From: Phycisphaeraceae bacterium
GTDB taxonomy: Bacteria; Planctomycetota; Phycisphaerae; Phycisphaerales; UBA1924
Assembly (NCBI GenBank): GCA_019636495.1
Contig: JAHBXL010000002.1
Span: 186,001 to 250,000 of the forward strand
Length of the DNA stretch: 64,000 bases
Direction: 5' to 3'
How positions within the stretch are numbered: the stretch's first letter is position 1; the number at the start of each line of letters is the position of its first letter. Shown here in pieces: positions 1 to 64,000 of this stretch. The notes under the pieces are model-generated. The model was not told where the DNA came from. It worked only from the letters and a program-made list of their open reading frames with translations, and made no database searches. Position numbers and translations under genes: made by a program.

Positions 1-946
1 GCAGCGCGTTGGGCTGGTCATACGGCGCGAGTTGGCCGACAATCGCGGCGTTGGACTCGCTGAAGAACATCCCGCCAGCCGGCAAGCCCTTGATCGAGCC
101 CGGAAGACCGGTCTCGTAGAGACACAGATTGTTGATGAGGTCAAACGACTCGGCGAAGTTCGCGTACGGCGGGGTCGCCGTGTTCTCGACCACGATGTCG
201 CGGTTGAAGCCCGTCACCGCCAGCGGGTCGAGTTGGGTGATCGCGGGCAACCCGCTGATCGCCATGACCACCGTGTTCTGGTTCGCCCCGCCCACGTTCG
301 GCTTCGTAAACGCGATGCTCTCGATGCGCCGCGTGTTCAGGCCCAGCGCGCCCAGGTTCAACGTGGTCTGGTAGATGCGCGGGTTGCCGGCCGAGCCATC
401 ATCAATCGTGCTGCTCACCGTGTTGGCGCGGCCGAGGTTGTTCAGCGCGTTATTGGTCGTGACATTGAACCAGTCCTGCGCATTGAAGTTCACCGGTCCG
501 TGCGTGGTCGAATCGGTGAACGTAATCACCATCGTTCCAAGCCCGCCCTGGTTCGACGACGATGCGAAAATCGCGATCGTCTCGTACTCGCGCTGGTCCG
601 CCGGCGCGAATGTCAGTGTGCCCGTCGGGTTGGGCACATCGAGGAACAGCGCGTTGTTCTGGTTGTACGGCTGGAACTGCACGCGCGTGGCATCCACCAG
701 GCTCACGAACGTGCCGCCCACCGGAAGCCCCTTGGTCGAGCCCGGCAGGTTCCGCTCATACCACGCCCAGTTGTTGAACGTGTCGAACGGTTGCGCATAG
801 TCGCCAAACGGGGCGGTCGCGGTGTTCTCGATCACGACGTCGCGGTTCCAGCCCGTCGCCGAAATTGGCGTCATCTGCCCGGCGGCGTGACCCGCCACCA
901 ACGCGCTGCACGCCAACGCGCCCCACACAGACATTCTGCGCACCAT
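1..946 (-). CDS. Exported protein with duplicated module (3' end outside window)
   Basis: An open frame reads leftward without a stop to the window edge, so about 315 residues are visible and the C-terminus is missing. The start ATG at 946 has a GGAGGA about 9 nt upstream; another ATG at 952 is only 3 nt from it and less likely. The N-terminus (MVRRMSVWGALACSALVAG) looks like a signal peptide. The body holds a module twice, 214 residues (642 nt) apart: one copy begins TGWNRDVVIENTATAPFGDY and the other TGFNRDIVVENTATPPYANS. Both continue with NN..(Y)E..LPGS.KGLP.GG and a QPYNQNNAL/APYDQPNAL block. Aromatic and Asn/Thr-rich composition suggests beta-sandwich folds in a secreted protein. I do not recognise the family; any C-terminal sorting signal would lie outside the window. 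Confidence 0.8.
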   Translation of the reverse strand, partial: MVRRMSVWGALACSALVAGHAAGQMTPISATGWNRDVVIENTATAPFGDYAQPFDTFNNWAWYERNLPGSTKGLPVGGTFVSLVDATRVQFQPYNQNNALFLDVPNPTGTLTFAPADQREYETIAIFASSSNQGGLGTMVITFTDSTTHGPVNFNAQDWFNVTTNNALNNLGRANTVSSTIDDGSAGNPRIYQTTLNLGALGLNTRRIESIAFTKPNVGGANQNTVVMAISGLPAITQLDPLAVTGFNRDIVVENTATPPYANFAESFDLINNLCLYETGLPGSIKGLPAGGMFFSESNAAIVGQLAPYDQPNAL

Positions 947-1213
947 GTTCATTTCTCCTCCAAACGCGAACCCAATGGATGACCAAGAGCCGGCCGGCCA
1001 GAACAGCGCCGACGGATGCCGGGGACAACGGCAACCTGAATCTAGGTCTATGCGGGTCCACCCGCTCGCAGTGTTTCCTCAAAACGACGATTTTTGACCG
1101 ATCCGGACCCGGCGCGATCGAGCCGGCCGGGACCAATTCTCCCACCGACGGCGCAAGTTGCCCATTTTCACACAGTTGCGTCCCCACGCCCTGCCCTCGG
1201 TCGAATGCGCAAG

Positions 1214-1246
1214 CAAAAAGGAGCCCGCGACATGCCCGGGCCCCTT
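1214..1246 (-). terminator. Rho-independent terminator after the multihaem cytochrome gene
   Basis: Read on the minus strand, GGGGCCCG (1244-1237) pairs with CGGGCTCC (1227-1220), giving an 8-bp stem with one G-T pair and a 9-nt loop. It is followed at once by five T (1219-1215). It lies about 35 nt beyond the stop codon at 1282. The rest of the 947-1281 gap has no credible gene; it must also hold the promoter of the leftward gene starting at 946. Confidence 0.8.
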
Positions 1247-1281
1247 GGATCCACATGAGCCTGCGACCAAGCGTCACAGGA

Positions 1282-3297
1282 CTACGGACATCCTGCAAAC
1301 CAGCACGTCAGGAACGCGAAAATCGCCGGTACGCCGGGCGTGCCGCCGAAGGTGTTCGCGGCCGGAGTCGCCGCGAACCAGTCAGACAGAAACGCGAAGA
1401 TGTCCGGCACATCCGCGATGCCGTTGCCGTTCCAGTCGCACAGGCATCCGACGACGATCGAGCCCTCGTCCATGACAACCGGCTCGCTCTTGCCCAGCGC
1501 GGCCCAGAGGTTGTACGCCAACTGGCCCATGGTGTTGGCCGGCGGGTCGTCGAACCGTTCAGGGATGTAGGGCAGCGTGGCGATCGGAAGGATGCGCTCG
1601 TTGGTCTCAGGGTGCAGCGGGAATGTCCGCTGGTCCTGATCGCGCAGGAACTCCATGTACTCGCGCGTCGAGGTCTGGTGATACACCACGACCTCCGCCC
1701 TGACTGCGCCGGTTGGAATCGCGAACAGCGTGTCGTCCCAGTACTGTCCATCGGCGTACAGGTTCGGCGGCTCGCTGCCCGCCTGCAGCAACTCGAACGC
1801 GGCGTTGTTGAACCCCATCGGCGGGATGCGGTTGTCCTTCTCGATTGTGTTCACGAGCGCCAGGCGGAATGCCTCGCCCACCGGCTCGCCCGTCAGCGCG
1901 GCAACCGTCGCATCGATCCCGTGCTTGGCCTCGTACACCTTGGTCGTCTCCGTGTCGAGCGCGGCGGTTTCGAAGTCGTACGCGCCGTGCTCGGCCAGCA
2001 CCGTTCCATTGGCCGCGAGGAAGCGCACGTTGATCCACATGCGCCGGCCCTCGACATAGCCCGTGGGCAGTTTGTGACCGCTGAAGTTGATGACCCGCAC
2101 GTTCACATCGTCGCCGATCCGCGACAGTTCCATGTCGCTGGCGCGCTCCATCATGCTGCGGTTGCGCTCGAGCGCATCGGTCACCGCCTCCTGGCTGAGC
2201 GCGGTGTCCGACGCGTCAAAGTCCCACAGTTCGATGATCGCCTGCAACACCCACGAGTTCGCCCCGCTGAAGTCGTGCTGCGCAACCGCCGGACGGTGCG
2301 GCGCCTCGATGCCGCAGCCCGCGCCCGGGATGCCCGGCATGTGGCAATCCTGGCACGAACTCACGCCGTTGCCCCGGCTGCCGCCGAATCTCCTGCCCAG
2401 ATCGACCGGACCCTGACCGAACAGGCTGTTGGCCCACTCGCTGTAGGTGCGCTGCTCGGGGAACTGGTGGTACTTGTTCACCGGCGGCGGCGCGTTCAGC
2501 GCATTGGGCACGTATGCACCCGTATTGGTATCCAGCGTGTACGTCGGCGTGCTGACATCGTGGCACGTCGCGCACATCCGCGAGTCGCTGTGGAACGGCG
2601 AGTGCTCCCACTCGTGAAAGCCCAGCCACCCGCCCGGGTAGCCCGTCTCGGGATCGGGCGGGTTGTGGATCAGCCAGTCCGCCTGCAGATCGTGCGGCCC
2701 GCGCCGATAGTCCTGCGGGTCGAGCACGAAGTTCGCGTTGTGCGGCCACATGTGCCCGCTGCCGGGAATGGCCAGCAGGATCGACTCATCGCGCGCCGGA
2801 CTCACGCCGGGCGTGTATTCGGGGTCCACCATCCGGTGGCACACCGAGCAGGAGACCCCCGTGAAGTCGATCCCGCTGAGCGTGGAACCGTCCGTCGGGT
2901 TCGGGTCCATCAGTTTGCCGCGGGCCCAGCCAATCGGCGTGTGGCACCGCAGGCAGAAGTCGCCGATGAACTCGGCGTCCTGCTGGGCGATCGAGAACGC
3001 GGCCCAGAACACCGGGTCGCGGCTGGCCTGACCCATCAGGCTGGTGACCCACCGGTCATACGGAGCCTGCTCCTCAACATACGCGCCGTGGCAGTTGCTG
3101 CAGTTGTTCGGGCCGATCAGCGGCTCGGACAACGAACCCGCCGGCGTGCCGCCGCTGAAAAAATCGACGCGCGTCGTCTGCAATGGCAGAACGGGCGGGT
3201 CATACGCGACCGCCGCGCCCACGCCGGTGAGACACACCAAACTCGCCCAGACCAAGCCCTTGGTCCAAGCGCGCTTATCAGACTGATCTCGCTTCAA
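1282..3297 (-). CDS. Five-haem cytochrome c family protein with dockerin-like C-terminus
   Basis: A 671-residue exported protein. Five CXXCH haem-binding motifs are visible: CSNCH 66-70, CLRCH 115-119, CSVCH 150-154, CATCH 242-246 and CQDCH 315-319; several other His could be distal ligands. Residues 11-32 form a signal peptide, so haem attachment would be periplasmic. A long region after the last haem resembles beta-rich domains of planctomycete multihaem proteins. The last 54 residues contain CDWNGNGIADVPDIFAFL, an EF-hand/dockerin-like motif, followed by a degenerate second copy (VPAIFAFLTCWFAGC). The start is TTG with AAGGAG six nt upstream, so the ORF-opening TTG is credible. Likely role is electron transfer; the redox partner is not evident. 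Confidence 0.85.
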   Translation of the reverse strand: MKRDQSDKRAWTKGLVWASLVCLTGVGAAVAYDPPVLPLQTTRVDFFSGGTPAGSLSEPLIGPNNCSNCHGAYVEEQAPYDRWVTSLMGQASRDPVFWAAFSIAQQDAEFIGDFCLRCHTPIGWARGKLMDPNPTDGSTLSGIDFTGVSCSVCHRMVDPEYTPGVSPARDESILLAIPGSGHMWPHNANFVLDPQDYRRGPHDLQADWLIHNPPDPETGYPGGWLGFHEWEHSPFHSDSRMCATCHDVSTPTYTLDTNTGAYVPNALNAPPPVNKYHQFPEQRTYSEWANSLFGQGPVDLGRRFGGSRGNGVSSCQDCHMPGIPGAGCGIEAPHRPAVAQHDFSGANSWVLQAIIELWDFDASDTALSQEAVTDALERNRSMMERASDMELSRIGDDVNVRVINFSGHKLPTGYVEGRRMWINVRFLAANGTVLAEHGAYDFETAALDTETTKVYEAKHGIDATVAALTGEPVGEAFRLALVNTIEKDNRIPPMGFNNAAFELLQAGSEPPNLYADGQYWDDTLFAIPTGAVRAEVVVYHQTSTREYMEFLRDQDQRTFPLHPETNERILPIATLPYIPERFDDPPANTMGQLAYNLWAALGKSEPVVMDEGSIVVGCLCDWNGNGIADVPDIFAFLSDWFAATPAANTFGGTPGVPAIFAFLTCWFAGCP

Positions 3298-3454
3298 TCC
3301 TGGCTCCTTCCCACCGAAGCCCAGACACGGACCGGTATCGCACTGCGAACAAACTGCGAGCGGCCTTCCGCTCTATCGGCACATACGGACCGCACCGACA
3401 GTCGGATGCACCTCGTGCAAGTATGCCCGCGCCCAGCCGCCTCGGCCACGCGTT

Positions 3455-4363
3455 TCAACCCGTCGATATTGGTTGTTTTCCAACGCCATTTGGGGAAGTC
3501 CCCGCACAATCGCGCTTCCCGCATCCGCTCCGAGCGGCAACCCACACCCCCGATGCGGCCAAGCCCAGCCCCGCCCATGCGCCCCAAAGGCTGTTGTCCC
3601 AAGGGTCCCAGCACGCCGCCCGCCACATCCACAACGCCCCCGCGAACATCGACGCCGCAACCAGCGCCCATCTCACGCGCGGCCGTCGCGGCAGGAGAAC
3701 CAGCAGCACCGCCGCGGCACAGATCGCCGTCCGCCCGATCGGAAACACGGCGACGCCGTACGCGATGTTCTTCGGCCAGTCGACCAGCAGCCCGCTTGCG
3801 CCGAAGATGGCGAGCGGATCAACTCTCGTCCCCTCGCCGCTTGTCGAGATCAGCGTACGACCGCTCGCCGTGGTCATCGGCGCCATCGCCTCGCCCTCTC
3901 GCGTCCGCACCCACAGGTGCGAGCCATCCGTCACGAGGTGCGCTTCGTAACCGAGACTGCGCAACACCGATGCGGCGACCACCGCGCGGCCATCACAATC
4001 CTCCCGCCCCTTGTCGATCGTCTCGGCGACCGTCGGCAGATAGTCGGCGCAGCCCCATGTCACCCAGTCCCACTCGTAGAGAATGTGCTGGTAGACCACC
4101 TGTTCGACGATGCGCAGCGCCTCGCGCGGGTCATCACGCGAACCCGGAACACACGCGAGCGCGAACTCCACGTGCCCGACGATCGGCCCCAGCGCGGGTT
4201 CATCCGGTTCGATCATCGCGCTCAGGTCCGACCAATGCCGGATGTGACGCACCAGGAGGCGCGGATCCGGGTAGCAGGACAGCAGCAGCACCGCCGCCAG
4301 GAACGCGATCTTGATCGGCCAGCGATACCGGCGGCGCGCGGGGTTGAGCAGTCTCAGCAGCAC
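3455..4363 (-). CDS. Membrane-anchored transglutaminase-like protein
   Basis: 302 residues. An N-terminal membrane segment (about 18-31) is followed by a soluble domain with GREDCDGRA (Cys123) and DGSHLWVR (His149), the Cys and His arrangement of transglutaminase-like cysteine peptidases/acyltransferases; a third acidic residue is plausible but not assigned. The C-terminal third has two or more hydrophobic segments (about 205-260). The start lies 37 nt after the mqnD stop on the same strand, so the two are probably co-transcribed, although no functional link with menaquinone synthesis is obvious. Substrate unknown. The family call rests on the Cys/His motif spacing only. Confidence 0.65.
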   Translation of the reverse strand: MLLRLLNPARRRYRWPIKIAFLAAVLLLSCYPDPRLLVRHIRHWSDLSAMIEPDEPALGPIVGHVEFALACVPGSRDDPREALRIVEQVVYQHILYEWDWVTWGCADYLPTVAETIDKGREDCDGRAVVAASVLRSLGYEAHLVTDGSHLWVRTREGEAMAPMTTASGRTLISTSGEGTRVDPLAIFGASGLLVDWPKNIAYGVAVFPIGRTAICAAAVLLVLLPRRPRVRWALVAASMFAGALWMWRAACWDPWDNSLWGAWAGLGLAASGVWVAARSGCGKRDCAGTSPNGVGKQPISTG

Positions 4364-4400
4364 CGTTGGTCACTCCCGCGGCGATGAACATCCGCGATGC

Positions 4401-5354
4401 TCACCGATGCGCTCGTGCGATGTCGATGGTTCCAACAGCCGGGGCGAGCCCGAGCCGCGCCGCCTCATCGAGCAGCCGGCGCAGCGCGGCCTCCCCGCGC
4501 GGGCCCATGTCCACCGTCAACGGGCTCACGTACATGTCGATGTACCGCTCCGCCTGTGCGCGGTCGATCTCCGGCGCAAACTGCATGCAGTAGCGCACCG
4601 ACTCATCGCGTTGCCGCAGCGCAATTTGAACCGAGAGGTCCAGCAGGGCGACGACCTCGCCGATCGTGCCCGGCCCGCAACGCGCATCGAGGTCGCGCCG
4701 AACCGCGTTCCCGCCGAGCGGCAGCGGCAGGCCCGTGCGCTCCCCCCACCACTGACCAAGATCGACAATCTGCTCCAGCCCGAGCGATGCATACGTCAGT
4801 TGCGATTGGTGGATGAGCAGGCCGCGATCGGCGCGTCCGGCCGACACCGCCGCCAGAATCTGATCAAAGGGCAACTCGACGATCTCGGGCTCGCCTCTTG
4901 CTCCAAGATCGGGCGTCGCCTCCCGCATCTCTTCCCATAAACGCCAGAGCAGGAACGCCGTGGTCCTGATCCCCGGTATGGCGATCGCGCGGGCGGGCCG
5001 GCCGCCCTCGCCGCGGCGGCACACCACCTTCGGCCCATACCCCTCGCCCATCGAACTGCCGCAGGCGGTGAGTTGGTAGCGCTCACTCACATGCGCCCAG
5101 GTGAACATCGAGAGCGCGGTGATGTCAAGATCGCCACTCGAAATCGCCCGCCGGTTCAGCACCGCGATGTCCTCGGCCATGGCCCGGAACGCAAACCGTC
5201 CCGTATCGAGCCGCGGCGGCTCCACCACCACGCCAAACCCGTGCTCATCCTTGCGAACCGGGTCGATCTTCCCCGTGATCGGCCACCACATGAACACATC
5301 ATCCGGATCGGGCGAGTGCGCAAGCGTGAGCGTGTGGCGTTGGGTCGGCGTCAT
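4401..5354 (-). CDS. mqnD: 1,4-dihydroxy-6-naphthoate synthase
   Basis: 317 residues matching MqnD, a periplasmic-binding-protein fold turned enzyme that converts cyclic dehypoxanthinyl futalosine to 1,4-dihydroxy-6-naphthoate in the futalosine pathway to menaquinone. The N-terminal AHSPDPDDVFMWW corresponds to the family signature AHSPDxDD(A/V)FM. LDITALSMFTWAHVSERYQL and the C-terminal RYIDMYVSPLTVDMG block are also typical. No signal peptide, as expected for a cytosolic enzyme. It heads a leftward pair with the transglutaminase-like gene. The other mqn genes are not in the window. The slightly long length (about 280 is usual) is due to an Arg-rich central loop. Confidence 0.88.
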   Translation of the reverse strand: MTPTQRHTLTLAHSPDPDDVFMWWPITGKIDPVRKDEHGFGVVVEPPRLDTGRFAFRAMAEDIAVLNRRAISSGDLDITALSMFTWAHVSERYQLTACGSSMGEGYGPKVVCRRGEGGRPARAIAIPGIRTTAFLLWRLWEEMREATPDLGARGEPEIVELPFDQILAAVSAGRADRGLLIHQSQLTYASLGLEQIVDLGQWWGERTGLPLPLGGNAVRRDLDARCGPGTIGEVVALLDLSVQIALRQRDESVRYCMQFAPEIDRAQAERYIDMYVSPLTVDMGPRGEAALRRLLDEAARLGLAPAVGTIDIARAHR

Positions 5355-5484
5355 CTCGGCCCATGGTACTCGCGGCCGCGCCGTCGGAACCTTCGCGCTC
5401 GCGCGGTTTGACCAGGTCCGCTCCGCCCGCTTCCATGAGGCTCCCCTGTCGCGACACCCTCATCAGACCCAACCGGAGCATCCC

Positions 5485-6540
5485 ATGGCCTTCAAAGCCG
5501 CCGCGTACGCCGCACAGTCCGGCACTTCCCCTCTCGCGCCCTTCACCATCGACCGCCGCGACCCGGGGCCCAACGACGTGCAAATGGAGATCCTGTACTG
5601 CGGCGTCTGCCACTCCGATCTTCACTCCGCCCGCGGCGAGTGGGAGTTCATCCAGTTCCCGGTGGTCCCCGGCCACGAGATCGTCGGCAAAGTGACCAAG
5701 ATCGGCGCGAACGTCAAGAAGTTCAAGGTCGGCGACCGCAGCGCGGTCGGCTGCCTCGTGGATTCCTGCCGCGGCTGCGGAAACTGCGAGCGCGGGCTCG
5801 AGCAGTATTGCCAGAAGGGCTTCACGCTCACCTACGCCAGCCCGGATGTGCACTTCCCCGGCAAGATGACCTACGGCGGGTACAGCAAGGCGATCACCGT
5901 CGATGAGCGATTCGTTCTCAAGGTACCGAACTCGCTCGACCTCGCCGCGGCGGCACCGCTGCTGTGCGCGGGCATCACGACCTACTCGCCGCTCAAGCAC
6001 TGGGGCGCGACCAAAGGAAAGAAGGTCGGCGTGGTCGGCCTCGGCGGGCTCGGGCACATGGGCGTGAAGTTCGCGCACGCGTTCGGCTGCCACACCGTGC
6101 TCTTCACGACCAGTGAGAGCAAGATCGCCGACGGCAAGCGGCTGGGCGCCGATGAGGTGGTCATCTCCAAGAACGCCGATGCGATGAACAAGCACGCCGG
6201 CAGCTTCGACTTCATCCTGAACACCGTCGCGGCATCGCACAACCTCGACGCCTACACCAATCTGCTCCGGCTCGATGGCACGCTCTGCCTTGTCGGGGCA
6301 CCGGAGCATCCGCATCCCTCGCCCAGCGTCTGGCCGCTGCTCTTCCAGCGTCGCAGCATCGCGGGCTCCGCCATCGGCGGCCTCCCCGAGACGCAGGAGA
6401 TGCTCGACTTCTGCGCCAAGCACAACATCGTCAGCGACATCGAGATGATCCCCATGCAGAAGATCAACGAGGCCTACGAGCGCATGCTCAAGAGCGATGT
6501 GAAGTACCGCTTCGTCATCGACATGGCATCTCTGAAGTAA
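5485..6540 (+). CDS. Zinc-dependent NAD(P) alcohol dehydrogenase
   Basis: 351 residues of the medium-chain dehydrogenase/reductase superfamily, cinnamyl-alcohol-dehydrogenase/YahK type. Catalytic zinc ligands lie in CGVCHSDLH and GHE, the structural zinc site is CRGCGNCERGLEQYC, and the Rossmann turn is GLGGLGHMG. The chosen ATG at 5485 starts the conserved MAFKAAAYA and has GGAG seven nt upstream; a longer in-frame reading from 5101 overlaps mqnD antisense and is rejected. The old yellow enzyme gene follows after 20 nt, so the two probably form a small reductive operon for aldehydes and enones. Substrate cannot be read from sequence. Confidence 0.9.
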   Translation: MAFKAAAYAAQSGTSPLAPFTIDRRDPGPNDVQMEILYCGVCHSDLHSARGEWEFIQFPVVPGHEIVGKVTKIGANVKKFKVGDRSAVGCLVDSCRGCGNCERGLEQYCQKGFTLTYASPDVHFPGKMTYGGYSKAITVDERFVLKVPNSLDLAAAAPLLCAGITTYSPLKHWGATKGKKVGVVGLGGLGHMGVKFAHAFGCHTVLFTTSESKIADGKRLGADEVVISKNADAMNKHAGSFDFILNTVAASHNLDAYTNLLRLDGTLCLVGAPEHPHPSPSVWPLLFQRRSIAGSAIGGLPETQEMLDFCAKHNIVSDIEMIPMQKINEAYERMLKSDVKYRFVIDMASLK

Positions 6541-6560
6541 TCCGAATCGAATACCCCGCC

Positions 6561-7628
6561 ATGCCCACACTCTTCGATCCGTTGACCCTCGGTGATATCT
6601 CGCTCCCCAACCGCATACTGATGGCGCCGCTCACCCGCTGCCGCGCCGACAACCCCGGCCGCGTGCCCAACGCGCACATGGTCGAGTACTACCGCCAGCG
6701 CGCGAGCGCCGGGCTCATCCTCACCGAGGCAACCTCCGTCGACCCGATGGGCGTCGGCTATCCCAACACGCCCGGCATCTGGTCCGATGAACAGGTCGAG
6801 GGCTGGAAGCAGGTCACCGCGGCGGTCCACAAGGCCAACGGACGTATCTTCCTGCAACTCTGGCACGTCGGCCGGGTGTCCGATCCGATGTACCTCAACG
6901 GCGCGCAGCCCGTCGCGCCCAGCGCCATCGCCATGCAGGGCTTCGTCTCCGGAGTCCGCCCGCAGAAGCCGTATGTCACGCCCCGCGCGCTGGATCTCGA
7001 CGAGATCCCCGGCGTCATCGCCGCGTTCGGGCTCGGCGCGGCGAACGCCAAGCGTGCCGGTTTCGATGGCGTCGAGATCCACGGCGCCAACGGCTACCTG
7101 CTCGACCAGTTCCTGCAGGACTCGACCAACAAGCGCACCGATGCCTACGGCGGACCGATCGAGCACCGCGCCCGGCTCATGCTCGAAGTGACCGATGCGT
7201 GCATCGAGGTGTGGGGCGCGGGCCGCGTCGGCATGCACCTCTCGCCGCGGGCCGACTTTCACGCCATGGGCGATTCGAACCCGCGCGCGACGTTCACCCA
7301 TGTCGCGCGGGAACTCGGCCGCAGGAAACTGGCGTTCATCTGCGCACGCGAGTCCATCGGGCCCGACTGGCTCGCGCCCACGCTCCGCCACGAGTTCCGC
7401 CGCGCCGGCGGCGGCGCATACATCATCAACGAGCAACTCACCGGCGAATCCGCCCAGGCCGCACTCGACTCGGGCGCGGGGGATGGCGCAGCATTCGGCC
7501 GACTCTTCATCGCCAACCCGGACCTGCCGCGGCGGCTGCGCGAGGCCGCCCCGCTCAACGAGCAGCGACCCGACCTGTTCTACACGCCGGGGCCGGAGGG
7601 GTATACGGATTATCCGGGGATGGATTGA
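6561..7628 (+). CDS. Old yellow enzyme family alkene reductase
   Basis: 355 residues, FMN-dependent TIM-barrel oxidoreductase of the NemA/OYE type. Seen: N-terminal LTLGDISLPNRILMAPLTRCRAD, the LQLWHVGRVSDP strand, FDGVEIHGANGYLLDQFLQD with the conserved His/Asn pair that binds the phenolic or nitro ligand, and NKRTDAYGG. Length is normal for the family (about 350-370). It follows the alcohol dehydrogenase by 20 nt, which suggests sequential reduction of unsaturated aldehydes or detoxification of electrophiles. Physiological substrate not inferable. Confidence 0.9.
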   Translation: MPTLFDPLTLGDISLPNRILMAPLTRCRADNPGRVPNAHMVEYYRQRASAGLILTEATSVDPMGVGYPNTPGIWSDEQVEGWKQVTAAVHKANGRIFLQLWHVGRVSDPMYLNGAQPVAPSAIAMQGFVSGVRPQKPYVTPRALDLDEIPGVIAAFGLGAANAKRAGFDGVEIHGANGYLLDQFLQDSTNKRTDAYGGPIEHRARLMLEVTDACIEVWGAGRVGMHLSPRADFHAMGDSNPRATFTHVARELGRRKLAFICARESIGPDWLAPTLRHEFRRAGGGAYIINEQLTGESAQAALDSGAGDGAAFGRLFIANPDLPRRLREAAPLNEQRPDLFYTPGPEGYTDYPGMD

Positions 7629-7644
7629 AATCGAGCGCGGCCGG

Positions 7645-8223
7645 CTACCCGTCCATCAGTTGGCGCAGCGGCCGCAGGTCGAGTGACCAGCCCGGCAGAA
7701 CAAGACAATCAGCCTTGTCACCGACGGCGGCCGCTTCCACCAGTTTGCCGGCACTGCGCTGGAACCGACGCAGACGACCATCGGCCGGGTCGTACGCCCA
7801 ATACTCGCCCACGCCAAACGCCTCGTAGTCGTTGCGCTTGGTCGTCAAATCGAACGCCTTGGTCCCGGGCGAAAGAACCTCGACCAGCAGGTCCGGCGGC
7901 GTGTTCAGCACCTGCGGCAGTTGCTTCAACTTGCCCGGCAGATAGCACACAAGGTCGGGCGCATACACACGGTCATTGGCCAGCACCAGATCAACATCCA
8001 TGAAGAACTCGAATCCCGTATGCTCATCCCCATAGCAGCTCAACTGCATGAGCATGAGCTGGATGATCTTCTGGTGACGTGGCGTTGGACGTGGCGACAT
8101 GAAGACGACCCCATCAACGAGTTCGTAGCGCTCGGTTGTTTCGCCGTGCGCAAGGTACTCCGCGGCGGTCATTCGAAGACCGGCAAGGCCGAAGTCGGTC
8201 GGGATGCGGGGGACGGCGGACAT
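7645..8223 (-). CDS. Uma2 family nuclease-like protein
   Basis: 192 residues of the Uma2/DUF820 restriction-endonuclease-like family. MTAAEYLAHGETTERYELVDGVV is the usual N-terminus. The PD-(D/E)XK core is seen as YAPDLV and PPDLLVEVLSPGT (Asp...Glu-x-leu), followed by KRNDYEAFGVGEYWAYDP. I use the ATG at 8223; a GTG at 8241 is possible. No Shine-Dalgarno precedes 8223, but TATACT (minus strand 8236-8231) sits six nt before the ATG, a spacing compatible with a leaderless mRNA. Such genes are numerous in planctomycetes and cyanobacteria and their function is unknown. It is convergent with the OYE gene, 16 nt away. Confidence 0.85.
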   Translation of the reverse strand: MSAVPRIPTDFGLAGLRMTAAEYLAHGETTERYELVDGVVFMSPRPTPRHQKIIQLMLMQLSCYGDEHTGFEFFMDVDLVLANDRVYAPDLVCYLPGKLKQLPQVLNTPPDLLVEVLSPGTKAFDLTTKRNDYEAFGVGEYWAYDPADGRLRRFQRSAGKLVEAAAVGDKADCLVLPGWSLDLRPLRQLMDG

Positions 8224-8263
8224 GCTGAGAGTATAAACCACAAACGCCCGTGCCGCGAGGGGG

Positions 8264-8773
8264 TTACCGGAGCACCATCACCACTTCCTCGATCTCTTCC
8301 CCCCGCGCGTTGGCAAATCCCCGCTCGCGGCGGGCTTCCACGAACCCGCACTTGAGCAGCACGCGGATCGAAGGGGCGTTGTCCGCCGCGGCGCGGCCGA
8401 ATACTGGGCGGCCCTTCACCTCGTCGAGCAGCCCTTGCAGCGCGCGTGTCGCAACGCCTTTGCCCCAGAACTCGCGGCCGATCCAGTACGTCACCTCGCG
8501 CTCCTCGCCCCGAATGAAACTCGCGATGTGCCCGGCGACGTGCTCCGCGCGCGCCGAATCGCGCACGATAACTGTGCGCACGATCACCGTGTCCTTCGCG
8601 AGAATCTTCGCCCAGTGGGCATCAAACGCCGCGCGATCAGTCGGGTCATCGCTCGTGAACGCGGCCATACGGCAGGCTTCGGTGTCGAGTTGATGCGCGA
8701 AGAAGTTGGGGAGGTCGGAGTGAATGACGGAACGAAGGCATGAGCTTGTTGTGGAATGGTCGTCCGCACACAT
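8264..8773 (-). CDS. GNAT family N-acetyltransferase
   Basis: 169 residues with the GNAT fold: central strand IASFIRGEEREVTYWIGREFWGKGVAT, where WGKGVATRAL corresponds to the acetyl-CoA pyrophosphate loop (Q/R-x-x-G-x-G/A), and NAPSIRVLLKCGFVEARRERG, the typical alpha4-beta7 end. It resembles the RimJ/RimL subgroup that acetylates N-termini or small amines, but the substrate is open. Start ATG 8773 has GGAG six nt upstream. It precedes the Uma2 gene on the same strand with a 40-nt gap. Confidence 0.82.
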   Translation of the reverse strand: MCADDHSTTSSCLRSVIHSDLPNFFAHQLDTEACRMAAFTSDDPTDRAAFDAHWAKILAKDTVIVRTVIVRDSARAEHVAGHIASFIRGEEREVTYWIGREFWGKGVATRALQGLLDEVKGRPVFGRAAADNAPSIRVLLKCGFVEARRERGFANARGEEIEEVVMVLR

Positions 8774-9046
8774 TGTCCGCTCCGGAAGACTGATTCACTA
8801 CTTTGGCAGCGTCAGGGTACGCTGCCTCGGCCCCAAACACACAACCTGTGCCGCGGACCAGCAGCGCGATGACCCGCGCAACGCCCAATGACGGGCCTCG
8901 ATTGAACCTCGCCCGGAGTGCTCAGGAAGCTTGATCAGATCTACCGAAGTTTCGCACATATACCGAGTAAAGGCCTTGCGGGCGTCCCTTGTTTGTTGTA
9001 GGCTGATCGAGGCAAGCTTGGCTTGACGGCCTTGCGGAGGAGTGAG

Positions 9047-10159
9047 ATGCAAGTGATGCAGCGCGAGGCCGGCACGAAGTGCCGAAGGATGTTGTGCTAC
9101 GCGGCCACCGTGTTCGGCGGCGCGATGGGTTCGATCAGCCATGCACAATGGTCAGTCGTCAATCTGCATCCAGCTTGGGCGACAGATTCTTCGTATGCAT
9201 TCGGTGTCGAGGGGGGCCAACAGGTGGGCTACGCTGTAGCAGAGGCGGGTGGGCACGCGAGCCTGTGGACGGGAACTGCGGCCTCGTGGATAGACCTGCA
9301 TCCAGAAGCAATGGAGTTCTCCTACGTCTACGGCGTAGGCAGCGCGCAGCAGGTGGGATACTGCGGCACTAGCGGTGACACCCAGCGTGCGAGCGTTTGG
9401 AACGGAACCGCGGCATCATGGGTAGACCTGCACCCTCTCGGTGCCAGTCAGTCAGTAGCCCATGGCGCGCATGGGGGCCAACAGGTTGGCTGGGCGCGCG
9501 TAAGTGGCGGCACTCGCGCAAGTCTCTGGAGTGGCACCGTAGGTTCATGGATTGACTTGAATCCCGCTACTGCGACTGACTCGGTTGCGATCGGCATCCA
9601 AAGCGGCAATCAAGTCGGTACTGCTCGGGTCGGCGGATGGCAGCACGCCAGCCTGTGGAGCGGGACGGCGGCGTCATGGGTCGACCTCAATCCTGCTGAC
9701 GCGACACAGTCAGAGGGCTTCGGTATTGACGGTGCCCAGCAGGTGGGGATCGCAGACGTCAACGGCGTGACTCGCGCGAGCCTCTGGAGCGGCTCCGCTG
9801 CTTCCTGGATCGACCTTCACCCGCATGCCGCAACTGAGTCATCCGCATTTGCTGCTGATGGAGGTTGGCAAGTTGGTCAAGTTCGGCTGAACGGCGTATG
9901 GCACGCAAGCTTGTGGATCGGCACGGCAGAATCGTGGGTAGACCTCAGCGCGTACTTGCCATCCGGGTATGGCGACTCCTCAGCTCGCGACGTGTGGCAC
10001 GATGGTGCAACTACTTACGTGGCCGGGTATGGCTACAACAGTGATCTGGGCCGTAATGAAGCCCTACTCTGGATCGTGCCAGCACCGAGTTCGGCTGCAA
10101 TGATCGGCGGTATGGTCATTATCGCTACTGCGCAGCGCCGGCGGAAGAGTGCTGGCTAA
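9047..10159 (+). CDS. Exported repeat protein with PEP-CTERM-like sorting tail
   Basis: 370 residues. After a signal peptide, six or more repeats of about 43 residues follow the pattern (V/I)DLHP..AT.S.A.G..GGQQVG, then A.V.G...ASLW.GTAASW, giving a likely beta-propeller or beta-solenoid. The C-terminus has VPAPSS, a short hydrophobic segment (AAMIGGMVIIATA) and QRRRKSAG, a PEP-CTERM-like tripartite signal for sorting through an EpsH/exosortase-type system and attachment to the envelope or exopolysaccharide. The start ATG 9047 has GGAGGAG four nt upstream; a TTG at 9023 has no ribosome site. GC and Gly/Ser codon choice look less extreme than in neighbours. The 8774-9046 gap upstream has no gene that I can support. 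Confidence 0.78.
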   Translation: MQVMQREAGTKCRRMLCYAATVFGGAMGSISHAQWSVVNLHPAWATDSSYAFGVEGGQQVGYAVAEAGGHASLWTGTAASWIDLHPEAMEFSYVYGVGSAQQVGYCGTSGDTQRASVWNGTAASWVDLHPLGASQSVAHGAHGGQQVGWARVSGGTRASLWSGTVGSWIDLNPATATDSVAIGIQSGNQVGTARVGGWQHASLWSGTAASWVDLNPADATQSEGFGIDGAQQVGIADVNGVTRASLWSGSAASWIDLHPHAATESSAFAADGGWQVGQVRLNGVWHASLWIGTAESWVDLSAYLPSGYGDSSARDVWHDGATTYVAGYGYNSDLGRNEALLWIVPAPSSAAMIGGMVIIATAQRRRKSAG

Positions 10160-10215
10160 GTCTCGGCAAGTTCGCTTGTCCGTGGCAATGGTCTCGCCTT
10201 TCCCGTCACATCCGT

Positions 10216-11769
10216 TCAAAACATCGTCATCTGGCTCGTCGCCACTTCCCCCGTCACCGGGTGCTCGGGGTCGAGCCGGTAGTCCCCGTCGTAGCACGCC
10301 GTGCAGTAGTGCGAGGCCGGACGGTTCATGCACGCCAACAGTCCCTCCAGCGACAGGAAATGCAGCGAATCGACCGCGAGATACTCGCGGATTTCCTCGA
10401 CGCTCTTTTCGTGCGCGATCAACTGGTCGCGGGTCGCGAAATCGACGCCGAAGTGGCACGGGTGCCGGATCGGGGGGCACGAGATGCGAAGGTGGATCTC
10501 CTTCGCCCCCGCGTTCCGCAGTTGCTCCATCTTCACGCGGGTCGTCGTGCCGCGGACGATCGAGTCATCCACCAGGATCAACTTCCTGCCCTCGACAATC
10601 TCGCGGATGGTGTTCAACTTCAGCCTCACCGCGGCGGACCTTTCCGCCTGCGTCGGCTTGATGAACGTCCGGCCCACGTACCGGTTCGGCACGATCCCCT
10701 CGCGATACGGAATTCCGCTCGCCCTCGCATACCCCGCCGCGGCGGACCTTCCCGAGTCCGGCATCGGCATCACGTAGTCCGCCTTCACCGGAGCCTCGCG
10801 TGCCAGCGCAGCCCCGAGTTCCTCGCGCACAACCTGCACATTCTGCCCGAACACGTAACTCGCGGGGTTGGCGAAGTACACATGCTCGAAAACGCAGTGC
10901 GCGGGCCGGTCGGCGACATCGGCGAAACGCCGGGACGAAACGCCGCGATCCGAGAGCGTGACGATCTCGCCGGGCGCAACCTCGCGCACGACCTTCGCGC
11001 CGATGACATCGAGCGCGACAGTCTCGCTGGCGACAACATCGCGGCCATCGGGCATCTTGCCCAGCACCAGCGGCCGCCAGCCCCAGGGGTCGCGCGCCGC
11101 CTCGATGCGATCGGGGAACAGGAACACGAGGCTGAACGCCCCCTGCAAATGCCGCAGCGTCGCGGCGATCGGATCGACCGCGCCCTGCTGCGCCGGCGAA
11201 GCCAGCAGATGAATGATGACCTCGGTGTCGCTGGTCGTGTGGAACAGGTGCCCAGCGCGCTCGAAGAGCACGCGGAATGCATCGGCGTTGATGAGGTTGC
11301 CGTTGTGCGCAACCGCCACCTGCCCGCCGATGTACTGCTCCAGCAGCGGCTGCGCGTTGCACGAGGTCGAGCCGCCCGCCGTCGAGTATCTGTTGTGCCC
11401 GATGGCCCCGCACCCCGGGCCGGTCTTCACCGCGCCGTTTGCGAGCCGCTTGCCATTGAGCGCGGCCAGTTCCTCGGGTGTCAGGCACGCCGCTTCGAGT
11501 TGCGCCAGCGTTTGCTGGTCGAAAATCTCCGGCACCAGCCCCATGCCCGTGTGCGCGGCGATGGTCCGCCCGTTGCTCACCGCAATTCCCGCCGACTCCT
11601 GCCCTCGGTGCTGCTGGGCGTAGAGGCCCATATAGGCCAACGTCGCCGGCTCGGGCCCCCCCCAGATGCCGAAGACCCCGCATTTTTCCTTCATCTCCGG
11701 TGCCGCGCGCTGCACGCGCCCACGTCCGATGGGCGTCAGGACCGGCAGGGGCAGGCGATCGACATTCAC
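10216..11769 (-). CDS. purF: Amidophosphoribosyltransferase
   Basis: First committed enzyme of de novo purine synthesis, making 5-phosphoribosylamine from PRPP and glutamine. The N-terminal nucleophile glutaminase begins at KCGVFGIWGG, whose Cys is freed by propeptide removal. The PRPP loop is KLILVDDSIVRGTTTR. C-terminal ISCPPIRHPCHFG and HYCTACYDGDY supply cysteines as in Bacillus-type enzymes carrying a [4Fe-4S] cluster. The start used is a GTG at 11769 with GGAG six nt upstream, giving a 29-residue propeptide; the ATG at 11694 would give the shorter MKEK propeptide and is a real alternative. Convergent with the repeat protein gene and divergent from the dehydrogenase at 11850. Confidence 0.93.
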   Translation of the reverse strand: MNVDRLPLPVLTPIGRGRVQRAAPEMKEKCGVFGIWGGPEPATLAYMGLYAQQHRGQESAGIAVSNGRTIAAHTGMGLVPEIFDQQTLAQLEAACLTPEELAALNGKRLANGAVKTGPGCGAIGHNRYSTAGGSTSCNAQPLLEQYIGGQVAVAHNGNLINADAFRVLFERAGHLFHTTSDTEVIIHLLASPAQQGAVDPIAATLRHLQGAFSLVFLFPDRIEAARDPWGWRPLVLGKMPDGRDVVASETVALDVIGAKVVREVAPGEIVTLSDRGVSSRRFADVADRPAHCVFEHVYFANPASYVFGQNVQVVREELGAALAREAPVKADYVMPMPDSGRSAAAGYARASGIPYREGIVPNRYVGRTFIKPTQAERSAAVRLKLNTIREIVEGRKLILVDDSIVRGTTTRVKMEQLRNAGAKEIHLRISCPPIRHPCHFGVDFATRDQLIAHEKSVEEIREYLAVDSLHFLSLEGLLACMNRPASHYCTACYDGDYRLDPEHPVTGEVATSQMTMF

Positions 11770-11849
11770 GGGGTGCTCCGGACGCGGCGTGCGTGGAATA
11801 GTGTAGCGGCGGCGGCCGCGCACGGTCCGGTCGCCCGGAGGGCCTCGCC

Positions 11850-12875
11850 ATGCGAATCGCGTTCTTCAGCGCCAAGGCGTTCGAGCACGAGCCCTTCTCC
11901 GCCGCCGCGGCGGACAGGCACGAACTGGTCTTCCTCCCGCAGCGGCTCGATGCCTCGACGGCTCCGGCCGCCGCGGGCTGTACGGGTGTGTGCGCCTTTG
12001 TCAACGACCGCCTCGATGCCCCCTGCCTCGAATCCCTCGCCGCGGCGGGCGTTCGGCTGGTCGCGCTGCGGTCGGCCGGGTTCAACCACGTGGACGTCGA
12101 TGCCGCGACGCGCCTCGGTCTCACGGTTGCGCGCGTTCCCGCATACTCGCCGCACGCCGTGGCCGAGCACACCGTCGCGCTCATGCTCTGCCTGAACCGC
12201 AGGATCCACCGTGCCTACAACCGCGTCCGCGAGCACAACTTCGCGCTCGACGGCCTGATGGGCTTCGACCTGTTCGGCAAGACGGCGGGCGTGGTCGGCA
12301 CCGGAAAGATCGGCCAGTGCGTGGTGCGGATCATGCGCGGCTTCGGCTGCCGCGTGCTGGCTTTCGATCCGTCGCCCTGCAATGAGTGCCGCGAGTTGGG
12401 CGCCGAGTATGTGCCGCTCGCCGCGCTGCTGGCCGAGAGCGACATCGTGACGCTGCACTGCCCGCTCACGCCCGCGACCCGCCACCTCATCAACGACGCC
12501 GCCCTGCGTGCCATGCGACCTGGCGCGATGCTCATCAACACCGGCCGCGGCGCGCTGATCGACACCCGCGCCCTGATCGCCGCGCTCAAGTCGCAGCGGC
12601 TCGGCGCAGTCGGGCTCGACGTGTACGAAGAAGAAGCGGACCTGTTCTTCCGCGACCTGTCGGAAGAGGTTCTGCACGACGATGTCTTCGCACGACTCCT
12701 GACCTTCCCCAACGTCCTCATCACCGCCCACCAGGGCTTCTTCACGCGCGAAGCCATGGCGAACATCGCCCAGACAACCCTCGCCAACGCCGACGGCTTC
12801 GAGGCCGGCGCCATCGACCCGGCGAACCTCGTGACCCCTGCCCTCTTCGTCCCCGCGAAGGGCCGCAAGGGCTGA
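11850..12875 (+). CDS. D-2-hydroxyacid dehydrogenase, D-lactate dehydrogenase type
   Basis: 341 residues, NAD-dependent D-isomer-specific 2-hydroxyacid dehydrogenase closest to fermentative LdhA. Seen: RSAGFNHVD (substrate Arg region), Rossmann [41 protein letters not shown] and the catalytic His in [11 protein letters not shown]. The Tyr/Glu-rich [20 protein letters not shown] loop is characteristic of the LdhA branch. It would reduce pyruvate to D-lactate with NADH in the cytosol. It stands alone, divergent from purF, with 192 nt before rpsD. Confidence 0.87.
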
Positions 12876-13067
12876 ACGCCCCGGGGTTTGACCGCGGCCC
12901 CCCATCCGCCTTCAATCCGCCTCACATTCTGGGATTGCCCGGATCTTCTCAACCCGCCGGACCGCAGCCGCGGCCAACCGGCACAGATCGCCCGCCGCTC
13001 CACATCGACGGCGGGCACCCCGGCGAGGGCCAATGGCCCCGCGACCGGGGACGGAAGGAGCATCGCT

Positions 13068-13667
13068 ATGGCTCGTTACACCGGCCCGAAACTCAAACTC
13101 TCCCGCCGCATCGGTTCGCCGATCGAGGACATCCCCAAGCACACAACCAAGCGTGCGCTGGTCTACCCCGGCATGCACGGGTACCGCGGCCGTCGTCTTC
13201 GCGACTACGGCCTGCGCATGAACGAGAAGCAGAAACTCAAGTTCCACTACAGCGTGCTGGAGCGTCAGTTCCGCCGCTACATCGCCGAGGCGACGCGCCT
13301 GCCGGGCAACACCGGCGAGATCCTGCAGCGCCTGCTCGAAAGCCGGCTCGACAACGTCGTCCGCCGCACAGGCATGGCCCGGACCATCTGGGCCGCGCGC
13401 CAGATCGTCGCCCATGGCCACGTGCTGGTCAACGGCAAAAAGTGCGACCGACCCTCGTACACGGTGCAGGTCGGCGATGTCATCACGCTCAAGCCGCGAA
13501 TCCAGAAACTCGTCCGCGAGAACATGGAGTCGCTCTCCGGGCACGAGGTGCCGGGCTGGATCGACTTCAACCCCGGCGAACTCACGACCCGGGTCATCGC
13601 CCTCCCCACGTCCGACCAGATTCCGTTTGACGTGAACGCAAACCTGATCATCGAGTTCTACCGATAA
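13068..13667 (+). CDS. rpsD: 30S ribosomal protein S4
   Basis: 199 residues. S4 nucleates 30S assembly by binding 16S rRNA. N-terminal MARYTGPKLKLSRRIG, central KQKLKFHYSVLERQFRRY and the S4 RNA-binding domain RLDNVVRRTGMARTIWAARQIVAHGHVLVNG are all diagnostic. The start ATG at 13068 has AAGGAG seven nt upstream; an upstream in-frame extension is rejected. It lacks the N-terminal zinc cysteines, so it is a C-minus type. The gene is detached from the alpha operon (no rpsK, rpoA or rplQ nearby). The 192-nt leader could carry autoregulation by S4, but I see no recognisable structure. Confidence 0.95.
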   Translation: MARYTGPKLKLSRRIGSPIEDIPKHTTKRALVYPGMHGYRGRRLRDYGLRMNEKQKLKFHYSVLERQFRRYIAEATRLPGNTGEILQRLLESRLDNVVRRTGMARTIWAARQIVAHGHVLVNGKKCDRPSYTVQVGDVITLKPRIQKLVRENMESLSGHEVPGWIDFNPGELTTRVIALPTSDQIPFDVNANLIIEFYR

Positions 13668-13758
13668 CACCTGTCGGCCCGTTGCCGGGGCGCACGCGCT
13701 GCGCGCCCCGGCCGACGACCGCCCCGGGCACGGATCGCCGGGGCGCGAGGAGGACGCG

Positions 13759-15654
13759 ATGCTCAAGTTTCTGCGAAAGTACAGCAAGTGGATCCTGGTC
13801 GTCGGCGGCTCGCTGCTGATGATCGCCTTCCTCCTGCCAACCACCATCCAGGAGTTGGGCAACCGGCCCATCTTCAACACCGTCATGCGCATCGACGGTC
13901 GGCGCGTGGGCGCCGTCGAGTTCCAGCATGCCATGCGCGAATACAACGCGCTCCAGATGGTCACCTTCGAGACGCTCCGCCCGGTCTCCAACGTCTCGGG
14001 GCCGGAGCACTGGCTGCTCCTGTGCCACGAAGCGCAGAACGGCGGGTTCATCGCCGGTCGAGGCGAGGGATCCGAGTTCCTGCCCGACCTGGTCTACCAG
14101 ATGCTCTACGCCAGCGGGCGCGTCTTCCAGATGGCGCCCGAAGAGATCGAACCGATGAAGACCATGATGGTCCAGGCCATCATGACCGGCCTGCCCATGG
14201 TGCAGGAACGCTCCGGCCTCAGCGAATCGCAGATCTTCGAGGCCATCGCCAAACTGCACGGCGTCATCCGCATGCAGGTGGCCTATCAGCGCTCGCCCCG
14301 ATTCTCCGACCGCCGCCTCGCCGTCGGCATGAAACGCCTCAACGAGTCCGCCTCCATCGACTATGTCTTCCTCCCGCCCGAGCGCGAAATGGCGGGCGTC
14401 GCCGAGCCCACCGAGGAACAGGTCGCCGCTCACTTCGCCAGATATAAGGACGCCGAGCCCGGATCGGGCGAACTGGGAATCGGCTATCGCCGCCCCGACC
14501 GCGTCAAGATCGAGTGGCTCGTGCTCGATCGCGCCGCCATCACCGCGGCCATCCGGCCCGACCCAGTCGAGGTGCAGAAGCGGTACATCCGCGCAACCGG
14601 CGGAAACATGCCCGAAGGTGTGGACCCCGCCGCCGCTCGCAGGCCCTACGAGATCGAGGTCCAGAACGAGGTCGTCGAGCGCGTCATGCGCACGGCGGAC
14701 CAGGTGATCCGCGGCGAGTTCGAACGGGCGCTCCGTCGCGCCACCGCCGAGGGCGTCTACTGGCGACTGCCCGATGACTGGGCGCAGTCCCGACCGGACC
14801 TGGCCGCGATCCGCGACGTGGTCGTCGCTCGCGTCCGCGAACTCCACCAGATCACCATTCCCGGCCCGACAGTTGTCCGTCGAACCGGCGACTGGCTCGT
14901 GCAGTCCGACATCGCCGCCCTCGACGGCATCGGCAACAGCACGCTCAAGCGCGGCGTGCAGACCGAGCCGTTCTCGATGCTTCCCTTCCGCGTCCGCGAA
15001 CTGGCCGGACCCAGCGACCTGGGCCTGCAGGTCGGCGTGCCCGCGGAAGCCACGACCGATTTCCGCGGCAACCGCTACTACTACATCATCGCCGACGCCC
15101 GCAAGGCCGCGCCGCCGGAGTCCCTCGATGAGGCACGCGACGAGGTCGTGCGTGATCTCAATCGACTCGCCGCCTTCGAACGCCTCCGCGAGCAAGTCTC
15201 CGCAGTCCGTGATGCGGTGATCGCCAACGGCCTCGGCTCGCTTATCGACGAGACCGAGGACCAGCCGCTGGCGCTGAGAAAGGCCACGGTTCTCACCAGC
15301 GGCCTGTTCCCGCGCGACCCCAACGTGGACACCGAGGAGTTCCGCAACGCCGTCCTCGAGGTCGCCTCCAAACTCGACCCCACCGTTTCGATCGAAGACT
15401 CGCCGCGCGAGGGCCGAACCGTCGTCTTCGCTGTCCCGCGCAGCCAGGGCATCGCCGCGGCGGTCATCACCCGAACTTCGCCGGTCACGCTCGAGATGTT
15501 CCGCCGGGCCCAGCCCAGCGCCGCCGCGAACATCACCCGCACCGAACTCGGTTTCGACTCGCCCGAAGACTCGCCCTTCTCGTTGGAAACGATGAAGAAG
15601 CGGCTGCGCGTCGAATCTCGCGGCGGCGACGACAAGAGCACCGACGACAACTGA
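13759..15654 (+). CDS. SurA/PpiD-like membrane-anchored periplasmic foldase
   Basis: 631 residues. One N-terminal membrane segment (KWILVVGGSLLMIAFLLP) after a short basic stretch anchors a large periplasmic part. FNTVMRIDGRRVGAVEFQHAM resembles the start of SurA_N/PpiD chaperone domains (usually with a G(R/K)-x-I/V-x-x-x-E/D-F pattern). The remainder is helical and charged, with a beta-rich stretch near 300-430 that could be a divergent parvulin domain, but I cannot identify its active-site residues. Likely role is folding of exported proteins. It follows rpsD by 91 nt on the same strand. Ends in a convergent bidirectional terminator. Confidence 0.6.
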   Translation: MLKFLRKYSKWILVVGGSLLMIAFLLPTTIQELGNRPIFNTVMRIDGRRVGAVEFQHAMREYNALQMVTFETLRPVSNVSGPEHWLLLCHEAQNGGFIAGRGEGSEFLPDLVYQMLYASGRVFQMAPEEIEPMKTMMVQAIMTGLPMVQERSGLSESQIFEAIAKLHGVIRMQVAYQRSPRFSDRRLAVGMKRLNESASIDYVFLPPEREMAGVAEPTEEQVAAHFARYKDAEPGSGELGIGYRRPDRVKIEWLVLDRAAITAAIRPDPVEVQKRYIRATGGNMPEGVDPAAARRPYEIEVQNEVVERVMRTADQVIRGEFERALRRATAEGVYWRLPDDWAQSRPDLAAIRDVVVARVRELHQITIPGPTVVRRTGDWLVQSDIAALDGIGNSTLKRGVQTEPFSMLPFRVRELAGPSDLGLQVGVPAEATTDFRGNRYYYIIADARKAAPPESLDEARDEVVRDLNRLAAFERLREQVSAVRDAVIANGLGSLIDETEDQPLALRKATVLTSGLFPRDPNVDTEEFRNAVLEVASKLDPTVSIEDSPREGRTVVFAVPRSQGIAAAVITRTSPVTLEMFRRAQPSAAANITRTELGFDSPEDSPFSLETMKKRLRVESRGGDDKSTDDN

Positions 15655-15682
15655 CCGGCCCGCGGCGACTCCCCAAACTCAA

Positions 15683-15713
15683 AGAGCCCGGGGCAACGGC
15701 CGCCCCGGGCTCT
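15683..15713. terminator. Bidirectional terminator between convergent genes
   Basis: A perfect 12-bp stem (AGAGCCCGGGGC 15683-15694 with its complement 15702-15713) encloses a 7-nt loop. It is flanked by T-rich sequence to the right (gtttctc) and by A-rich sequence to the left (caaactcaa), so it can act for the rightward foldase gene and the leftward lpoB-like gene, which end 29 and 27 nt away. Confidence 0.85.
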
Positions 15714-15739
15714 GTTTCTCTCCGCGCTGCGCCCGCCGG

Positions 15740-16357
15740 TCACCGCAGCGTCGCGACTTTCTTGATCTCAACGTTGCCCATCCAGACCTTCTCGTTGGTC
15801 TCGATGTTTGTCAGTTCCAGCCCGACCTGGTAGTACTTGGTCAGTTGGCGGTTGTCCAGCGACCGCTGCACGACGTCGATGATGTTGCCCATCAGCATCA
15901 GGTCTGCGCCCAGTTCGTTCTTCATCAGTTTGCGCGTCTCGGGCGAGTTCCACTCCTGCCCCTGCAGACGCTCATCGCGCAGCGCGCCGCGCTGGTCACG
16001 CATCGAAACCACGCGGACGTGCCCGGTGTTCAGCATCTCGCGCTCGAAGTTCATCGTGAACAGGCCCGTGTCGATGTAGTCCTGGCTCCTGTTCGTGATC
16101 GGCCCGACGATCATGATCGGCCGGTTGCCGCCGTGCTCGGCCTTCCAGCGATCGATCCAGCCGCGGAAGGTCGCATCGTTGACCATCCCCTGCCAGACCA
16201 GCCGCGCATCGGTGTCGTTGAAGCGGTAGTCCAGGTCCTTGGTGGTCGCCGGGTCGACCCGCTCGACCTCGCGCTTTGTCGGCCCGCATGCCGGCAGCGC
16301 CATCGCCCCCGCCGCGAGCAGAACCATCGCCAGTGTGCATCGTGTTCTCGTGATCAT
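15740..16357 (-). CDS. LpoB-like penicillin-binding-protein activator lipoprotein
   Basis: 205 residues. The N-terminus carries a lipoprotein signal (lipobox LPAC|G). The mature part matches LpoB-type proteins: PIMIVGPITNRSQDYIDTGLFTMNFEREMLNTGHVRVV, then LGADLMLMGNIIDVVQRS and YYQVGLELTNIETNEKVWMGNVEIKK. LpoB is an outer-membrane lipoprotein that reaches the periplasm and stimulates a bifunctional penicillin-binding protein. Start ATG 16357 is chosen because it opens the signal peptide and has AAGGATG upstream; 16390 is possible. It sits 37 nt downstream of the COG3014-like gene on the same strand. Confidence 0.85.
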   Translation of the reverse strand: MITRTRCTLAMVLLAAGAMALPACGPTKREVERVDPATTKDLDYRFNDTDARLVWQGMVNDATFRGWIDRWKAEHGGNRPIMIVGPITNRSQDYIDTGLFTMNFEREMLNTGHVRVVSMRDQRGALRDERLQGQEWNSPETRKLMKNELGADLMLMGNIIDVVQRSLDNRQLTKYYQVGLELTNIETNEKVWMGNVEIKKVATLR

Positions 16358-16394
16358 GGAAGCATCCTTGTGAGTGATGTGTGCGTTCAACAGT

Positions 16395-17789
16395 TCATCT
16401 CCACCAATGTTCGATCACCGTGACCAGCGCGCTGTCGCCCGCGCGCGGGTCGATGTTGACGGTCCGCCACGGCCCCGCGAAAACCGTCGCGCCCGTGGCC
16501 GAGAGATACTCGATCCGCGCGTTCCGCTCGCCCGGCTGAACGCTCGCCAGCCCGACGTGCGCCTGCGCCGGCAGCAGCGTCCAGCACCGCAGGTCCGCCT
16601 TCTCCGTGATCGTCACAAACGCCAGGCCCGCCAGCGTGCCCACCAGCCCCGCGATCGCCTGCTCGCTGCCGCGCTTCGAGTTCGCCTGCCACACGCGCGT
16701 CAGCGTGTACGATGCCGCCGCCTTCGCCGTCGAGCGGATGATCGCCCGCGCCTGGATCAGCGGCATCTGTCGCCGGTGGTTCTCCATCGCCACCGCGCGC
16801 AGGTCCTCAACCAGCGCGAGCGGCACCGTCGTGCCGTCATCGAACACCAGCCTCGCACCTGCCGCCTCGGCAACGCCCCCGACCAGTTCCGGCAACTCGT
16901 AGTACACCGGCCACTCGAACACCGGGATCGGCCCGAACCGCCTCGCTTCCTTCCGCGGACCGCGCCCCGAAAGCGCGACCGCCAGGACGTTCACCTCGCC
17001 GCGCCGAATCTCACCGAGACTCGCGAAGTCCTGCTCGCGCACCGGGCCAATCACGCCGCGCTGCGCCCCGATGATCGTCCGCAGCCGGCGCGCCGCAACC
17101 TCCTGCAGCGATGACTCGCCCGTCTTCATGAACGTCACCGCCGTCAGATACGTTCCCAGCGGGCTTTCGACGAACCGCCCGGCCGTGTCCGCCGCGGCCG
17201 CCCCGGCCAGCGCACGGGAATCGACCTGCGCGCTCTCCTTCCGCACCGCCGCCTCCAGTTTCAGGTAGCGGTCGCGCAACACATCCGCCTTGCCCGCCAT
17301 GCGCCGCGCCTCGACCGTCGCCCCCCCATCGATCCGCCCCGCCTCAAGGTGCGCCAGCAACTTGAACACGTTGACGTACATGTCCTCATAGGGTTCGCCG
17401 ATGTACTCCGCGGCGGTGTCGTTCAGCAGCCACTTGGCCGCCTCGTCCGCCGCGCTGCTCTCTCGCACGATGTCCATCCGCGCCTCGGCCTTTTCCAGCG
17501 CCTCGATGGTCGTCTGCGTGTCGCCCAGCGCCAGCGCCGCCGTCCCGCGGTCCAGCCACCAAAGCAGCATGTCGCGGTCGCCGTAGCGATCGCGCTCCGC
17601 GTCCAACTGCGCCGCGGCAAGGTCGTAGCGTCCCTGCGCGTGCAGACTCGCCAGGTCGGCGCGATGGCGGTCGAACCGCGTGACGCAGCCGCCCCCGACA
17701 AGCCCGGCCGTCAGAAGCAAAGACACGCCCGCGACGACCGCCGCGCCGCCGAACCCACCGCCCGAAGATGCCTGCCGCAAACCGGCCAC
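16395..17789 (-). CDS. COG3014-like exported TPR protein, partner of the LpoB-like gene
   Basis: 464 residues. A hydrophobic N-terminal segment ends LVGGGC, a weak lipobox because the -3 residue is Gly. Helical repeats follow (HAQGRYDLAAAQLDAERDRY, ALGDTQTTIEALEKAEARM), then EYIGEPYEDMYVNVFKLL and, near the C-terminus, TRVWQANSKRGSEQAIAG and DLRCWTLLPAQAHV. The block GEPYEDMYVNVFKAL/LNYL together with RCWxLLPxxI is what I know from COG3014-type proteins that neighbour LpoB homologues. GTG start with AAGGAGG 11 nt upstream. Inference: the two lipoproteins work together on peptidoglycan synthesis; no direct evidence in the sequence. Confidence 0.65.
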   Translation of the reverse strand: MAGLRQASSGGGFGGAAVVAGVSLLLTAGLVGGGCVTRFDRHRADLASLHAQGRYDLAAAQLDAERDRYGDRDMLLWWLDRGTAALALGDTQTTIEALEKAEARMDIVRESSAADEAAKWLLNDTAAEYIGEPYEDMYVNVFKLLAHLEAGRIDGGATVEARRMAGKADVLRDRYLKLEAAVRKESAQVDSRALAGAAAADTAGRFVESPLGTYLTAVTFMKTGESSLQEVAARRLRTIIGAQRGVIGPVREQDFASLGEIRRGEVNVLAVALSGRGPRKEARRFGPIPVFEWPVYYELPELVGGVAEAAGARLVFDDGTTVPLALVEDLRAVAMENHRRQMPLIQARAIIRSTAKAAASYTLTRVWQANSKRGSEQAIAGLVGTLAGLAFVTITEKADLRCWTLLPAQAHVGLASVQPGERNARIEYLSATGATVFAGPWRTVNIDPRAGDSALVTVIEHWWR

Positions 17790-17901
17790 AGCCCCTGCCG
17801 CCTCCTTGCCCCCTCCCGCCCCTCCAGTCCCTCTCCAAGTTTAGTACTCCCTAACCTCGCGGGTTGCGGTCCCAACCCGATTTTCAGGCCAATCATCAAC
17901 C

Positions 17902-18216
17902 ATGACCACCCCCGGCCCGCTCACCATCCGCGCGTTCCAGCAACTCATCCGCGACCGCTATTTCGCCACCGATTCGGCCCGCGGCCCGGCGGGCACGTTC
18001 ATCCTGCTCATCGAAGAGGTCGGCGAACTCGCCACCGCCCTGCACGACAACCGACCCGGCAAAAGCCCCACGCCCGAGCAGCAGGCCAATCTCGCCGAGG
18101 AATTCGCCGATGTGATCGCCTGGCTGGCGACGCTCGCCAACATCCACGGCGTCGATCTCGAACACGCCCTCGCCAAGTACACCACGCCGGGAGTCGTCGA
18201 GGGCGTGAAGGACTGA
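17902..18216 (+). CDS. MazG-like nucleotide pyrophosphohydrolase
   Basis: 104 residues, single MazG/all-alpha NTP pyrophosphohydrolase domain. The metal-binding acidic motifs are visible as EEVGEL (about 37-42) and EEFADVIAWL (about 71-80), the E-x-x-E...E-x-x-D arrangement of the superfamily. It hydrolyses non-canonical or damaged NTPs to NMP and pyrophosphate; precise nucleotide unknown. Divergent from the COG3014-like gene and convergent with the DNA polymerase delta' gene 14 nt downstream. Confidence 0.85.
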   Translation: MTTPGPLTIRAFQQLIRDRYFATDSARGPAGTFILLIEEVGELATALHDNRPGKSPTPEQQANLAEEFADVIAWLATLANIHGVDLEHALAKYTTPGVVEGVKD

Positions 18217-18230
18217 GCGCCGCAATCGGC

Positions 18231-19412
18231 TCACACCGGCGCGGGTTCCGCGGCGATCTGCGCCGACAAATTCTCGAACACTGTGTCGAGTTTCACGTGG
18301 CTCTCGAGATACACCAGCGCGCGGTGCGAAGCCTCGACCGCGTTCATCGCTCGCTGCGCAAGCGGATCCACCTCCAACTGCGCGGCCGAGAGTTTCGGAG
18401 TCCCCGCCGCCCGAGCGCGAAGCCTGCCCCGCGCGTGTTCCGCGACATACGCCAGCATCCGCCGGCCCCACTGCTTGTTCGCCGCATCCTTGCTCGCGTT
18501 CTTGTCCGCCGCGGCGGCCGCGGCCGCCTGCTCCTCCACCAGTTTGTGCATCGTGGGGCCGAGGTCGATGACGTATCGCCCCTGCAGCGCCGCATCGAGC
18601 ATCGGCGCCACGGACTCATGCCACGTGTAGAGGTTGTGCCGCACGGCCAGCATCGCCGCGCCCGGCGAACCCGCGGCGAAGCGCAGCGCCCAGTCTCGCT
18701 GCTCGGGCGGAATCTCCAGCACGCCCGTGCCCAGCCAGGCGAGCATGTCGTCATCGGCCAGCGGCGCAAACCCGATCCGCTGGCAGCGCGAGCGGATCGT
18801 CGGCAACAGGTCATCGGGGAACGCCGTGACCAGGACAATGACCGTGCCGGGGGAAGGCTCTTCAAGGGTCTTGAGCAGCGTGTTCTGCCCCGAGGCATCC
18901 AGCAGGTCCGCCTCGTCGATGATGAACACTTTCGAAGCCATCGACTCGCCGCGCAGCATCGCGGTCTTCGCCGCGGGCTCAATCAGAAACTCCTCGATCA
19001 CCGCCTTGGCGATAGTCGTCTGCTTCTGCCGGCGGATCTGATCGTGACGGCTCACCGCCGCGAGTTCCTTGCGGATGATGTGCAGATCGGGATGCGTGCC
19101 AGCCCTCACCAGTTGCTGCACCGGCGAGTCAGCCTCGGGCGCAAGTTCGCCCGTCAGGCCCGGCGCGGTGGTCGGGTCGAGAATCGTCGCCGCGAACGCG
19201 ACCGCCGTCGTGAACTTCCCCACGCCCGCGGGACCGTGAAAGATCCACGCGTGATGCAGCCGCCCCGCCTGCATCGCCGCGGCGAGCGTCCGCTTCGGGC
19301 CGGCGTGACCGATGACGCCCTCAAGCGTCGAAACAACCGGCGCGGCATGCGCCCTCGCCGGAGGCACATCGACTTCAACAACCGCGGCGGACTTGGCAAC
19401 TCGCCTGGCCAT
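18231..19412 (-). CDS. holB: DNA polymerase III delta'-type clamp-loader ATPase
   Basis: 393 residues. AAA+ domain with GHAGPKRTLAAAMQAGRLHHAWIFHGPAGVGKFTTA (Walker A GPAGVGKF), SKVFIIDEADLLDASGQNTLLKTLEEP (Walker B and the NALLKTLEEP-like motif) and LPTIRSRCQRIGF (SRC motif). These identify a replication clamp-loader delta' or gamma/tau-like subunit; its short length and lack of a zinc-binding CxxC set favour delta'. An extra Ala-rich, coiled insert (about 290-320) follows the lid. The ATG at 19412 begins MARRVAKSA; a longer reading to 19514 is not supported. It follows sthA by 108 nt on the same strand. Confidence 0.8.
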   Translation of the reverse strand: MARRVAKSAAVVEVDVPPARAHAAPVVSTLEGVIGHAGPKRTLAAAMQAGRLHHAWIFHGPAGVGKFTTAVAFAATILDPTTAPGLTGELAPEADSPVQQLVRAGTHPDLHIIRKELAAVSRHDQIRRQKQTTIAKAVIEEFLIEPAAKTAMLRGESMASKVFIIDEADLLDASGQNTLLKTLEEPSPGTVIVLVTAFPDDLLPTIRSRCQRIGFAPLADDDMLAWLGTGVLEIPPEQRDWALRFAAGSPGAAMLAVRHNLYTWHESVAPMLDAALQGRYVIDLGPTMHKLVEEQAAAAAAADKNASKDAANKQWGRRMLAYVAEHARGRLRARAAGTPKLSAAQLEVDPLAQRAMNAVEASHRALVYLESHVKLDTVFENLSAQIAAEPAPV

Positions 19413-19520
19413 GGGGCAAGCGTACGCGCATTCCCTTCTCCCCGGTCGCCGGTGAGAAGTCCCCGAGCGCAGCGCAGGGGGATGACGGGCCTCGGCGTCT
19501 CTCTCCCGCCGCATCTGGTA

Positions 19521-20936
19521 TCAGATGTTCCGCAGTTTGTTCCGGCCGTTGAACGCCGCGATCTTGTAGCACTCGGCCAGCGTCGGGTAGTTGAAAACCG
19601 CGTTCACAAAGTACTCGACCGTCCCGTTGAACGCCATCACGGCCTGGCCGATGTGGATCAACTCGGTCGAATCGCTGCCGATGCAGTGCACGCCCAGAAT
19701 CGTGTGCGACTCCTGGTGGATGAGCATCTTGAGCATGCCGATCTCGTCGCCGATCAGTTGGCCCCGCGCCGTCTCCTTGTACTGCGCGATCCCCGACTCG
19801 TACGGGACGCCCTCCTTGGTCAGCCGGTCCTCGGTCCAGCCGACCATCGAGATCTCGGGAATGGCATAGATGCCATAGGGGAAGAGCGCGGCAACGCTGT
19901 CGAACCGCTCGCCGAACATGTGACACGCGGCCACGCGCCCCTGCTCCATCGACGTGCTCGCCAGCGCGGGAAACCCGATGACATCGCCCACGGCGTAAAT
20001 GTTCGGCACGACCGTGCGGTAGTGCTCGTTCACCTCGATGCGCCCGCGCGAGTCGATCCCCAGTCCCGCGGCCTCGAGGTTCAGCCCATCCGTCGCGCCC
20101 TGGCGGCCGACGCAATAGAGCAGGCAGTCGGCCCGCAGCGTCTTGCCGCTCTCGAGCATGGCCTCGACCATCTCGCCGCCCGCCGTGGTGCGCGCCCCCG
20201 GCGGCGGCTCGATCTTGCGGATCGAGACCACCTTCTCGCCCAGTCGCAGCGTCATCCCGCCCTGACGGAGGTGATACTGCAGAGCCTCGCCGATCTCCGA
20301 ATCGACAAAGTCCAGGATCCGGCTGCGCCCCTCGACCAGCGTGACCTTCACCCCAAGGTGCGTGAGGATCGAGGCGTACTCGGTGCCGATCACGCCGCCG
20401 CCCACCACCAGCATGGTGGTGGGCAGATAGGGCAGGTGCAGCAGTTCGTCGCTGGTGATGATCTGCGTGCCGTCAAACGGGATGCTCCCCGGCCGCGCGG
20501 GAGAAGTGCCGACGGCGATGACAACGTGCTCGGCCCGGATCAGTTCCGTCGAGTGCAGCCCCTCGACCTTGATCGTGTGCGGATCGACAAACGACCCGAC
20601 GCCCGAGACCAGTTCGATCCCGTTGTTGAAGAAGTGCGACCGCACCACGTCGATCTCGGCCTTGATGACCCGCTGGCACGACGCGATCAACCCCTGCAAC
20701 TGGCTCCGCCTGTCGAGGTGCTGGAAGAGTTCGGCCCCCTGCTTCCGCACCCCCACCATCTGCAGGACCGCCTCCCGCAGAGCCTTGCTGGGGATCGTCC
20801 CCGTGTTGATCATCGCCCCGCCCAGCACCTGGGCTTTCTCGACGACGCAGACGGTCTTGCCGAGTTTCGCGGCCTGAATGGCCGCCTTCTGCCCGCCGGG
20901 GCCCGATCCGATGACGACAAGGTCGAAGGTTCGCAT
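19521..20936 (-). CDS. sthA: Soluble pyridine nucleotide transhydrogenase
   Basis: 471 residues, flavoprotein disulfide-reductase family. FAD-binding GSGPGGQKAAIQAAKLGK is followed by GGAMINTGTIPSKALREA, in which the redox CxxxxC pair is replaced (TGTIPSKALR), the hallmark of SthA/UdhA rather than lipoamide dehydrogenase. A second Rossmann motif is VVGGGVIGTEYASILTHLGVKVTLVE, then NIYAVGDVIG and a C-terminal dimerisation domain with HCIGSDSTELIHIGQAVM. It transfers hydride between NADPH and NAD+, reoxidising NADPH in the cytosol. Upstream 53 nt separate it from a zinc-ribbon gene ending at 20990. Confidence 0.9.
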   Translation of the reverse strand: MRTFDLVVIGSGPGGQKAAIQAAKLGKTVCVVEKAQVLGGAMINTGTIPSKALREAVLQMVGVRKQGAELFQHLDRRSQLQGLIASCQRVIKAEIDVVRSHFFNNGIELVSGVGSFVDPHTIKVEGLHSTELIRAEHVVIAVGTSPARPGSIPFDGTQIITSDELLHLPYLPTTMLVVGGGVIGTEYASILTHLGVKVTLVEGRSRILDFVDSEIGEALQYHLRQGGMTLRLGEKVVSIRKIEPPPGARTTAGGEMVEAMLESGKTLRADCLLYCVGRQGATDGLNLEAAGLGIDSRGRIEVNEHYRTVVPNIYAVGDVIGFPALASTSMEQGRVAACHMFGERFDSVAALFPYGIYAIPEISMVGWTEDRLTKEGVPYESGIAQYKETARGQLIGDEIGMLKMLIHQESHTILGVHCIGSDSTELIHIGQAVMAFNGTVEYFVNAVFNYPTLAECYKIAAFNGRNKLRNI

Positions 20937-20989
20937 GAACTCTGTTTATCGGCTGTTCGCGCCAATCTGTCAAGCCGTGCGACCGGGCC

Positions 20990-21430
20990 TCAAGGCCGTT
21001 TGTTCTCCCTCTCTCGCTCCTCGAAGGCCTCTCGGACCTCGGGGTTGAGAGTCAGGATCGCGTCGATGAGGTTCATGCCCCGGGTTGCGCGTTCGGCCTC
21101 AGGGTCATTCCGCACCCGCTCGAACAACTCCCGGGTGAGTTGGTGAATGTCGTACGACGGGCCATCCGTTCCATCCACCCGCCCCCACATGTGGCCGCAC
21201 GCCCAACACTTCCACCTTGGCGAGCAGGAACTCAAGCAGCACCCCCCGAGCACGACTTCCTTTCGCTTTACTCGCGCCATCAACTTCTCGTCATCGAAAT
21301 TCGGGAGCCCATATAGCATCGATGCCACCGCCGCCGACCCGCACTCCGGGCATGGAGGCCGATCGGCTTTCGAATCGCCCGAAACGCTGCCGGCCCATTC
21401 GGCTTTCGAGATCTCCCGATCGTGGTCCAT
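20990..21430 (-). CDS. Hypothetical zinc-ribbon protein
   Basis: 146 residues, no signal or membrane segment. Two Cys pairs, CPEC (27-30) and CWAC (75-78), flank a middle region with further Cys (GGCCLSSCSPRWKC), consistent with one zinc ribbon whose knuckles are separated by about 45 residues; the second knuckle KCWACGHMWG is a common ribbon end. The rest is acidic-helical (RELFERVRNDPEAERATRG). The start ATG 21430 is preceded by GGAGGAAGG. Divergent from alaS with a 188-nt shared upstream region. I do not recognise the family. Confidence 0.6.
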   Translation of the reverse strand: MDHDREISKAEWAGSVSGDSKADRPPCPECGSAAVASMLYGLPNFDDEKLMARVKRKEVVLGGCCLSSCSPRWKCWACGHMWGRVDGTDGPSYDIHQLTRELFERVRNDPEAERATRGMNLIDAILTLNPEVREAFEERERENKRP

Positions 21431-21618
21431 GGTTGGTCCTTCCTCCCCCTCCCCTCCGCCACCTCCGCCCAGCGCCAGCCATCCCAAACATACTCCAATT
21501 CGTCAGCCGGGCGAATTGGACAGATTGAATTCCTGCATTCCCAACGGCGCGCTGCATTCAAACGCCGTGCGAACATCTGGCGCGATCCATGCCGAGGCCA
21601 CACTACAATCCGCCCTCC

Positions 21619-24579
<2,961 letters not shown>

Positions 24580-24582
24580 CGC

Positions 24583-25014
24583 ATGAACGCCGATCCGGCC
24601 AACCCGCGCGACAACGACACCCCGGACGACCTGCCCGACCGCGTCGAGGACCTGCCCGCCTGGCGCGAGCCGCCCAAGGCGCCCGAGATCCCCGACGTGC
24701 TTCGACGGCCGGTCGAGCACCCATCGAAGTCTCCACGTGCGAATCAAAGGTCGCCGGCAAGTTCGCTCTCCGAGGCGGGCAAGGCCTGGGGCATGGCGTT
24801 CGATTTCATCGGCACCGTTCTGGTCGGCATCCTGCTGGGGTGGCTGCTGGGCCGATGGCTCGGCTCGATGCCCGCGTTCGTGCTCGGTGGTCTCGCCCTC
24901 GGTCTGGTGTCCGCCTTTGTGCGGATCGTCCGAGCGACCCAGCGGGCCGAACGGCGCGAGGCAGCCGAGCGAGAGCGTGCCCGACGCGGAGAACAACCCC
25001 CTACCGCACCTTGA
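24583..25014 (+). CDS. AtpZ/AtpI-like F0F1 ATP synthase accessory protein
   Basis: 143 residues. A charged, Pro-rich N-terminus precedes AWGMAFDFIGTVLVGILLGWLLGRWLGS, the first of two membrane helices of the AtpZ family (GxGxxxGxxLGxxLDx in others), and a second helix AFVLGGLALGLVSAFVRIV. AtpZ with AtpI forms a Mg/Ca-transport-linked accessory complex of ATP synthase. The ATG lies 3 nt after the alaS stop. Position directly before the atpI-like and atpB genes supports the call. The 25015-25181 gap that follows contains a small GTGCCC-CTTC-GGGCAC hairpin (25110-25125) of unknown use. Confidence 0.75.
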   Translation: MNADPANPRDNDTPDDLPDRVEDLPAWREPPKAPEIPDVLRRPVEHPSKSPRANQRSPASSLSEAGKAWGMAFDFIGTVLVGILLGWLLGRWLGSMPAFVLGGLALGLVSAFVRIVRATQRAERREAAERERARRGEQPPTAP

Positions 25015-25181
25015 GTTGCGACCCACGACAATCCGGATTCCGCCCCACAAGAGGCCTCGGTCCGGTTCCTCGCACTCCCTCGCCGAGCCGGAAGCGGATG
25101 GCTATCCTTGTGCCCCTTCGGGCACGCCGCGGATACGAACATCCGCCGGATACCCGAGGTTCACGGAGCGACCGAGCAGGG

Positions 25182-25631
25182 ATGTCGATGCAATCCGCCA
25201 TGCAGCCTCCCCGAGCGGCGTACGCGGGCCTGATGGCCGTCGCGATGGTTGTTGCCGTGGGCGCGGCATACGCGACTTCGGTCTTGGCAGGGGGCGACGG
25301 CCGCGCGGCGGGATTCGCGGTCGCGGTCGTCGGCGCGGCTTCGCTGGTCAGCCTGCTGCCCTCGCTCATCCAGGGTGTCAACGCCGCGGCACACTTCGGC
25401 ATGTACATCTTCGGCGCATCGCTCGCGCGGGTGTTCGTGTTGATGATCGCCGTCCTGGCGATCGACAACGGAGGCACCGTGGAGCGCCGGCCGTTTGTCC
25501 TGGGTGTTCTTGTCGGCGCGGCGGTCGTTCTCGTCATCGAGACCGCGGCCGCGATGGTGATCCTGAAACGACTCGACCGCGCCGGCGCGCATCGCGCGGG
25601 CCCGGTCTCAACCACGACGGAGCACGCCTGA
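25182..25631 (+). CDS. ATP synthase subunit I-like membrane protein
   Basis: 149 residues with four hydrophobic helices (about 11-33, 40-60, 70-90, 102-125): AYAGLMAVAMVVAVGAAYATSVL, AAGFAVAVVGAASLVSLLPSLI, HFGMYIFGASLARVFVLMIAVLAI and FVLGVLVGAAVVLVIETAAAMVIL. This is the size and topology of the AtpI (I-chain) family, which helps assemble the c-ring. The start ATG at 25182 is chosen because it opens the hydrophobic protein; the ribosome site (GAGCAGGG) is weak. Its stop is 2 nt before the atpB start, so translation is probably coupled. Confidence 0.72.
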   Translation: MSMQSAMQPPRAAYAGLMAVAMVVAVGAAYATSVLAGGDGRAAGFAVAVVGAASLVSLLPSLIQGVNAAAHFGMYIFGASLARVFVLMIAVLAIDNGGTVERRPFVLGVLVGAAVVLVIETAAAMVILKRLDRAGAHRAGPVSTTTEHA

Positions 25632-25633
25632 GC

Positions 25634-26581
25634 ATGCTCAACATCACGACCCTCGCCGCCTCCGACCCCGCGCAGCACGTGTACAACCACGTGTTCTGGA
25701 AGTCCGCCGACGGCTGGTGGCTCTGGACGGGCAACCAGGGCAACCTCGTGCTCAGCGGGCTGATCCTCATCCTCGGCGGCCTGTGGGTCTCGTCGAAGAT
25801 CCGCATCGGGCCCCAGTCGCAGGGCGCTGACCGCTGGGTGACGACCAACCGCTTTGCGCACATGATCGAGGTCATCTGCGTCTACCTGCGCGAGGAGGTC
25901 GTCCGCCCCCTGCTCCACGACCGCACCAACAAACTCATGCCCTTCCTGTGGTCGATCTTCTTCTTCATCCTCATCAACAACCTGCTCGGCCTCGTCCCCC
26001 TGCTCGACATCGTGCACTCCATCTCCCGCGGCATGTGGCTCGCCACCGATGGCGCATCGGGCGCGGCCGAACCGCACACAACGCCCATCGGCGGAACCGC
26101 GACGCAGAACATCTGGGTCACCGGCGTGCTGGCGCTGGTCGCGGCCATCGTCTTCAACGGCGCGGCGGTCGCGCGGCTCGGCGTCGGCGGGTACATCAAG
26201 CACCTGACGGCCGATGCCCCCGTGTTCGTCTGGCCGCTCATCGTCCCCATCGAGTTCCTCGGCCAGGTCGTCATCAAGCCCATCGCGCTGGCGGTTCGTC
26301 TGTTCGCCAACATGACCGCCGGCCACATCCTGCTGGCCACGCTGTTCATGTTCGCGGGTCAGGTCTGGGGCAAGGGCCTGCTGCTGCAAGGCCCGGTGAC
26401 GCTTGTCAGCGTCGTCGGCGGCATCGCCGTCATGTTCCTCGAACTGTTCGTCGCATTCCTCCAGGCGTTCGTCTTCATGTTCCTGACGACCGTCTTCATC
26501 TCCCTCATGGATCACCACGAAGAGCACGGCCACGAGCACGAGCATGGCCATGCCCACGGTCACGAGCACGCCCACGCGTGA
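25634..26581 (+). CDS. atpB: ATP synthase F0 subunit a
   Basis: 315 residues, five or six membrane helices. The proton-channel arginine lies in PIALAVRLFANMTAGHILL, the family signature, and FLWSIFFFILINNLLGLVP is the usual helix with Asn-Asn. An extended loop GATSG/TPIGGTATQNIWVT lies between helices. Unusual: the C-terminus carries a hydrophilic tail (DHHEEHGHEHEHGHAHGHE...) with 11 His in the last 23 residues, predicted on the cytoplasmic or periplasmic membrane face depending on helix count. Starts 2 nt after the atpI-like gene. Confidence 0.93.
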   Translation: MLNITTLAASDPAQHVYNHVFWKSADGWWLWTGNQGNLVLSGLILILGGLWVSSKIRIGPQSQGADRWVTTNRFAHMIEVICVYLREEVVRPLLHDRTNKLMPFLWSIFFFILINNLLGLVPLLDIVHSISRGMWLATDGASGAAEPHTTPIGGTATQNIWVTGVLALVAAIVFNGAAVARLGVGGYIKHLTADAPVFVWPLIVPIEFLGQVVIKPIALAVRLFANMTAGHILLATLFMFAGQVWGKGLLLQGPVTLVSVVGGIAVMFLELFVAFLQAFVFMFLTTVFISLMDHHEEHGHEHEHGHAHGHEHAHA

Positions 26582-26664
26582 ATGACGGACCACTTTCAGC
26601 GCCCGGTCGCAGACCATCGGCGCACCATCACTCTCGTGCAAAGCACCCGGAAGGATCGAACACC

Positions 26665-26964
26665 ATGACCAAGTCTCTCGTTTCCAAGTTCCTCATCGGC
26701 GCCGGCGCAGTCGCTCTGCTCCCGTCGCTCACCCTCGCCGCCGAGGAAGGCTCCTCCGTCGGCAAGGGTCTGGCGGTCGTCGGCGCGGGCCTCGCGCTCA
26801 TCGGCGGCGGCCTGGGCATCGGCCTGGTCGGCAAGGGCGCGGTCGAGTCCATCGCCCGCCAGCCCGAGGCCGCCGGCAAAATCCAGATCAACATGATCCT
26901 GGCCGCCGCGCTCATCGAAGGCGCGACGCTCTTCGCCGTCGCCGTCGGCTTCCTCGCCAAGTGA
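26665..26964 (+). CDS. atpE: ATP synthase F0 subunit c
   Basis: 99 residues. A cleavable signal-like N-terminus (SKFLIGAGAVALLPSLTLAAEE) precedes the two-helix hairpin; the polar loop is ARQPEAAGK (64-72) and the ion-carrying carboxylate is Glu85 in AALIEGATLFAVA. The residue after Glu85 is Gly and no Na-type ES motif is present, so a proton-binding ring is the simpler reading. ATG 26665 with AAGGA ten nt upstream. It lies 83 nt after atpB. Confidence 0.95.
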   Translation: MTKSLVSKFLIGAGAVALLPSLTLAAEEGSSVGKGLAVVGAGLALIGGGLGIGLVGKGAVESIARQPEAAGKIQINMILAAALIEGATLFAVAVGFLAK

Positions 26965-27048
26965 TCCGCACGTATTCCGCCCGGGCCCGCGCGACAGCGC
27001 TGCCCCGGGATTGCCTCCATCCTTCACCGTTTGCGACGGAGACCCCAG

Positions 27049-27639
27049 ATGCGCCGTCTGTTCCCCCTTTCCGCTGCCGCGTTCCTGACCCTGCCCGCCT
27101 CGCTCGCGCTCGCCGCGGCGGATGAATCCGTCGGCGCGCTGCCCACGGTCAAGCAGGGCCTCGCCACCGGCATCACCGGCATCATCGTGTTCCTGCTGGT
27201 GCTGGCCATTCTGGCGACCAAGGTGTGGCCAACCATCACCACCGCGCTCGATCAGCGCGCTGAGAAGATCAAGGAAGAGATCGAGGCCGCCGAACTCGCC
27301 CAGCAGCAGGCCAGGGAAGCCCTCCAGCAATACGAGAAGAGCCTTGCACAGGCCCGCGCCGAGGCCCAGAAGATGCTCGACGATGCCAAGGCCCAGCAGC
27401 AGGCCATCGCCGCCGATCTCAAGGCCAAGTCCGATGTCGAACTCAACGCCATGCGCGAACGCGCCAAGCGCGACATCGACTCGGCCAAGCGCGCCGCACT
27501 CGCCGAGATCTACGCCGAGACCAGCAGCCTCGCGGCATCGATCGCCGGCAAAATCCTCCAGAAGGAAATCCGCCCGCAGGATCAGCAGCGCCTCGTCGAT
27601 GAATCGCTCGCCGAGTTCCAGGCCGCACACGCCAACTGA
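27049..27639 (+). CDS. atpF: ATP synthase F0 subunit b
   Basis: 196 residues. A signal peptide-like segment (MRRLFPLSAAAFLTLPASLALA) precedes one membrane helix (GITGIIVFLLVLAILATKVWP) and a long right-handed coiled coil rich in Glu/Ala/Gln (RAEKIKEEIEAAELAQQQA and on). This is the peripheral stalk that holds F1 through subunit delta. The ATG at 27049 has GGAG seven nt upstream; the in-frame TTG at 27031 has none. The stop codon TGA lies inside the first copy of the hairpin repeat that separates this gene from atpH. Confidence 0.93.
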   Translation: MRRLFPLSAAAFLTLPASLALAAADESVGALPTVKQGLATGITGIIVFLLVLAILATKVWPTITTALDQRAEKIKEEIEAAELAQQQAREALQQYEKSLAQARAEAQKMLDDAKAQQQAIAADLKAKSDVELNAMRERAKRDIDSAKRAALAEIYAETSSLAASIAGKILQKEIRPQDQQRLVDESLAEFQAAHAN

Positions 27640-27716
27640 ACTGTGCCACTGACCTTCAGGTCAGTGCGGATCTTCCAACTGAACTGTGCCACTGACCTTC
27701 AGGTCAGTGCGGATCT
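27632..27716. repeat. Tandem pair of 42-bp hairpin units between atpF and atpH
   Basis: Two identical 42-bp units (27632-27673 and 27675-27716, one extra base between) begin CCAACTGAACTGTGCC and contain the inverted repeat CACTGACCT-TC-AGGTCAGTG, a 9-bp stem with a 2-nt centre. The first unit overlaps the last two sense codons and stop of atpF. The element has lower GC than its surroundings and looks like a mobile or REP-type palindromic unit that has duplicated in place. In RNA it would form two stable hairpins and could lower atpH expression or set mRNA processing. Confidence 0.9.
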
Positions 27717-27749
27717 GCTCCTCAAGCCCGCCCCCACCCCCGAGGCACC

Positions 27750-28355
27750 ATGCCCCTCACGCACTCCGAGCCCGATGCCCTCTCCCGCGTGTACGCATCC
27801 GCGCTGTTCGACCTGGCCATCGCCCAGGGCGGCCAGCCCACGATCGAGCACACGCTGGCGGAACTCGAAGAACTCCTCGACCTCTCCAGGTCCGAGCCGG
27901 CCTTCGGCGAGTTCCTCGCCTCGCGCATTCTCGCGGCCGAATCCCGCGGCAAGTCGCTCGAGCGCATCCTCACCGGGCGCGTCAGCGATCTCACCCGCAA
28001 CTTCCTTCTCACGCTCAACGCAAAGGGCCGCCTGTCATCTCTTCCCGGGATAATCGCCGCGTTCGACGAGAAGGTGCAGGAGGCCTTCGGCCGCGTCGAG
28101 GTCGATGTCTACACCGCCTCGCCCATCAGCCCCGAGGACCTGTCCGCGATCCGCGAACGCCTCCGCGCCACCCTCGGCAAAGACCCGATCGTCCACCCCT
28201 ACACCGACCGCGCCATGATCGGCGGGCTGAAACTCCAGATCGGCGACCAGTTGATCGATGCGAGCATCGCCACCCGCCTCCGAAAGATGCGCGACCGACT
28301 GAACGAAGACGGCATGGCCAAACTCCGCGCCCGCGCCGACCGCATGATGGACTGA
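27750..28355 (+). CDS. atpH: ATP synthase F1 subunit delta
   Basis: 201 residues, the OSCP/delta subunit linking subunit b to the F1 head. N-terminal helical domain ALSRVYASALFDLAIAQG is typical, as is the C-terminal PIVHPYTDRAMIGGLKLQIGDQLIDASIATRLRKMRDRL, matching the family signature (D..(L/I)IGG..(I/V)..G....D.S....L). It is the last ATP synthase gene here: 110 nt later comes pgk rather than atpA, so subunits alpha, gamma, beta and epsilon must be encoded elsewhere. Confidence 0.93.
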   Translation: MPLTHSEPDALSRVYASALFDLAIAQGGQPTIEHTLAELEELLDLSRSEPAFGEFLASRILAAESRGKSLERILTGRVSDLTRNFLLTLNAKGRLSSLPGIIAAFDEKVQEAFGRVEVDVYTASPISPEDLSAIRERLRATLGKDPIVHPYTDRAMIGGLKLQIGDQLIDASIATRLRKMRDRLNEDGMAKLRARADRMMD

Positions 28356-28465
28356 CCGCCCGCCCTCGCCGCTGCCCTGCGATGAGTTGGACGGGCGATG
28401 ACGAGCGCCGGCTTCCGGCCATCACTGGATCATCTCGTCACTTCATCTGAACACCAAGGCCTCCC

Positions 28466-29674
28466 ATGCCCAAGAAGACCATCGCCCAGACCGAAGTCTC
28501 CGGCAAGCGCGTGCTCATCCGTGTCGACTTCAACGTCCCCATCGATTCCGGCCGCATCACCGACGACCGACGAATCCGCGCCGCGGTCCCGACCATCAAG
28601 TCCGTGCTCGACCGCGGCGGATCGGCCGTGCTGATGTCCCACCTGGGCCGCCCCGAGGGCGTCGGCTACGAGGCATCCGAATCGCTCAAGCCCTGCGCCG
28701 ACCGCCTCGCCGAGATCCTCGGCGTCGCGGTCGAATTCCCCTCCAACGACCCGATCGACGAGAAGGCCGCCGCGGCCGTCAAGGCCCTGCGCCCCGGCGG
28801 CGTGCTGCTGCTCGACAACCTGCGCTTCCACAAGGGCGAGAAGAAGGGCGATGCCGCGTTCGCCGCGAAACTGGCCGCGTACGGCGATATCTACTGCAAC
28901 GACGCATTCGGCACCTGCCACCGCGAGGACGCCTCGATGTTCGCCGTCCCCGCGGCCATGGCGGGCAAGTCGCGCGTCGTCGGCCTGCTGGTCGATCGCG
29001 AACTCAAGTATCTCTCCGAAGCGCTCCGCACCCCGGCCAAGCCCTACGTCGTCGTCATGGGCGGCGCAAAGGTCTCCGACAAACTGCCGATGATCGAGCA
29101 GGTCCTGCAGAAGGCCGACGCCGTGCTCATCGGCGGCGCAATGGCGTACACGTTCCTGAAAGCCCTGGGCAAGCAGGTCGGAGCCAGCCGCGTCGAGGAG
29201 TCGATGCTGCCCGATGCCAAGCGCATCCTCGACGAGGCCGCTCGCCTCAAGTGCGACCTGCTGCTTCCCCAGGACCACGTCTGCTCGACGCAGTTCGCTG
29301 AGAAGGCCGGAGAGATCGAGACCTTCACCGATGCGATCAAGCCCGGCTACATGGGGTTGGACATCGGCCCCAAGACCCAGACCGCATTCGCGCTGCGCAT
29401 CCGCAAGGCCAGGACCATCGTCTGGAACGGGCCCATGGGCGTCTTCGAGTGGGCCCCGTTCCGCATCGGCACGCAGCAGGTCGCCAGCGCCATGGTGCAC
29501 GCCACACGCGAGAACGGCGCGATCAGCATCGTCGGCGGGGGCGATTCCGCCGCCGCGGCCGAGTTGTTCGGCATGGCCGATCAGTTCTCGCACGTCTCCA
29601 CCGGCGGCGGCGCATCGCTGGAGATGCTCGCAGGCAAGTCATTCAAGACCGTCGAACTGCTGGACAACGCCTGA
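28466..29674 (+). CDS. pgk: Phosphoglycerate kinase
   Basis: 402 residues, glycolysis/Calvin step between 1,3-bisphosphoglycerate and 3-phosphoglycerate. N-terminal KRVLIRVDFNVPIDSGRITDDRRI, SHLGRPEG, LLDNLRFHKGE, the hinge, and C-terminal VWNGPMGVFEWAPFRIGT and SIVGGGDSAAAAELFG (nucleotide-binding Gly loop) are all intact. It lies on the same strand as the ATP synthase genes but after a 110-nt gap, so its own promoter is possible. Confidence 0.95.
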   Translation: MPKKTIAQTEVSGKRVLIRVDFNVPIDSGRITDDRRIRAAVPTIKSVLDRGGSAVLMSHLGRPEGVGYEASESLKPCADRLAEILGVAVEFPSNDPIDEKAAAAVKALRPGGVLLLDNLRFHKGEKKGDAAFAAKLAAYGDIYCNDAFGTCHREDASMFAVPAAMAGKSRVVGLLVDRELKYLSEALRTPAKPYVVVMGGAKVSDKLPMIEQVLQKADAVLIGGAMAYTFLKALGKQVGASRVEESMLPDAKRILDEAARLKCDLLLPQDHVCSTQFAEKAGEIETFTDAIKPGYMGLDIGPKTQTAFALRIRKARTIVWNGPMGVFEWAPFRIGTQQVASAMVHATRENGAISIVGGGDSAAAAELFGMADQFSHVSTGGGASLEMLAGKSFKTVELLDNA

Positions 29675-29744
29675 CGCACGGCCGCGCCATCCGCGCGGCC
29701 CACGCCGACGCTGATCGTTCTCCGCGTGTACCCGGCCCGGCACC

Positions 29745-31580
29745 ATGGGCGCTGACCAACCACACGCCGCCCCCAGCACGCCGCAGCACGTCGCCGTGCT
29801 CGCCGTGCTGTGCCTGCTCACGTTCTTTCCCGGGCTCGATCACCACGGCGTCACCAACTGGCAGGAGGGCCAGCGCCTGCTCGTCGCGCGCGACATGCAG
29901 GCCGCTGGCCAGTGGCTCGTGCCCACCGTCCACGGCCAGCCCTACCTCGCCAAGCCGCCGATGGTCTATTGGGCCCAACTCGCACTCGCCGGCGCAATGG
30001 GACAATGGGTCGAACTCTGGCACCTCCGCTTCGTCGTCGCGCTCGCCGGACTGCTCGGCGTGCTCGCCACCTACGGCGCAGCACGCGAACTGCTCACGCC
30101 CGATCGCCCAACCGCGCCGCAGCGGGCCTCGGGCGCTCGCGCGGCGTTCTGGTCCGCCGCTCTGCTCGCAACCGGCATCCTCTACGTCCGCGCTGCTCGC
30201 ATCGGCGAACTCGACATCCTGCTCGTCCCGTTTGTCGCCCTCGCTGTGTGGAGCGTGGCTCGCGCCTTCCGGGCCCACCGGACCGAGCAGCGCACGCACA
30301 TTCCCGCCGTGCTCGCCGCCGCCGCGACAACCACCGGCGCGGTCCTGACCAAGGACCCCGGCCTTGCATATGTCGCGCTCGCGGCCTACGGCGGAATCGC
30401 CCTCTGGTACGCCTGCACCCGCGATCCGCTCGACACCTCCTTCCTGTGGTTCAACCGCGGCAATGTCCCTTCGCCCGCGCCACAGTCCAAGCCATGGCTC
30501 GCCCGCGCCGGCGCGGTGCTCGTCGGCTGCGCCTTCTTTCTCGCCGCGGCGATCAACTTGCGGTCGATCGGCGAACTCCCCGGCCCACTCCTCATCGGCG
30601 CGGCCGGCGCATGGCTCGGCTGGGTGCTCGCCCGCCTGCTCCAACCCCGCCGCGCCATGGCGACCTTCGCCGCCTTCTCTCGCACACACCCGCTGCTCGT
30701 GCTCGGCCCGCCAGTCGCGGCGAGATTCGGCTGGGCCTGGCTCGTCGCGCAATGCGTCGGTGCCGATCAAACCGCCGCGCTCGCACAGGCCGAGGTCGAT
30801 GACAACATCCGCCCGTTCATCGCCGAAGCGCCGATCAACAACTTCGAGACCCTGCTCTTCGGCCTGGGCATCGGCTCCGTGCTCGCGTTCATCGCCGCGT
30901 TCGTGCTGCTGCGCACACGCCCCCGCCTCACCCCCGGCGCGGCGATCATCGCCGCGTGGATCATCCTCAGCCTGATCGTCTTCAGCATTCTGGGCAAGGG
31001 CGTACAGCGCTACCTCACGCCCATGTGGCCCGCGTGGGCCATGCTCGCCGGAGTGCTTGCCTCGCGATGGTGCGATCCGCGCCCGATGCAGCGGCCGCGC
31101 AGCCTGTGGCTCGGCGCGGCGGTCCTTGTGCTCGCCTCAGCGCAGTCGGCCCAGTATGGCCTTCTGCGCGACCGGCTCAACGCGCACCGCTCACCGCGCG
31201 ATCTGGTCCGCGCCCTCCGCGCTTCGCCGCACTGGGACGGGCCGGAACATGTGTTCGCGCTGGAGTACACCAGCCCCGCGCTCGACTACTACGCGGGCGG
31301 ACCGGTGCAGGTCGTGGGCGACCCGCGCGCCCTCGCCACCATGTACGCCGGCGATGCGTGGACCATCGACCGCTTCCTCCGGCATATCCGCGCCACCGGT
31401 CCGGCCATCCTCATCTGCCGCGACGGACCGATCCCCGGCTCCTCGCTCCCGCCCGCGATCGAGCGCCTGCGCGAAGCGGGATTCGCCCCGATGCCGCTCG
31501 ACGGCCTGCCCGAGTTCCGTATCGACAACGGCCGAACGCCCATGCGGGCGGTGGTGGTCAGCCCGCGGCCATCGCCATAG
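29745..31580 (+). CDS. ArnT-like membrane glycosyltransferase (GT39/GT83 type)
   Basis: 611 residues with about 11-12 predicted membrane helices. The first external loop has WQEGQRLLVARDMQAAGQWLVPTVHGQPYLAKPPMVYW, the signature of the PMT/ArnT superfamily (normally D-E...R...A.EM...G.W..P...G..Y..KPPL.YW), here with Gln-Glu in the place of the usual Asp-Glu pair. These enzymes transfer sugars from polyprenyl phosphate to lipid A, proteins or other envelope acceptors. A soluble C-terminal part (about 470-611) follows. Start at 29745, 70 nt after pgk. Acceptor and donor cannot be deduced. Confidence 0.78.
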   Translation: MGADQPHAAPSTPQHVAVLAVLCLLTFFPGLDHHGVTNWQEGQRLLVARDMQAAGQWLVPTVHGQPYLAKPPMVYWAQLALAGAMGQWVELWHLRFVVALAGLLGVLATYGAARELLTPDRPTAPQRASGARAAFWSAALLATGILYVRAARIGELDILLVPFVALAVWSVARAFRAHRTEQRTHIPAVLAAAATTTGAVLTKDPGLAYVALAAYGGIALWYACTRDPLDTSFLWFNRGNVPSPAPQSKPWLARAGAVLVGCAFFLAAAINLRSIGELPGPLLIGAAGAWLGWVLARLLQPRRAMATFAAFSRTHPLLVLGPPVAARFGWAWLVAQCVGADQTAALAQAEVDDNIRPFIAEAPINNFETLLFGLGIGSVLAFIAAFVLLRTRPRLTPGAAIIAAWIILSLIVFSILGKGVQRYLTPMWPAWAMLAGVLASRWCDPRPMQRPRSLWLGAAVLVLASAQSAQYGLLRDRLNAHRSPRDLVRALRASPHWDGPEHVFALEYTSPALDYYAGGPVQVVGDPRALATMYAGDAWTIDRFLRHIRATGPAILICRDGPIPGSSLPPAIERLREAGFAPMPLDGLPEFRIDNGRTPMRAVVVSPRPSP

Positions 31581-31680
31581 CCATGCTCGAAGGAGTTCAA
31601 TCGCCGCTCACCGGATCATGCGTTATCATCCGTTGACAAAGGTGCTCGCGAGAGACAGACTTGCCATCGAGGATCAGGCC

Positions 31681-31947
31681 ATGACCATCTCCTTCGACAT
31701 GCCAGGGAGCATTGAAGATCTGCTCAGGAAGCAGGGCCTCGACCCCGCGCAGATCGCAAAGGAATCGGCCCTCATTGAACTCTACCGCCAGCGTCGAATC
31801 ACTCATCACGAGTTGAGCATCGCGCTCGCACTGAGCCACGCCGAGACCGACGCCCTGTTGAAGCACCACGGCGTGACCGAGGACCTTCCATCGCCAACCG
31901 AAATCGCGGCGGAAGTTGAGCACATCCTTCGGATGCGCGCAGCATGA
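31681..31947 (+). CDS. UPF0175 family antitoxin-like protein
   Basis: 88 residues. ALIELYRQRRITHHELSIALALSHAETDALLKHHGV is the UPF0175 helix-turn-helix pattern (E.Y..g.IS.g.AA.lLg.s..E....L...g). Such proteins are predicted antitoxins and are often paired with DUF3368 PIN proteins, exactly the arrangement here: the stop codon overlaps the start of the PIN gene (ATGA). ATG at 31681 is preceded by GAGGATCAGG. TTGACA at 31633-31638 might be a -35 box, but the matching -10 is poor. Confidence 0.72.
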   Translation: MTISFDMPGSIEDLLRKQGLDPAQIAKESALIELYRQRRITHHELSIALALSHAETDALLKHHGVTEDLPSPTEIAAEVEHILRMRAA

Positions 31948-32432
31948 TCGTCGTCTCCGACACGTCTCCGCTGAACTACCTGGTTCTAATCGGAGAGACG
32001 GACATTCTTCCCTCGTAACTCGGGCGCGTCGTTGTGCCCACGGTTGTGCTACACGAGTTGAGCCACCAGCGGACGCCCCCGGTAGTGAGAACGTTCGCCG
32101 CCTCTCCCCCACGATGGCTTGAAGTCCGGACCGCGAACGCCGCCGCCATCAACCTGCGTCTCGGCCCCGGCGAACGCGAAGCGATCGCCCTGGCGCTCGA
32201 ACTCGCGGCCAGCACGCTGCTCGTCGACGACCGCGATGCGAGAGCCACTGCGCAGCAATCCGGGCTCTTTGTCACCGGCACGCTCGGTGTCCTCGAAGCG
32301 GCCGCCGCAGCAGACTTGATTCAACTGGAAGTCGCGTTCGAACGACTCTGCAGAACCTCGTTTCGCATGAGCCCCGCGCAAGTGCAGGCCGCTCTGGCGC
32401 GAGACGCCGCACGCAAGCACCGCGAGCCGTGA
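31944..32432 (+). pseudogene. DUF3368-type PIN toxin gene interrupted by a nonsense codon
   Basis: Reading from the ATG at 31944 gives MIVVSDTSPLNYLVLIGETD and then, at codon 25, an in-frame TAA (32016-32018), after which the same frame continues without shift as LGRVVVPTVVLHELSHQRTP to a normal end at 32432. In intact homologues this position is usually aromatic (as in ILPSLYGR), so a single C-to-A change of TAC would explain the stop. The upstream part holds the first catalytic Asp (Asp6) and Asn12; later acidic residues (GPGEREAIALALE, LLVDDRDAR) lie downstream. A GTG at 32034 could restart a 132-residue fragment, but it would lack the first active-site Asp. Confidence 0.82.
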
Positions 32433-32440
32433 CAGTTCCA

Positions 32441-33223
32441 TCACGAGCCCCGCCCCACCCGACTGACAAACGCCTCATATTGCTCCGGCGTGTCGATCCC
32501 TCCCCCGCCCGTCGCCTCAGGCGGAACCACCGCCACCGCGATCCGCAGACCGTTCTCCAACGCGCGCAACTGCTCCAGTTTCTCCATCATCTCCAGCGGT
32601 GTCGGCGGCATCACCGCATACAGGTCCAGCGTCCCGCGCCGATACACATACAGCCCCACGTGCCGCAGCGGCGGGTCGCCACCGCCGCCGCCATCGCGGT
32701 CGAACGGGATCGGCGCTCGCGAAAAGTACAGCGCGCACCGGTCCATTGCCAGCACCACCTTCACGATGTTCGGATCATCGATGCGCTCCCCATGCGAGGG
32801 CCGCAACTCCGTCGCCGCGGTCGAAATCGACGCCCCGCCCGTCAACTCGCCACGAACCAGCGCGGCCACCGCCGCATCAATCACCGTGGGATCAAGGTCC
32901 GGCTCATCCCCCTGCACGTTCACGACAATCTCGTCGCGCCCAAGCCCAAGTCTCGCCGCGGCCTCCGCCAGCCGGCTCGTGCCGTTGGGGTGCGCTGCGC
33001 TGGTCATCACCGCCTCAGCGCCGAAGCCCCGCGCCGCATCCAGCACGCGCTGGTCATCCGTGGCGATGACAACCCGCGACAGGCTCGCCGCGCGGCGCGT
33101 GGATTCCCACACGTGCTGAATCAGCTGCTTGCCCGTGCGGTTCGCCAGCACCTTGCCCGGAAAACGCGTCGAGCCCAGCCGCGCGGGGATGATCGCCGTC
33201 GCGCCCTGCCCCGTCGCGCTCAC
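32441..33223 (-). CDS. kdsB: 3-deoxy-manno-octulosonate cytidylyltransferase
   Basis: 260 residues. KdsB activates Kdo as CMP-Kdo for lipopolysaccharide core synthesis, using CTP. AIIPARLGSTRFPGKVLA (nucleotide loop), VVIATDD, MTSAAHPNGTSRLAEA, EIVVNVQGDEPDLDP and YFSRAPIPFDRDG are diagnostic. A Gly-rich DGGGGGDP insert replaces part of a loop. Its start overlaps the stop of the upstream TPR gene by 4 nt (ATGA), so the two are translationally coupled. Presence implies Kdo-containing LPS. Confidence 0.93.
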   Translation of the reverse strand: MSATGQGATAIIPARLGSTRFPGKVLANRTGKQLIQHVWESTRRAASLSRVVIATDDQRVLDAARGFGAEAVMTSAAHPNGTSRLAEAAARLGLGRDEIVVNVQGDEPDLDPTVIDAAVAALVRGELTGGASISTAATELRPSHGERIDDPNIVKVVLAMDRCALYFSRAPIPFDRDGGGGGDPPLRHVGLYVYRRGTLDLYAVMPPTPLEMMEKLEQLRALENGLRIAVAVVPPEATGGGGIDTPEQYEAFVSRVGRGS

Positions 33224-34794
33224 GCGCCCCCTCCGCCACCGCCCGCACCCGCGCCCGCCTTGATCTGCGCGATCAGTCCCTTGATCTCGTCACGGTGCTT
33301 CCGCACATCCTTGTACGAGATGTTCTGGATCGTGATCCCCGCGGCGATCTTGAACGCCTCTTCGGCATCGGCCAGGTCGTTGTTCTCCCTCGCGCGCGTC
33401 CCCAGCGCAAGCATCAGCCCGTAACGCAACTCGGTGCCCACGTCGTCGCTGTGCGTGTCGTGCGTGCTCAGAGCCTGCCGCAGCGTCTCAATCGCCTCGT
33501 CCGTGTACCCCTCCATGTTCAGGAAACTCAGGCCCAGGTAGTTCAGCACCTGCGAGCGGTGCTTGGGGTCCGCCTTGGCCTCCTGCAGAAGCGCCACCGC
33601 CTCGTCATACCGCCCCGTCGCGAAATACGCACGCCCGAGGTGGAACTTCTTGATCAAGTCCGTCGGATACGCCCGCACCTGGTCCTCGAGCATGCGGATC
33701 TCGCGCGCCAGCAACTCCTGCCGCGCACGCTTGAGCGCCTCCCGCGCCGATTCATCGCCCTTCTCCAGTTCCGCCTTCAGTTTCCCAACCCTCCGCCGCG
33801 CCTGGTTCAGCGTGATCTGTTCGCCCAGTTCCTTGAAGCGGTACTCATCCGTCGCCTCAAACGCCGCCTGGTAGAGTTGCTGCGCTTCCTGCTCGTCTTC
33901 GATGCGCCCGCGCTCCTTCAGCAGGTTGCCCAGCCGCAGAATCGTCGGGCGGTCCTGCGGGTGCGCCTGATGGTCCGTCCGCGCCTGCTCGATCATCCGC
34001 TCCAGCGTCTCTTCCGTCTTGACAACGCGGTCCTGGTCTTCCAGTTGCCTCTGCTTGGAGGCATCGCGAACGTTCTGCCGGAATCCTCCCGCCTGCCCGG
34101 CCTGATCAAACCCGCCGCGGTGCATCGTCGATTCGGCCGAGAGGTTCTTCACCCGCTGCGCAAGCCGACCATCCGTCGGATCAAGTTTCACCGCCGCCTC
34201 GCCCACCACCACCGCCTTGTCAAACCTCTGAAACTTCTCAAACACATCCAGGCACGCAACAAGGTGGTCCTTCCGCGGCCTCTTCTCCCGAGAGGCCGCC
34301 CCCGCCGCGCGGTCCGCGATCCACACCGCGGGCTCCGCAAGGCCCAGTTTCGCCGCGGCCTGCATCGCCCGAACCCCCAGCCCCGCATCCGTCAGTTTGC
34401 ACCCCCACATCAGCAGGTCGTACAGGTAGCGGTCAAGGTCGGACTTGGTCGTCGAGAACTGCTTGACGATGTCCTTTTCCGGATACTTCTTGTCCGCCAT
34501 GTACGATGTGGCCGACCGCATGAACCCCTCCAGCCCGGCCATGCTCGTCGGGTCCTGCCGAAGGCCGCCGAGCCACAACTGCATCGCGTACCCGAAGTTG
34601 GTCGCCTCGTGCAGCGTCGTCGCCCGCTCGAAGAACTTCCCCGCCTTGTCGGGCGAATACTCGAACTCGCCCCCGCCGGCGGTCGCCGCGGTTGTTGGCG
34701 GCTTGGCGGTGCCGCCGCCGGAGCCGTTCTGCGGGAGTGGCGTCGCCTTGTCCGCAGGAGCATCATCTTGCTTCTTCTTGCCAAACCAGCCCAA
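33220..34794 (-). CDS. Cytosolic TPR repeat protein
   Basis: 524 residues, no signal or membrane segment. N-terminus MGWFGKKKQDDAPADKATPL is followed by a Gly/Thr/Ala-rich linker (about 20-42) and then helical repeats. TPR-like units are clearest at AKFHLGRAYFATGRYDEAVALLQEA (C-terminal half) and QVLNYLGLSFLNMEGYTDEAIETLRQAL. A long charged helix (about 325-375, EKGDESAREALKRARQELLAREIRML) may be a coiled coil. It overlaps kdsB by 4 nt on the same strand. It is a probable scaffold; the partner is unknown. Confidence 0.75.
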   Translation of the reverse strand: MGWFGKKKQDDAPADKATPLPQNGSGGGTAKPPTTAATAGGGEFEYSPDKAGKFFERATTLHEATNFGYAMQLWLGGLRQDPTSMAGLEGFMRSATSYMADKKYPEKDIVKQFSTTKSDLDRYLYDLLMWGCKLTDAGLGVRAMQAAAKLGLAEPAVWIADRAAGAASREKRPRKDHLVACLDVFEKFQRFDKAVVVGEAAVKLDPTDGRLAQRVKNLSAESTMHRGGFDQAGQAGGFRQNVRDASKQRQLEDQDRVVKTEETLERMIEQARTDHQAHPQDRPTILRLGNLLKERGRIEDEQEAQQLYQAAFEATDEYRFKELGEQITLNQARRRVGKLKAELEKGDESAREALKRARQELLAREIRMLEDQVRAYPTDLIKKFHLGRAYFATGRYDEAVALLQEAKADPKHRSQVLNYLGLSFLNMEGYTDEAIETLRQALSTHDTHSDDVGTELRYGLMLALGTRARENNDLADAEEAFKIAAGITIQNISYKDVRKHRDEIKGLIAQIKAGAGAGGGGGGA

Positions 34795-34991
34795 TGCATG
34801 CTCCTTTGGCCCACTCGCCGTCGCTCACCTTCGGCCCGCCGACTCACAGCCAGACGCAATCCTACCGGCTCGCACGCCGGAGCGTCAACGCGGCCCGAGT
34901 TTCCCCAACATCCCACCTTCATTCCGACCAACGCCCATACGCACGTCCGATGCGGCCCGATCCCCGTTTCCCGCGGCCATATCCTTGTCCC

Positions 34992-35549
34992 ATGCCCATC
35001 GATCCGGCCGGCCTCATCATCCGCACCTACCCGGACCGTGTGTTGCGGGCCAGGACCCGCACCTTGCCCTCGGTCACCGACGAGGTCCGACGGGTCGCCC
35101 ACCGCATGATCGAACTGATGTTCGATGCCGACGGAATCGGCCTCGCCGCACCGCAGGTCGGGCTCGACTGGCGCATGTTCGTCGCCCACGTGCCCGAGAA
35201 CGACGACCGCTCGGCGGCGGACAGCCCCCCCAGCGCGACCGCCGCGCCCGAGGTCTACATCAACCCGGTGCTCTCGAACCCGCTCGGCTCGCCCGAACCA
35301 CTCAGCGAGGGCTGCCTCTCGCTCCCCGAGATCTCCGGCGAGGTGCTCCGCCCCCCCACCATCACCATCACCGCGATCGGCCTCGACGGCTCGCCCTTCA
35401 CGCGAAACGCGACCGGCCTGCTCGCACGGTGCTGGCAGCACGAGGTCGACCACCTCGATGGCGTGCTCATCATCGACCGCATGACGCAGATGTCGCGCCT
35501 CAAAAATCGCTCGGCCGTGCGCGAACTCGAACGCGCTGCGCCGCGCTGA
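34992..35549 (+). CDS. def: Peptide deformylase
   Basis: 185 residues; removes the N-formyl group from nascent proteins. The three metal motifs are present: GIGLAAPQVG (48-57), EGCLS (106-110, Cys108) and QHEVDHLDG (149-157, His150, Glu151, His154). A Ser/Ala/Pro-rich insert (DDRSAADSPPSATAAPE) lies between motifs I and II. The ATG at 34992 is preceded by no strong ribosome site. fmt follows 22 nt later, the usual def-fmt order, coupling formylation and deformylation. Confidence 0.93.
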   Translation: MPIDPAGLIIRTYPDRVLRARTRTLPSVTDEVRRVAHRMIELMFDADGIGLAAPQVGLDWRMFVAHVPENDDRSAADSPPSATAAPEVYINPVLSNPLGSPEPLSEGCLSLPEISGEVLRPPTITITAIGLDGSPFTRNATGLLARCWQHEVDHLDGVLIIDRMTQMSRLKNRSAVRELERAAPR

Positions 35550-35571
35550 CCGCGCCTCTACACTCGCCCCC

Positions 35572-36585
35572 ATGCGGCTGGTCTTCTTCGGTTCCGGTGC
35601 CTTCGGCCTCCCGACGCTCGCGCACCTCGCGCGAACCGGCAAGCATCACATCGCCGCGATCGTCACCCAGCCCGACAAGCCCGCCGGTCGCGGCGGCAAA
35701 CTCACACCTACGCCCATCGCCGAGTGGGCCGCCGATCATCTGCCGGGCGTCCCCATCCTCAAACCGCCGAAGGTAAACGCGCCCGAGATTGTCGCCGAGA
35801 TTGACCGTCTCGCCGTGGCGCCATCGGCCTCTTCACATCCCACATCCGACATCCCCCATCCCACATTCGTGGTCATTGCCTTCGGTCAGAAACTCTCCAC
35901 GCGACTGCTCGAAAACGCCTTCGCCATCAACCTCCACGCCTCGCTCCTCCCGCGCTGGCGCGGCGCGGCCCCCATCAACGCCGCGATCCTCGCCGGCGAC
36001 AAAATCACCGGCAACTCGATCATCACCCTCGCCGACCGCATGGACGCCGGGCTCATCCTCGCCCAGACCGACCCGCCCATCCCCATCGACCCGCTCACCA
36101 CCGCCGGCGAACTCCACGATGTTCTCGCCGCCGATGGGCCCGCACTCGTCGAGCGCGTCCTCGATCAGCACGCCGCGGGAAGCCTCTCGCCGCGGCACCA
36201 GGTCGAGTCCGAAGTCACCATCGCCACCAAACTCAGCAAGTCCGATGGGCAGATCGACTTCCACCAACCCGCCGACTTCCTGCGCAGGCAGGTGCACGCC
36301 CTCACGCCCTGGCCAGGTGTCGGCGTCCACCTCCTGTCCCCGCAAAACCAGTCACCGCCGATTCCCATCAAACTCCTGCGCGTCCGCGTCGCGCCGCCGC
36401 ACCCCATCGCCGCCGAGCCCGGACAACTCATCGACCCTCTCCGCGGCGTGGTATGCTGCGGAAACCGCACCGCACTGGAGATTCTCGAACTCCAGCCCGC
36501 GGGCAAACGTCCGATGGATTGGGCCGCTTTCGCACGAGGCAGACCGATCCCCCCCGGTTCGCGCCTCGTTTCTCCGGATGCATGA
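35572..36585 (+). CDS. fmt: Methionyl-tRNA formyltransferase with low-complexity insert
   Basis: 337 residues; formylates initiator Met-tRNA using 10-formyl-THF. The catalytic signature INLHASLLPRWRGAAPI (119-135; Asn, His) and TQPDKPAGRGGK are intact, as is the C-terminal domain. Odd: residues about 81-98 (AVAPSASSHPTSDIPHPTF) replace what is normally a short turn before VVIAFGQKLS; the DNA (35818-35868) is made of CAYCCCAC/CATCCGACAT words that recur in the next gene's 5' part. The insertion keeps frame. It follows def by 22 nt; a zincin-like gene starts 3 nt after its stop. Confidence 0.92.
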   Translation: MRLVFFGSGAFGLPTLAHLARTGKHHIAAIVTQPDKPAGRGGKLTPTPIAEWAADHLPGVPILKPPKVNAPEIVAEIDRLAVAPSASSHPTSDIPHPTFVVIAFGQKLSTRLLENAFAINLHASLLPRWRGAAPINAAILAGDKITGNSIITLADRMDAGLILAQTDPPIPIDPLTTAGELHDVLAADGPALVERVLDQHAAGSLSPRHQVESEVTIATKLSKSDGQIDFHQPADFLRRQVHALTPWPGVGVHLLSPQNQSPPIPIKLLRVRVAPPHPIAAEPGQLIDPLRGVVCCGNRTALEILELQPAGKRPMDWAAFARGRPIPPGSRLVSPDA

Positions 36586-36588
36586 TGC

Positions 36589-37287
36589 ATGACCACGACA
36601 CTCTGGGACCTTCTCGGCAAGATCCTCCGCCCGGCCGAACCGCCGACAACGATCGCCCCGCGCGCACGCACCGCCGGCTCCGCGCCCCCATGCTTTCAAG
36701 AACCCGTGGGCCGCGGTTTCCCCACACGCGCCGCCATGCCCGACCCCGCTCCAATCGTCATCCCGTCCTCACTCCCTGCCTTCCAATCCCCAATCCAAAA
36801 CTCCCAATCCAACGTCTCATCGACCCCACATCCGACATCGATGGAATCCCGCTACGAGGCCGTCACGCGACTCATGCTCGAACGCTACTCGATCCGCGTC
36901 CGCAAGTGGCGCACCAGCATGAGCGGCGTCGCCTGGTGTCTCTCCTACCGCGATGGCTCCGTCAAACGCCTGATCGAAGCCCCGCGCCCGCGCGGACCCA
37001 TGTCCGCGGCGGTCTTCCTCCACGAGATCGGTCATCACGCCATCGGCTTCAACGTCTACAAGCCGCGCTGCCTCGAGGAGTACCACGCCTGGCGCTGGTC
37101 GCTGGAGGCGATGGAGGAGCACGGCCTGAACATCACCGATCAGGTGCGCTACCGCATGCACCTTTCGCTCTGGTATGCCGTCGCCAAGGCCCGCCGCCGC
37201 GGCCTCAAGGCGCTGCCGCCCGAACTCGAGCCCTTCACCGAGCGACCCCGCCGACCACGCCGGATTGCGGCCACCAAGGCCCGATAA
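36589..37287 (+). CDS. HEXXH motif protein (zincin-like), hypothetical
   Basis: 232 residues. A single recognisable motif, AAVFLHEIGHHAIGF, with HEIGH at 145-149, is a gluzincin-type zinc site; EEYHAWRWSLEAMEEHGL downstream could supply the third ligand (Glu). No signal peptide. The first 85 residues are low complexity (SSLPAFQSPIQNSQSNVSST), encoded by repeated CAATCC words, and may not be functional; an ATG at 36841 (MESRYEAVTRLML) would start the conserved part. It follows fmt by 3 nt on the same strand. It may be an ImmA/IrrE-like or minor metallopeptidase; substrate unknown. Confidence 0.55.
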   Translation: MTTTLWDLLGKILRPAEPPTTIAPRARTAGSAPPCFQEPVGRGFPTRAAMPDPAPIVIPSSLPAFQSPIQNSQSNVSSTPHPTSMESRYEAVTRLMLERYSIRVRKWRTSMSGVAWCLSYRDGSVKRLIEAPRPRGPMSAAVFLHEIGHHAIGFNVYKPRCLEEYHAWRWSLEAMEEHGLNITDQVRYRMHLSLWYAVAKARRRGLKALPPELEPFTERPRRPRRIAATKAR

Positions 37288-37322
37288 AATACCCCGTTCA
37301 AGGGGTGGGTGCGGCCAAACTC

Positions 37323-37355
37323 GTGTAAATTGAAAGTTCAACTTTCAATTTGCAC
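37323..37355. repeat. Long AT-rich inverted repeat
   Basis: GTGTAAATTGAAAGTT (37323-37338) is followed by one base (C) and a complementary arm AACTTTCAATTTGCAC (37340-37355); all 16 pairs form, one as T-G. It is much AT-richer than the rest of the window and lies between two convergent genes (stops at 37287 and 37457). No T-run follows, so it is not a standard terminator. The remaining 37356-37456 sequence shows nothing I can name. Confidence 0.75.
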
Positions 37356-37456
37356 AGCGTCGGTCTGCGGTCTTCAACGTCGCCGGTGTCGGCCTTGGGG
37401 GGTCGACATCCACTCTGGCCCCCTGTCCGCCGGTCCTTGGCCAAGCCTGGCACGCC

Positions 37457-38317
37457 TCAACCCCCGCCCCGCCGTCCCGAACGCGCACGGTTCCCATACA
37501 CAATCAGCCACGTCACCACGCCGAATATCACCAGCCACGCGCCGGCCCCCGCCCACATGACCCACGGCGCGGCCGTTGTCATCGTGCCGAACCCGCTGCC
37601 GGACACTGTCAACGGCGCCGCGGCATTCACCCCGCCCCCATTGATGTACGCCGCAAGCGCATCGAGTTGCTCCTGCGATGCCGTACGCGCACCGCCGCCC
37701 GACAGCCACGCCGAGACATCGCCCGCGCCGATCGGCAGCCTCCCGGCGTGAACTTCCGCTGTCGGTGTCGTGCCCGGTCCGTTCATCACGCGCCACGTCC
37801 CCCGCGCCATGTCCGCCTCCAGCACGCGCGGTGGTGCAGAGCCCGAAGACTGTTCGACCAGAGATATCCGTTGCGCCGGCGCCGCGCTCAACGAGCCCTG
37901 CGCAGCAGTCCGCCCCGTCGCGCTGGTCACAAGCGGTCCGAACCCGGCCGATCCCACTTCCACCGTCGTGGTCCGCGTGAAGTGCGTCACCCGGCCACCC
38001 GGCACGCTCGACAGCAGACCCACCGTAATCATCCCGCACAGCACGCACGCGGCGGCTGTCGCCGCGATCAACTCCGCCACGTGCACACGGTGCCGCGGCC
38101 GCACACCCGGCACAAGAATGCCCGCCTCTCGAAGGTCCTTCCCGCACTCCGGACACGTGAACGTCGTCAGACCCTCAACCGGATACCGGCACTCGCCGCA
38201 ACACGGCTGCCGAACCCGATCGCGCCAGCGGACGATCGCGGCCACGATCGACACGCCGATCGCGCCCAGGATCACCACGAGCATGAACAGTCCGATGCCG
38301 ATCGCCGGGCTTGCCAT
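37457..38317 (-). CDS. Membrane protein with N-terminal zinc ribbon
   Basis: 286 residues. First membrane helix (about 5-28: GIGLFMLVVILGAIGVSIVAA), then a zinc ribbon with CGEC (40-43) and CPEC (55-58), a second helix (AATAAACVLCGMITVGLLSSV), a soluble Ser/Thr-rich part and a C-terminal helix (WAGAGAWLVIFGVVTWLIVYG) ending in Arg-rich RARSGRRGGG. The ribbon form (C..C.Y....TFTCPECG) recurs in three other membrane proteins of this window. ATG 38317 chosen; 38347 also possible. Function unknown. Confidence 0.65.
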   Translation of the reverse strand: MASPAIGIGLFMLVVILGAIGVSIVAAIVRWRDRVRQPCCGECRYPVEGLTTFTCPECGKDLREAGILVPGVRPRHRVHVAELIAATAAACVLCGMITVGLLSSVPGGRVTHFTRTTTVEVGSAGFGPLVTSATGRTAAQGSLSAAPAQRISLVEQSSGSAPPRVLEADMARGTWRVMNGPGTTPTAEVHAGRLPIGAGDVSAWLSGGGARTASQEQLDALAAYINGGGVNAAAPLTVSGSGFGTMTTAAPWVMWAGAGAWLVIFGVVTWLIVYGNRARSGRRGGG

Positions 38318-38400
38318 TCCGGAGGTCCCCTGCGAATGCCCCCGCAAACGTGCTTCCGAAGAGACCCCGACCCCTTTCAGTCTCTGCTCGGCACCTTCAA

Positions 38401-38474
38401 CGTCCCGGGCGCGATTCGAACGCGCGACCTGCCGCTTAGAAGGCGGCTGCTCTATCCAACTGAGCTACCGGGAC
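38401..38474 (-). tRNA. tRNA-Arg (anticodon TCT)
   Basis: Minus strand, 74 nt without an encoded CCA. The acceptor stem GTCCCGG (5' end at 38474) pairs with CCGGGAC (38408-38402), with discriminator G at 38401. The D arm contains AGCTCAGTTGGATAGAGC, the anticodon loop CTTCTAA gives TCT, and the T arm has GTTCGAATC. All arms pair well. It reads AGA (and AGG by wobble), rare codons in such GC-rich DNA. Confidence 0.96.
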
Positions 38475-38689
38475 TCCCATCGGCACCATGGTATTCGGCC
38501 AACCCGGCGGCCCGGGACAAACCCCCCGCCCGACCGCCGGTCCCGCTGGCCCCGCATCAATCCCCTCCATCGCGACGAACATCCAGAAGTCCTGCCAAAC
38601 CGCGAAGATTCCCGTCTGCCAGTAGCCGAGGCACAACCCAGTGCGAACAATCTCCGGCCTCACCACCGCCGCCGCGGAGTACCGCTTTC

Positions 38690-39703
38690 ATGCGCAAGCA
38701 CGATGCGACCATCGCCCAGACCTCGACGCTCGCCACGCCCGCGATCGTCGGCGCCGACTCAGCCGCGCTCGCCCACCGTCTCGCCGCGGCGTACGAACTC
38801 ACCAAGCCGCGCATCACGCGCATGGTCGCCATCACCGCCGGCGTCGGCTTCACCATGGCCGCGATCGGCAGGCCGTGGTCCGCCGCCGGACTGTTCGTCT
38901 CCGCGTTCGGCTGCATCCTCGGCACATCGCTCTCGGCCTCCGGCGCAAACGCGCTGAACCAGTGGCTCGAGCGCGACCGCGATGCGCTCATGCACCGCAC
39001 ACGCACGCGCCCGCTCCCCGAGCACCGCCTCTCGGCCAATGCCGCGCTGGGCATCGGCCTGGCGCTCGCGTTTGCCGGCGTCTTCGTTCTCTGGGCGCTC
39101 TGCGGGCCCGCCGCCGCGCTCGTCTCCGCCGCGACCATCATCCTCTACGTCCTCCTCTACACGCCGCTCAAGCCCGTCACCGCCTTCAACACCCTCATCG
39201 GCGCTGTTCCCGGCGCGCTGCCCCCGGTCGTCGGCTGGGCCGCGGCGTGGTCCTTCGGCGCACCCACCGCCTACACCGCGATTGTCGATCCGCTCATCCA
39301 GCCCGCCGCTTGGGCGCTCTTCCTCATCATGCTCGTCTGGCAGGTGCCCCACGTCCTCGCCATCGCATGGATGCACCGCGAGGACTACGCACGCGGCGGC
39401 TACCGCATGCTGCCGATGTCCGACCCCTCTGGCCGCACCACCGCCGCGACCATGGCCGCCTGGGCCATCACGCTCATCCCCGTCTCGCTCGCGCCCGTCC
39501 TGCTCATGCCCGAGTCGCTCGGCTGGCTCTACGCCTCGCTCGCGCTGCTGCTCAGCGGCGGGTTCGCAGCCATGTGCCTGCGCCTGCTGCGCTCGACCGA
39601 ACGCCGGCACATCCGCGCGGCCTTCTTCGCTTCGATCATCCACCTGCCGCTCGTGCTCATGGCGATGGTCGCCGATGCGCTCTGGCACGCGTGGGCGGCG
39701 TAG
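38690..39703 (+). CDS. ctaB: Protoheme IX farnesyltransferase (heme O synthase)
   Basis: 337 residues, about nine membrane helices, UbiA prenyltransferase superfamily. The first Asp-rich motif is NALNQWLERDRDALMHRTRTRPLP (N-x-x-x-D-x-x-x-D with the typical RT-RPLP), and the second region is LIMLVWQVPHVLAIAWMHREDYARGGYRMLP. The enzyme adds farnesyl to heme B giving heme O for cytochrome oxidases. ATG at 38690; the longer upstream frame is rejected as it runs through the tRNA. No oxidase genes are adjacent. Confidence 0.93.
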   Translation: MRKHDATIAQTSTLATPAIVGADSAALAHRLAAAYELTKPRITRMVAITAGVGFTMAAIGRPWSAAGLFVSAFGCILGTSLSASGANALNQWLERDRDALMHRTRTRPLPEHRLSANAALGIGLALAFAGVFVLWALCGPAAALVSAATIILYVLLYTPLKPVTAFNTLIGAVPGALPPVVGWAAAWSFGAPTAYTAIVDPLIQPAAWALFLIMLVWQVPHVLAIAWMHREDYARGGYRMLPMSDPSGRTTAATMAAWAITLIPVSLAPVLLMPESLGWLYASLALLLSGGFAAMCLRLLRSTERRHIRAAFFASIIHLPLVLMAMVADALWHAWAA

Positions 39704-39767
39704 GTCATAGGACTGCCTGCCGGAGCCCCGCGCCAATCGCCGATACAATCCGGCAAGCGAGGCCTCC

Positions 39768-40040
39768 ATGACCGCATACGAAACACGATCGCATATCGGC
39801 CCCGATGGCAGACTTGTGCTGTCGGTTCCGCGTGAGTTTGCCAACACGGATGTTCGTGTCGTTGTTGAGCCCGAGCGGAACGGTCACCCGGCTTTCCCGC
39901 CTGGCACACGCCTGCCGGACCGCACCCTGAATGCAAGCGAGTGGCGCGATCGCCTTCTCAAGAGCGCGGGCAGTCTACCCGGTCTTCCCGATGTCGAACG
40001 GCCGGGGCCCGATGACTACGACAACCGAGGCGATTGGTGA
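39768..40040 (+). CDS. VapB-like antitoxin
   Basis: 90 residues. The N-terminal TRSHIGPDGRLVLSVPREFANTDVRVVVEP resembles an AbrB/MazE-like swapped-hairpin strand pair, and the C-terminal acidic, Pro-rich tail (LPDVERPGPDDYDNRGDW) is the kind that blocks PIN active sites. ATG 39768 has GAGG six nt upstream. Its stop overlaps the start of the PIN gene (TGATG), so they are coupled. Identification rests mostly on context. Confidence 0.68.
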   Translation: MTAYETRSHIGPDGRLVLSVPREFANTDVRVVVEPERNGHPAFPPGTRLPDRTLNASEWRDRLLKSAGSLPGLPDVERPGPDDYDNRGDW

Positions 40041-40441
40041 TGAGGTATCTCCTCGATACCAGCATCTGCATCGCCCACCTCCGCGGGCGCGCCAAGGGCG
40101 TGACCGAGCAACTCATCGCGCACGCCGAAAACGTCTCGGTGTGCAGCATTGTGAAGGCCGAACTCCTGTTCGGCCTGCGCCGCAGCGCACGTCCGCACGC
40201 CGAGTTGGAGAAGGTCGAGACATTCGTCGCCGACTTCCCATCCCTCCCGTTCGACGACACCGCCGCAATACATGCCGCACGCATACGCGCCGACCTCGCC
40301 CAACGCGGCACCCCGATTGGTCCCTACGACTTGTTGATCGCCGCGATCGCTCAGGCCAACAGCCACACGCTCGTAACCTGCAACGCCGCCGAGTTCAATC
40401 GAGTCCCCGGCCTGCTGGTGGAAGACTGGCGTTCTCAATAG
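40040..40441 (+). CDS. VapC-like PIN domain toxin
   Basis: 133 residues. MRYLLDTSICIAHLRG gives the first acidic residue (Asp6); Glu41 (KAELLFGL) and Asp97 (PIGPYDLLIAAIA) complete the PIN ribonuclease centre, and TCNAAEFNRVPGLLVEDW is the usual C-terminus. Start ATG at 40040 overlaps the antitoxin stop. It appears intact. VapC toxins cut tRNA or rRNA. It ends 3 nt before the stop of the convergent kinase gene, with no room for a terminator. Confidence 0.88.
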   Translation: MRYLLDTSICIAHLRGRAKGVTEQLIAHAENVSVCSIVKAELLFGLRRSARPHAELEKVETFVADFPSLPFDDTAAIHAARIRADLAQRGTPIGPYDLLIAAIAQANSHTLVTCNAAEFNRVPGLLVEDWRSQ

Positions 40442-40444
40442 CCC

Positions 40445-43087
40445 CTACGGCACCGCCCCCCGAATCTCCGACGCCCTGGCCGCATCCCCCCTGGCCTCGT
40501 GCCACTTCGCGGCACGCTCCGCCGCTTGCCGCGTGCGCAGGTGCGCGGCCCCGAGCACATCGCGGATCTTTGTCCAACTTTCCGTCACCAGCGTCCCCGC
40601 CTCATCGAGCCGCCCCTGCGCCATCAGGCATCCGCCCAGCGCGCTCTCCGTCTGCGGGATCCGCCAATCCGCGGCGGGCAACTTGGCCCGGAAGATGTCC
40701 AGGGCGCGCCGCAGGTGCCCCTCCCCCTCGGCCGCGCGGCCCGATTCCGTCAGCACACGCCCAAGCAGCAACTCGCACTTGCCCACCTCCGCGTGACCCG
40801 CAGGCAGAACCGCCGCCGCCTTCTCCAGCGCCTCGCGCGCCAGCGGTTCCGCCGCGGCAAAGTCCTGCTTGTCATTCAGCAGGTTTGCCAGGCTGAGAAG
40901 ATCAACAAACACGTCTGGCGCTTTCGCCTTCCGCGCGATCTCCAGCGCCTCGCGCAACAGCAACTCCGCGCCATTCAGGTCGCCCTTATCTTGCAGCAGC
41001 AGCGCGACGTTCCCGATCGAGGCCAGCGTCTGCGGGTGGTCGTTGCCGAGCAACTTCCGCCGGATCGCCAGCGCCTCGCGCGCTGCGGGCTCGGCATCGG
41101 CGAACCGCCCGCGCTGACGAAGCATCTCGCCGAGATTGCCCAGCGTGTTCGCCACGTCCGGGCTCTCCTGCCCCAGCGCGGCCCGCTGCGACGTGATCGC
41201 CTCGCGGAACTTCGACTCCGCCTCGTCATACTTCCCCCGCTCCTGCAACACCGCCGCGAGGTTGTTGATCGTGTTCGCGATATCCGGATGATTCGCCACG
41301 AGCGTCGCCCGCTGGGCCGCCAGCGCGGCGGCGAAACTCGCCTCCGCCTCGTCCAGCCTCCCCATGTCGCGCTCAACGAGCCCGAGGTTGTTCCGCACCG
41401 CCGCGGTCGCCGCGTGCTGCGCGCCGAACAACTTCGTCCTCAGGTCCAGAGCCTCGCGCAGTTCGCGCTGCGCTTCCTCGCGCCGACCCTGCTGCCGATA
41501 CAGCAGACCCAGGTTGTTCTTCGTATCGGCGATATCCGGGTGATCGGCCGGCAAGAGCGCCAGCCGCTTCTTCATCGCCTCCAGCAGTTGCGTCTCGGCC
41601 TTGTCATAAATCCCCAGCGCGGTATACGTCCGCCCCATCGTGTTGCGGATCGCCGACTCGACCGCCGGCTCGTTGGCCAGCGCGGGCAGCACGCGGATCG
41701 AACTCTGGTCCAGCACCTCGCGCACCGTCACATCACGCTTGTTCAGCCGCGAGGGATCGACCGCGCTCAGCACCCGCTCCAGAAACGAGTTCACCTCCTC
41801 CGCGATCTTCCTCGCTCGGTTCGCATCATCGCGCTCGCTGATCGCCTGCTTCTCCGCCGCCAGCGCACGCACCAGCCCATACCCCGTCCCCGCCACCGCC
41901 AGCACCAGCGCCGCCGCCAGCGCGGTGCCCGCCCCCACGCCGAACTTGTGCCGACGCACAAACTTGCCCGCCTTGTACACCGCGCTCGGCGGCCGCGCCA
42001 CCACCGGCTCGTTGTTCAGGAACCGCGTCACATCCGCCGCGAGGTCCCCAGCCGTCTGATACCGCCGCGTCCGATCCTTTTCCATCGCGTGCTGCGTGAT
42101 CCAATCCAGATCACCCGCCAGCAGCCGCACCAGCGTCTTCGGGTCCGACTTCCGCTTCTGCGCGGCGTCGCTCTGCCGTGCGCCAAGGCTCGAGAGCCGC
42201 GTCGGCAGCCGCGGCGGGTCCTGATCACGGATGATCTTCAGGATCCCCTCATACCCCGCCTCGCGCAGCGTCTTGCTGTCAAACGGAAGCACACCCGCCA
42301 GCAACTCGTACAGCACAACGCCCAGCGAGTACACATCCGTCCGCGTGTCAATATCCAGCCCCGTTGTCCCCGCCTGCTCCGGAGACATGTACTCCGGCGT
42401 CCCGATCATCCGGCCAGTCTCGGTAAAGAGCGTCTTCTCCGTCAGCCGCTTGCTCACCGCCTTCGCCACGCCGAAGTCGATCACCTTCGGCACAGGCTTC
42501 TCATCCTGAAGCATCACCAAAATGTTCGAAGGCTTCAGGTCGCGGTGAATGATCCCCTTCTGGTGCGCGTGCTGCACAGCCATGCACACCGGCACGAACA
42601 ACTCCAGCCTCTCCCGCGGCGTCAATCGCTGCGTGTCGCAGTAGTCCGTCAGCGGCACGCCCGGCACGTGCTCCATCGCAAAGTACGGACGGCCCGTGGG
42701 CGTGAGCCCCGCATCCAGAAACTTCGCGACGTTGGCGTGATCCATCAGCGCCAGAGCCTGCCGCTCGGCCTCGAAGCGGGCCAGCACTTCCTTGCTGTCC
42801 ATCCCGAGTTTGATGACCTTCAGCGCGACCCGCCGCTCCACCGGCACGCGCTGCTCCGCAAGGTACACGACGCCGAAGCCGCCCTCGCCAAGCGTCTGCA
42901 AGATCTTGTACGGTCCGATCTGCGAGCCGGGGCCATCTTCGTACATCGCCCCGCCGACCGACCCCCCGCCCCCGCCGCTTCCCCCGCCATCTGATGTCGG
43001 CGCATGCGGCGATGAGCCCGAGCCGCCGCGCGGAGCAGGCGTTTGCGCTGGCCTCGAAGGCTGGTCCGAAGTGGGGCGTTCTTCCAT
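40445..43087 (-). CDS. Membrane Ser/Thr protein kinase with extracytoplasmic TPRs
   Basis: 880 residues. An N-terminal Gly/Ser/Pro-rich linker leads to a kinase domain with GEGGFG (67-72), Lys90, HRDLKPSN (181-188), DFG (204-206) and GTPEYMSPEQ. One membrane helix follows (about 384-405), then a long stretch of TPR-12-type repeats (about 480-860) of about 42 residues, such as HPDIADTKNNLGLLYRQQGR and HPDIANTINNLAAVLQERGK. This is the planctomycete PknB-TPR architecture. ATG 43087 with GGAG; the reading upstream to 43216 is not supported. Partners and targets unknown. Confidence 0.9.
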   Translation of the reverse strand: MEERPTSDQPSRPAQTPAPRGGSGSSPHAPTSDGGGSGGGGGSVGGAMYEDGPGSQIGPYKILQTLGEGGFGVVYLAEQRVPVERRVALKVIKLGMDSKEVLARFEAERQALALMDHANVAKFLDAGLTPTGRPYFAMEHVPGVPLTDYCDTQRLTPRERLELFVPVCMAVQHAHQKGIIHRDLKPSNILVMLQDEKPVPKVIDFGVAKAVSKRLTEKTLFTETGRMIGTPEYMSPEQAGTTGLDIDTRTDVYSLGVVLYELLAGVLPFDSKTLREAGYEGILKIIRDQDPPRLPTRLSSLGARQSDAAQKRKSDPKTLVRLLAGDLDWITQHAMEKDRTRRYQTAGDLAADVTRFLNNEPVVARPPSAVYKAGKFVRRHKFGVGAGTALAAALVLAVAGTGYGLVRALAAEKQAISERDDANRARKIAEEVNSFLERVLSAVDPSRLNKRDVTVREVLDQSSIRVLPALANEPAVESAIRNTMGRTYTALGIYDKAETQLLEAMKKRLALLPADHPDIADTKNNLGLLYRQQGRREEAQRELREALDLRTKLFGAQHAATAAVRNNLGLVERDMGRLDEAEASFAAALAAQRATLVANHPDIANTINNLAAVLQERGKYDEAESKFREAITSQRAALGQESPDVANTLGNLGEMLRQRGRFADAEPAAREALAIRRKLLGNDHPQTLASIGNVALLLQDKGDLNGAELLLREALEIARKAKAPDVFVDLLSLANLLNDKQDFAAAEPLAREALEKAAAVLPAGHAEVGKCELLLGRVLTESGRAAEGEGHLRRALDIFRAKLPAADWRIPQTESALGGCLMAQGRLDEAGTLVTESWTKIRDVLGAAHLRTRQAAERAAKWHEARGDAARASEIRGAVP

Positions 43088-43439
43088 GCCTGCTCCGCTC
43101 GCACTCGTTGCTCTCCCCCACCGTTCCCTGCGCACATTCGGCCCCGCGCGCAACCTCTCAGCCGCCCAGCATACCCGATTTTCTTCGCGCCAAGTACACC
43201 CGACCATGACCATCAATCCGCTAAGTCCAGCATTCGCAGGAACTTCGGCCTCTCTCTTACTCGCCGACGCCGCGCCGCAATTGAAGCAACTTCCAGCGAA
43301 TGGTGCTTTGGCGCACGCGGTTTGCGCTTTATCATGAGGTCAAGACCGCACAGTGATTTGCGCTCTCCAAGACCCGCGAGCGCTTTCTTCTCGTCTTGTG
43401 CTCACCCGTTTGGGGGAACATTCTCCTGGAGGCTACCCC
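43088..43439. other. Divergent intergenic region between kinase and giant surface protein
   Basis: 352 bp with no plausible gene. It must hold promoters for both flanking genes. On the plus strand the best sigma70-like match is listed separately. No tandem or inverted repeat stands out. Confidence 0.6.
43308..43335 (+). promoter_or_regulatory. Candidate promoter of the giant surface-protein gene
   Basis: TTGGCG (43308-43313) and TATCAT (43330-43335) are 16 bp apart; they match 4 of 6 and 5 of 6 consensus positions. A start near 43342 would give a leader of about 100 nt ending in the ribosome site GGAGG before the ATG at 43440. No experimental support. Confidence 0.35.
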
Positions 43440-46400
43440 ATGGCAGGACACGCGGGTCGTTCGCCGACGATGCATCGCTCTCGCGAGCGCGCCCTGCGCG
43501 CTGCCTCAGGATGCGCTCGCGGCCTGATTCACGCCGAGTGCGCTGCCGAGCAACTCGAACCCCGGATCCTCCTCGCCGCGGTCATGTGGGACGGCGGCGG
43601 CGATGGCTCCTCGTGGAGCGACCCGGCCAACTGGTCCGGCGACCGTCTGCCGCGCCCGCGAGATGTCGTCGTCATCGGCGCGGATGCCTCCATCAACATC
43701 GGCGGCAAGGGCGAGCGCATCACCGTGCGCCGGCTCGAAAGCCAGGGCTCGCTCACGCTCCTCGGCGGTTCGCTCCGCACCAGGGGCGCGATGCTCCTCG
43801 ATGGCGAGATCAACGTTCTTGCCAACTCGACGCTCGCCGCGGGCAAGCGATTCCACCTCGGCGCGGTCACACAGGGCGATGGCGCGCGCCTCGTGCTGCG
43901 CGGCGGCAGCATCTTCGTCGACCAGAACGCACACATCTCCGGCCTCTCCCGCTTCAGCGCTCTCGCGCCCGATGAACTCTGGTTCGCAGGATCCGTGGTT
44001 GCGCCGATGATCACCCTCGATGGCGGCGACTCCTCGCGCACCATCATCACCGGCCTCCTCGACGCCTCCAACCAGCGCCCCCGCGATCCCGCGGGCTCCA
44101 TCCACGTCTTCGGCGGCGAAATCTACGTCCATGGCGCCACCATCGACGCCCGCGGCCGTTTCGACGGCGGCCAGGTCCGCATCGGCGGCGACTACTCCGG
44201 ACAGGGCGACCTGCCCCGCGCCCAGCGCGTCTACATTGATGCCGACACCGTCATCCGCGCCGATTCCAAACGCGAGGGCGATGGCGGAACCGTCATCGTC
44301 TGGTCCGATGCGCGCACCATCTTCGATGGACGCATCTCCGCTTCCGCCGGACGACTCGGCGGCGATGGCGGACTCATCGAGACTTCTTCCAAGGGTCTCC
44401 TCAGCATCCGCACCGGTCTGGCCTCCGCCCTTGCACGCCGCGGCGAGGGCGGCCTGTGGCTCCTCGACCCCTACGACATCCTGATCGCCAACACCGCGAA
44501 CTTCAACATCACGATCACCCCCGGCGACCCGACCGTGTTCATGGCCACCGGCGCGGAAGCGACAGTCAGCACCGCGAGCATCACCGCCGCGCTCAACACC
44601 GGCACCAGCGTCACCATCACCACCGAGGGCGATGGCGGCGGCGCGGGCGACATCTTCATCTTCGACGACATCATCAAGACCGCGGGTGGCGCAGCCACGC
44701 TGACGTTCAACGCGGACAGAAACGTCACGCTCAACGCGAACATCTCTTCGAGTTCCGGTCTGCTGGATGTGGTCGTCCAGGCGGGAGGCGCTTTCGACGC
44801 ACCGGTGGGGAGCATCAACACCAACGGCGGGCTGCTGCACCTCGTGGGCAACGAGATCAACCTCGGGGTCACCGCTTCCCTCGCCGCGGGGGATGGCCAG
44901 TTCGTGCTGGTCGCGGTCCAGAATGTGACGCTCCTGGGCACCCTCAACACCTGGCCGGCGTACGGCGTCATCGAGTCAATCCACGGGAACATCAACGCAA
45001 ACACGAGCATCTCCGCGGCGGGCGTGCAGTTGCGTGCGTACGAGGGGTCCGTGCAAGTGAGCGTGATCGAAGCGGCGACTCTGGTGATTGAAGCCGCGGA
45101 CAACATCACGTTCGGTACGGGCAGCGGCGGGCTGATCACCGCCTATTCGTTTGTCGAAGCACACGCCGGCCGCGACGGCACGGGCTCCGTCCTGTTCAAT
45201 CCGCTCGTCGAGGTCCACGCGTGGCAGGTGAGGCTGCGTGCCGGCGACGGCACGGGCGGGGCCGGCGCATCGGCCAGCGTCAATGTCATCGCAAACTCGC
45301 CGTTCTTCCGGAGCACTGCGGGCGGGGCGACCAGCCCGGAGTTCTTCACCATCCGCCAGGATGGCCACATCACCGATGCCCAGATCCCCGGCCCGGCCTC
45401 GTTCGGCGGCGGGCTCCTCCCGCAGAATATCTCGCTGCGATCCGATGATGGCGACCTGACCATCGGCTCCGCGGCCAAGGTCGCAGGCGTCGATCTCTCC
45501 GTCGGAACCAACAACACTCTGACCCTCGGCTCCCTCGGAAACCTCCTCGCACCCGCCCGACTCTTCTTCGATGTCACGCCCTCGCAGATCACCATCAGTA
45601 CCGGCGTGAACGTCACCATGGCCGCGCTGACTCTCCCCGCCGATGTCGTCCTCGGCTCGATCAGTGTCAGCCTCCAGTCCAACTCCACCATCTCGATCTT
45701 CGGCACGGTCAACGGCGCGGGGGGCTTCGCTCTCAACTCGCCCGGCCTGAAGTCGCTCACCGGCGCCGTCGGCAACACCACGCCGCCCTCCAGTCTGCAA
45801 GTCGTCAACGGCTCCGTGCAGTTCTTCGACAACGTGACCGCGGGAATCATCTCCATCGGCCCCGCGGCCACGATCTTCAACAGCGTGACCATGACCGCGA
45901 CGTCCTCGGGTCCGTTCTTCGGTTCGACTCTCAGCATCAACGGCTCGGCCGAGTTGCACATACGCGGCGTCAGTCCCGCCTTCCTCGGCGGGTCCGACTC
46001 CGTCTCGGGCTCCGGCATCCTCTCGATCGCCCCCGCGTCCAACGCCGCAACGATGGAAATCGGCGGCGCGTTCCTCGCCCCCACCGACATCGCCGCGATC
46101 GCCCAGGGATTCACGCGGGTCGAGTTCGGCTCCGGCATACAAGACGGCCCGGTCATCGTCGTCACCGACACATTCAGGAACCCGACGAGATTCCTCGTCC
46201 GCAACGGCCTCATCTACCACAACGCACTCGCGTTCACTGCCCCCGGCGCGGGCGTCACCTTCGCCGCGAGCGGCTTTGGGTACGTGATCGCCAACGGCAA
46301 CATCGAGACCCGCGGCGGGGTCATCGAAGTCGATGCGCCGTTTGTCGTGAACACCTCCGTCATCTACCTCAACACCACGCAGTTCGGCGCCGATGCCGGC

Positions 46401-49400
46401 GCGGATATCCGCCTGCTCGCAGAGGTCCTCGCCGGCGATGGCCTGTCGCCCTCCATCGAGTTCCGACTCGGCGCACTGAACACGCTCACGCTCGCGGCCG
46501 GAATCGGCACCGAGTACGAACCGTTCAACTCGATGATCGTGTACGACGGCGCCGCCGCCCGCACCTGGGGCGACCTGTGGCTCGGGAGCCAGTTGACCTC
46601 GGGGCTGGGGATGGGCGCCCCGTTCGAGATCGCCGCCGATGTGCTCGTCTGGGTGTCGAACGCCTCGTTCCTGCACGGCATCCGCACCTTCGGCGGAGCG
46701 CATTCGCTCACCATGATCGGCGGCGGCGATGTCGAGATCCACGGCACCACGATGGTCGAGAACCTCGAAGTGCATTTCAGCGACGGCACCACCCACCTGA
46801 ACGGCAACGTCATCGTCGGGAACTTCGCGCTCTTCAACACGATCCTCGACATCAACTGGTACATCACCATCTCCGCGTCCACCCTGAGCCTCATCCGGCC
46901 CGTGAGCGTGAACGACCTCAGCCTCGAACTCATCGCCGACCACCTCAACATCGGCAGCACGATCTCGCCCGGCGGCCCGAACGCCACGCTCTCGATCAGC
47001 GCACGCACGCCATCGCAGACCGTGTCGCTCGCCGATCTCGACGAGGGCCTGTGGCTCACGTCGCTGGCGCTCCCACGCATCCTCGACGGGTTCGCGCTGA
47101 TCCGTTTCGGCAGCCTCGACGCCACCGGAACGCTCTACATCGGCAACGCCACCTTCCTGGACCCGGTCCAGTTTGTCATGGCCGGCCCGGGCGGACGCAT
47201 CGTGGTCAACGGCCCGTTGTCCGGCGTCGACAACGCCTCGTTCATGTTCATCGGCGCAGGTTCCACCACGGTGATCAACGGCGACATCAACACCGATGCC
47301 GCGCCGCTGATCTTCGACGATGCCGTGATCATCGCGGCCGATGTGACCCTGAACACCGTGGGCGGCGGCGGCATCGGCGGCGACATCGAGTTCTACATGA
47401 CCGTCGACAGCGAGACCGGCCAGACCCACTCGCTCACACTCGCGGCCGGCTCGGGAACCGTGCGCTTCTTCGGCGCCGTGGGCGGGGCCCCCGGCGGAGT
47501 GCTCGGCTCGTTGACCGTCATCGGGGGCGGCGGTCAGGCGCTGGTGGCGGGCGGCCTCGTGAGCACGATGATCAACCAGACCTGGAACCGCCAGGTCGTG
47601 CTGGGCAATCACACCGTGCTCTCCGGCGGCACGGGCTCACTGAACATCAACGCCCCGATCGTCGCCGGGCCCTTCGATCTCACGCTCCAGGCCGACACCA
47701 TCAACATCAACGGCGCGCTCTCGGGCAGCGGCAACCTCCGCATCGAGCCGTTCACCAACTCGCGAGATGTCTACATCTACTCCGTCCCCCTCGGCGGCGC
47801 GCTCTTCATCGACCCCGGCGAACTCGACAACATCGAGGATGGGTGGGAATCCGTCACCTACGGAAAGGAGGGCGGCGATGCCCAGATGGTCGTCGGCGGC
47901 GGAGACTACCCCGACCCCACCCGCTTCGTCATGGACGGCGACTCCATGTCGTCTTCCATCACCATCGCGGGCGAGGTCAGCGGCACCGGCAACGGCACCA
48001 TCACCATCCGCGGCGGCGGCTCAACCACGCACCTCTGGGCCAACATCCGCACCCAGGGCAATGCCATCACCATCCTCGACCGCGTCATCCTGCACGGCCT
48101 GAACCTCAAACTCGATTCCACCTTCGGCGGCCTCTTCCCGATCGGCGGAAAGATCGAGGTCCACGACGACATCGACAGCCAGCCGGGCATGGAACGCTCA
48201 CTCGAGATCGACGCCGGCGACGACGAAATCGAACTCTTCGGCAAAATCGGAGACCGCTTCGACTCCCGACTCGGACAGTTCATCACCGGCCTCTTCAGCC
48301 GCGCCATCCTTCGCGGCGGGATCATCAAGACCATCGGCCAGCAACTCTACCAGGGCCCGGTGTTCGTCCCGCAGAGCCTGCTGCTGTCCACCCTCGGCGC
48401 GCCGATCATCTTCGAGGACGAAGTCGTCGGCGATGAGAACCTCACCATCGGCGACGGAACCGGCGAGACCACCTTCAACGATGAGTCCAACTTCGAGTCG
48501 CTCACCATCGAGTTCGGCAGCACGCGGACCTTCAACGGCACCGTCAACATCGGCACGCTCACCGTCCTCGGCGGAATCGTGAACTTCAACGCCGATGGCA
48601 AGATCGGCGACGGAATCCTCGTCGCCGGCACGCTCTCCGGAACCGCCACCATCTTCATCGATGGCGAGTTCGATTGGGCCGGCGGCCTCGTCGAGGGCGA
48701 CGGTCTGCTCGTCGTCCGCCCGGGCGGCGTCTTCAGTTTCGGCGGCGCATCCGAGCGCACCCTCGCACGAGACATCGAGGTCCTCGGCTCCCTCCTCTGG
48801 ACCTCCGGCCACCTCTTCCTCCGAAGCGCAACCGTCTTCATCCTCCCCGGCGGCGTCTTCGAGGTCCGCTCCTCCGGCACCATGCTCCCCGCCGAGGGCG
48901 CCGATGGCGCGCTCGACAACGACGGCCTCATCATCCGCGAATCCCCCGGCGCCGCGGCGTTCGTCGGGCTCGCCGTCACCAACACCGGCGAGATCCGAAT
49001 CGCCGATGGCTCTCTCAAGATCACTCCCGACGGCGGGACCTTCACCAACAACGGCCTCATCGATCTCGGGCCCGCCGGCTCGCTCATCGTCCGCGGCGAC
49101 TACATCCAGGCCGCCGGCGCGACACTCGCCATCCGGATCGCCGGCACCGGTGTCGCCGAGTTCGGCAGGCTCATCGTCCTCCTCGGCGGCGCGGCCCTCG
49201 GCGGAACCGTCTCCACCTCGTTCGTCAACGGATTCGTCCCGCAGGCCGGCGGCGAGTTCCGCTTCCTGCAGAGCGTCACCCGCACCGACGTCTTCGCCAT
49301 CGAGAACCTCGAGCCCCCGCCGCCGAATCTCCGCGCCGACATCGAGTACGACCCCGATGGCGCGCGGCTCGTCATTTCCCCCGGCCTCCGCGCCGATTCG

Positions 49401-49541
49401 GACAACGACGGCCATCTCACCGTCCAGGACATCTTCCACTTCCTCACCCAGTGGTTCGCCGGAAACGCCGACTTCGACGGCGATGGACAGACCACCATCG
49501 ACGACCTCTTCGCCTTCCTCGCGTCGTGGTTCGCCGGCTGA
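43440..49541 (+). CDS. Giant LEPR-XLL surface protein, haemagglutinin-like, with dockerin-like C-terminus
   Basis: 2033 residues. LEPRILLAA (39-47) is the LEPR-XLL motif found near the N-terminus of large planctomycete exported proteins. WDGGGDGSSWSDPANWSGDRLP begins a repeat-rich beta-helix region; GGLWLLDPYDILIANT near residue 340 resembles filamentous-haemagglutinin-type adhesins. Most of the protein is Gly/Asn/Thr/Ile strands (GSGNLRIEPF, GNGTITIRGGGSTT). The final 50 residues hold two EF-hand-like loops, DSDNDGHLTVQDIFHFLTQW and DFDGDGQTTIDDLFAFLASW. ATG 43440 with GGAGG eight nt upstream. Likely an adhesin or envelope fibre; no processing site is obvious. Confidence 0.82.
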   Translation: MAGHAGRSPTMHRSRERALRAASGCARGLIHAECAAEQLEPRILLAAVMWDGGGDGSSWSDPANWSGDRLPRPRDVVVIGADASINIGGKGERITVRRLESQGSLTLLGGSLRTRGAMLLDGEINVLANSTLAAGKRFHLGAVTQGDGARLVLRGGSIFVDQNAHISGLSRFSALAPDELWFAGSVVAPMITLDGGDSSRTIITGLLDASNQRPRDPAGSIHVFGGEIYVHGATIDARGRFDGGQVRIGGDYSGQGDLPRAQRVYIDADTVIRADSKREGDGGTVIVWSDARTIFDGRISASAGRLGGDGGLIETSSKGLLSIRTGLASALARRGEGGLWLLDPYDILIANTANFNITITPGDPTVFMATGAEATVSTASITAALNTGTSVTITTEGDGGGAGDIFIFDDIIKTAGGAATLTFNADRNVTLNANISSSSGLLDVVVQAGGAFDAPVGSINTNGGLLHLVGNEINLGVTASLAAGDGQFVLVAVQNVTLLGTLNTWPAYGVIESIHGNINANTSISAAGVQLRAYEGSVQVSVIEAATLVIEAADNITFGTGSGGLITAYSFVEAHAGRDGTGSVLFNPLVEVHAWQVRLRAGDGTGGAGASASVNVIANSPFFRSTAGGATSPEFFTIRQDGHITDAQIPGPASFGGGLLPQNISLRSDDGDLTIGSAAKVAGVDLSVGTNNTLTLGSLGNLLAPARLFFDVTPSQITISTGVNVTMAALTLPADVVLGSISVSLQSNSTISIFGTVNGAGGFALNSPGLKSLTGAVGNTTPPSSLQVVNGSVQFFDNVTAGIISIGPAATIFNSVTMTATSSGPFFGSTLSINGSAELHIRGVSPAFLGGSDSVSGSGILSIAPASNAATMEIGGAFLAPTDIAAIAQGFTRVEFGSGIQDGPVIVVTDTFRNPTRFLVRNGLIYHNALAFTAPGAGVTFAASGFGYVIANGNIETRGGVIEVDAPFVVNTSVIYLNTTQFGADAGADIRLLAEVLAGDGLSPSIEFRLGALNTLTLAAGIGTEYEPFNSMIVYDGAAARTWGDLWLGSQLTSGLGMGAPFEIAADVLVWVSNASFLHGIRTFGGAHSLTMIGGGDVEIHGTTMVENLEVHFSDGTTHLNGNVIVGNFALFNTILDINWYITISASTLSLIRPVSVNDLSLELIADHLNIGSTISPGGPNATLSISARTPSQTVSLADLDEGLWLTSLALPRILDGFALIRFGSLDATGTLYIGNATFLDPVQFVMAGPGGRIVVNGPLSGVDNASFMFIGAGSTTVINGDINTDAAPLIFDDAVIIAADVTLNTVGGGGIGGDIEFYMTVDSETGQTHSLTLAAGSGTVRFFGAVGGAPGGVLGSLTVIGGGGQALVAGGLVSTMINQTWNRQVVLGNHTVLSGGTGSLNINAPIVAGPFDLTLQADTININGALSGSGNLRIEPFTNSRDVYIYSVPLGGALFIDPGELDNIEDGWESVTYGKEGGDAQMVVGGGDYPDPTRFVMDGDSMSSSITIAGEVSGTGNGTITIRGGGSTTHLWANIRTQGNAITILDRVILHGLNLKLDSTFGGLFPIGGKIEVHDDIDSQPGMERSLEIDAGDDEIELFGKIGDRFDSRLGQFITGLFSRAILRGGIIKTIGQQLYQGPVFVPQSLLLSTLGAPIIFEDEVVGDENLTIGDGTGETTFNDESNFESLTIEFGSTRTFNGTVNIGTLTVLGGIVNFNADGKIGDGILVAGTLSGTATIFIDGEFDWAGGLVEGDGLLVVRPGGVFSFGGASERTLARDIEVLGSLLWTSGHLFLRSATVFILPGGVFEVRSSGTMLPAEGADGALDNDGLIIRESPGAAAFVGLAVTNTGEIRIADGSLKITPDGGTFTNNGLIDLGPAGSLIVRGDYIQAAGATLAIRIAGTGVAEFGRLIVLLGGAALGGTVSTSFVNGFVPQAGGEFRFLQSVTRTDVFAIENLEPPPPNLRADIEYDPDGARLVISPGLRADSDNDGHLTVQDIFHFLTQWFAGNADFDGDGQTTIDDLFAFLASWFAG

Positions 49542-49564
49542 TCGCCCCGCCCATCGTTTCCACT

Positions 49565-50716
49565 TCACGCCTCGGCGCGCTCGATCCACCCCCCGCCCAG
49601 CACCACCTCGCCGTCGTACAGCACGACCGCCTGCCCCGGCGCAACGGCTTCCTGCGGTTCGTCGAATCGAACCTCCGCGCAGCCGCCCTCCCCCACGCAC
49701 ACCCGCGCGCCCACTGGCTGCGCGTTGTACCGCACCTTCGCCCCGCACCCCACCCACTCGCCCGCCCGCGGCACATCCACAAGCCAGTTCATCTCCCGCG
49801 CAAAGAGACCGCGCCGCAGCAGAGCCTCCCGCGGGCCGATCGTCACCGTGTTCGCGCCCGCGTCCTTGTCCACCACAAACACCGGGTGCCCCAGCGCGAC
49901 GCCTACGCGCCGGCGCTGCCCGATGGTGAACCGGTGCTGACCCTCGTGCTCGCCCACCTTGTGCCCCGAAGTGTCGAGAATGTCGCCGCGACGCTGCGCC
50001 CCCTCCACGCGCCGCTCCACCAGCCCCGCATAGTCGTTGTCCGGCACGAAGCAGATCTCCTGCGAGTCCGGCTTGTCGAAGGTCGGCAGGCCCAGTTCCT
50101 TCGCCAGCGCGCGCACCTCCGCCTTGCGCATCCCGCCGATCGGCAGCAGCGTGCGCTCCAGCCGCTCCCTTCGCATCCCGAACAGCGCGTACGACTGGTC
50201 CTTCGAGACATCCAGCCCGCGCATCAGCCGCGCCGCGCCGTCCGTGCCACGCTCCACACGCGCATAGTGACCCGTCGCCACACGCGATGCGCCGATCTGC
50301 TCCGCGTACTCGTGCAGTCTTCCGAACTTCAGCCAGTCGTTGCAGCGCACGCACGGGTTGGGCGTCCGCCCCGCGCTGTACTCATCCACGAAGTACTCGA
50401 TGATCCGGTTGAAATCCCGCTTGAAGTTCACAACATAGAACGGCACGCCCAACTCCGCGCTCACCAGCCGCGCATCCGCCGCATCGTTGATCGAGCAGCA
50501 CCCGCGATGCCCGATCCGAACCTTCTCCGGGGCGCACGCGATCTGCCGGTCATCAAACTCAACCGGCGCGTCCAGTTCCTCGCCCGGCGAGCCCAGACGC
50601 ATGAAGCACCCCACCACCTCCCACCCCTCGCGCAGCAGCAGCGCCGCGGCGACGGATGAATCCACGCCGCCCGACATCGCCACCAGCACCTTGCCCTTGT
50701 CCGCTGCGCCCTTCAT
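49565..50716 (-). CDS. mnmA: tRNA-specific 2-thiouridylase
   Basis: 383 residues; thiolates U34 of tRNA-Glu, -Gln and -Lys. The ATP-binding PP-loop is VAMSGGVDSSVAA, the first catalytic Cys is in GRTPNPCVRCN, the second in PDSQEICFVPD, and RFTIGQRRRVGVALGHPVFVV is the typical C-terminal domain. The ATG at 50716 is used; a TTG two codons upstream is less likely. A run of G tracts lies about 30 nt upstream on the coding strand. It is convergent with the giant surface protein (23 nt). Confidence 0.93.
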   Translation of the reverse strand: MKGAADKGKVLVAMSGGVDSSVAAALLLREGWEVVGCFMRLGSPGEELDAPVEFDDRQIACAPEKVRIGHRGCCSINDAADARLVSAELGVPFYVVNFKRDFNRIIEYFVDEYSAGRTPNPCVRCNDWLKFGRLHEYAEQIGASRVATGHYARVERGTDGAARLMRGLDVSKDQSYALFGMRRERLERTLLPIGGMRKAEVRALAKELGLPTFDKPDSQEICFVPDNDYAGLVERRVEGAQRRGDILDTSGHKVGEHEGQHRFTIGQRRRVGVALGHPVFVVDKDAGANTVTIGPREALLRRGLFAREMNWLVDVPRAGEWVGCGAKVRYNAQPVGARVCVGEGGCAEVRFDEPQEAVAPGQAVVLYDGEVVLGGGWIERAEA

Positions 50717-50746
50717 GACCAATGGTAGAAAGGCCGACGCGAATCG

Positions 50747-50775
50747 CCCCGCCCCCCCCGCCCCCCCGCCCCCCC
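50747..50775 (-). other. G-quadruplex-type G-run cluster upstream of mnmA
   Basis: On the minus strand the sequence is G7-C-G7-C-G8-C-G4, four G runs separated by single C. It lies in the 66-bp gap between the DUF1844 stop (50783) and the mnmA start (50716), inside what would be the mRNA if the two are co-transcribed. It could fold as a quadruplex in DNA or RNA, and long homopolymers are prone to slippage. Confidence 0.75.
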
Positions 50776-50782
50776 GTCACGC

Positions 50783-51286
50783 TCACAACCCCAGGCTCGG
50801 CCCCGTCGCCGGGCCGACACGCGGACCCGCCGGCCCGCCGGGCGCCGCCCCGCTGCGCACCGCGCCGCGCTCGATCGCCGCGGCGACCGCCTTGCTGATC
50901 TCCACGAACCGCATCCGCAGTTCCGTCAGCGCACGCGACAGGTCCGATGCCTCTTCCTCCGTCAGGTTGCCCTTGGTCTTCTCTTCCAGAACGCCCAGAA
51001 GATCGATGTGAAACTTCGCGTGCTCCAGCGAGACCATCGCCCGACCCGTCTCCGGATCGGGGAACCCCCCCATGTACATCAGCGCCTGCGTGATCATCGA
51101 GCCCAGCAGCGTCTGAAAATCCGCAGGCGGAAGGCCTTCCATCTGCGCGTCGCCGTCCCCCGCCGGCGCGGGCTTCGCCGCCGCGGACTTCTTCTCCTGC
51201 TCGGCGAGTTTGGCGCGCTCCGCCTGCGCCTGCGCCTTCCAGTCGCTGTCGATCACGATCTTCGGCTCGCCGGGGTTCTGCGACAT
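50783..51286 (-). CDS. DUF1844 domain protein
   Basis: 167 residues. The DUF1844 signature is clear: DFQTLLGSMITQALMYMGGFPDPETGRAMVSLEHAKFHIDLLGVLEEKTKGNLTEEEASDLSRALTELRMRFVEI. The N-terminal 50 residues form a charged linker (KAQAQAERAKLAEQEKKSAA), and the C-terminus is Gly/Pro-rich. GAGGAG six nt before the ATG at 51286 sets the start. Cytosolic, function unknown; the family is widespread in Deltaproteobacteria, Acidobacteria and planctomycetes. Confidence 0.85.
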   Translation of the reverse strand: MSQNPGEPKIVIDSDWKAQAQAERAKLAEQEKKSAAAKPAPAGDGDAQMEGLPPADFQTLLGSMITQALMYMGGFPDPETGRAMVSLEHAKFHIDLLGVLEEKTKGNLTEEEASDLSRALTELRMRFVEISKAVAAAIERGAVRSGAAPGGPAGPRVGPATGPSLGL

Positions 51287-51404
51287 CCGCCGCTCCTCAT
51301 TGCCGCGGCACGCGGCTCGCCGACTATAGGGCCGTTTGAACCCCCACGCCGTTCCGTGTACCCTCACCTGCGCCGGCGCGCTGCCGGCAACGCCGGAATC
51401 ACCG

Positions 51405-52697
51405 ATGCGCACGGAAGCCACGATCCTCACGTTCGCGACCGCCGCGCTGCTCGCGCTGTGCGGCCTCGCGGCGTGCCGTTCCGACGAATCCAGACCCCAG
51501 CCCGCGCGCGTCACCGCCGAGCGCTTCGCCCCGCGCCACGCCCCACCCGCCGATGAACCGCCCGCCGCCGATGCGCGGCCTGCCGACCAGCCCGCGCCCA
51601 CGGCCCCCGCCCGTCCGCCGCGAACCCAGCCCCCCGCCGCCGCGATGCGCGCCGACACCCTGCCCATCCGTTCGTTCATCGGCGAGCCCGAACTCGCGCC
51701 CGCTCTGCACGTCGCGCCCGCCGCCGACTCCGTCGTGCTCGAATCCGTGATCGGGCAGATCAACGGCCGACCCGTGTTCGCATCCGAGATTCTCGACCCG
51801 CTCGATGGCAAACTCCGCGCCATCGCCGAGCGCGTCGGCGCCGACCGAACGGCCTTCCGAAACGAGTCGGCCATGGAAGTCCTCGGCGTTCTTCAGAAGA
51901 AGATCCGCGACGAACTCATCCTCGCCGAGGCGCGTTCCTCCCTCACCCCCGAGCAGCAGCAGGGCCTGTTCTTCTTTCTCGGACAGGTGCAGCGCTCCAT
52001 GGTCAGTCAGCAGGCCGGCAGCCGGCTCCTCGCCGACGAGGCGACCCGCGAGTCCTCCGGCCGCACGCTCCAGCAGGAGGCACGCGACCAGTTGGAACTC
52101 CGCCTCATCGAGCACGAGATCAACCGTAAGATCTACTCCCGTGTCAACATCCCCTGGCGACTGGTCCGGCAGGAGTACGAGCGCGACCCCGACCGCTTCA
52201 ATCAACCCGGCGTCGCCGTCTTCCGCGTCATCTCCGTCCCCATGGCCGATGCCGAGCGCGTCCGCGCCGCCGAGCAGGCCATCGCCGAAAAGCCCTTCGC
52301 CGAGGCCGCGGCCATGGACTTCAATGCGTTCCTGCGCGACACCGGCGGCCTGCAACGGCGCGAGTTCCGCGGCGAACTCTCACAGGCCGGCCTCTTCGCC
52401 GCCCCGCTCAACGATGCCGCCCGCGCGCTGAACATCGGCGAAACCGCCGGCCCCATCCGCTGGGACAACGCCCTCGCGTGGCTGCACCTCGAATCCGTCG
52501 AGCCCCCCATCTCGCGCTCGCTCTACGACGCCCAGATGGAACTCGATCTCGAACTCCGCGACCGAAAGCGCCGCGCCGAGAGCGAGGTCTACTTCATGCG
52601 CCTGCTCAGCCGCGGCAGTTTCACCGAGATCGAACGAATGATCGAGCAGGTCCTCGCCATCGCCGCCGAACGCTACCTGCCCACGCGAGTGCAGTAG
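51405..52697 (+). CDS. SurA/PrsA-like foldase lipoprotein
   Basis: 430 residues. Signal peptide with lipobox LAAC (near residue 24) and a Pro/Ala-rich tether, then SVIGQINGRPVFASEILDPLDGKL, the SurA_N-type N-terminal chaperone domain, FRNESAMEVLGVLQKKIRDELILAEARS, and a C-terminal region (VFRVISVPMADAERVRAAEQAI...FNAFLRDTGGLQRREFRGEL...GETAGPIRWDNALAWLHLESV) that matches a parvulin domain in outline. Likely a periplasmic, lipid-anchored prolyl isomerase/chaperone for exported proteins. ATG 51405; YraN gene begins 1 nt after the stop. Confidence 0.75.
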   Translation: MRTEATILTFATAALLALCGLAACRSDESRPQPARVTAERFAPRHAPPADEPPAADARPADQPAPTAPARPPRTQPPAAAMRADTLPIRSFIGEPELAPALHVAPAADSVVLESVIGQINGRPVFASEILDPLDGKLRAIAERVGADRTAFRNESAMEVLGVLQKKIRDELILAEARSSLTPEQQQGLFFFLGQVQRSMVSQQAGSRLLADEATRESSGRTLQQEARDQLELRLIEHEINRKIYSRVNIPWRLVRQEYERDPDRFNQPGVAVFRVISVPMADAERVRAAEQAIAEKPFAEAAAMDFNAFLRDTGGLQRREFRGELSQAGLFAAPLNDAARALNIGETAGPIRWDNALAWLHLESVEPPISRSLYDAQMELDLELRDRKRRAESEVYFMRLLSRGSFTEIERMIEQVLAIAAERYLPTRVQ

Positions 52698-52698
52698 C

Positions 52699-53127
52699 AT
52701 GCGCGCCCTGCTCGCACGCATCGCCCACGCCCTCCGCCCCCCCGCTTGGTCGGCCAACCGCGACCCCCTCGGCCCCGCGGGCGAACGCGCGGCCGAGAAA
52801 TACCTCGCCGCGCACGGCTACCGCGTGCTCGCTCGCAACGCCCGCGTTCCCGCCGGCGAGGCCGACCTCGTCTGCACCGCCCCCGATGGCAGGACCATCG
52901 TGCTCGTCGAGGTGAAATCGCGCCGCGTGGTCGAGGGAGTGCCATCGCCCCCGGCCGAACTCAACGTCACCGCGCACAAACGCCGCAAACTCCGCGCCAT
53001 CATGCGCCGACTCACCCGCGCCAACCGCTGGGGAACGCGCCCGCGACGCATCGACGTGATCGCCGTCGACTTCATCGGCGATCAACCCGCCGAACTGCGG
53101 CACCACCCAGGCGCGGTGGCGCTGTAG
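52699..53127 (+). CDS. YraN family (UPF0102) nuclease-like protein
   Basis: 142 residues. GPAGERAAEKYLAAHGYRVLARNARVPAGEADLV and IVLVEVKSR are the UPF0102 signatures (G-E-x-x-A...Y-L...G-y...N-x-R...G-E-x-D-L...V-x-V-E-V-K), a restriction-endonuclease fold. Role uncertain, possibly DNA processing. It begins 1 nt after the foldase stop and is probably co-transcribed. Confidence 0.88.
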   Translation: MRALLARIAHALRPPAWSANRDPLGPAGERAAEKYLAAHGYRVLARNARVPAGEADLVCTAPDGRTIVLVEVKSRRVVEGVPSPPAELNVTAHKRRKLRAIMRRLTRANRWGTRPRRIDVIAVDFIGDQPAELRHHPGAVAL

Positions 53128-53198
53128 AGAGCCCCGAGCGCACACTCGGAATCCGGCCCGCTGCAAGGCCGACGACCACACGCCCCTTCACGCGCCCT

Positions 53199-53582
53199 TC
53201 ACCGATCCAGCCACGTCTGCCAAGCGCGGATCGTGCGATCGAGTTCATACCGCGCGCCGCACTCAGGACACTTGCCCTCCTGGGCAACGCCATGCAGCGA
53301 GTAGCCGCACTCCGTGCACGCCCGGAAGCGAAGTTGAACCACCCGCCGTTCCACCTGCAACCGGCGACGATCCCAGAGAAACGTCAGCACACCTGCCGCG
53401 CCGAACAGGCCCCACGCGATCACGATCACAGAACTCCGCCACCGCCAGGGAATCTCGTCGTGCACATACGCGACATACAGCACCACCTGCGTGCTGAACA
53501 CCCACGCCGCGACAACCGGTCGCAGTGTCGGCAGTACGCCCGGCCGCGGCAACTTCTTGTCGTGTCCCGGTCCGCGCCCCAT
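53199..53582 (-). CDS. Small membrane protein with C-terminal zinc ribbon
   Basis: 127 residues. Two hydrophobic helices (about 22-40 and 50-70) precede RFRACTECGYSLHGVAQEGKCPECGARYE, with Cys at 89, 92, 105 and 108. The C..CGY.L.G.....CPECG form is a common planctomycete ribbon and recurs at 37457, 58219 and 60007. ATG 53582 is the first sensible start; the longer reading overlaps the histidine kinase. Function unknown. Confidence 0.7.
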   Translation of the reverse strand: MGRGPGHDKKLPRPGVLPTLRPVVAAWVFSTQVVLYVAYVHDEIPWRWRSSVIVIAWGLFGAAGVLTFLWDRRRLQVERRVVQLRFRACTECGYSLHGVAQEGKCPECGARYELDRTIRAWQTWLDR

Positions 53583-53619
53583 GTCGCCCTCACGTGACCA
53601 ACGCCGCGATGCGCTCTCA

Positions 53620-55338
53620 TCATACCGCCTGCTTGTCCTTGTCCTTCCGCTCCGCCAACTTCCCGCGGAAGGCCATCTCAAGCCGCATCTCTTCCGCACG
53701 CGTCGGGTCGATCTTCTCCGGCAGTATCACGCTGAACATCGACCCGCGACCGACCTCGCTGTCGAGTTGGATCTCGCCCTGAAGGATCCCCGTCAGTTCC
53801 TTGCAGATCGCCAGCCCCAGCCCCGTGCCCGCGTGCCGCCGCGTGTGCCCGCTGTCGGCCTGCTGAAACTTCTCGAAAATCCGCTGCCGGTCCTCGGGCG
53901 CGATGCCCGGCCCCGTGTCCAGCACGCAAATGCGCACCCGGTCCGCCGCGCCGGGTCCCTCCGTCGCGCGGCCCGGCAATCGCTCCGCTCGCAGCGTCAC
54001 CTTGGCGCTCCCCGCCCCCCCCGCCCCCCCCATCCCCATCGCGCCCGCCTGGCCGCCGCCGCCCGTCCACGCGCCGTTGCCAGACCCCGCGCCCGCCGCG
54101 TTCCACTTGTCGCTCGTGAACTTCACCGCGTTGCTCAAGAGGTTGAAGACCACCTGCTGCAGTTTCTTGCCATCGGTCTCCATCACCGGCAGGTCGCCCG
54201 GCAGTTCGATGATCAGTTCCACGCCGCCGCGATCGGCCAGCGGACGCATCAACGCCGCCAGCGTCTCCAGCACCTCGCGGAGATTCACCTGCTCGATGCG
54301 CAGTTCCATCCGGCCCGCCTCGAGTTTGGCCAGTTCCAGCAGGCCCGTGATCAGTTCCAGCAGGTTCCGCCCCGAGGTCTGGATGTTCTCCAGGTACCGC
54401 CGCCGCTTGGTCAGCCGCGTCGAGTCGTCCCCCGCCTCCGCCTCCTTGTCCGCCGCCTCGATCAGCAGTTCCGTGAACCCGATGATCGAGTTCAGCGGCG
54501 TGCGCAGTTCGTGGCTCACGTTCGCCAGAAACTCGCCCTTGAGTTTGTTCGCCTCGTACAGCGCGACGTTCCGCTCCGCAAGTTCGTTCACGCGAAGGTC
54601 CAGCGAGCGGTTCATCGCGCGCAACTGCTCCTGCGTGCTCGACAGCGCCTCGAGCATCTGGTTGAACGTCTCGCCGAGTTCCTCGAACTCGTCCCCCGTG
54701 CGGATCTCCGACCGCACGCCCACGTCCCCCTCACGCACCATCTCCGCCGTGTCCTTCAACGCGCGAACCGGCCCCAGGATCAGCCGGTTCGTGATCAGAT
54801 AAAACACCAGCACCGCCAGCCCCAGCGCGATCAGCCCCGCGCTCAGCAGGTACGCCATGTTCACCAGCATCTGCGTCCCCGCCGTCGCCGACTCGCGACG
54901 CAGGTACACCACGCCGTCGGGCTCCTCCCGCGGCGAAGCCGCGGGCCGGACCGCCTTCGCGAACCGATACTCGCGCTTCAGCCCCGCCCAGCGCGACTGG
55001 TGCTCCTCGAGGTGCTCGGGGTCCTCGATCATCCGCGCCCAGGCGCGCCCGACAAAGTCGTCGCTGTGACCGGCCGCCGCTTCGGGCGTCAGCAGAACCA
55101 CCTTCGCCCCGCCGACATCCGCCTCGACCCCCGGCCGCAGGAGCGGGCCCGAGCCCGTCAGTTCCGCCGCGGAAGTCTCCCACGCCGACACCAGTTCGCG
55201 CGACAGTTCCCGCTGCGATTCATCGACGATCGCGCTCATCCGCAGCCACGAGACCGACAGCGCGGCGACGATGATCAGCACCACCGCCGCTCCGAAGAGC
55301 AGCAGGCACTTGTTCGCAAGTGAGATGCCTCGCCACAT
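53620..55338 (-). CDS. HAMP-domain sensor histidine kinase
   Basis: 572 residues. Helix 1 (about 11-33), a periplasmic sensor part (34-157), helix 2 (158-182) and HAMP (183-235) lead to a coiled coil, then the H box EFLANVSHELRTPLNSIIGF with His276. The ATPase part has LQQVVFNLLSNAVKFTSD (N box), CVLDTGPGIAPED (G1), FEKFQQ (F) and HAGTGLGLAICKEL (G2). A Gly-rich linker coded by two G8 runs (54010-54037) lies between the N and G1 boxes. No response regulator is adjacent, so it is an orphan kinase with unknown signal. Confidence 0.9.
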   Translation of the reverse strand: MWRGISLANKCLLLFGAAVVLIIVAALSVSWLRMSAIVDESQRELSRELVSAWETSAAELTGSGPLLRPGVEADVGGAKVVLLTPEAAAGHSDDFVGRAWARMIEDPEHLEEHQSRWAGLKREYRFAKAVRPAASPREEPDGVVYLRRESATAGTQMLVNMAYLLSAGLIALGLAVLVFYLITNRLILGPVRALKDTAEMVREGDVGVRSEIRTGDEFEELGETFNQMLEALSSTQEQLRAMNRSLDLRVNELAERNVALYEANKLKGEFLANVSHELRTPLNSIIGFTELLIEAADKEAEAGDDSTRLTKRRRYLENIQTSGRNLLELITGLLELAKLEAGRMELRIEQVNLREVLETLAALMRPLADRGGVELIIELPGDLPVMETDGKKLQQVVFNLLSNAVKFTSDKWNAAGAGSGNGAWTGGGGQAGAMGMGGAGGAGSAKVTLRAERLPGRATEGPGAADRVRICVLDTGPGIAPEDRQRIFEKFQQADSGHTRRHAGTGLGLAICKELTGILQGEIQLDSEVGRGSMFSVILPEKIDPTRAEEMRLEMAFRGKLAERKDKDKQAV

Positions 55339-55395
55339 CGCCGAAAGTCTAGCGGGCCCGGCTCATCGCGCAGGGCCACGCCCGCGCGGACTCCC

Positions 55396-56406
55396 TTACT
55401 TCGCCCGCTTCACGTTCCGGTACTTGTCGTGGCAGTCCTTGCACGAGTGCTCCACCGCGCCAAACAGCGCGCCCAGCGTCGCGGCGTCCTTCTTCGCAAC
55501 GATCGCATCCTCCAGCGCGCGGGCCTCTTCCCACGAACGCTTGAGCAGCGCGGTGAACTCCGTCGAAATGCCCTTGCACTCGGCATCGTCCATCAGCACG
55601 CGGTAGTGGTCGGCCATGCGCCCGGCCTCCGCCGCGGGAACGATGTCCGGATGGTCCCCGGGGACCTGCCACCCGGCCTTCTTCACGTGCTCGAGGTTCA
55701 CAAAGCAGAAATCGATGCCCACCATGTTGTCGACAAGTCCCGAGACCGTCGCGACCGAAGGAAACTGGTCGGCCGGGGGCACCTGCTCGAGAAAACTCCG
55801 GTACTCGGGCGAGATCGACGACACGCACTCGTACAGGCCCGGATAGTTGGGCGAGGTCTTCGCGGCCTTCAGGAACGCGATGCCATCGTGCGGAGTCATG
55901 TCGCCGACGATCACCGCCGCGCTCGCCGCCGCGGCGGGCCCGCGGTGCTTGCCGTGATGGCAATGGATGTACACCGGGCCCGGCAGGTCGCGGTACGCCT
56001 TGGCAAGCAGCACCTGCTTCTCGGTGTCGATGCCGTCGTACCCCACGGGAAGGTGCACGTAGCGGATGCCGTACGCCGCAGCGCGATCGACCAGCGGCCT
56101 TGCGCCATCGACCGAGATGATGGTCTTCACGCCCAGAGCCTGCAACTCGGCGAACGCGGCATCGCTTTCCGGCGAGTTGCCGCTGTACATGCGGTCGGTC
56201 ACGCGCAGCACGTTGTGCAACGGGCCGAGATCCTGCCCGGCGCGGCTGTTCAACTGCTCCGCCGGGACCGTTGGCCGCTCGAGCACGATGGTGCGCTCGG
56301 GCCCGGTGTTCTGTGCGGTATCGACACCTTCATCCGAAGCGCACGAAACCGCCGCGCCGATGATCGCCAACATCACGCCGCCAAGGACGATCGATCGACT
56401 CCTCAT
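55396..56406 (-). CDS. Fusion of a CX5R phosphatase domain and a c-type cytochrome tail
   Basis: 336 residues, exported (hydrophobic N-terminus ending AAVSCAS, a weak lipobox). Residues about 60-175 look like a dual-specificity/tyrosine phosphatase: LHNVLRVTDRMYSGNSPESD, then VYIHCHHGKHRGPAAA with Cys149 and Arg155 in the C-x5-R loop. The last part (about 240-336, helical) ends with EHSCKDCHDKYRN, one CXXCH haem motif (322-326) in the position used by cytochrome c'/c556. ATG 56406 with GGAGG seven nt upstream. I do not know this architecture; the substrate and any redox control are speculation. Confidence 0.75.
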   Translation of the reverse strand: MRSRSIVLGGVMLAIIGAAVSCASDEGVDTAQNTGPERTIVLERPTVPAEQLNSRAGQDLGPLHNVLRVTDRMYSGNSPESDAAFAELQALGVKTIISVDGARPLVDRAAAYGIRYVHLPVGYDGIDTEKQVLLAKAYRDLPGPVYIHCHHGKHRGPAAAASAAVIVGDMTPHDGIAFLKAAKTSPNYPGLYECVSSISPEYRSFLEQVPPADQFPSVATVSGLVDNMVGIDFCFVNLEHVKKAGWQVPGDHPDIVPAAEAGRMADHYRVLMDDAECKGISTEFTALLKRSWEEARALEDAIVAKKDAATLGALFGAVEHSCKDCHDKYRNVKRAK

Positions 56407-56509
56407 GGGCGATCCTCCACTGCCGGCGCGCGACGGCTCGCCGCGCACGGACAGGGAAGTATACGGAAAGCCGGCGGCGATGTTGCCGGTTCTCGCCTTC
56501 CGCAGCGCT

Positions 56510-56887
56510 TCACTGCTGCGCAAGGCTCTGGTACAGCATGTTCGCGTTGCCATCGGGATCGAAGAACGTCGCGAGTTTCACCATCCCGGGGAACGTGAGC
56601 GTGTCGCCATCGAACTTCACGCCGCGGCCTTCGAGTTGCTTGCGCGCGGAGTCCACATCTTTCACGCCCCACGTCGGCGTCGGACCTCCGGCCTTCACCT
56701 TCTCAACCTGCGAGAAGCCGATGTTCACGCCCTTGATGTGCGTCGACATCTCGCACCAGCCGATGTGCTCCACGTCGTAGAGCAGGGTGAAGCCGAGCAT
56801 TTCCGCATACCACGCGGCCGAGCGTTTGCGGTCCGCCGACTGAACCGAGATCGTGAGTCCGCCATCGAGGCCGATGTTGATCGCCAT
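56510..56887 (-). CDS. VOC (glyoxalase/bleomycin-resistance) family protein
   Basis: 125 residues, two beta-alpha-beta-beta-beta halves. LTISVQSADRKRSAAWYAEMLGFTLLYDVEHIGWCEM starts the domain and FFDPDGNANMLYQ ends it, the latter being the usual C-terminal metal-side strand with Glu replaced by Asn-Met. The ATG at 56887 has AAGGA upstream. Divergent from the HxlR-type gene at 56963, sharing the symmetric promoter at 56924-56962. Exact reaction cannot be stated. Confidence 0.83.
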   Translation of the reverse strand: MAINIGLDGGLTISVQSADRKRSAAWYAEMLGFTLLYDVEHIGWCEMSTHIKGVNIGFSQVEKVKAGGPTPTWGVKDVDSARKQLEGRGVKFDGDTLTFPGMVKLATFFDPDGNANMLYQSLAQQ

Positions 56888-56923
56888 GGTGGAGTTCCTT
56901 CGAAAGTGGGGCGTGTCGGAGCC

Positions 56924-56962
56924 TTGACGCAGAAAGTATAGCAACTATACTTTCTGCGTCAA
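56924..56962. promoter_or_regulatory. Perfectly palindromic bidirectional promoter/operator
   Basis: An 18-bp arm TTGACGCAGAAAGTATAG, a 3-nt centre and the exact complement make a 39-bp palindrome. On each strand it reads TTGACG, 16 bp, TATACT (each box matching five of six sigma70 positions), so one element carries two overlapping, opposed promoters. Rightward, transcription would start only about 5 nt before or at the GTG (56963) of the regulator; leftward, about 40 nt before the ATG of the VOC gene. The symmetry is also what a dimeric regulator would bind. Confidence 0.75.
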
Positions 56963-57523
56963 GTGGCCTCCGACCGTCTCATCACCCTCTGCCATCGCGC
57001 CTGGGCCTTGCCGGTCCTGGCCGAGATGCACCGTGCCGATGCCGCGGGAATGGGCGGCGCGAGACTGGTCGCGCTCTCTTACACGTTTGGTGCGAGCCCG
57101 AACGCGATCCGGTCTTCGCTGGATCATCTCATCGCGCTCGGGCTCGCCGCGCCCAACCCCGGGCACGGCCATCCGCTCCGACCCGAGTACATTCTCACGA
57201 AACGCGGTGCGCGGCTTGCGCCCGCGTGCGCTGCGCTGGATGACTCGCTGCTCTTGTTTCGGCTTCGTCAGGAGGCGATGCACAAATGGGCACTGCCGAC
57301 GATCCACGCCGCGGCGGTGTTGAGGCCGGCTCGGTTCACCGCGCTGGGCGATCAACTCCGGGGCATCACGGACCGTGCGCTGTCGCAGACGCTCAGGTTG
57401 CTGACGGCCGGGGGGGTTCTGCGGCGAGAGGTTCGAGAGGGCTTCCCGCCAGTTCCGCTGTACGACCTGACCGGCACGGGCGAGGCGATTGCGCCGTTTC
57501 TTGAGCCGCTCGCGGCGGGTTAG
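56963..57523 (+). CDS. Regulator with two tandem HxlR-type winged helices
   Basis: 186 residues. The first half (HRAWALPVLAEMHRADAAG...ASPNAIRSSLDHLIALGLAAPNP...EYILTKRGARL) and the second half (MHKWALPTIHAAAVLRPARFTALGDQLRGITDRALSQTLRLLTAGG...LYDLTGTGEAI) both match the HxlR pattern (kW...iL..L...RF..L...l.gis...L...L..L...G...R......v.Y.LT..G). GTG start at 56963 directly abuts the palindrome with no Shine-Dalgarno, suggesting a leaderless mRNA. It likely controls itself and the divergent VOC gene. Ligand unknown; the HxlR family often responds to electrophiles or formaldehyde. Confidence 0.75.
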   Translation: MASDRLITLCHRAWALPVLAEMHRADAAGMGGARLVALSYTFGASPNAIRSSLDHLIALGLAAPNPGHGHPLRPEYILTKRGARLAPACAALDDSLLLFRLRQEAMHKWALPTIHAAAVLRPARFTALGDQLRGITDRALSQTLRLLTAGGVLRREVREGFPPVPLYDLTGTGEAIAPFLEPLAAG

Positions 57524-57709
57524 GGCCCCGCGCAGGGCCTGTGGCGGCCCTCCTGCCGGAGCGTTGTCCTTTGCCCTCCGGGGCGGCTACCATCCATCGA
57601 TCTCTGTATCGCTGCGTCCGTCAGGTTCGGCCGCACATTGGATCGCCGACGCTTTCTCTTGCCCGAGTTCAAGCAGCCGGTTTCAATCTCAAGGGCAGGA
57701 CAAAGCATC

Positions 57710-58060
57710 ATGAAACTGTACGTCGGCAATCTGTCTTTCAGCACCACCGAGGCTCAACTCCGCGAACTGTTCGAGGCTCACGGCGAGGTCACCTCGGCCT
57801 CGCTGGTCATGGACCGCGAGACGGGCCGTCCCCGCGGCTTCGGGTTCGTCGAGTTCGCCTCTGACGAGCACGCCCGCGCGGCCATCGAGGCCCTCAGCGG
57901 CAAGAACATCGACGGCCGCAACCTCACCGTCAACGAGGCCCGGCCCCGCGAGGGCGGCGGCGGCGGCGGTGGTCGCGGCGGGTTCGGCGGCGGCGGCGGT
58001 GGCCGCGGCGGATACGGTGGCGGCGGCGGCGGCGGCGGTGGCCGTCGCGGCGGCTGGTAA
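57710..58060 (+). CDS. RNA-binding protein with RRM and Gly-rich tail
   Basis: 116 residues. RNP2 is LYVGNL (3-8) and RNP1 is RGFGFVEF (42-49). The C-terminal third (about 80-116) is an Arg/Gly-rich tail of RGG-like units. This is the cold-inducible RNA chaperone type known in cyanobacteria and planctomycetes. A leader of about 190 nt precedes the ATG at 57710 (57524-57709), with a weak candidate promoter TTGTCC-N18-TACCAT at 57564-57593. The leader could carry regulation, but no fold is evident by eye. A strong terminator follows. Confidence 0.9.
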
Positions 58061-58095
58061 TCCGGCCTGACCATCGGTCAATCTCAAAACTCAAG

Positions 58096-58126
58096 GAGCC
58101 GGGTCCGCAAGGGCCCGGCTCTTTTT
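58096..58126 (+). terminator. Rho-independent terminator after the RRM gene
   Basis: GAGCCGGGTCC (58096-58106), GCAA tetraloop, GGGCCCGGCTC (58111-58121), an 11-bp stem with one T-G pair, followed by TTTTT (58122-58126). It lies 36 nt after the stop codon at 58060. Confidence 0.9.
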
Positions 58127-58218
58127 CCATAGACTGTGTTTGAATGGATGCGATCCGGCACATCCTTCCAACCGCGCTGCTCCAGCCACCCACGGCGAAC
58201 ATCGCCGCGAGGCCCGAG

Positions 58219-59820
58219 ATGGCCCAGACCAAGGTCGATCAGACCCTCGAGCCGACCCATCGGATCAAGTTCGATGGCTCGGACCGGATCTCGCACATCT
58301 CGTTCTCGCCCGATGGCCACACGGCGTATTGCCTTGTGCCCGGGCAGCGCGTGGACCTGTGGGCGCTGGGCCGCGAGTGGTGGCCGGAACTTCTCGGCGG
58401 CGTGCTCACGCTCCTGGTGCTCGCGTATCTGCTCGTGCTGCTGCGCGTGCTGCGCCGGCCGCAGCGCCGTGGCGCGCCGCACTGCCGAAACTGCAACTAC
58501 GACGTCACGGTTCAGGCGCCTCACTCGGTCCTGCCGCGGCGGGAACGCCAGCAGCCTGCGCGGGGAACGCTGTGCCCGGAGTGCGGCGCCGACCTCTCGC
58601 GCAAGCGGCCGAGGCGCGGAAGAACGACCGCGAGGCGGCTGCTCGTGCCCACCGCATTCATCGCACTCTCCGCCGCGGCGTACATCGGCCTGCACATCGC
58701 ACGCGTGCCGCGAACAGGGCCGCCCAACAGCGGGCCCGAAGTGTGGTCCTCATGGGTGGATGACTTCGCCGAGCAACACCAGCTCGCGGCGATTCTCAAG
58801 CACAAATCACACGTCGCCCAGATCATCCGCGTTGACACACAAACCGGCACGATACTTGGCACACTGCGCACCCTTCGCGGCTATCCCGCTGGCGACATGC
58901 GAGTCTCGCCCGATGGCCGATTCATCGCGGTGGTTGGCGACAAGACCACACTTCTGTGGATCCGGACATCAAACGGTCGAACGGTCGCGCGGACGACGGG
59001 CGCGGAGTTTCAGAGCGGAATGCTCGATGTAGAGTGTGTCCTTGGAATCAGCGGGCCGGTGGGATCGCAGTGGGTGTACTACGCGGCGATCTATCTGGAT
59101 TCGGACTTGTACCGGCTGTTGCGTTGGCGGCCCTCCGATTCCAAGCAAGAAGTGGTCATTGAACAACCGTTGTTCAAACGCGAGTTTCCGGGGGGCGGGG
59201 CTTCATGGTCCCCGCGTCAATACGCACTGCTGCACCGACCGGATGGAGTCGCGACGGTGTCGACGCCGCTGATTCGGGAGGCAATCCGCTCCAAACAACT
59301 CGAACTGACCATTCGTAGCCCCATCGAGCGCGGGGGCGGCATCGAAATGACCGTACCGGTACCCAGCCAAGCTGTGTCGCGTCGTATAGTGCCCAGCCCG
59401 TATGGACTGCAGGTGTTTCTCAATGCCGCGCAGAATGGAATAGTGTCGTTCAGCACCCAAACCGGGCAGCAACTCGACTCGTTCAGTTGCGACCAGCCAA
59501 CTGATCGAAGCTCAATCTATCAGATCGCCATTTCGCCCAACGGCGAGTTGCTGTACGTGCCAGGGTTTCCCAACTCCTTCCTGGTGCGAGACCTCATGCG
59601 GGAGCGGTGGGCCGCGAAACTGAAGTTGCCCGAGCACTTTGTCGCGCCGAGTCCCGAGCCCTCCCAAGATGGTCGCTGGCTTGCGGTCATCGCGTTTGAA
59701 GGAACTGTGTCCGGCAACGCGCCCAGAAACCTGCACGAGCTCTTTCTGTTCGACGTCAGCGCACTCGGCAAAGAACCCCCGACCGGGAGTCCATCCGAAG
59801 ACGCACCCGCGGCACCGTGA
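58219..59820 (+). CDS. Membrane protein with zinc ribbon and beta-propeller-like domain, copy 1
   Basis: 533 residues from ATG 58219 (ATG 58144 is possible, but the similarity with copy 2 begins close to 58219). Residues 1-50 resemble a single propeller blade (ISHISFSPDGHTAYCLVPG). A membrane helix (58-78) precedes a zinc ribbon (CRNC 89-92, CPEC 119-122), a second helix (about 141-160) and a long extracytoplasmic part with propeller-type strands (DMRVSPDGRFIAVVGDKTTL and TLLWIRTSNGRTVA). The similar copy 2 begins 187 nt after its stop. Role unknown. Confidence 0.7.
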   Translation: MAQTKVDQTLEPTHRIKFDGSDRISHISFSPDGHTAYCLVPGQRVDLWALGREWWPELLGGVLTLLVLAYLLVLLRVLRRPQRRGAPHCRNCNYDVTVQAPHSVLPRRERQQPARGTLCPECGADLSRKRPRRGRTTARRLLVPTAFIALSAAAYIGLHIARVPRTGPPNSGPEVWSSWVDDFAEQHQLAAILKHKSHVAQIIRVDTQTGTILGTLRTLRGYPAGDMRVSPDGRFIAVVGDKTTLLWIRTSNGRTVARTTGAEFQSGMLDVECVLGISGPVGSQWVYYAAIYLDSDLYRLLRWRPSDSKQEVVIEQPLFKREFPGGGASWSPRQYALLHRPDGVATVSTPLIREAIRSKQLELTIRSPIERGGGIEMTVPVPSQAVSRRIVPSPYGLQVFLNAAQNGIVSFSTQTGQQLDSFSCDQPTDRSSIYQIAISPNGELLYVPGFPNSFLVRDLMRERWAAKLKLPEHFVAPSPEPSQDGRWLAVIAFEGTVSGNAPRNLHELFLFDVSALGKEPPTGSPSEDAPAAP

Positions 59821-60006
59821 ACCTCACCCCCCCAACGCTTTCACCTTCCGAATAGTCCCCAGGCATTCATCAAACGCCCGCGGGGCTCAGCGCAAGGGCG
59901 AGCCCGCAACGCCTGATAGACTTCAACTCCCGTGCACACGTCCTGGGCCGACAACTCCGCCGCGCAGGTTCAGTCCTCAGCGGCGAATATCGCCGCGAGG
60001 CCCGAG

Positions 60007-61608
60007 ATGGCCCAGACCAAGGTCGATCAGACCCTCGAGCCGACCCATCGGATCAAGTTCGATGGCTCGGACCGGATCTCGCACATCTCGTTCTCGCCCG
60101 ATGGCCACACGGCGTATTGCCTTGTGCCCGGGCAGCGCGTGGACCTGTGGGCGCTGGGCCGCGAGTGGTGGCCGGAACTTCTCGGCGGCGTGCTCACGCT
60201 CCTGGTGCTCGCGTATCTGCTCGTGCTGCTGCGCGTGTTGCGCCGGCCGCAGCGCCGTGGCGCGCCGCACTGTCGCAAGTGCAACTACGACGTCACGGTT
60301 CAGGCGCCTCACTCGGTCCTGCCGCGGCGGGAACGTCGGCACGCCGCGCCGGGAACGCTGTGTCCGGAGTGCGGCACCGACCTCTCGCTCAGGCGGCCGC
60401 GCCGCGGCCGGTCGCTGGCGCGGCGGATGCTCGTGCCCTCGGTGCTGCTTGGAGTGTGTGCCGCGGGCTACATCGCGTTGCACGCTGCGCGTGTGCCGCG
60501 AACGGGTCCGCTGAGCAACGCGCCGGAAGTGTGGTCGGCGTGGGTGGATGACCTTGATGCGCGGCACAAACTCGCGGCGATTCGCAAGCACCAAACCGCG
60601 GTGGCCCGGATTATTCGGGTCGACACACGGACCGGCGAGATAGTCGGCGCGTTGCGGACGATGCGGGGGTATCCCATGGGCGACATGCGGGTGTCGCCCG
60701 ATGGTCGATTCATCGCGGTGGTTGGGGATCCGACAACCCTGCTGTGGATCCGCACATCGAACGGGCGGACGGTGGCGCGGACGAGCGGTGGGGAGTTCCA
60801 CGGAGGGGGTGTTCATCCCGAGTTTGTCGTCGGGTTCAGCGGACCGGCGAACTCGCCGTGGGTGTTTTTCGCCGCGATCGATCTCCCCACGGGTACGAGC
60901 CGTTTGGTTCGTTGGCGACCCGGCGATGGAGTCCAGCAGGTCGTTATCGAAGAGCCGGCGTACGAGATGGCCTATGCGAACGGGATGACGGCGCACCATG
61001 TGCGCCGGTACGCGTTGCTGCATTGGCCGGAGGGAATCGCGACAGTCTCGGCGCCATCGTTCACCGAGGCGCATCAGACGTCCCGGTACGAACTGACTGT
61101 TCGCGGCGATGTCGAGCACGGCTCAGAGGTCGTCCGCGTGATTCCGGTGAGAGATTCGTTTGTGTTGATGAGCCCGCTGGTTCCCTCGCCGGAGGGACAA
61201 TCGCTGTTTCTCAGCGCAAGTTCAAGGGGGATCATCGGCATCGACCTGCGGACGGGCGAAACACTGGGCACGGTGAGGCCCGCTCTCACGCAGCCGCCGA
61301 ACCAGGAGTTGGCCATGTCGGCGGATGGTCAGCGACTCTTTGTGCCGGTGTTCCCGAACTCGGTCCTTGTGCGCGACATCTCACAAAGGCGATGGGTCGC
61401 CGAACTGAAGTTCCCGCCGGAGTTCATCGCGCCGTCGCCTGAACCCTCGCCGGATGGCCGATGGCTGGCGGTGGTGGCTTTTCACTCGAACCGCGCGGGC
61501 GCCGGGGCAAGGTACCTGCACGAGTTGTTTCTGTACGATCTGAGCGCGATCGGCAAGGAACCCGCCAGCGCGAGTTCACCCGACAGGGCGGGCGAGGGAC
61601 GGCCGTGA
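60007..61608 (+). CDS. Membrane protein with zinc ribbon and beta-propeller-like domain, copy 2
   Basis: 533 residues from ATG 60007, same layout as copy 1: blade-like N-terminus, helix, ribbon (CRKC, CPEC), helix, propeller region. The first about 110 residues are almost identical to copy 1, while the remainder agrees only moderately. A GTG at 59932 would extend it by 25 residues that copy 1 does not share. Downstream lies the GCACGGGC repeat and fumC on the other strand. A gene duplication with later homogenisation of the 5' part is the simplest reading. No function can be given. Confidence 0.7.
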   Translation: MAQTKVDQTLEPTHRIKFDGSDRISHISFSPDGHTAYCLVPGQRVDLWALGREWWPELLGGVLTLLVLAYLLVLLRVLRRPQRRGAPHCRKCNYDVTVQAPHSVLPRRERRHAAPGTLCPECGTDLSLRRPRRGRSLARRMLVPSVLLGVCAAGYIALHAARVPRTGPLSNAPEVWSAWVDDLDARHKLAAIRKHQTAVARIIRVDTRTGEIVGALRTMRGYPMGDMRVSPDGRFIAVVGDPTTLLWIRTSNGRTVARTSGGEFHGGGVHPEFVVGFSGPANSPWVFFAAIDLPTGTSRLVRWRPGDGVQQVVIEEPAYEMAYANGMTAHHVRRYALLHWPEGIATVSAPSFTEAHQTSRYELTVRGDVEHGSEVVRVIPVRDSFVLMSPLVPSPEGQSLFLSASSRGIIGIDLRTGETLGTVRPALTQPPNQELAMSADGQRLFVPVFPNSVLVRDISQRRWVAELKFPPEFIAPSPEPSPDGRWLAVVAFHSNRAGAGARYLHELFLYDLSAIGKEPASASSPDRAGEGRP

Positions 61609-61657
61609 TGCACGCGCGGCGAGTTCGCCTACTTGTTCTGCCGCGGGAGTTCGAGTT

Positions 61658-61703
61658 GTAGCACGGGCGTGCGGAACATGCACGGGCAAGATGCCCGTGC
61701 TAC
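61658..61703. repeat. GCACGGGC interspersed repeat with hairpin
   Basis: GTAGCACGGGC (61658-61668) is repeated in inverse at 61693-61703, and GCACGGGC-AAGAT-GCCCGTGC (61680-61700) forms an inner hairpin, so three copies of the 8-mer lie within 46 bp. It sits between convergent genes, 5 nt from the fumC stop. It looks like a palindromic interspersed element or a terminator without T-run. Confidence 0.65.
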
Positions 61704-61707
61704 CACC

Positions 61708-63267
61708 TCACCCCCCCGCCGCGCCTTCGCCGCCGGGCAGCGTCATCGACCACGGGTCGAGGTAGGTGTCGATGTCCTCGCGCCGGATGGTTTTTCCGTT
61801 CACATCCTTCTGGCCGACGACGGTCTCGTAGGCGAGTTGGCGGACGGTCTTGCCCTGCTTGAATGCGTCCTTGGCCAGCGCGGCGGACTTGTCGTAGCCG
61901 ATCACCGGCACCAAACTCGTGCACATCGCCAAGGAGCCTTCGATCAGGCCCTTGCAGCGGTCGATGTCGGCCTGCAGGCCGCCCGAGCCCTCCGGCCCAT
62001 CGAGCAGGTTGTCGGTGAAGACGTGGCACGAACGTGCCAGCAGGTGCGCGGAATCCAGCACGTTGGCGATCATCATCGGCATCGCGACGTTGAGATCGAG
62101 CAGCGAGCCGATCCCCCCCACTCCCCCCATCATCACCGCCGTGTCATTCCCCACAACCTGGCACGCGGCCATGATCACGGCCTCGCAAATCACCGGGTTG
62201 ACCTTGCCGGGCATGATCGATGAGCCGGGCTGCACGGCGGGCAGGTTGAGTTCGCCGATTCCGCAGCGCGGGCCGGAGCCCATCCAGCGGATGTCGTTGG
62301 CGATCTTGGTGATGCTGACGGCGATGGTGCGCAGGTGCGCGGAGGCTTCGACGATCGCATCCTTGGCGTGCTGGGCCTCGAAATGGTTCACGGCCTCGCG
62401 GAAGTGGATGCCGGTTCGCTGCGTGAGTTCCGCCGCGACGAGCGCGCCGAACTGCTCGTGCGCGTTGATGCCGGTGCCGACGGCGGTGCCTCCGATGGCG
62501 AGTTCGGAGAGGGTGTGCAGGGCACGGTGCAGGCGCTCCTCGGCGTGGCGCATCTGCGAGGCGTAGCCGGAGAACTCCTGTCCGAGGCGGATGGGCGTGG
62601 CATCGGCCAGGTGGGTGCGGCCGATCTTGACGACCTTATCCCACGCCGCGGCCTTGCGTTCGAGCGATTCGGCCATCTTCTTGACGGCGGGGAGCAGGTC
62701 GTTGTGAATGGCCACCGCCGCGGCGAGATGCATCGCGGTGGGGAAGGTGTCGTTGCTCGATTGCCCCATGTTGACGTGGTCGTTGGGGTGGACGCCGCCC
62801 TGCTTGATCCACTCCGGGTCCTTGCTGCGTCCGATGGGCTGGTGAGCGCGGACGCAGACGAGGTTGGCGATGACCTCGTTGGCGTTCATGTTCGTGGAAG
62901 TGCCGGAGCCGGTCTGGAAGATGTCGACGGGGAAGTGGCGTGCGAGACCGCCGAAGGCGGGCAGGCCGTCCTGGATTTCGCGGCAGGCTTCGAGGATCGC
63001 CGCGGTGCGCTTGTCGTCGAGGCGGCCGAGTTTGTTGTTGACGGTCGCGCAGGCGGCCTTGAGGAGGCCGTAGGCCTTGATGACCTCTGCGGGGACGGGC
63101 CTGCCGGACATGGGGAAGTTGAGGACCGCGCGCTGGGTCGATGCGCCGTAGAGCGCATCGGCGGGGACTTCCATGGGGCCCATGGTGTCCTTCTCGGTTC
63201 GAGTCGCCTGCGCGGACGCGGCAGCGGCGGGCGTGGTGGAAGCGGCGGAAGGTGTGGCGGTGGTCAT
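61708..63267 (-). CDS. fumC: Class II fumarate hydratase
   Basis: 519 residues, citric-acid-cycle interconversion of fumarate and malate, homotetramer, no iron cluster. Signatures: GSGTSTNMNANEVIAN, HPNDHVNMGQSSNDTFPTAMH, the active-site SS loop and GSSIMPGKVNPV. Extra Ala/Thr/Pro-rich N-terminus (MTTATPSAASTTPAAAASAQ) precedes MGPMEVPADALYGAST. ATG 63267 is used. A longer reading to 63780 is rejected: its extra 171 codons are the minisatellite translated. Ends with a Gly-rich tail (GGEGAAGG). Confidence 0.93.
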   Translation of the reverse strand: MTTATPSAASTTPAAAASAQATRTEKDTMGPMEVPADALYGASTQRAVLNFPMSGRPVPAEVIKAYGLLKAACATVNNKLGRLDDKRTAAILEACREIQDGLPAFGGLARHFPVDIFQTGSGTSTNMNANEVIANLVCVRAHQPIGRSKDPEWIKQGGVHPNDHVNMGQSSNDTFPTAMHLAAAVAIHNDLLPAVKKMAESLERKAAAWDKVVKIGRTHLADATPIRLGQEFSGYASQMRHAEERLHRALHTLSELAIGGTAVGTGINAHEQFGALVAAELTQRTGIHFREAVNHFEAQHAKDAIVEASAHLRTIAVSITKIANDIRWMGSGPRCGIGELNLPAVQPGSSIMPGKVNPVICEAVIMAACQVVGNDTAVMMGGVGGIGSLLDLNVAMPMMIANVLDSAHLLARSCHVFTDNLLDGPEGSGGLQADIDRCKGLIEGSLAMCTSLVPVIGYDKSAALAKDAFKQGKTVRQLAYETVVGQKDVNGKTIRREDIDTYLDPWSMTLPGGEGAAGG

Positions 63268-63345
63268 GGGCGAGTGTATGGGGGAGGAGCGGATTTTGGA
63301 TTGCGGATCGAGCCGGATTCTGGATCGGGGATGAGACGCAGAGTC

Positions 63346-63680
63346 GGCCACGGATCGCACGGATGGGCACGGATCGGAGCGGATGACGGATGATGGCCGG
63401 GAGCGGGAGCGGTTTTGGACTGGAAGCGATTGCGGCCACGGATGACACAGGTGGACAGGGATCGGAGCGGATGAAAGATGTGGTGGCCGGGAGCGGGAGC
63501 GAATTTGGACGGGAAGCGATTGCGGCCACGGATGACACAGGTGGACAGGGATCGGAGCGGATGAAAGATGTGGTGGCCGGGAGCGGGAGCGGATTTGGTC
63601 GGGACGCAAAGGCGGCCACGGATGACACAGGTGGACAGGGATCGGAGCGGATGAAGGATGATGGCCGGGAGCGGGAGCCT
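63346..63680. repeat. About 90-bp tandem repeat (minisatellite), nearly four copies
   Basis: The word GGCCACGG recurs at 63346, 63434, 63524 and 63614 (spacings 88, 90 and 90). Each unit reads GGCCACGGAT(GACACAGG)... then ATCGGAGCGGATGA, GATG, GGCCGGGAGCGGGAGCG and GGAAGCGATTGCG. The first unit is degenerate. As 90 is a multiple of three, all frames stay open through it, giving spurious proteins on both strands. It forms most of the fumC upstream region. Confidence 0.9.
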
Positions 63681-64000
63681 GGGGTTGGGCCGCGGATGCC
63701 AGCCGGGCGACCGCCGAGTTCGGAGTGCGCTTCGGCCCGATCCAAACCGCCAAACTCGCAATCCAATATCTCCCGCCCACCCCAACCCCGAGAAGTCCCG
63801 CCGCGGCTTGACCGATGTAGACGCTCGGCTACGCTTTGGGCCTACCGGCCCGACCCTTCCAACTCCCTACCGGGGGCGGCGTGAGGGTTGCGGAACCTCT
63901 GTGCTCGCCGTGAGTTCGCGGCCCGTTTCGCGTTTCGCAGTAGGGACTCTACGTATCGCAGTTGGCAGTTGGAAGTTGACATTTTGCACCGGGCAGTTGG
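63681..64000. other. Non-coding tail of the window
   Basis: About 320 bp. Low-complexity words (CGCAATCCAATATC, GAGAAGTCCC, AGTTGGCAGTTGGAAGTT) and no gene that I can support. The right end, rich in TTGG, resembles the low-complexity words in the 5' part of the gene at 36589. No tRNA or terminator is seen. Confidence 0.5.

Follow-up and report, generated by a model that had tools for sequence, protein, structure and literature searches.

A perfect palindrome between divergent VOC and HxlR genes of a Phycisphaeraceae bacterium is probably an operator across two opposed promoters

The window analysed here is a stretch of 64,000 nucleotides on contig C12 of the 4.08-Mb genome of a Phycisphaeraceae bacterium. 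In this window we found a perfect palindrome separating two divergent genes, one encoding a VOC/glyoxalase-fold protein on the minus strand and the other a tandem-domain HxlR regulator on the plus strand (Table 1). Among solved structures, the VOC protein weakly resembled glyoxalase/bleomycin-resistance proteins (5ump, E 4e-5; also 5umx and 5w27), which bind enediyne antibiotics. This similarity is a hint that the gene pair deals with a toxic compound. The regulator scored 52.2 bits against PF01638, for which the curated cut-off is 20.8 bits, and belongs to the HxlR family. HxlR proteins usually consist of a single dimerising domain of about 110 aa, an architecture that the family model does not require. 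The window protein departs from it, its predicted structure (pLDDT 93.4) showing a pair of winged-helix units on a single chain, and its best PDB matches, which span about half of the protein, were HypR, YodB, QsrR and HxlR-type regulators. It is thus a fused variant inside the HxlR family, and one chain could place two reading heads on one palindrome. A thiol-switch regulator of the YodB type was considered and rejected, as the protein has no conserved (invariant) cysteine. Elsewhere in the window, two adjacent ORFs of 558 aa each (58144-59820 and 59932-61608) are closely similar with long identical stretches, apparently the result of a recent tandem duplication.

Table 1. Coordinates of the palindrome, the predicted promoters and the adjacent genes in the window.
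Feature	Position	Strand	Details
VOC/glyoxalase-fold protein gene	56510-56887	-	ATG 56887; Pfam PF00903, E 2.9e-8
Imperfect outer extension GTCGGAG ... CTCCGAC	56915-56974		folding, z = -9.9
Perfect palindrome	56923-56963		19-bp arms, centre CAA; repeat search and expectation calculation
Predicted HxlR promoter	56924-56951	+	-35 TTGACG 56924-56929, -10 TATACT 56946-56951, start ~56958
Putative conserved operator core AAAGTATAG-CAA-CTATACTTT	56933-56953		conservation in VOC/HxlR intergenic regions of relatives
Predicted VOC promoter	56935-56962	-	-35 TTGACG 56962-56957, -10 TATACT 56940-56935, start ~56928
Tandem-domain HxlR regulator gene, 186 aa	56963-57523	+	GTG start; Pfam PF01638, E 5.7e-14, two stretches

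The palindrome, CTTGACGCAGAAAGTATAG-CAA-CTATACTTTCTGCGTCAAG, was delimited by a repeat search, with perfect arms at 56923-56941 and 56945-56963. The first-pass annotation had described a 39-bp element at 56924-56962, which was present as described, but its 18-bp arms were drawn too short and each extends one base further outward. The right-hand gene, said there to start at the very next base, does adjoin the palindrome; its GTG, however, begins on the last base of the right arm (56963), and the gene therefore touches the palindrome rather than follows it. These arms are the longest among all perfect inverted repeats in the window, the runner-up having 12 bp per arm (7 bp shorter), and the expected number of such perfect repeats calculated from base composition is about 4e-5 per 64-kb window. 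Strand folding showed that imperfect symmetry continues beyond the perfect arms, the outer GTCGGAG and CTCCGAC having a 3-nt offset, and predicted a hairpin of -41.7 kcal/mol for the palindrome.

A promoter scan recovered TTGACG-N16-TATACT on each strand, as had been claimed, and these two were the only sigma70-like sites within 56500-57600 (about 1.1 kb; mean of shuffled sequences 0.0). The start positions assume the usual 7-bp gap between -10 and start. On the VOC side, five of six -35 positions match, the spacer is 16 nt and the -10 reads TATACT. The -10 hexamers of the two strands do not overlap and lie 5 bp apart; between the predicted starts there are about 30 bp, and the plus- and minus-strand transcripts would diverge without overlap. 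In the predicted VOC transcript, about 40 nt of leader including a Shine-Dalgarno-like GAAGGA come before the ATG; the predicted HxlR transcript has only about 5 nt ahead of its GTG, being nearly leaderless and without a Shine-Dalgarno sequence. Both promoters could presumably not hold polymerase simultaneously, and the occurrence of the motif on both strands supports the earlier proposal of opposed, mutually exclusive promoters on one site.

The strong hairpin might also suggest an RNA structure, either a terminator or a leader element, formed in read-through transcripts, and the location of two further copies of the palindrome (described below) at the ends of convergent genes would fit such a function. 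We consider this explanation extremely improbable, as the predicted transcripts begin within the ends of the element and cannot form the hairpin, and conservation among relatives tracks GTATAG/CTATAC and not pairing of the outer stem. Neither a U-tract nor a terminator-like site was found at the element, and an intrinsic terminator (GC-rich stem plus U-tract) was rejected on the missing U-tract.

For the comparison with relatives, loci were chosen by their HxlR protein only, searched in 61 genomes. All 21 full-length HxlR relatives (window included) were accompanied by a divergent VOC gene. With the window excluded, the core AAAGTATAGnnnCTATACTTT was found in the VOC/HxlR intergenic region of 17 of 20 relatives, matching at 13-18 of 18 core positions and above all 300 dinucleotide shuffles of the region; the remaining three intergenic regions showed no clear core. 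A separate, independent scan for the exact core in a genome collection with one genome per species gave 24 matches, nine of which lay within a divergent VOC/HxlR pair (seven in Planctomycetota and two in the alphaproteobacterial Kordiimonas and Minwuiaceae), and the named genomes with such a pair were mostly Phycisphaerae/Planctomycetota. A looser core, GTATAGNNNCTATAC, was present in 21 of 250 related genomes, and 18 of the 21 loci examined (window included) were at a VOC/HxlR pair. Across relatives hardly any variation occurs in the right arm, the left arm being conserved more loosely, and judged by this conservation the putative operator is the inner 21 bp only. In the Minwuiaceae (L027) and Kordiimonas (L029) pairs the HxlR ATG follows directly after the operator core (CTATACTTTATG), an arrangement near that of the window and pointing to very short leaders there.

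Among 33 non-redundant pairs, the -35 matched on average at 4.9 of six positions on the VOC side and at 3.6 of six on the HxlR side, compared to about 2.5 in shuffles, and neither mean was reached by any of 1000 shuffles. This pooled set includes loci chosen by the core itself, and the core statistics were therefore taken from the protein-chosen set. The VOC side usually carries TTGAC in relatives and the HxlR side mostly a weaker -35; TTGAC on both sides at usable spacing occurred in the window only, among the 33 pairs. Several to many relatives have a VOC-side spacer of 15 nt, which is short for sigma70. The complete -35 to -10 palindrome, earlier regarded as an unusual design, is thus unusually perfect here, but this perfection is peculiar to the present genome and not general, and the principle is known from acrA/acrR and bioA/bioB.

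Taken as a whole, the element is best explained as an operator of the adjacent HxlR regulator across two opposed promoters, both of which would be repressed, and we estimate the probability of this reading at roughly three in four. QsrR, a fold relative of the regulator, binds the consensus GTATAN5TATAC, and the operator core fits this consensus with GTATA-N5-TATAC at 56936-56950. The palindrome CAGTATCCTCGAGGATACTG used in an HxlR-DNA crystal contains AGTAT...ATACT half-sites (PMC7835342), and the window sequence AGTATAG-CAA-CTATACT has the same half-sites. This fit to HxlR-family DNA and the retention of the core between divergent VOC and HxlR genes support the earlier suggestion that the regulator blocks both promoters. 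The minus-strand promoter would drive the VOC protein and the plus-strand promoter the regulator, each using the whole element, with polymerase sitting in one orientation at any time. The two winged-helix units would bind GTATAG-nnn-CTATAC, which in each promoter covers the spacer and the -10 region, and the bound regulator would repress both promoters, including its own. It would be released by an inducer, probably some small molecule of toxic or electrophilic nature that the VOC protein handles or sequesters.

Dual repression is not certain because HxlR-family proteins can be activators, as described for B. subtilis HxlR and its operon (PMC7835342). The regulator might activate the VOC promoter while repressing its own, with the bound protein correcting the short spacer of several relatives in the manner of MerR-type activators, and the 15-nt VOC-side spacers of many relatives would agree with this. 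We regard activation as quite unlikely, since the VOC promoter of the window should work unaided and the -10 regions lie under the operator, a position from which bound proteins usually block. Against the operator with dual repression we count the three of 20 relatives without a clear core, the 15-nt VOC spacers, the HxlR leader of about 5 nt and the copies between convergent genes. The VOC/HxlR element looks functional and its mechanism is of a known type; exceptional are its perfect symmetry and its extra copies.

The symmetry likely arose when a template switch inside an already existing imperfect palindrome copied one arm onto the other, a documented route to a perfect palindrome (PMC7202029, PMC8794818). 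Since it is the TTGAC-bearing arm on the VOC side that is conserved, the arm on the HxlR side is probably the copy, and by becoming a perfect one it would have given the promoter of the regulator a full -35. In the congeneric genome G001 the HxlR gene and a segment of about 1 kb with the pair are missing and the flanking genes are retained.

Two near-copies of the palindrome, (T/C)GACGCAnAAAGTATAGnnnCT(A/C)TACTTTnTGCGTC, were found elsewhere in the genome of the window, at C33:99818-99853 (L003 1501-1536) and C30:96709-96745 (L009 3710-3746). Both lie between convergent genes, encoding a glycosyltransferase and a sugar-transferase-like protein in the first case and an LPG-synthase-type membrane protein next to a thioredoxin-like one in the second, and in three of their four arms a TGA at the outer end serves as stop codon. 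Genome G001 has both convergent gene pairs (84-85% identity), and the palindrome is absent at both junctions. When the six arms from the window site and the two near-copies are compared, one of the 17 positions varies freely and the other 16 have no more than a single change each. Six arms being few, this pattern is only a hint that the sites are bound by a protein and are not copies in drift. The promoter idea alone leaves the convergent-gene copies unexplained. Their near identity, their absence from the same places in G001 and the presence of Y1 transposases in the genome of the window would be consistent with a dispersed hairpin repeat (REP/MITE-like) that lies at the promoter by chance. 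This is very unlikely, with just three close copies, none near Y1 transposase matches; because many other genera have kept the core at their VOC/HxlR pair, the copy in the window would be an inherited operator and not an insertion, and for this copy the repeat reading is largely refuted. An origin as a REP element moved by a RAYT transposase, which would call for many copies and for some of them flanking the transposase gene, was likewise rejected, the Y1 transposases being unlinked to the three close copies. A half-arm scan of viral contigs gave 11 matches, all of them single half-arms.

A weaker fourth site, TGTATAGCAACTATACA, was located at C14:49422-49442 (L010 3423-3443), downstream of a kynureninase gene, with the ATG of a possibly leaderless kynurenine-monooxygenase-like gene a few bases further on. 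This palindrome is absent from G001 and is a possible second target of the regulator. One might imagine that the operator was symmetrised in this lineage and then seeded at convergent junctions and before the kynurenine-type monooxygenase gene as decoy or new regulatory sites, amounting to regulon growth by hairpin copying, but this scenario is speculative and rather unlikely.

For the VOC/HxlR gene pair, which is widespread in Planctomycetota, occurs outside this phylum as well and is apparently unstudied, these results provide a computationally derived operator. A literature search on HxlR with glyoxalase and an operator returned nothing. The results further provide a natural and testable instance of two promoters competing over the same DNA, and a comparison between the fully symmetric site of the window and the asymmetric sites of relatives would reveal the effect of symmetry on the balance of regulator and target. 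Among known systems, the HxlR/DUF24 family operators (HxlR, QsrR, YodB) share winged-helix regulators on palindromic DNA, the DNA of the HxlR crystal having AGTAT...ATACT half-sites (PMC7835342), whereas the regulator described here unites two HxlR domains in one fused protein and has no conserved cysteine. Quasipalindrome template-switch products resemble the window site in that an imperfect palindrome is corrected to a perfect one (PMC7202029, PMC8794818); here the correction is deduced from comparison only. In bidirectional promoters a bound polymerase excludes the opposing one (PMC12825309). As in acrA/acrR and bioA/bioB of E. coli (PMC12825309), a single DNA segment would serve two divergent genes, but there both directions use a common -10 and have their starts within 10-23 bp of each other, and here the distances between -10 elements and between predicted starts place the site, a perfect mirror, outside the bidirectional promoters sensu Warman et al. 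(shared or overlapping -10, starts 10-23 bp apart). Repressors acting on opposed promoters are already known, the divergently encoded AcrR shutting both directions of acrA/acrR (PMC12825309), and the window site would add another, unusually perfect case.
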